This document shows positions 1 through 35,438 of a stretch of DNA of 35,438 bases, piece after piece. Positions within the stretch are counted from its first letter, which is position 1. Every line of letters begins with the position of its first letter. The stretch is taken from positions 1 to 35,438 of the forward strand of contig CALUYS010000001.1 of NCBI GenBank assembly GCA_944325065.1, written 5' to 3'. The position numbers and the translations under genes are program-made. The notes under the pieces were generated by a model. It was not told the origin of the DNA. It did no database searches and saw only the letters and a program-made list of their open reading frames with translations. This DNA is from Candidatus Gastranaerophilales bacterium. Lineage in GTDB: Bacteria > Cyanobacteriota > Vampirovibrionia > Gastranaerophilales > Gastranaerophilaceae.

Positions 1-108
1 TATATCGGATTTTTTACTAACTTATATTTTTGGCATTTTTACATATATCAAACAAAACAAAGAATTTGGGATGAAGTAAATATTTTAATTTAAAATACCT
101 TGTTTATA

Positions 109-138
109 TTGAAATTAATATCAAATGTATGTTATAAT
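109..138 (+). promoter_or_regulatory. Promoter of coiled-coil gene, unit 1
   Basis: A -35 of TTGAAA (109-114) is followed by an 18-base spacer and a -10 of TATAAT (133-138), preceded by TG to give an extended -10. The ribosome site AGAGG (153-157) lies six bases before the ATG at 164. Confidence 0.7.
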
Positions 139-163
139 ATAGATAATATAAAAGAGGTATAAA

Positions 164-505
164 ATGGAAATTTTATTAAAAATAGTTGAACGAATGGATA
201 TAGGTACAATATTGGTAATGCTTGTATCTTTTTGGTTTTTCTATCAGAGATTGGAAACAAAAATTGACAAAGTGGAATTAAGATTGGGGCAAAGAATCGA
301 TAAAGTTGAAGAAAGAATCGATAAAGTTGAGGAAAGCTTAAATCAAAAAATTGATAAAGTTGAAGAAAAACTAAGAAAAGAAATGGCAGAAAACACACGA
401 GATATTAATTCTAGAATTGATAGTTTATATAACTTTATGTTCACATTATGTGGATACAAAAGAGATGTGCTTGATAGACAAGATGATAGCAACAAAGCAG
501 CATGA
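164..505 (+). CDS. Small membrane-anchored coiled-coil protein, array copy 1
   Basis: Unknown function, 113 aa. Residues 1-11 are followed by one hydrophobic segment (about 12-27), then a charged helix. IDKVE-type heptads lie at about 34-38, 45-49, 52-56 and 63-67, predicting a coiled coil, probably an oligomeric stalk. The C-terminal 35 residues (around LYNFMFTLCGYKRD) are not heptad-like and contain the only Cys. There is no signal-peptidase site, so it is more likely a membrane anchor than a secreted protein. ATG 164 has a good ribosome site. It is a monocistron between a strong promoter and a terminator, duplicated with all its control signals. Small anchored coiled coils of this shape occur in phage and surface systems, but nothing here assigns a role. 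Confidence 0.8.
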   Translation: MEILLKIVERMDIGTILVMLVSFWFFYQRLETKIDKVELRLGQRIDKVEERIDKVEESLNQKIDKVEEKLRKEMAENTRDINSRIDSLYNFMFTLCGYKRDVLDRQDDSNKAA

Positions 506-543
506 TATTTTAAATTATGTTAATATAATAAGTAATATAAATT

Positions 544-573
544 AAAAAATCCGATTTTTATATCGGATTTTTT
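544..573. terminator. Bidirectional hairpin terminator ending unit 1
   Basis: A perfect 12-bp stem, AAAAAATCCGAT (544-555) with ATCGGATTTTTT (562-573), and a 6-base loop. A-tract and T-tract lie on opposite sides, so it can work in both directions. The unit boundary falls in its loop. Confidence 0.85.
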
Positions 574-666
574 ACTAACTTATATTTTTGGCATTTTTAC
601 ATATATCAAACAAAACAAAGAATTTGGGATGAAGTAAATATTTTAATTTAAAATACCTTGTTTATA

Positions 667-696
667 TTGAAATTAATATCAAATGTATGTTATAAT
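667..696 (+). promoter_or_regulatory. Promoter of coiled-coil gene, unit 2
   Basis: An exact copy of the unit 1 promoter: TTGAAA, 18-base spacer, TATAAT with extended -10. Confidence 0.7.
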
Positions 697-721
697 ATAG
701 ATAATATAAAAGAGGTATAAA

Positions 722-1084
722 ATGGAAATTTTATTAAAAATAGTTGAACGAATGGATATAGGTACAATATTGGTAATGCTTGTATCTTTTTGGTTTTTCT
801 ATCAGAGATTGGAAACAAAAATTGACAAAGTGGAATTAAGATTGGGGCAAAGAATCGATAAAGTTGAAGAAAGAATCGATAAAGTTGAAGAAAGAATCGA
901 TAAAGTTGAGGAAAGCTTAAATCAAAAAATTGATAAAGTTGAAGAAAAACTAAGAAAAGAAATGGCAGAAAACACACGAGATATTAATTCTAGAATTGAT
1001 AGTTTATATAACTTTATGTTCACATTATGTGGATACAAAAGAGATGTGCTTGATAGACAAGATGATAGCAACAAAGCAGCATGA
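722..1084 (+). CDS. Small membrane-anchored coiled-coil protein, array copy 2, one heptad longer
   Basis: Unknown function, 120 aa. Identical to the unit 1 protein except for one extra seven-residue coiled-coil repeat (RIDKVEE), made by a 21-base insertion in a run of near-identical 21-base repeats. The insertion keeps frame and heptad register exactly, so it lengthens the predicted stalk by two helical turns and leaves the anchor (about 12-27) and C-terminal segment unchanged. Same ribosome site as copy 1. Replication slippage or unequal recombination explains the difference. Confidence 0.8.
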   Translation: MEILLKIVERMDIGTILVMLVSFWFFYQRLETKIDKVELRLGQRIDKVEERIDKVEERIDKVEESLNQKIDKVEEKLRKEMAENTRDINSRIDSLYNFMFTLCGYKRDVLDRQDDSNKAA

Positions 1085-1122
1085 TATTTTAAATTATGTT
1101 AATATAATAAGTAATATAAATT

Positions 1123-1152
1123 AAAAAATCCGATTTTTATATCGGATTTTTT
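1123..1152. terminator. Bidirectional hairpin terminator ending unit 2
   Basis: The same 12-bp perfect stem as in unit 1 (1123-1134 with 1141-1152). Confidence 0.85.
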
Positions 1153-1214
1153 ACTAACTTATATTTTTGGCATTTTTACATATATCAAACAAAACAAAGA
1201 ATTTGGGATGAAGT

Positions 1215-1404
1215 GATTTTTGGGAGAATATTTTTTACAGTTGTTATTATTTTTTTTTTGATGTAAACCCGTTGAAAGAATATGTTAAACTTACTTGTCA
1301 TGTTAAATTTTATAAAGCGAAGATGCCAGTTTCGAATATTGTAAGCCTTTGTTCCTGGTGGAACGAAGTGGATTTAGCTCTTATGCTTTTAAGATGACAA
1401 AAAA
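1215..1404. other. Intergenic stretch with a small structured, higher-GC island
   Basis: No gene is seen. About 1315-1400 is visibly richer in G and C than its surroundings and contains a hairpin, GTTCC (1351-1355) and GGAAC (1360-1364) with a TGGT loop, plus a CGAA/TTCG pairing just upstream. It could be a repeat fragment, a small RNA or a gene remnant. It is not a recognisable tRNA. Confidence 0.35.
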
Positions 1405-1449
1405 AATAAAACCAAAAACACAACCCCCACAACCGTTTTGGGTGAGGGG
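1397..1449 (-). terminator. Likely terminator of the 489-aa gene
   Basis: Read on the minus strand, a GC-rich hairpin (1446-1449 with 1424-1427 and 1442-1444 with 1428-1430, one bulged base) is followed by a long T-rich tract, 13 bases after the stop at 1462. Confidence 0.55.
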
Positions 1450-1461
1450 ATATGTTTATCT

Positions 1462-2931
1462 TTATGTTGTTGCCGGGAATATCTTTTTAAGTTGCTCCAA
1501 AGTTATTTGTATTTGAGTTGTTTGTGCATCTTCTTGTGTTGTAGTACAATTTTTTCCAATAGCCTTTCCAAATATTTTTTCAGGTGCGGATGGTGAAGAT
1601 TTTGAAGACCTCCAAATAAGCTTATTGCCAGAAATTTTAAAGCCATTTAAATTACTTTGCTCATTACTTAGTGTGTTTCCTCGAATCCCCAAGAAACTTG
1701 CAATGTCGTTGTTAAATACTGCTTTTTTTTGTTCTATGAAGTCTTTAGCTTCTAGTTTTGTTGGATTATCAGCTAATTTAAGCCAAGGGAACTTATTCTT
1801 TAATGTTTTAACATCATCAGCTTCAAGAGTATTTAGATCTAATTCTGCTTTGCCATCCTTTTTCGTTAATCCTTTTGTCATGTATTTGATATATTCGTTT
1901 TCATTCTTTGCAAAGTTATTTTCTGCCTGTGCCATCAAGTTATTGTATTCATCATTTGTCAAGCTGCCGGCCTGGCGATATTTATCTAGACGTGCTTTTG
2001 CCAATATAAAAGTATCCGAATCCGGTATATTTTTAATTTTTGAAACTTCATCATCATAACGTGTGAATAAAGTTTTCATATTCTTTGCGGAGATTTCCTG
2101 GCCTTTCTTGCTGGTCGAGGACACTTTTATGTTAGCACTTAATAGTGCTTTCAAGGCAGAAGAACTTTCAGAATTTTCAATTTTATTAGAATATGTCTGA
2201 TAAGCTTTATGTTTTTGGGTATATGAGGTGTTTAAGTTAGTCAATGCCGTGTCTATACCAGTTGAGTTTAATTCACCTTCTTCTATCAATCCCATTTTCT
2301 TAGCTTTTGCAAGTAATGCTTCATCAGGATTATCTATTAATTGAATACTTTTTTTATTTGAGTCATCTGTTACTAATTTGAATAAATCTTTACGCTTGTC
2401 TCCTTGGTTAACTAAACGGTTTAAGTTTGTTACTGCATCATCGCTTGCTTCTAATGTATTACCATTAATCAAATTTTGAAGATTCTTCACTGCATCCAGT
2501 TTTTCAGCATTATTTTTAACTTTACCGGATTTAATAAATTCAGATATACTTGTTCTGTGTTCATATAAATCATCAAAATCTACCTGTGTTACATTATTTC
2601 CGCTAAAAATATTCTTCAATGTTGTTTTGTCTTTATCTCTCAATTTTTCCAATGTCTCTTCAGCAACATCATCACCATTTTTTCCTAGCCAATTTTTAAC
2701 TCCATTGCACATAGTTGTGAAAACATTGTCACTTTCTTTTGTCAAACTTGATTGTTTCCCTGATTTATAAGCTGCAACACCAAGCCCTATGGTCACAACA
2801 GTGCCTAAACCACCAAGCAATAATTTACCGATATCAACTCCACCTCCATCATCTTGACTTAATGTTGTATATGAAGTTGAACCTTGAACACCTTGGGTTT
2901 GATAAAGGCTATTGACATTGTTTACACTCAT
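1462..2931 (-). CDS. Large membrane-anchored protein of unknown function
   Basis: 489 aa, not recognised. The N-terminus is short and Ser/Thr/Gln-rich, with one glycine-rich hydrophobic segment at about 34-55, then about 430 residues of Lys/Asp/Asn-rich helical sequence with no catalytic motif I can name. No signal peptidase site. ATG 2931 has a good AGGAGC ribosome site (2939-2944 on the complement) and a promoter. The plan (short polar N-terminus, single glycine-rich segment, long soluble tail) matches the 784-aa protein at 25568-27922. A GLIEEGELNSTG stretch (residues 215-226) resembles the repeated DADGKLTxAG motif there. They may belong to one lineage-specific family of anchored proteins. 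Monocistronic. Confidence 0.75.
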   Translation of the reverse strand: MSVNNVNSLYQTQGVQGSTSYTTLSQDDGGGVDIGKLLLGGLGTVVTIGLGVAAYKSGKQSSLTKESDNVFTTMCNGVKNWLGKNGDDVAEETLEKLRDKDKTTLKNIFSGNNVTQVDFDDLYEHRTSISEFIKSGKVKNNAEKLDAVKNLQNLINGNTLEASDDAVTNLNRLVNQGDKRKDLFKLVTDDSNKKSIQLIDNPDEALLAKAKKMGLIEEGELNSTGIDTALTNLNTSYTQKHKAYQTYSNKIENSESSSALKALLSANIKVSSTSKKGQEISAKNMKTLFTRYDDEVSKIKNIPDSDTFILAKARLDKYRQAGSLTNDEYNNLMAQAENNFAKNENEYIKYMTKGLTKKDGKAELDLNTLEADDVKTLKNKFPWLKLADNPTKLEAKDFIEQKKAVFNNDIASFLGIRGNTLSNEQSNLNGFKISGNKLIWRSSKSSPSAPEKIFGKAIGKNCTTTQEDAQTTQIQITLEQLKKIFPATT

Positions 2932-2955
2932 GGTAAAAGCTCCTATTAGTTTTAT

Positions 2956-2983
2956 TTTATATATTAATAAAAACTTTTATCAA
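2956..2983 (-). promoter_or_regulatory. Promoter of the 489-aa gene
   Basis: On the minus strand, TTGATA (2978-2983) and TATAAA (2956-2961) with a 16-base spacer, upstream of the ribosome site. Confidence 0.6.
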
Positions 2984-3045
2984 TTTCTAATTTCATAGTA
3001 TATACTTTTTGTTACAAAACTTAATAATTATATAAAGGTGAATTC

Positions 3046-3925
3046 AAGAATCAATCGCATCACTATGAAGTTTGAAAACGTGTTCAGGCATCATATAATT
3101 AAGAACTTTCATTGGTCTATTGTTAATCCAATTTTTAACATACACGATTTCTTCCTCTGTTATTGTATTAAAATCTATTCCTTCCTCATAGCTTTTATAG
3201 CTCTTAAAAAATACGATTTAATGTTAAGCGTTTTGTTAATTTTTTATGTTTAAATAATTCTCTCCATTATCATACTTATATTTTTAATTGTGTTTCGATA
3301 AAGCTTCATTGGACTACTTATCAAATTGGATGTGGTGTTAGATATTTTTTTAAGTCGTTTTTTAATAATATTTTTACGGGCTAAAGCTATCAGCCATAAA
3401 TGTTAAACAGCTTTATTAATTTACCATCTTAAAATGCCCTATTTCTATTCATTTATTTGCTTCTTCCATTCTTAAATCTATATCTATTCCTATTTGGGTT
3501 ATTCTTTCCTATTCAACGATATAAAAATTTTCCCAGTGTTCTTGTTTGTCTTCCATTCGGGCGTCTTAGTAATAAATACCATGATTTATTTCTGAGGAGA
3601 AATAATCATATTTTAAATTATTTTTGATAAAATTTTATACCCAAAGTAATGACAAATATGGATTCTTTCATTTTTATGCGATTCTTTTTATTTATTTTTG
3701 ATATATATTTATCTTAGTAATTTAGAGTTTTTTGACGATTTAATTCTTTTGATACATTACTTGGATTTTTTCTTAACTCTTTGATATTTTTCTATTTTCA
3801 ACCCTTCGTCTTGAAGTATTGTTATGTTATCTTATCTTATCTTATCTTATCCTCTAGGACTTAAATGTTCTAAAATTGTTTAATCTTTACTATTCCCTTT
3901 TTCTTGCTATTCTATTTCTTCTTAG
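3046..3925 (-). pseudogene. IS30-family transposase remnant A
   Basis: Translating the complement in pieces gives the marks of an IS30 transposase: an N-terminal helix-turn-helix (ELRKNPSNVSKELNR), the RISIDLRMEEANKRIEIG-like segment before the DDE core once stops are ignored, and the C-terminal EEEIVYVKNWINNRP followed by a PEHVFKLHS tail. The frame is broken by many stops and frameshifts, and about 16 codons around the usual ENxNGLIR segment are deleted, removing part of the catalytic core. It cannot make an active enzyme. A CTTAT microsatellite (3831-3850) has expanded inside it, where copy B has the unexpanded sequence. Confidence 0.85.
3831..3850. repeat. CTTAT microsatellite, four units
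   Basis: Four perfect CTTAT units in the transposase remnant. The equivalent site in the second IS30 relic (near 5820) is not expanded, so this is local slippage. Confidence 0.9.
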
Positions 3926-4161
3926 GTGATACTGTTGCGATTACTTCTTAATTTTAGACAATTAATCTATAAATATAGAAGAAAATATGAAAAAAAACAT
4001 TATAGCTAAAAAATTTGTAACTATCCACCTTAATATAATAGGATGAGTATTATAAAATATTTGAGATAGATTTAACTTACTATTTTGTTTTTCCATTTAC
4101 ATAATATCCTTGAAATTTTTTATTATGTAAATTATTTTAAACAAAATTAAAATTAATTAAA

Positions 4162-4824
4162 TCATTTAACTATAGGAAATATAGTTATTTGACCGTTATC
4201 CAAACGCCAACGAATCCAACCTAAATGGCACTTATTATCAAATTCTGTAATTTTAACCATCATCCAATTATCTTTTAATGCTATCATTTTTATATGTTTC
4301 ACTATTGTAAAAGCATGTTTTACCTTTGCTGCTTCATATGGACCGTAATATAAAGTTTTATATTTAGCTTCAATATCACGCATTAAATATAAACCATTTT
4401 TACGACCATAATAATCATAAAACTTTCTCAACGTCCAAAAATCATCTTGATTAGTATATACCCAACCCCGTTCACCTGTTTGCTGATTTACAATTACTTC
4501 AAACCAGCCTGAACCATCTTCACTTGTTACTTGTAAATATATTAGATCTTCATCAGGTCTATATATACTAACATAATCACGTATATCATAAGTCTCTACA
4601 ACATTATCACCTGTATATTTTTTTACATCCAAATTATGAATAACCTCAGAATTTAAATCAGGTTGCCTATATATAGTAAGTTCATTTGGTACTTTTACAA
4701 AGCCTATCCCTGTATAAACTAAGGACCGAGAATATAAAGGACTTACTTCGTATGCTGCATAAGAAATATTTGCAGTTAAACATATAAATAACAATGTAAA
4801 TAATTTTATTAATTTATTTTTCAT
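4162..4824 (-). CDS. Secreted SH3-like domain protein
   Basis: 220 aa from ATG 4824. An in-frame GTG at 4836 would add four residues but has no better ribosome site. A Lys-rich N-terminus, hydrophobic core and SYA cleavage motif form a classical signal peptide, so the product is exported. The mature part has the pattern of bacterial SH3-like (SH3b) domains: a TIYRQPDLNSEVI strand (compare the usual LNVRSGPSxxSxVI) and repeated GW segments (SGWFEV, GERGWVY, GWIRW), probably two or three modules. Such domains often bind cell wall peptides or glycans; binding here is inference. It lies alone between two IS30 relics, but composition gives no sign of foreign origin. Confidence 0.7.
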   Translation of the reverse strand: MKNKLIKLFTLLFICLTANISYAAYEVSPLYSRSLVYTGIGFVKVPNELTIYRQPDLNSEVIHNLDVKKYTGDNVVETYDIRDYVSIYRPDEDLIYLQVTSEDGSGWFEVIVNQQTGERGWVYTNQDDFWTLRKFYDYYGRKNGLYLMRDIEAKYKTLYYGPYEAAKVKHAFTIVKHIKMIALKDNWMMVKITEFDNKCHLGWIRWRLDNGQITIFPIVK

Positions 4825-4909
4825 TTTTTTTCTCACTTTTAAACTTTTTCTTACCTATATAATATAACAAAATTTTATTTTAATCATATTTTTTTTACGA
4901 AATTTTACA

Positions 4910-4938
4910 AAAAAAAGCCTTAATTTAACTAAGGCTTA
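4910..4938 (-). terminator. Hairpin terminator, minus direction
   Basis: Perfect 8-bp stem AAGCCTTA (4915-4922) with TAAGGCTT (4930-4937). The minus strand continues into a run of T, so it stops leftward transcription coming from the IS30 copy B or the TPR gene. Confidence 0.7.
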
Positions 4939-4963
4939 TAATAAATTAGTAGTAAGTATTTTT

Positions 4964-4993
4964 AAGGAGTAAAACACATTTTACTCTTTTTTT
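4964..4993 (+). terminator. Hairpin terminator, plus direction
   Basis: GAGTAAAA (about 4967-4974) pairs perfectly with TTTTACTC (4979-4986), followed by seven T. No plus-strand gene precedes it nearby, so its client is unknown. Confidence 0.65.
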
Positions 4994-5068
4994 AATACTT
5001 CTCAAGTTCAAAATTTGCTTTAATTAAATATTATTTTTACAAATCTTAACAATTTGTTAATGGTAATT

Positions 5069-5927
5069 TCAAGAAGCAAATGCAACACTATAAAGTTTGA
5101 AAACCTGTTCAGGTGTCATGTTTTTCTTTTGTTATTTTATCAAAATCTATTCCTTTCTCATAGCTTTTATAGCTCTTAAAAAATATAATTTATATTGAAC
5201 GTTTTGTTAATTTTTTATGTTTAAATAACTCTCTCCATTATCATATCTTATACTTTAATTTTATTTCGATAAAGCTTCATTGGACTATTTATTGAATTAA
5301 ATCTGGTGTTAGATGTTTTTTTTTTAAGCCGTTTTTTAATAATAGTTTTACGGGCTAAAGTTATCAACCATCAATGTTAAACAGCTTTATTAATTTACCA
5401 TCTCAAAATGCCCTATTTCTATTCATTTATTTGCTTCTTTTATTCTTAAATCTATATCTATTCCTATTTGGGTTATTCTTTCCTATTCAACGATATAAAA
5501 ATCTTCCCAGTATTTTTGTTTGTCTTCCATTCGGGCATATTATTAATAAATGTCATAATTTATTTCTGGGGAGAAATATCCATATTTTAAGTTATTTTTG
5601 ATAAAATTTTATACCCAAAGTAATGACAAATATGGATTCTTTCATTTTTATGCGATTCTTTACATTTATTCTTGACTTAATGCCTGCTTAAGCATTTATA
5701 TATTTATTTTAGTAATTTAGAGTTGTTGACGGTTTTATTCTCTTGATATATCACTTGGACTTCTTTCTAACTCTTTAATATTTTTCTATTTCCAACCATT
5801 CACCTTGAAGTATTGTTATGTTATCTTGTCCTCTAGGACTTAAATGTTCTAAAATTGTTTCATCCTTACTATCTTTTTCTAGTTATTCTACTTATTCTTA
5901 GGTGATAGTAGTGTGATTACTTCTTGA
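5069..5927 (-). mobile_element. Decayed IS30-family element, copy B
   Basis: Terminal inverted repeats at 5069-5090 and 5906-5927 (16 of 22 matching by hand). Nearly colinear with copy A, but lacks about 60 bp near the transposase C-terminus and keeps about 20 bp that A has lost. Same orientation as A. Confidence 0.8.
5070..5905 (-). pseudogene. IS30-family transposase remnant B
   Basis: The same transposase as remnant A, also ruined. It shares with A the internal deletion joining the YKSYE-like segment directly to the EGIDFN-like segment, and the same in-frame stops around the DDE region. In addition it has lost the NNRP segment. It retains the unexpanded sequence that reads RGQDNITILQ upstream of the helix-turn-helix. 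The shared lesions show the common ancestor was already inactive before there were two copies. Confidence 0.85.
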
Positions 5928-5983
5928 ATTTCTGTAGTTATATAAAAAATAACTCATAAAAAAGTCATATAACCTTGTTATTA

Positions 5984-6559
5984 TTAATATTGAAAATTAT
6001 TTTTTAAATATTGTTTTATTGATTGTGAAATATATATTTTAGGTTCATTTTGAACAAATTCAACTAACATTTTTTTTCCTTCAGCAATTTTCCCTTTTTC
6101 TATTAATATTAATGCAACAATTATTGTATTTAGATAATTATTTTTTATTTTTTGTTGATATTGAACTATTTTCTTTTCAAGTATTTTTTCTTTTTTAAAA
6201 CCTTCAACTAGATGTTGGTAATATAAAAAACACATCGGATTTTGTTTAATGGCAAGTTCAAAGCAATTAATTGCCATTTTATATACACCAAGTTTCATAT
6301 AACAAATACCCATATTGTCATAATATATTCCTGTTGTTTCCATATTGGGATTTAATTCAATTGCAATTTGAAATTCTTTTATCGCTTGAGGATAATAACC
6401 ATTTTTCATATAATCAATACCTTTATTGTTATGTTTTATACCATTGCGAGTTGGGTCAATCATAATATCGTAAGAAAAAACTGGTTTTATAAAAAAAATT
6501 AAACCTAAAATTAATAATATTATTTTAAAATTCATATTCTTGATAATCGTTAATTTCAT
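5984..6559 (-). CDS. Exported or membrane-anchored tetratricopeptide-repeat protein
   Basis: 191 aa. A hydrophobic N-terminus (about 11-29) ending in a plausible VFS cleavage site suggests export. Two clear TPR units follow (about 39-72 and 77-110: GxxYxxxGxYxxAIxxFxxAIxxNP pattern), then a less regular helical tail. TPRs are protein-binding scaffolds; the partner is unknown. ATG 6559 is supported by AAGGA five bases upstream and overlaps the end of the metallophosphoesterase gene by 35 bases in another frame, which implies co-transcription and translational coupling. An internal ATG (6535) is possible. Confidence 0.75.
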   Translation of the reverse strand: MKLTIIKNMNFKIILLILGLIFFIKPVFSYDIMIDPTRNGIKHNNKGIDYMKNGYYPQAIKEFQIAIELNPNMETTGIYYDNMGICYMKLGVYKMAINCFELAIKQNPMCFLYYQHLVEGFKKEKILEKKIVQYQQKIKNNYLNTIIVALILIEKGKIAEGKKMLVEFVQNEPKIYISQSIKQYLKNNFQY

Positions 6560-7454
6560 ATAGTTCCTTATTTTTTGTTTTTTCGTAACTTAATTTTGAA
6601 TATTCATTTAAATTTGTTTTTCTTGATTCTATCTTAATTAATATTTTACCGTTTTCCATTTTATTTATACTGATAATTCTGAAGGCATTTGGATATTGAA
6701 TTAAAGATGGTGCAGAAATATACAAAACATTATTTAATTTTTCTATTTTAGGTATATGATAATGTCCTTGGAAGACAAAAACAGGTTTATTATATTTGTG
6801 TAATATTTCTTTTATGTCATTGCTATTTTTTATTTCATGGTGTTTTGAACCATAATATGGCGGATTTATAGGATGATGTATAAATATAAGGGGAAGTTGG
6901 TTTTTGTCTTTTGCTTCATTTAATTTATTATTTAAAAAACATAATTGATTTTGGTCAATAAATCCACTTGATGTTAGTTTTGTTTCTATGACTGCGTTTA
7001 AAACTATTATTTTGAATTTATTTTTGTAATCAAAGCTATCATAAATATTATTTAGCTTAAAATGTTTATTTTTTGAATTTAAAATTTTTAAAAGTGCATT
7101 AGAATCAAAACAAGCAAGTTTTGATACGTCATGGTTTCCAAAGACCCAAAAATATGGAATTTTTGTATTATTCATTATTTTTATAAATTCATTTGCTAAT
7201 TTTTTTTGAGGTAAATTTATTCCATCACCTGTTATTGCAATAAAATCAACATCTTTTTCATTTTTTATTTGAAATAATGCATCATTAAAAATCTGATAAC
7301 TATATGGTAAAAGTCTGGTGCCATGAATATTTTTCTCTTTACTTGTATGAATATCAGAAAGTTGTGCAAATTTTATTTCCTCTGCAAAAGATACATTTAT
7401 AGTCAATATTGTAAAAATAAAATACAAAATTAATTTTTTTACTTTTAAAATCAA
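6525..7454 (-). CDS. Exported calcineurin-like metallophosphoesterase
   Basis: 309 aa. After a signal peptide (about 1-24, cleavage near SFA) come the ordered metal-binding motifs of the calcineurin-like family: DIH (D34, H36), GDG (76-78), GNHD (106-109), HHP and a late GHYH. These residues bind a two-metal centre that hydrolyses phosphoesters; substrate cannot be told (cAMP, nucleotides or phospholipids are all cleaved by relatives). The signal peptide puts it outside the cytoplasm. The start is TTG with a strong AGGAGA six bases upstream; no ATG fits. The start codon is only 24 bases from that of the divergent methyltransferase. It is the first gene of a two-gene unit with the TPR protein. 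Confidence 0.85.
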   Translation of the reverse strand: MILKVKKLILYFIFTILTINVSFAEEIKFAQLSDIHTSKEKNIHGTRLLPYSYQIFNDALFQIKNEKDVDFIAITGDGINLPQKKLANEFIKIMNNTKIPYFWVFGNHDVSKLACFDSNALLKILNSKNKHFKLNNIYDSFDYKNKFKIIVLNAVIETKLTSSGFIDQNQLCFLNNKLNEAKDKNQLPLIFIHHPINPPYYGSKHHEIKNSNDIKEILHKYNKPVFVFQGHYHIPKIEKLNNVLYISAPSLIQYPNAFRIISINKMENGKILIKIESRKTNLNEYSKLSYEKTKNKELYEINDYQEYEF

Positions 7455-7478
7455 TATTTTTCTCCTAAAATTATTCTT

Positions 7479-8846
7479 ATGAATAATTTAACCATAAATT
7501 CGCAAATAATTGTAGATATTGAAAAAATGTTGTATGAAGGAAAATCACTGTGTCGCTATAATGATTTTCCAATATTTGTTAGTGGTGGAGTTATTGGTGA
7601 TAAAGCAAAGATTAAAATTACAAAAATAAATAAAAATTTTGCTTTTGCAAATTTGGTTGAAGTTGTTGAATTTTCAAAATATAGGATAAAATCAAATTGT
7701 CCATATTTTAAAAATTGCGGTAGTTGTGATTGGAATGAAATTGAATATCAAATGCAATTAAATCAAAAAACAGAAATTGTTAAAGATTGCATAAAGAAAA
7801 TACTCAATGAAAATGTTAAAGTTTTCGATACGATTAAAAGTCCAAGCATTCAAAATTATCGGAGTAAAATTCAAATGCCTTTTGGTTATAACAAGAAATC
7901 AAAAAGAGTTATATGCGGTTATTATGAAAAAAAAACGCATAAACTTATAAACATTAACTATTGTCCTATGACATATGAAATTATAAATAATTTAATTAAA
8001 TTTACAAAAGAAGAAGCTCAAAATCTCGGAATAACAATCTACGATGAAGATAAACACAAAGGTGATTTGCGACATATTGTTTTTAGATTTTCTAAACTTA
8101 ACAATAATTGTATTGTTACACTTGTTATAAATTCTAAATTTGTGCATAAAAAAATAAAGATATTGGCATATAAAATATCAAAATGTGAGGGTGTTAAAGG
8201 TGTTTGTATAAACTTTAACACCCGTAAAACAAATGTGATTTTGACTGACAAATTTGAAACTTTGTATGGTGATGATTTTATTTATGAAAAACTTGGGTGT
8301 TATGTTTATAAAATTAGTGCAAATAGCTTTTTTCAAGTTAATGTATCTCAAGCTCAGAATATTTTAGAAAAAGTTAAAAAAGAAATTATAAATAGAATAA
8401 AAAAACCTAGAATTTTAGATGCATATTGTGGTGTTGGGACTTTTGGGATTTATTTATCTGATATTGCCAAAGAAATTATAGCTGTTGAACAGGTTGAATC
8501 TTCAGTTAAAAATTGTATTGAAAATGTAAAATTAAATAACATAAAAAATATAATAGTTTTAAAAGGTGATGCAAAGTTACAATTTGAAAATTTGAAAAAA
8601 AATAATCAAAAATTTGAGATTTCAATAGTTGATCCCCCTCGAAGCGGTTGTGATGTCGAAGCACTTGATAATTTGATTGAATTAACGGATAAATATATTT
8701 TTTATATAAGCTGTAATCCTAATACACTTGCTCGTGATTTAAAATACTTATCTCAATATAATTTTAAAACGGAATATGTTCAACCTTTTGATATGTTTGT
8801 AAATACATATCATGTTGAAAGCTTGGCTTTAATTAAAAAAGTTTAG
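7479..8846 (+). CDS. rlmD: 23S rRNA (uracil-C5)-methyltransferase, RlmD/TrmA family
   Basis: 455 aa. Methylates C5 of a uridine in RNA using S-adenosylmethionine. An N-terminal TRAM-like RNA-binding region (about 1-65) precedes the Fe-S cluster cysteines (C74, C80, C83 in CPYFKNCGSCDW, plus the Cys of NYCPM). A Rossmann methyltransferase domain follows, with DAYCGVGTFG (SAM loop), VEQVESSV, VDPPRSG, and the catalytic Cys (C412) in SCNPNTLARD. Length and motif order fit RlmD/RlmCD better than TrmA, which lacks the cluster; the exact uridine cannot be decided. No ribosome site is visible before ATG 7479, and a TAAAAT box lies seven bases upstream, suggesting a leaderless message. The stop overlaps the convergent dnaQ-like gene. 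Confidence 0.88.
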   Translation: MNNLTINSQIIVDIEKMLYEGKSLCRYNDFPIFVSGGVIGDKAKIKITKINKNFAFANLVEVVEFSKYRIKSNCPYFKNCGSCDWNEIEYQMQLNQKTEIVKDCIKKILNENVKVFDTIKSPSIQNYRSKIQMPFGYNKKSKRVICGYYEKKTHKLININYCPMTYEIINNLIKFTKEEAQNLGITIYDEDKHKGDLRHIVFRFSKLNNNCIVTLVINSKFVHKKIKILAYKISKCEGVKGVCINFNTRKTNVILTDKFETLYGDDFIYEKLGCYVYKISANSFFQVNVSQAQNILEKVKKEIINRIKKPRILDAYCGVGTFGIYLSDIAKEIIAVEQVESSVKNCIENVKLNNIKNIIVLKGDAKLQFENLKKNNQKFEISIVDPPRSGCDVEALDNLIELTDKYIFYISCNPNTLARDLKYLSQYNFKTEYVQPFDMFVNTYHVESLALIKKV

Positions 8847-9429
8847 TCTGAACTTTTAATAAAGAAGGATCAATATTTTCTTTTTTTGTTTTAAATTCAA
8901 ATTCATGGATTTTGGTTTTGTTGTGTTTATTCAATCTTTCAAAACATTCATACAAAATCATACAGTCTTTTAATCCTCTATGGTTACCGCAGGTATCAAT
9001 ATTATAATGTTGGGCAATAGTTTTTAAGTTATAATGTGGTAAATTTAAAACCTTTCGAGCTAAAAGAACCGTATCTATGTATTTAGGGGTAAATTTTTTA
9101 TTAAAATTTAATAAAATATCACGTTGAAGAAATGACAAGTCAAAATTTGCATTATGAGCTATTAAAATACTGTCTTCTATAAATTCTAAAAAATCAGGCA
9201 AAATTTGTTCAATTGACTTTTCATCTTTTACCATTGCATTTGTGATGCCATGAACTTTTGTCACGTAATAAGGAATTTCATATAGTGGTTTGACAAGGTG
9301 AGAAAAAGTTGTATCAATTTTATTATCAATAACTTTAATAGCTGACAATTCAACTATTTCATCTTTATAAAAACTCAAGCCTGTTGTTTCAATATCAATT
9401 AATATGTATTTTGTAATTATATTTTCCAT
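8833..9429 (-). CDS. dnaQ: DnaQ-like DEDDh 3'-5' exonuclease
   Basis: 198 aa. A stand-alone exonuclease domain of the DnaQ/epsilon and PolC-exo type. All motif residues are present: D12 and E14 in IDIETTG (Exo I), HNANFD (Exo II), and H-x4-D in NHRGLKD (Exo III, DEDDh class). It removes 3' nucleotides, probably proofreading for the replicative polymerase or trimming DNA or RNA ends. The lack of a C-terminal clamp-binding or helicase extension makes the exact role uncertain. It converges on the methyltransferase gene with a 14-base overlap of the coding ends. Confidence 0.85.
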   Translation of the reverse strand: MENIITKYILIDIETTGLSFYKDEIVELSAIKVIDNKIDTTFSHLVKPLYEIPYYVTKVHGITNAMVKDEKSIEQILPDFLEFIEDSILIAHNANFDLSFLQRDILLNFNKKFTPKYIDTVLLARKVLNLPHYNLKTIAQHYNIDTCGNHRGLKDCMILYECFERLNKHNKTKIHEFEFKTKKENIDPSLLKVQTKLF

Positions 9430-9490
9430 AATATAATTATATTCATTTATTCATTATTTTTTATTAATGTAAAGTTTTGTATAAAATGAA

Positions 9491-9519
9491 TTGACAAAAC
9501 ATTTAATTTTTAATAAATT
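9491..9519 (+). promoter_or_regulatory. Promoter upstream of serS leader
   Basis: A consensus -35 TTGACA (9491-9496), 17-base spacer and a fair -10 TAAATT (9514-9519). Transcripts from here would meet a terminator after about 50 bases, before serS. Confidence 0.5.
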
Positions 9520-9549
9520 GAATTTAGGAATTAAGAATTTTTGAAGCAA

Positions 9550-9577
9550 GGGTAACATTGTTGTTACTCTTTTTTTT
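9550..9577 (+). terminator. Terminator between a promoter and serS (possible attenuator)
   Basis: GGGTAACA (9550-9557) pairs with TGTTACTC (9562-9569), followed by eight T. It faces serS and has no plus-strand gene before it. Confidence 0.65.
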
Positions 9578-9616
9578 AACTTTGAATTATTGCCTTAAAA
9601 TTTTATTTTATAGTAA

Positions 9617-10923
<1,307 letters not shown>

Positions 10924-10924
<1 letters not shown>

Positions 10925-11550
10925 TGAAAAAAAGAGGACTATTTATTACATTTGAAGGTATTGATGGCTGTGGAAAAACAACACAGTTAAGTTTACTTCG
11001 GGATTATTTAGTAAATAAAGGTTATGATGTTATTATAACCCGCGAACCAGGTGGAAATCATCAACTTGGCAAAGATATAAGAAATATTTTACTTTATACA
11101 AAGTGTGAATTAGATGATAAAGCTGAAATGTTTTTGTTTCTAGCAGATAGAGCTCAACATATTAATAAATTTATTTTGCCCAATTTAAAAGAAGGAAAGA
11201 TAGTTTTATGTGACAGGCATACCGATTCTACACTTGCATATCAAGGTTATGGAAGAGGTCAAAATCTTGAAGAAATAATATATTTAAATGATATCGCTAC
11301 AAATAATATAAAACCCGATTTGACTTTTTTATACGATATTGATGTTGAAACTTCAAATTTAAGAGTTGGAAATGAAAAAGATAGAATGGAGAATACAGGT
11401 TCTATATTTTTGGAAAAAGTTCGATTAGGTTATTTAAACATTGCCCAAAATAATCCTGAAAGCATAAAAATTATAAATGCTGTTAATCCGATTGAAATAG
11501 TTTTTAAAGATACAAAAAAGTATGTTGAAGATGCTTTAAAAAAGATTTAG
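10924..11550 (+). CDS. tmk: Thymidylate kinase
   Basis: 208 aa. Phosphorylates dTMP to dTDP. P-loop FEGIDGCGKTT (10-20), the DRH form of the DRx motif in CDRHTDSTLAYQGYGRG, REPGG near residue 40 (dTMP binding), and a lid before the C-terminus. The His after DR is less usual than Tyr or Phe but occurs in the family. Starts on the last base of serS, so translation is coupled. Confidence 0.95.
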
Positions 11551-11563
11551 GAGAATGCTTAAG

Positions 11564-11893
11564 ATGACAAATTTTAGAAGATGGTATGATAATGACCCTA
11601 TATTAAAAGAAGCTCTTGAATTATTAAAAGAGCAAGATGATTTAACCCAAACCGAAGCTGCAAAATTTATGATGCAAATAAAGGAACAGGTAGCAGCTGA
11701 TGTAATTGAACGTGTTTATGAAATTGTGAACCAATATAGTGAAGGTAAAGGTAATCGTTGGTATGATAATGACCCTTTTTTGTTAAAAGCTATAGAATTT
11801 TTGCGTGAAGCACCTCCAAAAGTTCAAAGGAAAGCAGCTTTAAAATTGTTGTTAGCATTAGAAAATAATAGTTTTGATAATTTAGAGATATAA
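11564..11893 (+). CDS. Small protein with two RWYDND repeats, unknown function
   Basis: 109 aa from ATG 11564. The upstream in-frame ATG at 11555 is only one base from the AGGAG (11549-11553), while 11564 has 10-base spacing, so the later start is preferred. Two halves of about 50 residues each begin with RWYDNDP followed by an amphipathic helix (ILKEALELL; FLLKAIEFL) and a second helix, so the gene looks like an internal duplication of a helical module. No catalytic motif, Cys pair or membrane segment. It sits between tmk and folE2, both essentially co-linear, so is probably cotranscribed. Not recognised; could be a small regulatory or binding protein. Confidence 0.75.
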   Translation: MTNFRRWYDNDPILKEALELLKEQDDLTQTEAAKFMMQIKEQVAADVIERVYEIVNQYSEGKGNRWYDNDPFLLKAIEFLREAPPKVQRKAALKLLLALENNSFDNLEI

Positions 11894-11899
11894 TTATAA

Positions 11900-12694
11900 A
11901 TGAAAGAAATGTTAGAAGATATACAAAATAAAAAAGATATTCGTGGTATTGATATTCAAAAAGTTGGAGTTAAGGATCTTGAAGTACCATTAATTATACA
12001 AAGAAAGTTCTATGATAACCAAGTTGTATATGCAAAAGCTCGTTTGAATGTATCGTTGCCTCAAAATTATAAAGGCACACATATGTCAAGATTTGTTGAG
12101 GTTTTAAATGATTGGCGACAAAGAAATTTACTTGGTATGGATATAAAAGGTTGTCTTGTTGAAATTTGTAATAAACTTAATTCGAAAAGTGCTGAACTTC
12201 AATTTAAATTTAAATATTTTATTGAAAAAAAAGCACCTGTTAGCGGTTTAAAATCTACAATGTGTTATGACTGTTTATTTGAGGGCAAGCTTAATCAATC
12301 TGGTGATTATCGTTTTATACTTGGAGTCAAGGTGCCTTTAACAACTTTGTGTCCTTGCTCAAAAGAAATTTCAGATTATAGTGCACATAATCAACGAGCT
12401 ATTGTAAGTGTTAAAATAAGTTATGATAATGATAAACATATTTGGCTTGAAGATTTAATTGAAACAATCGAAAGTTGTGCTTCCTGTGAATTATATCCAC
12501 TTTTGAAACGAGTTGATGAAAAATATGTTACTGAAAAAGCATATAATACACCTAAATTTGTCGAAGATGTATTACGTGATATTGTTTTATCTTTTAAACA
12601 AAATGAAATAATTAAGTATTATGAAGTTGAAATAGAATCATTTGAAAGTATACATAACCATAGTGCTTGGGCTTATCAGTGTGAAGAAAAATAA
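11900..12694 (+). CDS. folE2: GTP cyclohydrolase IB (FolE2 type)
   Basis: 264 aa. Converts GTP to 7,8-dihydroneopterin triphosphate, the first step to folate (and queuosine). The FolE2 signature PLTTLCPCSKEIS with C151 and C153 (C151 aligning with the catalytic/metal-binding Cys) and SDYSAHNQR is clear, together with the NHSAWAY tail. FolE2 can use metals other than zinc, useful under zinc shortage; no zinc-responsive site was seen. No good ribosome site precedes ATG 11900; translation may depend on the gene seven bases upstream. Confidence 0.92.
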   Translation: MKEMLEDIQNKKDIRGIDIQKVGVKDLEVPLIIQRKFYDNQVVYAKARLNVSLPQNYKGTHMSRFVEVLNDWRQRNLLGMDIKGCLVEICNKLNSKSAELQFKFKYFIEKKAPVSGLKSTMCYDCLFEGKLNQSGDYRFILGVKVPLTTLCPCSKEISDYSAHNQRAIVSVKISYDNDKHIWLEDLIETIESCASCELYPLLKRVDEKYVTEKAYNTPKFVEDVLRDIVLSFKQNEIIKYYEVEIESFESIHNHSAWAYQCEEK

Positions 12695-12712
12695 ATTAAG
12701 GAGAATAAAATT

Positions 12713-13960
12713 ATGATTAAAGAATTATTTAACAATTATGTGCAGGATCTTGAAACTTATATTATGTTTCAAATAAAACAAATGGCTCAAGATTTCAAAT
12801 CTGAACTAGATAAACATAATAGAACTCCTATTTTTCTTTCAATGGGTGCACCGACACAAAATCCACCTCAATTTGTTATTGAAAAATTAAAAGAAGCTCT
12901 AACTATTGATGGTATTCACACTTATTCTTCTCCAAAAGGGGAACAATATTTTTTGGATGCCGTTAAAACAAGAATGAAAAATCGTTTTGGAATTGAACTT
13001 GATGCCAAAACTCAAGTTTTTTCACTAATAGGTTCAAAGGAAGGTATTGCCAATATTATACGTGAATTAATTAATCCAAAAACTGAAGAAAAAGAACGTG
13101 ATATTATTCTTTTGCCAAATCCTGGATATGCTTCATATAAGGAAATGGTTAAAGTTTCAGGTGGTTTAGGATATAGTCTACCTTTGACTAAAGAAAATAA
13201 CTATATGCCTGATATAGATGAAGTTGTTGAAAATCTTAAAAAAGAAGGTTATGATGATAAAAAAATAAAAGCTTTAATTGTAAATTATCCTAATAATCCT
13301 TTAGGAGTTGGTGCAAGTCGTGAATATTTACAAAAAATTGTTGATTTTTGTAAAAGGCGTAATATTCTTCTTATATCAGATGCAGCATATTGTGATATGT
13401 ACTTTGATGAAAAAGAAAAACCAATTAGTATTTTAGAGCTTGATGGTGCAATGGATATAGCTGTTGAGTTTCACAGTTTTTCAAAACCTTTTGCAATGAC
13501 CGGTTGGCGTATTGGTTGGGTTTGTGGAAATGAAGAAGCTGTTTCAATGTTTGGTAAATTAAAATCTACAATTGATACTGGCATTTTTAAAGGAATACAG
13601 TATGCAGCTTCTAAAATTTTAAATTCAAGTGAAGGTCAAGAATATATTCAAAATGCTAATAAGGCATTTAAGCTTAAGCAAGAGATTGCTTTAAAAGGTT
13701 TTAAAGAGCTCGGTTGGGATTTTAGTAAAATTAATATTCCAAGTACAACTTTTTATTTGTGGCTTCCAATACCACCAAAATATAAGACTTCTCGGGAGTT
13801 TACATTTGATGTTCTTAAAAAGTCAGGCGTGGTTTTTGTTCCTGGACATGCTTTTGGGGATTTCGGAGAAGGTTTTTTCCGCGTTTCAAATGTTTGTAGT
13901 GATGAAAAATTAAAAGAAGTATTCAAAAGACTTAAAGAAGATGGATTTTATTATCAGTAG
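12713..13960 (+). CDS. dapL: Class I aminotransferase, likely LL-diaminopimelate aminotransferase
   Basis: 415 aa. PLP enzyme of fold type I: Schiff-base K258 in HSFSKPFAMTGWRIG, NYPNNPLG (substrate/PLP binding), DAAYCDMYFD, and the C-terminal RVSNV arginine. The LIGSKEGIANI stretch after the first domain is characteristic of LL-DAP aminotransferases, which make LL-diaminopimelate from tetrahydrodipicolinate for lysine and peptidoglycan in one step. Related alanine and aspartate aminotransferases share most motifs, so specificity is not certain. AGGAG ribosome site before ATG 12713, 18 bases after folE2, suggests the same transcript. Confidence 0.8.
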   Translation: MIKELFNNYVQDLETYIMFQIKQMAQDFKSELDKHNRTPIFLSMGAPTQNPPQFVIEKLKEALTIDGIHTYSSPKGEQYFLDAVKTRMKNRFGIELDAKTQVFSLIGSKEGIANIIRELINPKTEEKERDIILLPNPGYASYKEMVKVSGGLGYSLPLTKENNYMPDIDEVVENLKKEGYDDKKIKALIVNYPNNPLGVGASREYLQKIVDFCKRRNILLISDAAYCDMYFDEKEKPISILELDGAMDIAVEFHSFSKPFAMTGWRIGWVCGNEEAVSMFGKLKSTIDTGIFKGIQYAASKILNSSEGQEYIQNANKAFKLKQEIALKGFKELGWDFSKINIPSTTFYLWLPIPPKYKTSREFTFDVLKKSGVVFVPGHAFGDFGEGFFRVSNVCSDEKLKEVFKRLKEDGFYYQ

Positions 13961-13997
13961 GATTTAATAATATTAATATTTATAGGAAAAATAGTTT

Positions 13998-14585
13998 ATG
14001 ATTGCAATTCTAGATTATGGAGCAGGAAATGTAAGAAGTATATCTAATATGCTTCAATTCTTAGATTGTGATTATAAAATAACGTGCGATGTTGGTGAAA
14101 TAAAAAAAGCTCGTGCTTTAATTTTCCCAGGGCAAGGACATTTTAAACAGGCATTAGATAATTTGAACAACAAAAAACTTATTGAGCCGATAAAATCATT
14201 TATCCGTTCTGGGAAACCTTTTTTAGGAATTTGTTTAGGATTTCAAGTTTTATTTGAAAAAAGTGAAGAAGCTCCAGAAATTCAAGGTTTATCTTTATTA
14301 AAAGGTGAAGTTAAAAAGTTTAATACAAAAAAAATTCCACAAATAGGATGGAATAAACTTGAAACAACTAAAAATAACTCGTTTTTGGAAGATGATTATT
14401 TTTATTTTGTTAATTCGTACTATGTAAAACCTGATAATAAATCAATTATATCTTCTTATAGTGATTATTATGGAAAATTTTGTGCTTCAATTGAGATTGA
14501 CAATATATGTGCTTGTCAATTTCATCCTGAAAAAAGTAGTAATGCTGGGATTAGTTTTTTTCGTAACTGGATAGAAAAAATTTAG
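13998..14585 (+). CDS. hisH: Imidazole glycerol phosphate synthase, glutaminase subunit
   Basis: 195 aa. Releases ammonia from glutamine for HisF in histidine and AICAR synthesis. Triad: C79 in GICLGFQ, and His and Glu in FHPEKS; N-terminal DYGAGN is typical of HisH. Ribosome site AGGAA before ATG 13998. Neither hisF nor any other his gene is adjacent, so the pathway genes are scattered, as is common in cyanobacterial relatives. Its stop interlocks with the stop of the convergent gene in a four-base overlap. Confidence 0.95.
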   Translation: MIAILDYGAGNVRSISNMLQFLDCDYKITCDVGEIKKARALIFPGQGHFKQALDNLNNKKLIEPIKSFIRSGKPFLGICLGFQVLFEKSEEAPEIQGLSLLKGEVKKFNTKKIPQIGWNKLETTKNNSFLEDDYFYFVNSYYVKPDNKSIISSYSDYYGKFCASIEIDNICACQFHPEKSSNAGISFFRNWIEKI

Positions 14586-15160
14586 GCAATGCCATCCACT
14601 TTTTTATTTATTGAATTTGTTTTATCAACATCTCTCATAGCTTGAGCAAAATTATAAGAATGAATATTTAAATCAAGAGTTTTTTGTGCTGTTTCACCTG
14701 TTAAAACAGGGTCAATCTCTTCTAAATATCCTGTAATATCAGGAACAAGACTTTTTGCAAAATTAATAGCTGTATCTTTATATTGTTTTCGAGTTCTTTC
14801 TCCAAAGTTGTCATTAAAGTATGATACTATAAAGCTTGAAATACTTTCAAAAAAACTTTTTGTTTCAACCGTTTCACTAAGTCCATCGATTGAATTATTT
14901 TTAAAATAATCTGCAACAAAAAATGAAAGTTTATCAAAAAAAGCTTCAGCTGCTGCTTCAATTTCAGGTGTTTGGGTATTTTGACCTTCTTTTACAAAAT
15001 AATCTGCAACATTTTCAACAAGTTGTCCAAAAAAATCTGAAGTAACTTGTTCTATATTTTTCTTTTGTTTATGATTATTTTCTTTACCTGAATGTGTCCC
15101 ATATGTGAATATGTTTTGATTATTTTGTATGTTGGTATTATTTTGAACTTCTGTACCCAT
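14582..15160 (-). CDS. Repeat-bearing hypothetical protein (FFxxLxxxVADYF)
   Basis: 192 aa, unknown. An Asn/Gln-rich, Gly/His-containing N-terminus (about 1-36) is followed by three repeats of about 30 residues, beginning at 43 (FFGQLVENVADYF), 74 (FFDKLSFFVADYF) and 103 (FFESISSFIVSYF), each an amphipathic helix with aromatic ends. A helical C-terminal third (LVPDITGYLEEIDPVL) may be a fourth, diverged unit. No signal peptide or membrane segment. Possible surface-active or oligomer-forming helices; function not assigned. Converges on hisH. Confidence 0.7.
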   Translation of the reverse strand: MGTEVQNNTNIQNNQNIFTYGTHSGKENNHKQKKNIEQVTSDFFGQLVENVADYFVKEGQNTQTPEIEAAAEAFFDKLSFFVADYFKNNSIDGLSETVETKSFFESISSFIVSYFNDNFGERTRKQYKDTAINFAKSLVPDITGYLEEIDPVLTGETAQKTLDLNIHSYNFAQAMRDVDKTNSINKKVDGIA

Positions 15161-15309
15161 ATTTTTTATCCCTAAAAATATATTGTAACTATATTATTAT
15201 CGTTCATTTTATAATTTTTCTTTAATTATTTTTGTTTTTATAAATAAATTTGAAATAAAAATTTACAAATTAAGAAAAAAAAAGTAATTTAGCTTAAAAT
15301 ATAATTATT

Positions 15310-15960
15310 ATGGAAAGTGAAATACTTGATAAGATTATTAAAATAAAAGAAAAGTCTAATAGTCTATATTTAATTAATCCTATTGAGCAAATTGATGTTT
15401 TTTTATATGATAAATTATATAAAACATCTTATTTTTATCTAGTTCAAAATTTCTGGGAAAAATGTCGTAAAGATTATAGTGAGGAATTTATTTTTAGCTT
15501 CCTTCTTGATTTCTTGACTATACAAAATAAAGGTAAGATTACAAACGGGGTTAATCTTGTTAAGACTTTTATTGCATATTTCGACAATTATAAAAATAAG
15601 AATATATTGTCTGAATTATTTATACAAATTACAAAATATTTAAAATATTATGATATAATTATTAATGAGAAAAGTAAAAATGAAAAAATTAATAATCTTT
15701 TACATAAAATAAATAAAACAAATAGTAAAGAGGCATATCCATATTTAATGGAAGTATTTGAAGATTATGAATATGCTAGAATTAACACAGATTTACTAAT
15801 TGAAATTCTTAATACCGTTATTTTATTTATTAATCATCAAAATGATGAAAAAATAAGTTCAATTGTTAAAAATTTTAATCAATTAAGTGATGAAATAAAT
15901 AAAATGTTGTTTTTAAAAATTATAACACCTAAAATAATAAAGGTTAATGTTGAAAATTAA
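15310..15960 (+). CDS. Hypothetical helical protein
   Basis: 216 aa, not recognised. Lys/Asn/Ile-rich and almost wholly helical by composition, with no membrane segment, signal peptide or catalytic motif. Weak repeating pattern of paired helices. No ribosome site precedes ATG 15310; a TATAAT (15300-15305) lies four bases before it, so either the message is leaderless or the box is chance in AT-rich DNA. Stop codon interlocks with that of hpt in a TTAA palindrome. Confidence 0.65.
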   Translation: MESEILDKIIKIKEKSNSLYLINPIEQIDVFLYDKLYKTSYFYLVQNFWEKCRKDYSEEFIFSFLLDFLTIQNKGKITNGVNLVKTFIAYFDNYKNKNILSELFIQITKYLKYYDIIINEKSKNEKINNLLHKINKTNSKEAYPYLMEVFEDYEYARINTDLLIEILNTVILFINHQNDEKISSIVKNFNQLSDEINKMLFLKIITPKIIKVNVEN

Positions 15961-16502
15961 ACTTCAAAGTAGCCAATATATGGTATATTTCTTAAATATT
16001 CTTTGTAATCAAGTCCATAACCAACAACAAATTTATCATCAATTTCAAAGCCTATAAAATCAGCTTCAATATCATTTTGGCGTGCACATTTTTTATTTAA
16101 TAAAGCTGCAAACTTAAGTGATTTTGGACAATATTTTAGTTTTAATAAATCTGTAACAAATTTAGCGGTATGACCAGTGTCAAGTATGTCTTCAACGATA
16201 AGAATATTTTTATCTTTTAAATCAGGTAAAGTTAAATCAATTGTATTTATTTTTCCGCTTGATTGAAAATCATTCCCATAGCTTGAAATGCGAATAAAAT
16301 GAAGAATAATTGGTAAATTAAGTTTTTTTATTAAATCACAACAAAATAAAGCTGAACCTTTTAAAACACAGATTACATGTAAATCTTCATCTTTATTATT
16401 ATGTTCTTTTTCTATTTCATATGCAAGCTCTTTAATTCTTTTTTGTAATGTATTTTCATCAAACAGAATTTTTAAATCTTTTAAATTTTTATCTAATTTC
16501 AT
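15957..16502 (-). CDS. hpt: Hypoxanthine phosphoribosyltransferase
   Basis: 181 aa. Joins hypoxanthine or guanine to PRPP for purine salvage. PRPP-binding VEDILDTGHTA, the SYGN loop after a RISS strand, VLKGSALF (early loop), and the C-terminal FVVGYGLDYKEYLRNIPYIG that contacts the base. Full length. Starts four bases after the tilS stop, with AAGG inside tilS, so it is translated from the ldpA-tilS-hpt message. The tilS-hpt pairing is a widespread bacterial arrangement. Confidence 0.95.
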   Translation of the reverse strand: MKLDKNLKDLKILFDENTLQKRIKELAYEIEKEHNNKDEDLHVICVLKGSALFCCDLIKKLNLPIILHFIRISSYGNDFQSSGKINTIDLTLPDLKDKNILIVEDILDTGHTAKFVTDLLKLKYCPKSLKFAALLNKKCARQNDIEADFIGFEIDDKFVVGYGLDYKEYLRNIPYIGYFEV

Positions 16503-16506
16503 AATA

Positions 16507-17904
16507 TTAAACCTTTTTAATAACTATTTTATATATTTTTTTACTAGAATCTAAAACTTTTAATTTATTGCTTAAGCCTATATTTTTAGCCCATAATATT
16601 TCATTTTTACTAGTTAATAAAATTATTTTATCACGATTATGTTTAAAAATACCTTTATTAATAAAATATTTTTTAAGCTTCATTTTACCGTTTTCAAAAC
16701 CAAATGGTTGGATAATATCGCCGTTTTGCCTATAGCGTATGGAAAACGGCAATGTTAGCATATCAAATGATACAACTTGATAGTCTTCATCCTCTTTTGG
16801 AAAATTATTTGGAACTTTATTTAGTTTTTCAAAAAATATTTTATGCCCGTCAAATTCATAAATTCTATTAAGATTATAAATGGTTAAACATTCTTCATTT
16901 TTTGGCTTTTTTTTATAAATATAAAAATATTGACTGTTTGAAAATAAAAATAATTCAGCTGAAATTGATATAATTTTTCCATTTTTTAAATTTGAGTTGT
17001 CAAAAATGAATGTACAAATTTCATTTATTTTTTTATAATTCCAATCAAGTTTATTTTCTTGCAAAATTTGAGAAATAAGTTTTGTTTTTAAGGCAAGATT
17101 TAAATTTATAAATTTTTTTGTATTATATTTTTTTTTGTTTAAAATTAGTTCATTATTATCGAAAGTCAAAATGTCTTTTAGCTTTTTATCAAGTATTTTA
17201 TCCAAAAAATCCTCTTGTAGATTTATAATATTAATCAGGTTAGAAATGACATCTTCGTAGTTTTTGTTTATATGTAAAAAATGAGTTTTCATTTTGTTTC
17301 TAATGTAGTTGCGAGAAAAATCTGATTGTAAATTTGTGCAATCTATGACAAAGTTTATTTTATTTAGTTTTAAATAATTTTCAATATCAATTCTTTTTAT
17401 ATAAAGCATTGGACGGTATATTTCAAGGTTTTCATTTTTACGATATGGTAAAATACACTTTAAACCTGTTGGAGAAGTTCCTTTTAATATGCGATAAAAA
17501 AAAGTTTCTACATTGTCATTTTGATTATGGGCAAGAAAAATACATTTAGTGTCAAATTTTTGGGAAGCTATTTTAAAAAAATTATATCTTTCATTACGGG
17601 CTTCTAGTTCAGACAATTTTTTATTTGAATTTAATTTGTATGAGTAAAAATCAATGTTCAAATTTTTACATAAATCAGAACAAAATTTTTCATCCTTGTC
17701 GCTTTCAACACCTCTTTGGTTGTGGTTTAAATGTATTGCAACAATTTGTAGATTTATTTTATTTTTTTTAATAACATTATTTAAAGCATAAAGTAAAGAA
17801 GTTGAATCTGCACCGCCAGAAAATCCTACAAGAATGCTTTTGTATTTTTTTTCAATTTGATATTGATTGATAAAATTAAATATAGTATTTTCTAATGTTT
17901 GCAT
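16507..17904 (-). CDS. tilS: tRNA(Ile)-lysidine synthetase
   Basis: 465 aa. Attaches lysine to C34 of the CAU-anticodon tRNA-Ile so that it reads AUA, an essential step in an AT-rich genome full of AUA codons. PP-loop GFSGGADS (27-34), HLNHNQRG, and AHNQNDNVET are present; the C-terminal region contains the TilS substrate-binding domain (RYRQNGDIIQPFG, KKYFINKGI). Its ATG overlaps the end of ldpA by 13 bases, so it is coupled. Confidence 0.93.
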   Translation of the reverse strand: MQTLENTIFNFINQYQIEKKYKSILVGFSGGADSTSLLYALNNVIKKNKINLQIVAIHLNHNQRGVESDKDEKFCSDLCKNLNIDFYSYKLNSNKKLSELEARNERYNFFKIASQKFDTKCIFLAHNQNDNVETFFYRILKGTSPTGLKCILPYRKNENLEIYRPMLYIKRIDIENYLKLNKINFVIDCTNLQSDFSRNYIRNKMKTHFLHINKNYEDVISNLINIINLQEDFLDKILDKKLKDILTFDNNELILNKKKYNTKKFINLNLALKTKLISQILQENKLDWNYKKINEICTFIFDNSNLKNGKIISISAELFLFSNSQYFYIYKKKPKNEECLTIYNLNRIYEFDGHKIFFEKLNKVPNNFPKEDEDYQVVSFDMLTLPFSIRYRQNGDIIQPFGFENGKMKLKKYFINKGIFKHNRDKIILLTSKNEILWAKNIGLSNKLKVLDSSKKIYKIVIKKV

Positions 17905-18824
17905 TTATTCACAAGCCTATTAGCGTTTTCTATTGCTATTTTGTATGGAACATTTTTAATAATTCTTCGAGCATAACTTCCTACTGTAATCCCTGCATAT
18001 TGAATGTTTGAAAGTTTGGCAAGTTGTGATGTCATTTCATTTGTGCCGCCTGAGATAAAAATATAAAAATTTTGAAATTTTAAATACTTTTGAAATAGCT
18101 GTGCACAGGAAACAGCATTAATGGTAGAAGAATAATCGTTTTCTCTCCCCGTCATTGAAAAACCATCAGCTTGGATAATAAGTGGTTTCCCTTCTCGTTT
18201 TTTTATAAAATAATCAGTAAGTTTTATTAATTTATGTTCAGACAAATATTCACGGGAAAAGCAAACAGATATTATCCCATCAAAATTGTTATTTAAATTG
18301 TCAAAAGCTTGTTTTATCATTTTTGTTTTGGAAATAGAAGCATGAAGTTCAATAATTTTTACATTATTTTTATTTGCAAGATTAATAGCATCAAAATCCG
18401 AAACAGAATACTTATTTTTATAAGAGATTGCTTTACATTTACATTTTTGGCATCCAATACATTTTGTTTTATCAATAACAACATTTTTATCTTTTATAAA
18501 AATAGCTTTATGGTGGCATTGTTTTATACATTTAAAACATTTTTTACATTTTTCATTATTTATAAACGCAAAAGAATTGTGTTTATCGTTTTCAATTGCA
18601 AAGCTTAAACTAAATAAAAAATCATTAATATTTTTATTATTGTTTTTAAGTTCTTTAAATACAATATCAATAGCTTTTTGATTGGGTGGGATGTCAATAA
18701 TATCAGTTTTTGTATTTGAATATATATTTATAATGTATTCAATTTCTTTAAAATCTAAATTCCCAAGACCTAAAACAAGTTTAAATAAATTTTTTTCTTT
18801 AAGTTTATAAATAATATTTTCCAT
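17892..18824 (-). CDS. ldpA: LdpA-like iron-sulfur protein (cyanobacterial clock-input family)
   Basis: 310 aa. In Synechococcus, LdpA carries Fe-S clusters and tunes circadian period to redox state. Here the N-terminal part (1-90) has no motif, then a ferredoxin-like region has C93, C96, C99, C103 and C122, C125, C128, C130. The second group spacing is CxxCxxCxC. The C-terminal domain has the family signatures QADGFSMTG (218-226), FISGGTNE (256-263) and AGITVGSYARR (277-287). The family is recognised from memory, without a search. No ribosome site precedes the ATG; an extended -10 lies seven bases upstream. First gene of ldpA-tilS-hpt. A clock role is unlikely to be the ancestral one if the organism lacks Kai proteins; redox sensing is more plausible. 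Confidence 0.8.
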   Translation of the reverse strand: MENIIYKLKEKNLFKLVLGLGNLDFKEIEYIINIYSNTKTDIIDIPPNQKAIDIVFKELKNNNKNINDFLFSLSFAIENDKHNSFAFINNEKCKKCFKCIKQCHHKAIFIKDKNVVIDKTKCIGCQKCKCKAISYKNKYSVSDFDAINLANKNNVKIIELHASISKTKMIKQAFDNLNNNFDGIISVCFSREYLSEHKLIKLTDYFIKKREGKPLIIQADGFSMTGRENDYSSTINAVSCAQLFQKYLKFQNFYIFISGGTNEMTSQLAKLSNIQYAGITVGSYARRIIKNVPYKIAIENANRLVNKCKH

Positions 18825-18831
18825 AATAAAT

Positions 18832-18840
18832 ATTATAACA
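18832..18840 (-). promoter_or_regulatory. Extended -10 of the ldpA operon
   Basis: TGTTATAAT on the minus strand ends seven bases before the ldpA ATG, with no good -35. The start site would fall on or next to the A of the ATG. Confidence 0.5.
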
Positions 18841-18884
18841 TGAAGAATTTTTCTATTTTACATCAAAGTTTGTGTCTGTTATAT

Positions 18885-18890
18885 TATAAT
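18885..18890 (+). promoter_or_regulatory. -10 box of typA
   Basis: TATAAT, 34 bases before the typA ATG; the -35 is weak. It lies back-to-back with the ldpA promoter. Confidence 0.4.
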
Positions 18891-18924
18891 TAAGTAATAG
18901 TAAAAAAGAAGAAAAACAGTAAAT

Positions 18925-20712
18925 ATGGATAATAATAAATTAAGAAATATAGCAATAATCGCACACGTAGACCATGGAAAAACAACTCTTGTTGATTGTA
19001 TGTTAAGACAATGTGGCGTTTTTCGTGAAAACGAGGTAGTTGAAGAAAGAGTTTTAGATAACAATGATATTGAACGTGAAAGAGGAATAACAATCTTAGC
19101 AAAAAATGTATCTGTAAATTATAATGGGTATAAAATAAATATAGTAGACACACCAGGGCACGCAGATTTTGGTGGAGAAGTTGAACGGGTTTTAGGTATG
19201 GTTGATGGTGCATTACTTATTGTTGATGCAGCTGAAGGTCCAATGCCACAAACAAGATTTGTTTTGAAGAAAGCTTTAGAATTGGGTATTAGGGTTATTG
19301 TTGTTGTTAATAAAATAGATAAACCACAAGCTGAACCTGATAAGACAATAGACAAGGTTTTTGATTTATTTACTGAATTAACGGATAATGAATATCTAAT
19401 TGATTTTCCTATAATATATTCATCGAGTTTAAATGGCTATGCAAAAAAAGAACTTGAAGATGAAAATACTGATATAATCCCATTACTTAATTCTATAATT
19501 GAAAATATTAAACCGCCAAAAGGCGATAAAACTAAAAATCTTCAATTTCATGTTACAACACTTGATTATAATGAATATGTAGGTCGTATAGCAATAGGTA
19601 GAATTGTAAATGGTGAAATTAATGCAAATGAAATGGTTTCATTAATAAAAGCTGATAGTTCAGTTCAACGTGGTAAAATTGTTAAATTATTTGGTTTTAA
19701 GGATTTAGGTCGAGTTGAAATACAAAATGCTCAAGCTGGTGATATTGTTGCAATAGCAGGATTTGCAGATATACAAATTGGTGAAACTATTTCATCAATT
19801 GATAATCCTCAAGCTTTACCGTTAATAAAAATTGATGAACCTACATTACAAATGAATTTTCAAGTAAATAATTCACCATTTGCTGGTCAGGAGGGGAAAT
19901 TTGTAACAAGCCGTCAAATACGAAAAAGGTTATATCAGGAGCTTGAAAAAAATGTAAGTTTACGTGTTGAAGATACAGATAACACTGATGTTTTTCGTGT
20001 TAGCGGACGGGGTGAACTACACCTAGGAATACTGATAGAAACAATGCGTCGTGAAGGTTATGAATTTCAAGTTTCAAAACCACAGGTTATTTTAAAAACA
20101 GTGGATAACAAAACTTATGAGCCGTTTGAAAATTTGTTTATTGATGTTCCTGAAGAATATGCAGGTGCTACAATAGAAAAACTTTCAAATAGAAAAGGCG
20201 AATTACAACAAATGCAAGTAGTTGGTACTCGAACTAATATGAGATTTATTATACCCTCTCGTGGGTTGATTGGATTCAGATCAGACTTTATTCGCTTAAC
20301 TCGTGGTGAAGGTATAATGAATCATACGTTTTATGAATATCGAGAATATTCAGGTGATATTGAAAAACAACGCAATGGTTCAATTATTGCACATGAAAAT
20401 GGTGAGACTATACCTTATGCTTTGAAACAATTTGAAGATAGGGGTGTATTTTTTGTTGTTCCAAAAACAAAAGTGTATCGTGGTATGATTATAGGTGAAG
20501 CAAATAGACCTCAAGATGTTGTTGTTAATATTTGTAAAACAAAAAAATTAACAAATATGCGAAGTGCAACTGCAGATGTAATGGTTACACTTCAAGCTCC
20601 CAGGTTGATGTCATTAGAAGATTGTCTTGAGTATATATCAGATGATGAACTTGTTGAAGTTACACCTCAAAATGTTCGTATAAGAAAATTTGACTTGAAT
20701 AAAATAAGATAG
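18925..20712 (+). CDS. typA: Ribosome-associated GTPase TypA/BipA
   Basis: 595 aa, full length. A translational GTPase that binds the ribosome and helps assembly and stress adaptation. G1 AHVDHGKTT (13-21), the RGIT switch (ERERGITI), DTPGHADF (G3), and NKID (G4) are intact; EF-G-like domains II and III and the BipA-specific C-terminal domain (GLIGFRSDF, TRGEGIMNH) follow. The ribosome site is weak. Divergent from ldpA and upstream of valS, with 21 bases between, so typA-valS-ruvC is probably one operon. Confidence 0.96.
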   Translation: MDNNKLRNIAIIAHVDHGKTTLVDCMLRQCGVFRENEVVEERVLDNNDIERERGITILAKNVSVNYNGYKINIVDTPGHADFGGEVERVLGMVDGALLIVDAAEGPMPQTRFVLKKALELGIRVIVVVNKIDKPQAEPDKTIDKVFDLFTELTDNEYLIDFPIIYSSSLNGYAKKELEDENTDIIPLLNSIIENIKPPKGDKTKNLQFHVTTLDYNEYVGRIAIGRIVNGEINANEMVSLIKADSSVQRGKIVKLFGFKDLGRVEIQNAQAGDIVAIAGFADIQIGETISSIDNPQALPLIKIDEPTLQMNFQVNNSPFAGQEGKFVTSRQIRKRLYQELEKNVSLRVEDTDNTDVFRVSGRGELHLGILIETMRREGYEFQVSKPQVILKTVDNKTYEPFENLFIDVPEEYAGATIEKLSNRKGELQQMQVVGTRTNMRFIIPSRGLIGFRSDFIRLTRGEGIMNHTFYEYREYSGDIEKQRNGSIIAHENGETIPYALKQFEDRGVFFVVPKTKVYRGMIIGEANRPQDVVVNICKTKKLTNMRSATADVMVTLQAPRLMSLEDCLEYISDDELVEVTPQNVRIRKFDLNKIR

Positions 20713-20733
20713 TAAAAAGATAGGACTAAATAT

Positions 20734-23382
20734 ATGGAAGCTAAAACAATAGAACAAATGCCAACACAGTATGATGCATTAAATATTGAAAAAGAAATTT
20801 ATAGATTTTGGGAAGAAAATAATTTATTTAAAGCGGATGAAAAATCAAGTAAGCCTCCATATACAATAGTTATTCCACCACCAAATGTAACAGGAGTTTT
20901 ACATATGGGGCATGCATTAGATGGTACATTGCAGGATATTTTGACGCGATATTATAGAATGTCAGGTTATGAAGCTTTGTGGATTCCAGGTACTGATCAT
21001 GCAGGGATTGCTACACAAAATGTTGTTGAAAAGAAATTAAGAGAAGAAAATAAATCACGTTTTGATTTGGGGCGTGAAAAGTTTTTAGAATTAACTTGGA
21101 AGTGGGCAAATGAACATAAAGGAGCAATACTTAATCAGTTTAAACGTCTTGGAGCTTCTTTTGATAGAAGTCGAGAACGGTTTACACTTGATAAAGGTTG
21201 TAACGAAGCTGTTAAAGAAGTATTTGTACGTCTTTATCAAAAAGGATTGATTTATAAAGGTGCTTATATAGTTAACTGGTGCCCTCGTTGTTGTAGTGCC
21301 ATTTCAGATATAGAAACAGAATATGAAACAGAAATGGGATCTTTGTGGGAGATATCATATCCTTTAAAAAATGAATCAGGTGCAATTGTTGTTGCAACAA
21401 CAAGGCCTGAAACTATGTTCGGAGATGTTGCTATTGCTGTTAATCCAAATGATTATAAATATAAAGATTTGGTAGGAAAAAAAGTTGTTATACCATTAAC
21501 AGGGCGAGAAATACCTATCATTGCAGATGATTATGTTGATAAATCTTTTGGAACAGGTGCTGTTAAAATTACTCCGGCTCATGATCCTAATGACTATGAA
21601 GTTGGCAAAAGACACAATTTGAAACCCATTTGGGTTATAGATGAAAATGGAAAAATGAAAACAAATGGTTATGTGCCACAAGAACTTCAAAGTCTTGACC
21701 GATATGAAGCCAGAAAAAAAACAATAGAAATGTTAAAAGTTCAAGAGACTTTGCTTCGGATTTTGCCACATGAACATAATGTTGGTAAATGTCAAAGATG
21801 TAACACTACCATTGAACCATTATTATCTGAACAATGGTTTGTAAAAATGAAACCACTTGCAAAACAAGCTATTGAAGCTATTTATAAAAATGAAGTAAAG
21901 TTTATTCCCGATAGATGGGAAAAAAATTATTTAAGTTGGATGGAAAATATTCGTGATTGGTGCATTTCTCGTCAATTATGGTGGGGACATCAAATCCCTG
22001 CATATTATCATAAAGAAACCGGGGAAATGATTGTTGCAAAAGAAAATCCTAATCCTGAAATTTATAAACAAGATGAAGATGTACTTGATACTTGGTTTTC
22101 ATCAGGTCTTTGGCCTTTTTCAACTTTAAATTGGCCAGATATAGACAATGTTGATTTTAAAAAATTCTACCCTACAACAACTCTTGTGACAGGTTTTGAC
22201 ATTATTTTCTTTTGGGTCGCAAGAATGATTACTATGGGTTATGAATTTACAGATAAGGCTCCATTTTCAACTGTTTATATCCATGGACTTATTCGTGATG
22301 AATCTGGTCAAAAAATGTCAAAGTCTAAAGGAAATACAATTGATCCTGTTCAAATTATTGATAAGTATGGTTCAGATGCGTTAAGGTTTACTTTAACATC
22401 TTTAAATACATATGGTGGACAGGATATTAAAATTAGTGATGAACGTTTTGAATATGGACGTAATTTTGCCAATAAAATATGGAATGCTTCACGATTTATT
22501 TTAATTAATATTTCTGATGTTGATAGAAAAGCAATTGATAATGACAAGTTAACAATTGCTGATAAGTGGATTTTAAATAAATTAAATGAAACCGTAAAAA
22601 TATTTAATGATAATATAAAAGCTTATCGTTTTGGAGAAACTGCGCATGTTTTATATGAGTTTTTTTGGAACAATTTATGTGATTGGTATTTAGAGATATC
22701 TAAAGTTCAACTAAACGATCAAAAAATAAGCATGAATACAAAACGTGTTTTGAAATATGTTTTGGACAGTACTCTTAGACTTTTGCATCCTATTATGCCT
22801 CATATAACAGAAAAGATATGGCAACTTATTCCAAATGTTAAAAATAACGAAAATGATGCTTTAATTCGTGCTAATTTTCCTATTTATATTGATAAAAATA
22901 GTTATCCAAAAGAAAGTAAAGAAATGGAAATTGTTTTTGAAACAATTAAATCTTTACGAAATTTAAGGCAATCTTTTAATATAAGTGTTGGCGTTTCTAT
23001 TGATATCATTATTGATGCTGTTGAAAATGAATTGAATATTTTTAAATCTATTGAAGCATATATTAAACGACTTGCAAAAGTTAATGAAATTTCATATGAT
23101 TTAGGAAAATTAGAAAATAAAAAATGTGCAAATTGTGTTGTTTCAAACTCAAAGATTATTGTACCTTTGAATAATTTGATTAATTTTGAGGATGAAGTTT
23201 CAAGACAAAACAAAAAACTTTTAAAATTAATTAATGAAAAAAAATCACTTGAGGCTCGTTTGAACAATGAAAAATTTATGAAAAATGCTGCTCCTGCATT
23301 AATTGAACAAACAAGAAAAAGGATAAGTGAAATTTTATCTCAAGAAACTGTTATAAATGATTTGATAAAAAATTTAAAATAA
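20734..23382 (+). CDS. valS: Valyl-tRNA synthetase
   Basis: 882 aa. Class I synthetase charging tRNA-Val. HIGH box as HMGH (57-60), KMSKS (527-531), the GTDHAGIATQ signature, an editing domain (CP1) between, with TTRPETMFGD, and a C-terminal coiled-coil arm that touches the tRNA elbow. Length fits the bacterial enzyme. AGGA ribosome site before ATG 20734. Followed after four bases by ruvC. Confidence 0.97.
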   Translation: MEAKTIEQMPTQYDALNIEKEIYRFWEENNLFKADEKSSKPPYTIVIPPPNVTGVLHMGHALDGTLQDILTRYYRMSGYEALWIPGTDHAGIATQNVVEKKLREENKSRFDLGREKFLELTWKWANEHKGAILNQFKRLGASFDRSRERFTLDKGCNEAVKEVFVRLYQKGLIYKGAYIVNWCPRCCSAISDIETEYETEMGSLWEISYPLKNESGAIVVATTRPETMFGDVAIAVNPNDYKYKDLVGKKVVIPLTGREIPIIADDYVDKSFGTGAVKITPAHDPNDYEVGKRHNLKPIWVIDENGKMKTNGYVPQELQSLDRYEARKKTIEMLKVQETLLRILPHEHNVGKCQRCNTTIEPLLSEQWFVKMKPLAKQAIEAIYKNEVKFIPDRWEKNYLSWMENIRDWCISRQLWWGHQIPAYYHKETGEMIVAKENPNPEIYKQDEDVLDTWFSSGLWPFSTLNWPDIDNVDFKKFYPTTTLVTGFDIIFFWVARMITMGYEFTDKAPFSTVYIHGLIRDESGQKMSKSKGNTIDPVQIIDKYGSDALRFTLTSLNTYGGQDIKISDERFEYGRNFANKIWNASRFILINISDVDRKAIDNDKLTIADKWILNKLNETVKIFNDNIKAYRFGETAHVLYEFFWNNLCDWYLEISKVQLNDQKISMNTKRVLKYVLDSTLRLLHPIMPHITEKIWQLIPNVKNNENDALIRANFPIYIDKNSYPKESKEMEIVFETIKSLRNLRQSFNISVGVSIDIIIDAVENELNIFKSIEAYIKRLAKVNEISYDLGKLENKKCANCVVSNSKIIVPLNNLINFEDEVSRQNKKLLKLINEKKSLEARLNNEKFMKNAAPALIEQTRKRISEILSQETVINDLIKNLK

Positions 23383-23386
23383 TATT

Positions 23387-23863
23387 ATGATAATTTTGGG
23401 TATAGATCCTGGACTTGCAATAGTTGGATATAGTATTGTTGAATATAAAGATAAACAATATAAATTATTAGCATCAGGAGCAATAAAAACAAATCAGGAA
23501 GATAGAGAAGAAAAACGACTTCTTGAAATTTATGAAGATATTTGTTTTTTATGTGAGAAATATAATCCTGATGTGGCAAGTATAGAAAAGTTATATTTTT
23601 TTAAAAATCAAAAAACAGTAATGCAAGTTAGTCAGGCACGAGGTGTGATACTTGCAGCTTTGGAAAAATATAAAATATCAATTTATGGTTATACTCCTAT
23701 TGAAGTAAAACAAACAATTACTGGGTTTGGACGAGCTTCAAAGAATGAAGTAAAAAAATATGTTGAATTATATCTTGAGTTGCCAAATACAAGACTTGAT
23801 GATACTATTGACTCAATAGCTATTGCAATATGTCATTCTCGGCAATTTATTAATAAGCAATAA
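23387..23863 (+). CDS. ruvC: Crossover junction endodeoxyribonuclease RuvC
   Basis: 158 aa. Cuts Holliday junctions in the RuvABC complex. Catalytic acids D7 (GIDPG), E67 (SIEKL), D139 and D142 (DDTIDSIAIA) are all present, and the conserved AxGRASKNEV-like loop (GFGRASKNEV) is intact. ruvA and ruvB are not in the window. Directly downstream of valS, with a four-base gap and no separate promoter. Confidence 0.95.
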   Translation: MIILGIDPGLAIVGYSIVEYKDKQYKLLASGAIKTNQEDREEKRLLEIYEDICFLCEKYNPDVASIEKLYFFKNQKTVMQVSQARGVILAALEKYKISIYGYTPIEVKQTITGFGRASKNEVKKYVELYLELPNTRLDDTIDSIAIAICHSRQFINKQ

Positions 23864-23912
23864 TTAATATATTTATGATATAATTTAACAAAATAAAAAA
23901 ATTGGGATAAAG

Positions 23913-24401
23913 ATGGAATTAATAATATTAAAACGCATGGTAATAATATCAGTCATATTAGGAGCTATACTAGGAATAGTAACCATTATTCCTTTTATAA
24001 ATGTATTATCTTTTACCGCAATAATGTTTTTAGCATCCCCAATTGTAATAATGTATATGACAAAATATAATTTAATGGGTATTTTAAATTTAAAGCAAAC
24101 ATTAATATATGGAGCAATCATTGGATTTATTTCATTTTTAGGATTTTCAATAACTTTTGTACCACTTGCAACTATTATAGGGATAATTTATAAAAGTTCA
24201 TTTTACCTAGGTGTAAGCATGCTATTCAGAGAAGGTTTTTTTGTGATGCTTTTAATGGTTATTTTTGTTGCATTATTAGGTGGAGCATTAATGAATTCTT
24301 TTAGTGCTTTAATATACTATCAGATAAGACGGTATTTTTTTAAAGATGAGATAAATGATAACATTTTAAATGGCAATATAGATTATGAAATAGGTGAATG
24401 A
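23913..24401 (+). CDS. Small polytopic membrane protein
   Basis: 162 aa, unknown. About four hydrophobic segments (9-31, 31-51 separated by a Pro, 65-95, 108-138), with a basic/acidic cytosolic tail (RRYFFKDE). No transport or enzyme motif. Ribosome site GGGA (GGGATAAAG) before ATG 23913. Lies between ruvC and mtnA with tight spacing (three bases before mtnA). Confidence 0.7.
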   Translation: MELIILKRMVIISVILGAILGIVTIIPFINVLSFTAIMFLASPIVIMYMTKYNLMGILNLKQTLIYGAIIGFISFLGFSITFVPLATIIGIIYKSSFYLGVSMLFREGFFVMLLMVIFVALLGGALMNSFSALIYYQIRRYFFKDEINDNILNGNIDYEIGE

Positions 24402-24404
24402 ATT

Positions 24405-25466
24405 ATGATATTAAATTCTAAGATAAGAACCATAAAATGGGAAAATAATGTTTCAAAAATGATAGATCAAACAATACTTCCAAATACATATAGTTATGTA
24501 GAAGTTAAGACGATTGATAAAATGTATGAAAATATAAAAAATATGGTAGTTCGAGGTGCACCGGCAATTGGTATAGCAGGGGCACATGGTGTAGTTTTGG
24601 GGGCTTATGAACTAGAAAGAGAAGAAAATGATATTTTAAAATATAAAAATAAGCTTATTGATAGATCAAATTGGCTAAAAACTTCTCGACCGACAGCTGT
24701 CAATTTAAGGTGGGCAATTGATAAGCAGATTGAAATTATTAAAAAATTTGAAGGGTGTAATATTCAAAGATTGATAGATGAACTTGTCGAGAATGTTTTG
24801 AAGCTTGAAAACGATGATATTTTGATAAATCAAAGAATAGGTAAAAATGGAGCAAAATTAGTAAATAAACTTTCAGCAGGCATACTAACCCATTGTAATG
24901 CAGGAGCGTTGGCAACTGTAGGTTATGGTACTGCTTTGGGAGTGATAAGGAGTGCATTTGCAAATGATAAAACGATAAAAGTTTATGCAAATGAAACCCG
25001 ACCTCGTCAACAAGGAGCAAGATTAACAACTTGGGAGTTAATTGAAGATGGTATTGATGTGACATTATTGACAGATGGGATGTGTTCTTATTTTATGAAA
25101 AATGGCTATATCGATATGGTGGTGGTTGGTGCAGATAGAATTGCACTAAATGGTGACACAGCTAATAAAATAGGGACTTATACACTTGCAATATGTGCAA
25201 AATATCATAATATTCCATTTTATATTGCAGCACCAAAGTCAACAATAGATATAAATATTAAATCAGGCAATGAAATACCAATTGAAATGCGAAATGATGA
25301 AGAAGTTTTGATTATTAATGGTGAATCTATTTGTCGTGAAGGTACAAAAACAATAAATCCGTCGTTCGATGTAACCCCAAATGATTTAATAACTGGAATT
25401 ATAACAGAAGATGGCATATTATATCAAAATTATGAAGAAAATATAAAAAGGCTTTTTAATTTGTAA
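24405..25466 (+). CDS. mtnA: Methylthioribose-1-phosphate isomerase
   Basis: 353 aa. Isomerises methylthioribose-1-phosphate in methionine salvage. Signatures VVRGAPAIG, THCNAGALATVGYGTA with C164, NETRPRQQGARLT and GADRIALNGDTANKIGTY with D244 match the MtnA subgroup of the eIF2B-related superfamily; C and D align with its proposed acid/base pair. No other methionine-salvage gene is nearby; a related ribose-1,5-bisphosphate isomerase is less likely. Starts three bases after the membrane protein. Confidence 0.92.
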   Translation: MILNSKIRTIKWENNVSKMIDQTILPNTYSYVEVKTIDKMYENIKNMVVRGAPAIGIAGAHGVVLGAYELEREENDILKYKNKLIDRSNWLKTSRPTAVNLRWAIDKQIEIIKKFEGCNIQRLIDELVENVLKLENDDILINQRIGKNGAKLVNKLSAGILTHCNAGALATVGYGTALGVIRSAFANDKTIKVYANETRPRQQGARLTTWELIEDGIDVTLLTDGMCSYFMKNGYIDMVVVGADRIALNGDTANKIGTYTLAICAKYHNIPFYIAAPKSTIDINIKSGNEIPIEMRNDEEVLIINGESICREGTKTINPSFDVTPNDLITGIITEDGILYQNYEENIKRLFNL

Positions 25467-25567
25467 ATTTTTGTTAATTTTTTTATTTTAAAACCTAAAA
25501 TTATAACAATTTATTATATTTTCATTTTTATTACTTATGTGTAAGTTAGGTATATAGGAATATCAAG

Positions 25568-27922
25568 ATGCAAGATTATGGAAATTATACAAGTCAAAGA
25601 GTAAATTATCAAAATCCACCAGTAAAAAAAAGAGAGAAAGAAGAAAAGATTAAGAAAGCTGTTACTTATACTTTAGGGACTTTAGCAGGTGTTAGTGTCG
25701 CAGCTTTAGTTGGCTATGGCATAATAAATAAGAATTCACAAGGCAAAAAAATTGTTGATAAAGCAAAAGATGCTGCAAGTGAGGTTGTGAATAAAGGAAA
25801 AGATAAGATAAATCCCTCTTCTCAAAAAAAAGGTAGAGAAGTTTTATTTAAAGTTTTAGCAAATATAAAAAAGGGGAAAACTATAACTTTACAAGACTTA
25901 AAAACTGCTCAAACAACTGTAAACACTATGTTAACATTAAATGATGGATTGACTAAAACTACCTTATCTAAATATTCAGTTTTGTTAGAAGCTTTAATCG
26001 ATAAATATAGAGATAAAAAAAGTGACTTTAAAGTTGAGGATGCTGAGTTAAAAAATAATGCAGAAGCATTAGAAAATGAATCACAAAATATATTAACACA
26101 AGCATTTGCTCAAGCAGATTTTAATACACTTTTAAAAGATTATAATCTGGATTTGAAAAATATAGTAATTAATAGAGATAAACTTGAAAATAATAGTAAT
26201 AATAATACATTACAACTTAATGCTCCTGTCAGTAAGGACTCAAGTGATCTTATTCTATTAAATGACAAAAATTTGATTTATGTTGAAAATGGTAAAGAAA
26301 TCAAAAACGATACCGAATTATATATATTGCATGATGGAAAATATTATGAAATCACAGCAAGCGATTTAAGAAATTTAGCTGATGTCAAAACATTAGAAAA
26401 TGCTGATATTATACAAGTAGATGATATTAATAGTTTTGACGCTACTCAAAGTAAAATTGTAAAATGCCAAAAAGAAGGAGAATCAGACAGTGCTCTATAT
26501 ATTTATGGTGCAAAAAATGCATTTAATGAAACAAAATATGTTAAAATTTCAGATTTAACAAGTGAAAAGTTAGCATTATTAGTTGATACAAATGTATTTA
26601 ATGATATAGTAAACCATGATAAAATCGAAGTAACAACTTGGAGTGAAGTGTTAAATAACAACCCTGATAACAAATTTGTTGATGCAGACGGAAAATTAAC
26701 AAATGCAGGAACGGCTTTAATGGTTGGCATCAAAGCAAGAATTGAAAATGCTGGTACTGATGATACTAAAAAAGCAAAAATTATATTAGGTTTATTAACT
26801 AACATAGAAGATGCTAAGTTTACTGATAAGAGTGTAGGAAAAGCTGTTGTTAATAGTTTACTAGAGGATAACAATGTCACAGATACAGTTCTAAGTCAAG
26901 TGTTAAATGAGAATACTGCTAACAAGCTTGTTGATGCAGACGGAAAATTAACAGATGCAGGAATGGCTTTAATGATTGGCATCGAAGCAAGAATTGCTAG
27001 TACTGATGATACTGAAAAAGTAACGGTTATATTAAATACATTAAGCAAGATAACTGAATTTGCCGATAAAAGCGTAGGAAAAGCTGTTGTTGATAATTTA
27101 ATAAATGATAAAGATATTGCACCAGGCGTTTTTGCTGATGTTCTCAAAAATTGCACCAAAGGTAAGTTGATAAAGTCTGACAAAACGTTGACAGAAACAG
27201 GAAAAAATTTACTCGATTATATTATTAAAAATGGTCTAACGCTAGATGATTTAAATAAAGTAGTTAATGATAAAATCAAGAATTATGAAAATAAAGATAA
27301 TGGTATACAAACAACTAATGATAAAGAACCAAAACTTCAAATAAATAGAGCAAAATATTATTTTAATTATTTAAAGAATAGAAACAGTGCTGGAAAAACA
27401 ATAGATAGTACAGAAAGTTTAATTTTATATTCTTTATTAAAAGATGAAAAGAAAAAAGAATATTTTCAAAATTCAACACTAAAGACAGATAAACTAGACA
27501 CCTATACTGAAGGTGATTTTAATGATGGTGCAGAATATAAAGATTATTCAGCTATGCAAAAATTGGAAACTGCAAAAAATGTTCTAAATTCAAATGATGA
27601 AACATTTATAAAAATGATTCCTGAATATTTAGGTGAAACAGACTTAACATTATTTTTAGAAGATGAGGACGTAAAAAAATCACTTGTTGACGAATCACAG
27701 ACAACAGATGAAGCAAAATTAACTGACATCGGAAAAAATTTCTTAAAAGTTTATGGAAATAAGGCTCTAGGAATTGAGTCTAGTACAATAGAGTATAAGC
27801 AACCAAATAATAGGTTCGCAAGAAGAAACATCCATCAAGAAATTACAATAAATAATGTTAGATTTAAATTTTATGAAGAATCTGGTGAATTAAAATACTA
27901 CGTTGGACAACAAAAAAAATAA
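25568..27922 (+). CDS. Large membrane-anchored protein with tandem repeats
   Basis: 784 aa, unknown. A polar, basic N-terminus (1-30), one Ala/Gly-rich hydrophobic segment (31-53), then a long Asp/Lys/Asn-rich soluble region. Three tandem repeats of about 80 residues start at 358 (WSEVLNNN), 442 (LSQVLNEN) and 522 (FADVLKNC), each with a DADGKLTxAGxAL-like motif (SDKTLTETGKNLL in the third). A distant fourth unit may lie near LTDIGKNFL. Shares its plan and motif with the 489-aa protein. Ribosome site AGGA eight bases before ATG 25568. Monocistronic, ending at a strong terminator. A lineage-specific adhesin-like or structural protein is a guess only. Confidence 0.75.
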   Translation: MQDYGNYTSQRVNYQNPPVKKREKEEKIKKAVTYTLGTLAGVSVAALVGYGIINKNSQGKKIVDKAKDAASEVVNKGKDKINPSSQKKGREVLFKVLANIKKGKTITLQDLKTAQTTVNTMLTLNDGLTKTTLSKYSVLLEALIDKYRDKKSDFKVEDAELKNNAEALENESQNILTQAFAQADFNTLLKDYNLDLKNIVINRDKLENNSNNNTLQLNAPVSKDSSDLILLNDKNLIYVENGKEIKNDTELYILHDGKYYEITASDLRNLADVKTLENADIIQVDDINSFDATQSKIVKCQKEGESDSALYIYGAKNAFNETKYVKISDLTSEKLALLVDTNVFNDIVNHDKIEVTTWSEVLNNNPDNKFVDADGKLTNAGTALMVGIKARIENAGTDDTKKAKIILGLLTNIEDAKFTDKSVGKAVVNSLLEDNNVTDTVLSQVLNENTANKLVDADGKLTDAGMALMIGIEARIASTDDTEKVTVILNTLSKITEFADKSVGKAVVDNLINDKDIAPGVFADVLKNCTKGKLIKSDKTLTETGKNLLDYIIKNGLTLDDLNKVVNDKIKNYENKDNGIQTTNDKEPKLQINRAKYYFNYLKNRNSAGKTIDSTESLILYSLLKDEKKKEYFQNSTLKTDKLDTYTEGDFNDGAEYKDYSAMQKLETAKNVLNSNDETFIKMIPEYLGETDLTLFLEDEDVKKSLVDESQTTDEAKLTDIGKNFLKVYGNKALGIESSTIEYKQPNNRFARRNIHQEITINNVRFKFYEESGELKYYVGQQKK

Positions 27923-27955
27923 AACCTCTAAAACCTTAAAAAAATATCAAAAAAT

Positions 27956-27985
27956 AATCTTTATATCAAGCAGGATATAAAGATT
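27956..27985 (+). terminator. Terminator of the 784-aa gene
   Basis: A perfect 12-bp stem, AATCTTTATATC (27956-27967) with GATATAAAGATT (27974-27985), followed by a T-rich tract. The TTTATATC/GATATAAA core and the following TTTTCATACTTTGT recur at 28611-28676. Confidence 0.85.
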
Positions 27986-28610
27986 GTTTCTTTTAATATT
28001 TTCATACTTTGTTTATTTTATTTAATTATAATACAACAATTATCTAAAAATTGCAAGTGTTTTTGAATTTTTATTATTTAGCTTATAAACTAGATAAGTA
28101 AATATTCCACTGTTCACAATAAACATTTCACAAGAAATATATCCTTATAATAATATTATTATTCATATAAATCAATTTCTTTGACTTGTTTTCTGATTGT
28201 ATATGTGTCATATATTATCATGTAAATAATGCACATTATTACAAAAAAATGTCAAAATTTAATAAATATTGCTTATATTAATTATTTCTTTTTATTTATA
28301 CAACTTCTCAAATTCTTTATCTTGTTGGATATATTTATAGACAAAATAAGTAATAGCACTTATAAACCCTATTGTCAAAATAATTTGTATTAATTTAATA
28401 AATGTTACTTTTATATTTGCTCTATTCCTTATCTAATAACTTTGTCACTATAACACGTTTTATTAAATATACATTACTAAATACTAAAAATATAGCAAAA
28501 TCTAAAATGAAAAAAATAGTTCTTAATAAATTTGGTTCATAAGCCAAAAAAGCAACAGCACCAACGATAATAAATATCTCGTTCTACAAGTATTTATGTA
28601 ATTTACAAGC
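27986..28610. other. Decayed stretch between two duplicate terminators
   Basis: About 625 bp with no intact gene. The minus strand holds two short hydrophobic open frames (28292-28583, listed separately). The rest is AT-rich with nothing recognisable. Confidence 0.6.
28292..28583 (-). pseudogene. Two overlapping short hydrophobic open frames, possible remnant
   Basis: On the minus strand, an open frame of 53 codons (28583-28422, NEIFIIVGAVAFLAYEP, then FFILDFAIFLVF) with two membrane segments overlaps another of about 46 codons (28432-28292, IILTIGFISAITYFVYKY) with one segment and a charged tail. Neither has an ATG, GTG or ribosome site, and each begins directly after a stop. The overlap resembles a two-gene small-membrane-protein cassette that has lost its start, but short frames in AT-rich DNA are often hydrophobic by chance. 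Confidence 0.3.
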
Positions 28611-28644
28611 AAAAAGCTTTATATCAAATGATATAAAGCTTTTT
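28611..28644. terminator. Bidirectional terminator of the 2-oxoacid oxidoreductase operon
   Basis: A perfect 15-bp stem (28611-28625 with 28630-28644), A-rich on one arm and T-rich on the other, working mainly for the minus-strand operon that ends at 28671. Confidence 0.85.
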
Positions 28645-28670
28645 TATTAATTAATTTTCATACTTTGTCT

Positions 28671-28943
28671 TTATTTTTTTTCAACACGTATAGCACAATC
28701 AGGACATGTCAAAGCACATGCACCACAGCCAATACAAATGTTAGGATCTGGTTGAACAGCAGGGGTAGCATAAATACCAACTTCATTTGACCAAGAAAGG
28801 CATTTTTCACCTTTTGCATTCATAGGGCATTTTTCTAAACACAATCCACAACCTTTGCACAAATCTGTGTACAAATACCAATCAGCTTTTCCTTTTTGAA
28901 CACCTTCAACTTTTATACCTTTATATTGTTGTTTTTCACTCAT
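28671..28943 (-). CDS. korD: 2-oxoacid:ferredoxin oxidoreductase, ferredoxin-like delta subunit
   Basis: 90 aa. Two 4Fe-4S motifs, CKGCGLCLEKCP and CIGCGACALTCP, take electrons from the thiamine-bound intermediate and pass them to ferredoxin. A separate delta subunit is typical of four-subunit Kor, Vor and Por enzymes. Last gene of the minus-strand operon, after the gamma subunit. Confidence 0.88.
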   Translation of the reverse strand: MSEKQQYKGIKVEGVQKGKADWYLYTDLCKGCGLCLEKCPMNAKGEKCLSWSNEVGIYATPAVQPDPNICIGCGACALTCPDCAIRVEKK

Positions 28944-28961
28944 TTTATTACATCCTCTTTT

Positions 28962-29522
28962 CTATACACTTGCCTTTTCAACAAGTTTCATACCACAATC
29001 AAGTGCTTTATAGTTTAATTCACGCAATTCAGGTTTTTTATCAAACTTTTTGCCCAAAGCATGTTCCATAGCTGATTTAACAAAATCTATAGGCATAACT
29101 TTTGTTGCTTGAATAATTACACCTAAAATAATTATGTTGAATACGCGAACACTTAACTCATCATGTGCTATTTGATTTGCAGGAATACCAATAACTTCTT
29201 TACATTCAACAGTCGGTTTTGTATGACAAACTGATGTATCATAAATTACAACGGTATCTTTATCAATATATGTTTGGCATCTTTCAATTGCACGGTCTGA
29301 TAACATAATAACTATATCACCTTTTGAAAAACGAGGTTCGCCAATTTTTTCATCACCAATTTGACAAAAAGCAATTGAAACACCACCACGTTGTTCAACA
29401 CCAAAGTTTGGTATATAAAGTATTTCTTTATTTGCTTCATAACCTGCTTCAACTAATATCTTAGCAACAGATTGCACACCTTGCCCGCCTTCACCGGCTA
29501 GGACTATTTTTGTTCTTGTCAT
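28962..29522 (-). CDS. korC: 2-oxoacid:ferredoxin oxidoreductase, gamma subunit
   Basis: 186 aa. The open frame extends to 29567, but ATG 29522 (MTRTKIVLAGEGGQG) follows a strong AGGAG (29529-29533) and starts the family at its usual GEGGQG nucleotide-binding loop, so it is preferred; the longer form would also run into the beta subunit gene. This subunit builds the CoA-binding part of the enzyme. The FGVEQRGG motif is conserved. Confidence 0.9.
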   Translation of the reverse strand: MTRTKIVLAGEGGQGVQSVAKILVEAGYEANKEILYIPNFGVEQRGGVSIAFCQIGDEKIGEPRFSKGDIVIMLSDRAIERCQTYIDKDTVVIYDTSVCHTKPTVECKEVIGIPANQIAHDELSVRVFNIIILGVIIQATKVMPIDFVKSAMEHALGKKFDKKPELRELNYKALDCGMKLVEKASV

Positions 29523-29541
29523 TTTTTTCTCCTTTAAAAAA

Positions 29542-30297
29542 TTAATTAAGTCCTTCAGGAACAACAAAGTCTTTTACTTCAAAAAATTCTTCCATTTTTG
29601 CAAGTCTTGCAAATGTATCTTTGTTGTTAGTTCTCCAGTTAAGAGGACATATTGATAATACTTCAACAAAAGAAAAGCCTCCATTTGCAACATTTGTTAT
29701 AGCTTTCTTTAATGTTGCACGAAGTTTTCTTACATTGCTAACTGATGAACGAGCTACAAATGATTTAGTAGGGTCAACTATTGAAGCTACCATTTCTGCA
29801 CCTTTTGCCGGTTTCCCTGTAGTTTCGCAATCACGACCATAAGGTGTTGTTTCAGTAATTTGTCCTGGCATTGTTGTTGGTGACATCTGACCACCTGTCA
29901 TACCATAGTTTGTATTATTACATAACAATATTAACATGTTTTCACTACGAACTGATGCATTAACCAAATGTTGCGAACCAATAGCTAAACCGCCACCGTC
30001 ACCCATATATGCAATACCAACTGTTCCAGGGTTAGCACGTGTAACACCATAAATAACTGGCGTTGTTCGACCATGGTGTGTCTGAACAGTATCTATATTC
30101 ATAAAATTCCAAGATAACAAACTGCAACCAATATCACATCCAAACACTGAACGCTCTTGTAAACCTAACTCATCAATTACATAAGCAAGACTTTTTAATA
30201 TAATACCATGTCCACATCCAGGACAAAATTTGCTTGCTCCAACTTTTGTGTTTTGTGTGCTTGGTATTTCTGGTGGTAAATTTAATAATTCTACCAT
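29542..30297 (-). CDS. korB: 2-oxoacid:ferredoxin oxidoreductase, thiamine-diphosphate beta subunit
   Basis: 251 aa from ATG 30297, preferred to 30312 because AAGGAG lies just before it. Binds thiamine diphosphate and magnesium: the GDGG...N motif (GDGGGLAIGSQH, ending in the NNTNYGMTGGQ stretch), and CPGCGHG near the N-terminus. Decarboxylates the 2-oxoacid. Whether the substrate is 2-oxoglutarate or a branched-chain 2-oxoacid (Vor) cannot be fixed from sequence. Confidence 0.9.
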   Translation of the reverse strand: MVELLNLPPEIPSTQNTKVGASKFCPGCGHGIILKSLAYVIDELGLQERSVFGCDIGCSLLSWNFMNIDTVQTHHGRTTPVIYGVTRANPGTVGIAYMGDGGGLAIGSQHLVNASVRSENMLILLCNNTNYGMTGGQMSPTTMPGQITETTPYGRDCETTGKPAKGAEMVASIVDPTKSFVARSSVSNVRKLRATLKKAITNVANGGFSFVEVLSICPLNWRTNNKDTFARLAKMEEFFEVKDFVVPEGLN

Positions 30298-30338
30298 TTT
30301 ATTCTCCTTCATTTATATTTTATTTATTTTATTTTATT

Positions 30339-31445
30339 TTATGCAACTACTTGTGATGAATTTATCATTTCTTCAACTTTATAAATTAAATCATCACCTG
30401 TAACACCGACACCCATTTTATATAATGTAGAATATGGCGTGGTTAATCCATACAATTTCTCTAATACCATACGAGCCAATTGACCATTTGCTGATTCTGT
30501 AAATAATATTTGTTTTGAACGTTTTACTGCATTACGTAATGGTTCAACAGCTAATGGACGAATAGTAATAGGTCTGAATAAACCAACTTTAATTCCTTTT
30601 TCACGTAAAGCATCAATAGCTGTTTTTGCTGAACGTGCAACGATACCATGAGCTATAATTAAAATTTCGGCATCTTCTGCTTTATATTCTTCATATTCAG
30701 CAACTTCTTTAGACATTGCATCAAAATCTTTTTGATACCCTTCCAGATGTTCCATTAATTCTTCTTCAAGGTTAAACGTATTTCTTAAATGATTAGCATC
30801 ACGATCAACTCCTATTTTACCAACAGCTCTTAATTCAGCAGGTGTTGGTTCCATAACTATACCACGAGTCGCCGGATCATACATCATAACAGGCTCTCTC
30901 ATTTTACCTTGATAACCATCAGCTAAAATAAATGTTGGGAATCTATATTTCCAAGCTGTATTAAATGCTTTGATAACATAATCATATAAATCTTGATGAC
31001 CTGCTGTTGAATATACAATACGGAAACCTTCACCATTACCACCAAAACAAGTTAAGTTCGTTTCTTGTTGTGCATAAATAACAGTAGCTGTAGATGGTCC
31101 ACCACGTTGCATAACAGCACATACAAAAGGGATTCTCATCATTTCAGCCATGCTCATTGCATCTTGCATGATAACATTCCCTGGACCTGCCGTCGCTGTA
31201 AATGCACGTTTCCCTGCCAATATACCACCAATTGTTGAAAAACCAGCTGATATTTCATCTTCTGTTTGTAAAAAACCAGCTTCTGTTTTCGGTAACAATT
31301 TACACCAAGTGTGCATAATTTCATTCTGGGGAGTGATAGGGTAACCATACATAAACTCTGCTTGTGCTGCATTTGCTGCATATGCAATTACTTCATTCCC
31401 GGTTAGAAACATTTTAGTGTCTTTTTCAATTAGTTTTTTAACCAT
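30339..31445 (-). CDS. korA: 2-oxoacid:ferredoxin oxidoreductase, alpha subunit
   Basis: 368 aa. The pyrimidine-binding subunit, with YGYPITPQNE, TEDEISAGFSTIGG, and TATAGPG...MQDAMSMAEM as in Kor/Vor alpha. Ribosome site AAGG before ATG 31445. First gene of korABCD: together the enzyme turns a 2-oxoacid plus CoA into acyl-CoA and CO2 with reduced ferredoxin, or the reverse. This is an oxygen-sensitive route in anaerobes. The promoter should lie in 31446-31600, but no confident boxes are seen in this T-rich DNA. Confidence 0.9.
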   Translation of the reverse strand: MVKKLIEKDTKMFLTGNEVIAYAANAAQAEFMYGYPITPQNEIMHTWCKLLPKTEAGFLQTEDEISAGFSTIGGILAGKRAFTATAGPGNVIMQDAMSMAEMMRIPFVCAVMQRGGPSTATVIYAQQETNLTCFGGNGEGFRIVYSTAGHQDLYDYVIKAFNTAWKYRFPTFILADGYQGKMREPVMMYDPATRGIVMEPTPAELRAVGKIGVDRDANHLRNTFNLEEELMEHLEGYQKDFDAMSKEVAEYEEYKAEDAEILIIAHGIVARSAKTAIDALREKGIKVGLFRPITIRPLAVEPLRNAVKRSKQILFTESANGQLARMVLEKLYGLTTPYSTLYKMGVGVTGDDLIYKVEEMINSSQVVA

Positions 31446-31812
31446 TTCTCTACCTTCTTTTTTTTACTTTACAATATATACTTTAACACAAATACACTTT
31501 TTTATACAATTTTTTATATTTCTTAATAAAAAAATATCTTTTTATTTATAAACTTTTTTATTTAAACTTCTACTTTAATATTTTTAACAAAACATCTAAT
31601 CTTGATAAAACAATTTTTATATCATAATATTTTAATGTACTAAAAATATTACTTCATTTATTTTTATTTTTTTTTTTTTTAAGTATACATATTTTTTTTA
31701 ATTCTCCATTATGCAATTTAAACCATTGGATTAATAAATATTATTTTATTCTATAAATCATTAAAATAGTAGTTTTTTTTATTACTTTTATAATTTATTT
31801 TAAAATTTTTTT
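31446..31812. other. AT-rich gene-free region upstream of korA
   Basis: Dominated by T and A runs, including a homopolymer T tract near 31668-31680. It must contain the korA promoter; nothing else is supported. Confidence 0.6.
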
Positions 31813-31865
31813 TAGGAGCATTTAAAAGACTTACATTTATTTTCAATAAAAACATTATGCTCCTA
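31813..31865. repeat. Nine-base inverted repeat around the end of the small ORF
   Basis: TAGGAGCAT (31813-31821) and ATGCTCCTA (31857-31865), 35 bases apart. The right arm includes the stop codon of the 37-codon frame. It is not followed by a T-tract in a fitting direction, so is not an ordinary terminator. Confidence 0.6.
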
Positions 31866-31976
31866 CGATTGTAAATTTTTGTAAATTATAATTAAAAATA
31901 TAGCAAAAAATATTTTTACAGGTTTTATATAATTGTAAAACTCCTCTATAAACTCCGTAATACTAATTCTATCCAT
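31863..31976 (-). CDS. Possible 37-residue hydrophobic peptide
   Basis: ATG 31976 to TAG 31863. The product starts MDRISITEFIEEFYNYIKP, followed by a single hydrophobic helix (KIFFAIFLIIIYKN). The ATG is directly preceded by a 7-bp hairpin (31978-31997) that could hide the translation start, and the stop begins a 9-bp inverted repeat. Size, charge plan and structured leader resemble small membrane peptides such as type I toxins, but no antitoxin RNA is proven and a chance frame is possible. Confidence 0.35.
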   Translation of the reverse strand: MDRISITEFIEEFYNYIKPVKIFFAIFLIIIYKNLQS

Positions 31977-31977
31977 C

Positions 31978-32006
31978 ACGACTCTTTTTTGAGTCGTTTT
32001 TTTTTT
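31978..32006 (+). terminator. Hairpin with T-tract, plus direction
   Basis: ACGACTC (31978-31984) and GAGTCGT (31991-31997) with a T6 loop, followed by more than eight T. It could end a plus-strand transcript antisense to the small peptide gene, or act as a leader hairpin for it on the minus strand; it also lies just past bioY. Confidence 0.65.
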
Positions 32007-32637
32007 ATTTTTCAAGATACAAAATTTTAATAGTTTTTCCAACAATAACAGCAATCAAACTAAAAATAATATCATAAAATATTTTTATACCGCTTGATGT
32101 TGATAACCAAATTGTTATATAATTAAATGTTTGATGTTTAAACATTAAAACTGTGATCATATATATAACCCCAATAATATGTATTATTAATACTCCAACT
32201 ATAGCACTTTGTACATACGATTTAAAGTTATTATATTTACATAAAATAGTGCTTATAATAAAAGCACTTGGAATATATGCTATAATAAATCCAAAAGTAT
32301 ATTTAAACATATAACTTAAACCTCCACCAAGTGCAAAAATAGGTATAAAAAACAATCCAAGTATAATATATAAAGATATTGCTATAAAGCTATATTTTCT
32401 TCCCAACATTGAAGCAACAAATAATATAACTGGAATTTGAGGAATATATTTATAACAATTTTCATAGTTTATTGTCATAAAGTGTTTTAATATAAATGTT
32501 GGTATTCCAATTTCTGTTAGAGTTATTTGAGTAAATGTGGCAATTATTATTAAAAATATACTCCATAAAATAAACACGCAAGTTCTAAGTGAAAATCTTA
32601 TTTTATTATTTTGTTTTATAATTGTTTTGTTATTCAT
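32005..32637 (-). CDS. bioY: BioY-family biotin transporter S component
   Basis: 210 aa, about six membrane segments. The BioY hallmark ASMLGRKYSFIAISLYIILG followed by IPIFALGGG and a FGFIIAY segment is visible (the usual form is GLPVFAGGGGG...GPTGGYLxGF, so the GPTGG part is changed to KYTFG). BioY binds biotin and works alone or with the EcfAT energy unit, none of which is here. Length fits. Its start overlaps rimI by eight bases; it is the last gene of the minus-strand unit. Confidence 0.8.
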   Translation of the reverse strand: MNNKTIIKQNNKIRFSLRTCVFILWSIFLIIIATFTQITLTEIGIPTFILKHFMTINYENCYKYIPQIPVILFVASMLGRKYSFIAISLYIILGLFFIPIFALGGGLSYMFKYTFGFIIAYIPSAFIISTILCKYNNFKSYVQSAIVGVLIIHIIGVIYMITVLMFKHQTFNYITIWLSTSSGIKIFYDIIFSLIAVIVGKTIKILYLEK

Positions 32638-33166
32638 AAATTATTTCTATTTTTTTTATATTCTTTTTTATGTCATTATATATTGTTTTAAATTTATTAT
32701 AAAATATATTTTCGCTAAACATAACTAAGGCATTTTCATTATTATCTTGATAATATTTTTTGCGAATACTTACAGATGTCATTCCAAATTTTTCATACAA
32801 ACTTATTGCATTTTCATTTGATTCACGAACTTCAAGCGTAATATATTTTATTTCCTCTTTATAGCATATATCAATAAAAGAACACATTAAAGCTTGAGCT
32901 ATTTGTTTTTTTTGATATTTTTTTGATATAGCAAAAGTAGCGATATGAGCTTCTTCAAAGATTAACCAACAACCGATAAAACCAACTATAGAACCGTCTT
33001 CCAATGTTGCAACCAAATATTTTGAAAGTTCATTATTTAATTCAGAATAAAAAGCATCCTCATGCCACCTATGATTACCAAATGCTTCTTCTTCAATTAA
33101 AGAAACTTGAGGTACATCATTTTTTTTCATTCCTCTTATGATTATTTTTAAACAATCATTTTTCAT
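32630..33166 (-). CDS. rimI: GNAT acetyltransferase, RimI-like
   Basis: 178 aa. RimI acetylates the N-terminal Ala of ribosomal protein S18. The GNAT order is present: IIRGMKKNDVPQVSLIEEEAF, the HIATFAISKKYQKKQIAQALM acetyl-CoA strand and helix, and ITLEVRESNENAISLYEKFGM, the last being typical of RimI. The pyrophosphate loop (Q/RxxGxG/A) here reads QKKQIA, replacing the usual Gly. Follows the glutamate-synthase-like gene by nine bases. Confidence 0.8.
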   Translation of the reverse strand: MKNDCLKIIIRGMKKNDVPQVSLIEEEAFGNHRWHEDAFYSELNNELSKYLVATLEDGSIVGFIGCWLIFEEAHIATFAISKKYQKKQIAQALMCSFIDICYKEEIKYITLEVRESNENAISLYEKFGMTSVSIRKKYYQDNNENALVMFSENIFYNKFKTIYNDIKKNIKKIEIIYE

Positions 33167-33175
33167 AACTTTTAC

Positions 33176-35438
33176 TTATACAAAATTCAAACTATTTGGT
33201 TGCAATGTCCATATACCGCAAGGACAAACACCAGCACAAACACCACAACCTATACACCTTTCAATATTAGAAGTATAAATAGTTTCACCTTTTTCATTTT
33301 TAAATTTTTCAATTGCACCAGTTGGACAAGCATTTAAACAAAATTCGCAATCACGACAAGTTGCACAACTTAAACACCTTTTATCTTCTTCATATCCAGG
33401 AAGATTTTGAACTTTTAAAGGTGAGTACGTTGCATAATATTCAGGTTTTATGTCTTCTTTACTTACTTTTGTGCGTTTTTCATATTTATTTAAAGGCAAA
33501 TTTTCAAACATATTTATAATATTAAAAGCACATTTTCGACCATCTGCTATTGCATTTGTAAATAATCCTTGTTTTACACTGTCACCAATTGCAAAAACTT
33601 TATTGTTATTTTCACATTGTTGAAATTCATTAATTTTTATCATATTACATTCATTTAAGTATGATCTATCTATAAAGTCAAAATTTGGTCTATCTCCTAT
33701 TGAAATAATTACATTATCGGCTTCAATAAGAGTACCATCTTTTAACCACACTCCTTCTTTTGTTATTTTATCTGTATAACAAGGCCAGAGTATTTTTGCA
33801 CCAAGACTTTGAGCATGATTAATTTCTTTTTCAAATGCCATAGGCTTTTGTATGTCAATAGCTGTAACTTCACAAGCACCCATTTGATAAGCACCTATAA
33901 TAACATCCATTGCTGCATTTCCTGCACCAATAATAACAACTTTTTTACCAAGTTCAAATTTTTCACCTCTATTTATTGTTTTCAAAAAATCAAGTCCTTT
34001 TATCAAACGTTGATGACCTTCAAAAGGTATAACGAAAGGAGTGTGTGCACCAACTGCTATTACAATTGCATCAAATGTTTTTTCAAGTTCTTGAAAATCA
34101 TTTTGTTTAATTTTTTTATTTAAATTAAATTTTATACCCGAATTTTTAATACGATTTAAATCTGCATTTAAAGACTGTCGTGTTAATCTGTCATTAGGTA
34201 TAACTTGAGTTAATTTCCCTCCTATTTTTGTATCCTCTTCAAAAACTTCAACATTAAAACCTTTCTGTTTAAGTATCCACGCACAAGACAATCCTGCAAC
34301 ACCTGAACCAACAATAGCTATTTTTTCTTTTTTATCTGTTTTAAACTTATCAAATTTTACATCACGTGACATCATTGCTAAATCAGATATTTTTATATGT
34401 TCATCAACAAAACAACGCGAACAATTATCCATACATAATTGCGGACATACTTCACCGCAAACACTCGCTGGAAAAGGGCTATAGTCAAATATTAAATCAA
34501 CAGCTTCTTTAATTTTACCTTGTTTTATAAGGTTTATACGTTTTTGTGTCGGTATACCTATAGGACAACCAAATTCACAAGGTGCTGATAACTTATTATT
34601 ATTCCAATAAGGAATTCTTAAACGCTTATCACCTTTAGTTATAAATTCTTCAACTTTTAAATCGTCCTGATAAAAATCACCAAAAATTCCACCTTGTACC
34701 CACATCTTTTCTCGAAAATCTTTTAAAGAAATTCTATCACTTTTTTTAGAGCTACTATAAGGTTTTGCAACAATTTTTTTCCATTCGTTCCAAAGAGAAA
34801 GTTTTTTGTATTCTTCTGGTTTATTAATTTTATCTAAAAACTCTTTGATTCCATTATTTAAAAAACTAATATCATACTCATTTAAATCTTCGATTAAACA
34901 AGATTCTGAAATATCAGATATATTTCCACGAACATAAATTGTACCACCTACCATTCCAACGCAACAGCGGTGTCCTAAAACAGAATCCATATTTTCACAA
35001 TCTAAACCGCAAATAACAGCAATACCACCACCCATAAATTCAAACGAAAATGAACCTGTATTTTTAAGAACCCATAACTGTGGTGCATCAAATTTAGGGT
35101 CATGCTTCATTAATGAACCAGAACGAGTTCCAACACGACCACCAATAAAAATTTTTCCACTAGCTGCACAATGACCTGTTGTATCACCGCCATCACCCTT
35201 TACTATTATTTCAGCACCAGCATTTAACCAACCAACATCTGCAGGTGCAGAACCTTCAACAATAATACTTGTGCCTTTCATTCCCATTGAACCTACACGC
35301 TGACCAGGATTATTAACAATAAATTTCAATTTAGCCTCTTTATTTTTAACCCACAATGGTCCACCAATATTATGTTGACCACAAGCATTAATTTTAAATT
35401 GAGTATATCCTTCATCAATTTTTTGGTAGATTAATTGG
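33176..35438 (-). CDS. Glutamate synthase-like GXGXG / NAD(P)H oxidoreductase / ferredoxin fusion (5' end outside window)
   Basis: At least 753 codons. The frame is open to the window edge (QLIYQKIDEGYTQFKINACG at the edge), so the first in-window start-like codon, TTG 35356, is internal and the true start is upstream. Domains in order: GXGXG beta-helix of glutamate synthase (GQRVGSMG, GDGGDTTGH, GGRVGTRSG, FMGGGIAV); GltD-like Fe-S region (CEFGCPIG, CGEVCPQLC); FAD site GSGVAGLSC; NAD(P)H site GAGNAAMD; and two C-terminal 4Fe-4S clusters (CEFCLNACP, CIGCGVCAGVC). The glutaminase and FMN parts must lie outside or be absent, so glutamate synthesis is not proved; a related flavin/Fe-S oxidoreductase is possible. 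Confidence 0.8.
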   Translation of the reverse strand, partial: QLIYQKIDEGYTQFKINACGQHNIGGPLWVKNKEAKLKFIVNNPGQRVGSMGMKGTSIIVEGSAPADVGWLNAGAEIIVKGDGGDTTGHCAASGKIFIGGRVGTRSGSLMKHDPKFDAPQLWVLKNTGSFSFEFMGGGIAVICGLDCENMDSVLGHRCCVGMVGGTIYVRGNISDISESCLIEDLNEYDISFLNNGIKEFLDKINKPEEYKKLSLWNEWKKIVAKPYSSSKKSDRISLKDFREKMWVQGGIFGDFYQDDLKVEEFITKGDKRLRIPYWNNNKLSAPCEFGCPIGIPTQKRINLIKQGKIKEAVDLIFDYSPFPASVCGEVCPQLCMDNCSRCFVDEHIKISDLAMMSRDVKFDKFKTDKKEKIAIVGSGVAGLSCAWILKQKGFNVEVFEEDTKIGGKLTQVIPNDRLTRQSLNADLNRIKNSGIKFNLNKKIKQNDFQELEKTFDAIVIAVGAHTPFVIPFEGHQRLIKGLDFLKTINRGEKFELGKKVVIIGAGNAAMDVIIGAYQMGACEVTAIDIQKPMAFEKEINHAQSLGAKILWPCYTDKITKEGVWLKDGTLIEADNVIISIGDRPNFDFIDRSYLNECNMIKINEFQQCENNNKVFAIGDSVKQGLFTNAIADGRKCAFNIINMFENLPLNKYEKRTKVSKEDIKPEYYATYSPLKVQNLPGYEEDKRCLSCATCRDCEFCLNACPTGAIEKFKNEKGETIYTSNIERCIGCGVCAGVCPCGIWTLQPNSLNFV

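Follow-up and report, generated by a model that had tools for sequence, protein, structure and literature searches.

An LdpA-like protein from a non-photosynthetic bacterium without clock genes belongs to a second LdpA subfamily and looks like an iron-sulphur barrel enzyme

The analyzed stretch of DNA (hereafter, the window; 35,438 nucleotides of a Candidatus Gastranaerophilales contig, CALUYS010000001.1) carries at positions 17892–18824 on the minus strand an open reading frame encoding a full-length relative of LdpA, known as an input protein of the cyanobacterial circadian clock. The family of this protein, its predicted fold, its conserved residue pattern, its gene contexts, and the absence of KaiB and KaiC from its genome were established by computation. 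We consider it probable that the gene encodes a member of a distinct LdpA subfamily (subfamily B), namely a Ycf23-like (beta/alpha)8 barrel carrying a ferredoxin, that the protein works as an iron-sulphur enzyme outside any clock, and that the gene became joined to tilS and hpt for the sake of shared expression. The LdpA family as a whole appears to be more widespread than the clock and looks like an iron-sulphur barrel enzyme.

The open reading frame starts with ATG, ends with TAG, and encodes 310 amino acids. Pfam LdpA_C matched residues 150–300 (17925–18377, minus strand) with 46 bits against a curated cut-off of 22.2 (E=5.7e-12), which places the protein in the LdpA family; the three motifs by which the original prediction had recognized a clear LdpA relative (QADGFSMTG, SGGTNE, and VGSYARR) were all found, and the profile match bears out that recognition. 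The NCBIfam model CircClkLdpA (NF045992) covered residues 5–299 (E=8.4e-18); however, its score of 64.6 bits lies below the equivalog cut-off of 450 bits that defines clock LdpA. No match to Pfam LdpA_Fe-S-bd (PF25160) appeared at E up to 1, and the generic Fer4_6 profile exceeded its own cut-off over the cysteine region. This region, residues 84–137 (18414–18575, minus strand), is a ferredoxin-like segment inserted behind strand 3 of the barrel, as delimited by the AlphaFold2 secondary structure and by the gap in the Ycf23 profile alignment. Alignments locate in it a first cysteine motif, C93-x2-C96-x2-C99-x3-C103 (18516–18548, minus strand), and a second, C122-x2-C125-x2-C128-x-C130 (18435–18461, minus strand), which is shorter by two residues than in other family members. 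The eight cysteines at positions 93, 96, 99, 103, 122, 125, 128, and 130 are all present and would suffice for two [4Fe-4S] clusters. The protein has lost the CP of the second motif and the proline that follows C103, and threonine replaces S225; nearly all invariant residues are otherwise retained. QADGFSMTG (18147–18173, minus strand) lies at the end of barrel strand 6, where Q218 is nearly invariant and D220 invariant, and GGTN (18039–18050, minus strand) lies at the end of strand 7, where, along with the G282 and R286 that follow strand 8, it resembles a phosphate-binding loop.

The AlphaFold2 model of the window protein (pLDDT 94.4, pTM 0.91) had strands at residues 13–17, 42–45, 70–76, 157–161, 184–190, 215–220, 253–258, and 278–281, with the ferredoxin-like part between the third and the fourth, and the model of a clock-type LdpA (pLDDT 93.5, pTM 0.92) exhibited an identical layout, again with the ferredoxin after strand 3. 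Profile–profile alignment to Ycf23/DUF561 spanned 227 columns (probability 98.6, E=6e-16) with a gap at the ferredoxin; since the whole barrel aligns to Ycf23 and the ferredoxin is skipped, we regard the family as barrels of the Ycf23 type into which a two-cluster ferredoxin is inserted. Measured against the curated DUF561 cut-off of 21.6 bits, the window protein scored below it (18.1 bits) and its congener above it (22.4 bits). A separate ycf23 gene is located elsewhere in the same genome (L315; G000:C2:46806-47519), and ycf23 was found in 26 of 26 phylum genomes searched. Comparison of 147 sequences, covering both subfamilies and both bacteria and archaea, revealed no variation at K15, D44, S74, E159, H161, D220, and R286 and near invariance at Q218, G259, G260, T261, N262, and G282, as also seen in a 61-sequence alignment. 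Read from the predicted secondary structure, each invariant residue would lie in the C-terminal half of a strand or just past it, on the side where enzymes of the barrel fold have their active site. The Ycf23 profile weakly matched FMN- and sugar-phosphate-binding barrels, which agrees with a putative site for phosphate close to the loops GGTN and G-x3-R. A Foldseek search of the PDB returned generic TIM barrels (TM-score up to about 0.5 by query length) and no specific enzyme; a search of solved structures by sequence returned mostly ferredoxin matches, with no LdpA structure among them, and a literature search on LdpA and TIM barrels found nothing relevant.

In the analysis of clock and photosynthesis genes, the genome of the window (G000; 1.86 Mb, 98.4% complete) contained a single LdpA_C match, and profile searches detected neither KaiB nor Photo_RC, the photosystem II reaction-centre protein. 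Matches to KaiC-like ATPases were rejected as KaiC, their sequences reading as RadA, DnaB, and RecA. The original prediction had seen no clock or photosynthesis genes in the window, and the same now holds for KaiB, KaiC, and Photo_RC in the whole genome. Among 386 genomes sampled from the phylum Cyanobacteriota, LdpA_C was present in 377, KaiB in 189 (186 above cut-off), and Photo_RC in 182. Genomes without Photo_RC were counted as non-photosynthetic, except for three (G116, G159, and G183) that contain KaiB and belong to photosynthetic families; LdpA was found in 195 of the resulting 201 genomes, and KaiB exceeded the Pfam cut-off in only two of them (G096 and G013). LdpA thus extends across the phylum independently of the clock. 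Within the taxonomic family of the window, 166 of 170 genomes carried an ldpA-like gene and four did not.

A previous survey of 11,264 genomes reported LdpA from Cyanobacteria only (Schmelling et al. 2017, PMC5520375). Our scan outside the phylum, which took one genome per species and used an alignment of non-photosynthetic members as query, yielded 347 encoding stretches that matched one conserved peptide pattern. The best 80 of these 347, which come mostly from metagenome-assembled genomes and may include a few labels that reflect binning errors, contained full-length relatives from Omnitrophota, from deltaproteobacteria such as Syntrophorhabdus and Desulfobacterales, and from Saganbacteria/WOR-1, Elusimicrobia, Aquicultor, methanogens (with Methanocalculus taiwanensis P2F9704a as a named strain), and single-cell genomes of Prochlorococcus. 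Outside the cyanobacteria, the ldpA-like genes sit almost without exception in versions of one cassette, which encodes an HMGL-like aldolase, the LdpA-like protein, a HAD phosphatase, an HpcH/HpaI aldolase, and a KdsB-like cytidylyltransferase (CMP-sugar transferase). A large surface-carbohydrate protein often joins them; the single one tested was TIGR04326-like. A literature search on this gene combination found nothing relevant.

Trees built with FastTree and, under a mixture model, in two IQ-TREE runs (class names of the genomes follow titled records of the same clades) divided the family into two subfamilies, A and B, and this split was supported at 100/99 in both IQ-TREE runs, one of them with fast rows removed. 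Subfamily A comprised the LdpA of photosynthetic genomes, of most genomes of the Sericytochromatia type, and of Vampirovibrionia families f4–f6; subfamily B comprised the proteins of the window and of every other sampled member of the Gastranaerophilales, those of two genomes of family f20 and of Prochlorococcus single-cell genomes, and the cassette proteins. The Gastranaerophilales formed a 98/98 group inside B, so that the window protein was placed with the cassette proteins. Judged from these sequences, the window protein is not a direct ortholog of clock LdpA. The view that it is simply the clock LdpA of another genome is not supported, as the protein groups neither with photosynthetic LdpA nor with that of other Vampirovibrionia, its relatives by species. 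A grouping of Gastranaerophilales with A-type Vampirovibrionia was rejected in the AU test (p=0.0096, or p=0.023 without fast rows), the groups for these tests having been defined with the tree already in view. Rooting on the distant Ycf23 left B intact (89/99), and the test of A as a clade gave p=0.42.

The gene contexts of the two subfamilies also differed. In a set of 44 A and 97 B loci, some of them redundant or related to one another, the neighbours typical of A, namely ycf45 or an Orn/Lys/Arg decarboxylase, stood within three genes at 32 A loci and at none of the B loci, whereas a cassette partner stood within three genes at 42 B loci and at none of the A loci. ycf45 encodes an R3H/SpoIIIAA-like ATPase, and in A the decarboxylase often precedes and tmk sometimes follows (L198–L205, L216–L233, and others). 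The ldpA–ycf45 order in A looks like an old arrangement of the whole phylum. As to a displacement in which the A-type operon would have stayed behind after losing ldpA, the two f20 genomes keep ycf45–tmk without ldpA, and in Gastranaerophilales ycf45 is located elsewhere and without tmk. The Gastranaerophilales may have taken their gene from the cassette, or the cassette may have taken it from a relative of theirs. As for Prochlorococcus, B-type LdpA occurs in some members of the genus (L094, L112, L117, L127, L129, L145, L154, L162, L163, and L228, the last in G223), and several single-cell genomes contain a second, degenerate LdpA-like gene directly after the first. G223 contains no A-type LdpA match and another genome of the genus, G165, none of either type; KaiB is present in both.

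At the window locus, the end of the ldpA-like frame is overlapped by 13 nt by the start (ATG, 17902–17904) of tilS, encoding tRNA-Ile lysidine synthetase (16507–17904, minus strand; ATP_bind_3 and TilS_C in Pfam, TIGR02432 in NCBIfam), and 4 nt separate the tilS stop from the start of hpt, encoding hypoxanthine phosphoribosyltransferase (15957–16502, minus strand; TIGR01203, 191 bits against a cut-off of 150). The ldpA-like gene therefore heads tilS–hpt, as the original prediction had it. The divergently transcribed frame at 18925–20712 (plus strand) is presumably a typA-like GTPase, named from its sequence by features of that family. A promoter scan gave about as many sites as shuffled sequences (34 versus 31). 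Elsewhere in the window, two nearly identical adjacent frames (164–505 and 722–1084, plus strand) differ in the copy number of a seven-residue coiled-coil repeat (ERIDKVE), and genes at 28671–31445 (minus strand) resemble those for a 2-oxoacid:ferredoxin oxidoreductase that has a small ferredoxin subunit of its own.

The ldpA–tilS order was present in 7 of 20 sampled genomes of the taxonomic family, in the window, and at locus L170, all inside one ten-row clade (support 100/97). ldpA overlaps or almost overlaps tilS at most loci of this sublineage, and hpt follows tilS at all of them except L170, where the contig is not resolved. In other Gastranaerophilales, the ldpA-like gene adjoins partners of the cassette type, either the aldolase (for example, at L146, L150, L153, and L183) or the HAD phosphatase (L177 and L179). 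The record holding L146 is titled uncultured Brachyspira RUG745; its ldpA–aldolase pair is of the Gastranaerophilales type, and the record is probably mislabelled. The close aldolase is mostly missing from genomes of the tilS-linked sublineage: no HMGL-like aldolase was matched anywhere in the genome of the window, and neither an HMGL-like nor a HAD partner stands beside the ldpA-like gene there. Since the tilS link is confined to one sublineage and aldolase or HAD neighbours occur elsewhere in the order, the link to translation or purine salvage, which the original prediction had offered as a possibility, is a late local arrangement, and the case for it is weak.

The reading as an iron-sulphur enzyme is drawn from the full-length Pfam and NCBIfam matches, the two AlphaFold2 barrels, the Ycf23 alignment, the invariant residues at the strand ends, and the company that B genes keep outside the phylum, that is, an HMGL-like aldolase, a HAD phosphatase, an HpaI aldolase, and a KdsB-like CMP transferase. 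In this mechanism, a Ycf23-like barrel with a ferredoxin, probably of two [4Fe-4S] clusters, inserted after strand 3 would bind a small keto- or sugar-acid metabolite, probably in phosphorylated form, at its mouth and would most likely catalyze an iron-sulphur-dependent reaction on it, and the ferredoxin would either supply electrons or gate the activity according to redox state. The protein would provide no clock input in this organism; in the sublineage of the window its gene would have become the first of the tilS–hpt operon, most likely for shared expression, and the clock effect in photosynthetic cyanobacteria would be a derived use of a redox-responsive enzyme. Several points count against this reading. 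We know of no activity for any LdpA, no cassette gene stands at the window locus and no HMGL-like partner in its genome, and Foldseek gives generic barrels only. Fast evolution of the window protein and of those of its relatives that are linked to tilS, with conserved residues altered in some (L065), and the absence of the gene from 4 of 170 family genomes indicate that the protein may be drifting here and its role weakening. Finally, equal conservation would be expected of a ligand-binding redox sensor.

Such a sensor, in which the iron-sulphur domain reads redox state while the barrel binds a metabolite without catalysis and regulates partners such as the TilS/HPT pair, is in our judgement rather unlikely. 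A 2026 review (PMC13421787) describes the LdpA of photosynthetic cyanobacteria as a sensor of plastoquinone redox state, in S. elongatus through its [4Fe-4S] cluster, that changes the abundance of CikA in a way not yet explained, and it lists the action of LdpA on the clock as unresolved. The recurrence of the tilS overlap in the sublineage is also in its favour, and ligand-binding sensors conserve pockets too; however, B genes outside the phylum sit in enzyme cassettes, the tilS link is restricted to one sublineage, and the charged set of K, D, E-x-H, D, and R at the strand ends is typical of catalytic barrels. The older redox role proposed in the original prediction corresponds to this sensor; the recurrent overlap speaks for it, and the cassettes and the local nature of the tilS link speak against it.

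An enzyme that left the cassette, is now decaying in this sublineage, and persists only by heading the tilS–hpt operon is improbable. In favour of decay, the window protein has an identity to its congener of 72%, compared with 91–93% for HPT and TypA, and the gene's absence from four family genomes, the missing partner aldolase, and the lost proline and CP residues point the same way. However, TilS is less conserved still between the two genomes (64.5%), and the frame is open, with 8/8 cysteines and all but a few invariant residues in place, in a gene that 166 of 170 family genomes retain. Slightly less probable still is vertical descent from the ancestor of clock LdpA with a tree position distorted by fast evolution and AT-rich composition. 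Several tree rows are indeed long or compositionally odd, and the AU rejection is moderate and concerns a group named post hoc, but the split persists without fast rows, B persists with the Ycf23 outgroup, the A and B neighbourhoods do not mix, and members from Elusimicrobia and Omnitrophota group with the AT-rich gut sequences in B. Returning to the enzyme, we suggest tentatively, as a possibility somewhat short of even, that LdpA performs one reaction common to cyanobacteria, their non-photosynthetic relatives, and surface-sugar cassettes found in bacteria and methanogens, that it affects the clock through its product or its redox-dependent activity, and that the Gastranaerophilales exchanged a vertical copy for a cassette-type one.

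The papers on Melainabacteria that were consulted mention RpaA, RpaB, and NblS but not LdpA, and a search combining LdpA and Melainabacteria found nothing relevant. A testable idea of LdpA chemistry comes from a non-photosynthetic, gut-type bacterium without clock genes, and the spread of LdpA across non-photosynthetic classes and methanogens, together with the enzyme cassette and the invariant barrel mouth, makes the question of its action on the clock testable. We infer for the family an iron-sulphur enzyme, or a ligand-gated redox sensor, for a small metabolite, with the clock role derived later.

Compared with LdpA of S. elongatus and other photosynthetic cyanobacteria, the window protein shares the domain order, the predicted fold, LdpA_C, the eight cluster cysteines, and the invariant barrel residues, but it scores below the equivalog cut-off, belongs to the other subfamily, is shorter (310 versus 331–417 amino acids), and occurs without a ycf45 or decarboxylase neighbour in a genome without KaiB or KaiC. 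With the cassette proteins of Omnitrophota, deltaproteobacteria, WOR-1, Elusimicrobia, methanogens, and Prochlorococcus single-cell genomes it shares membership in B, and the aldolase and HAD partner types also adjoin the gene in other Gastranaerophilales; unlike those genes, however, the window gene heads tilS–hpt in a genome that lacks the HMGL partner. Ycf23/DUF561 has a homologous barrel along its entire length, in which K, D, Q-x-[DE]-G, and the loops align, but, unlike the LdpA family, it has no ferredoxin.
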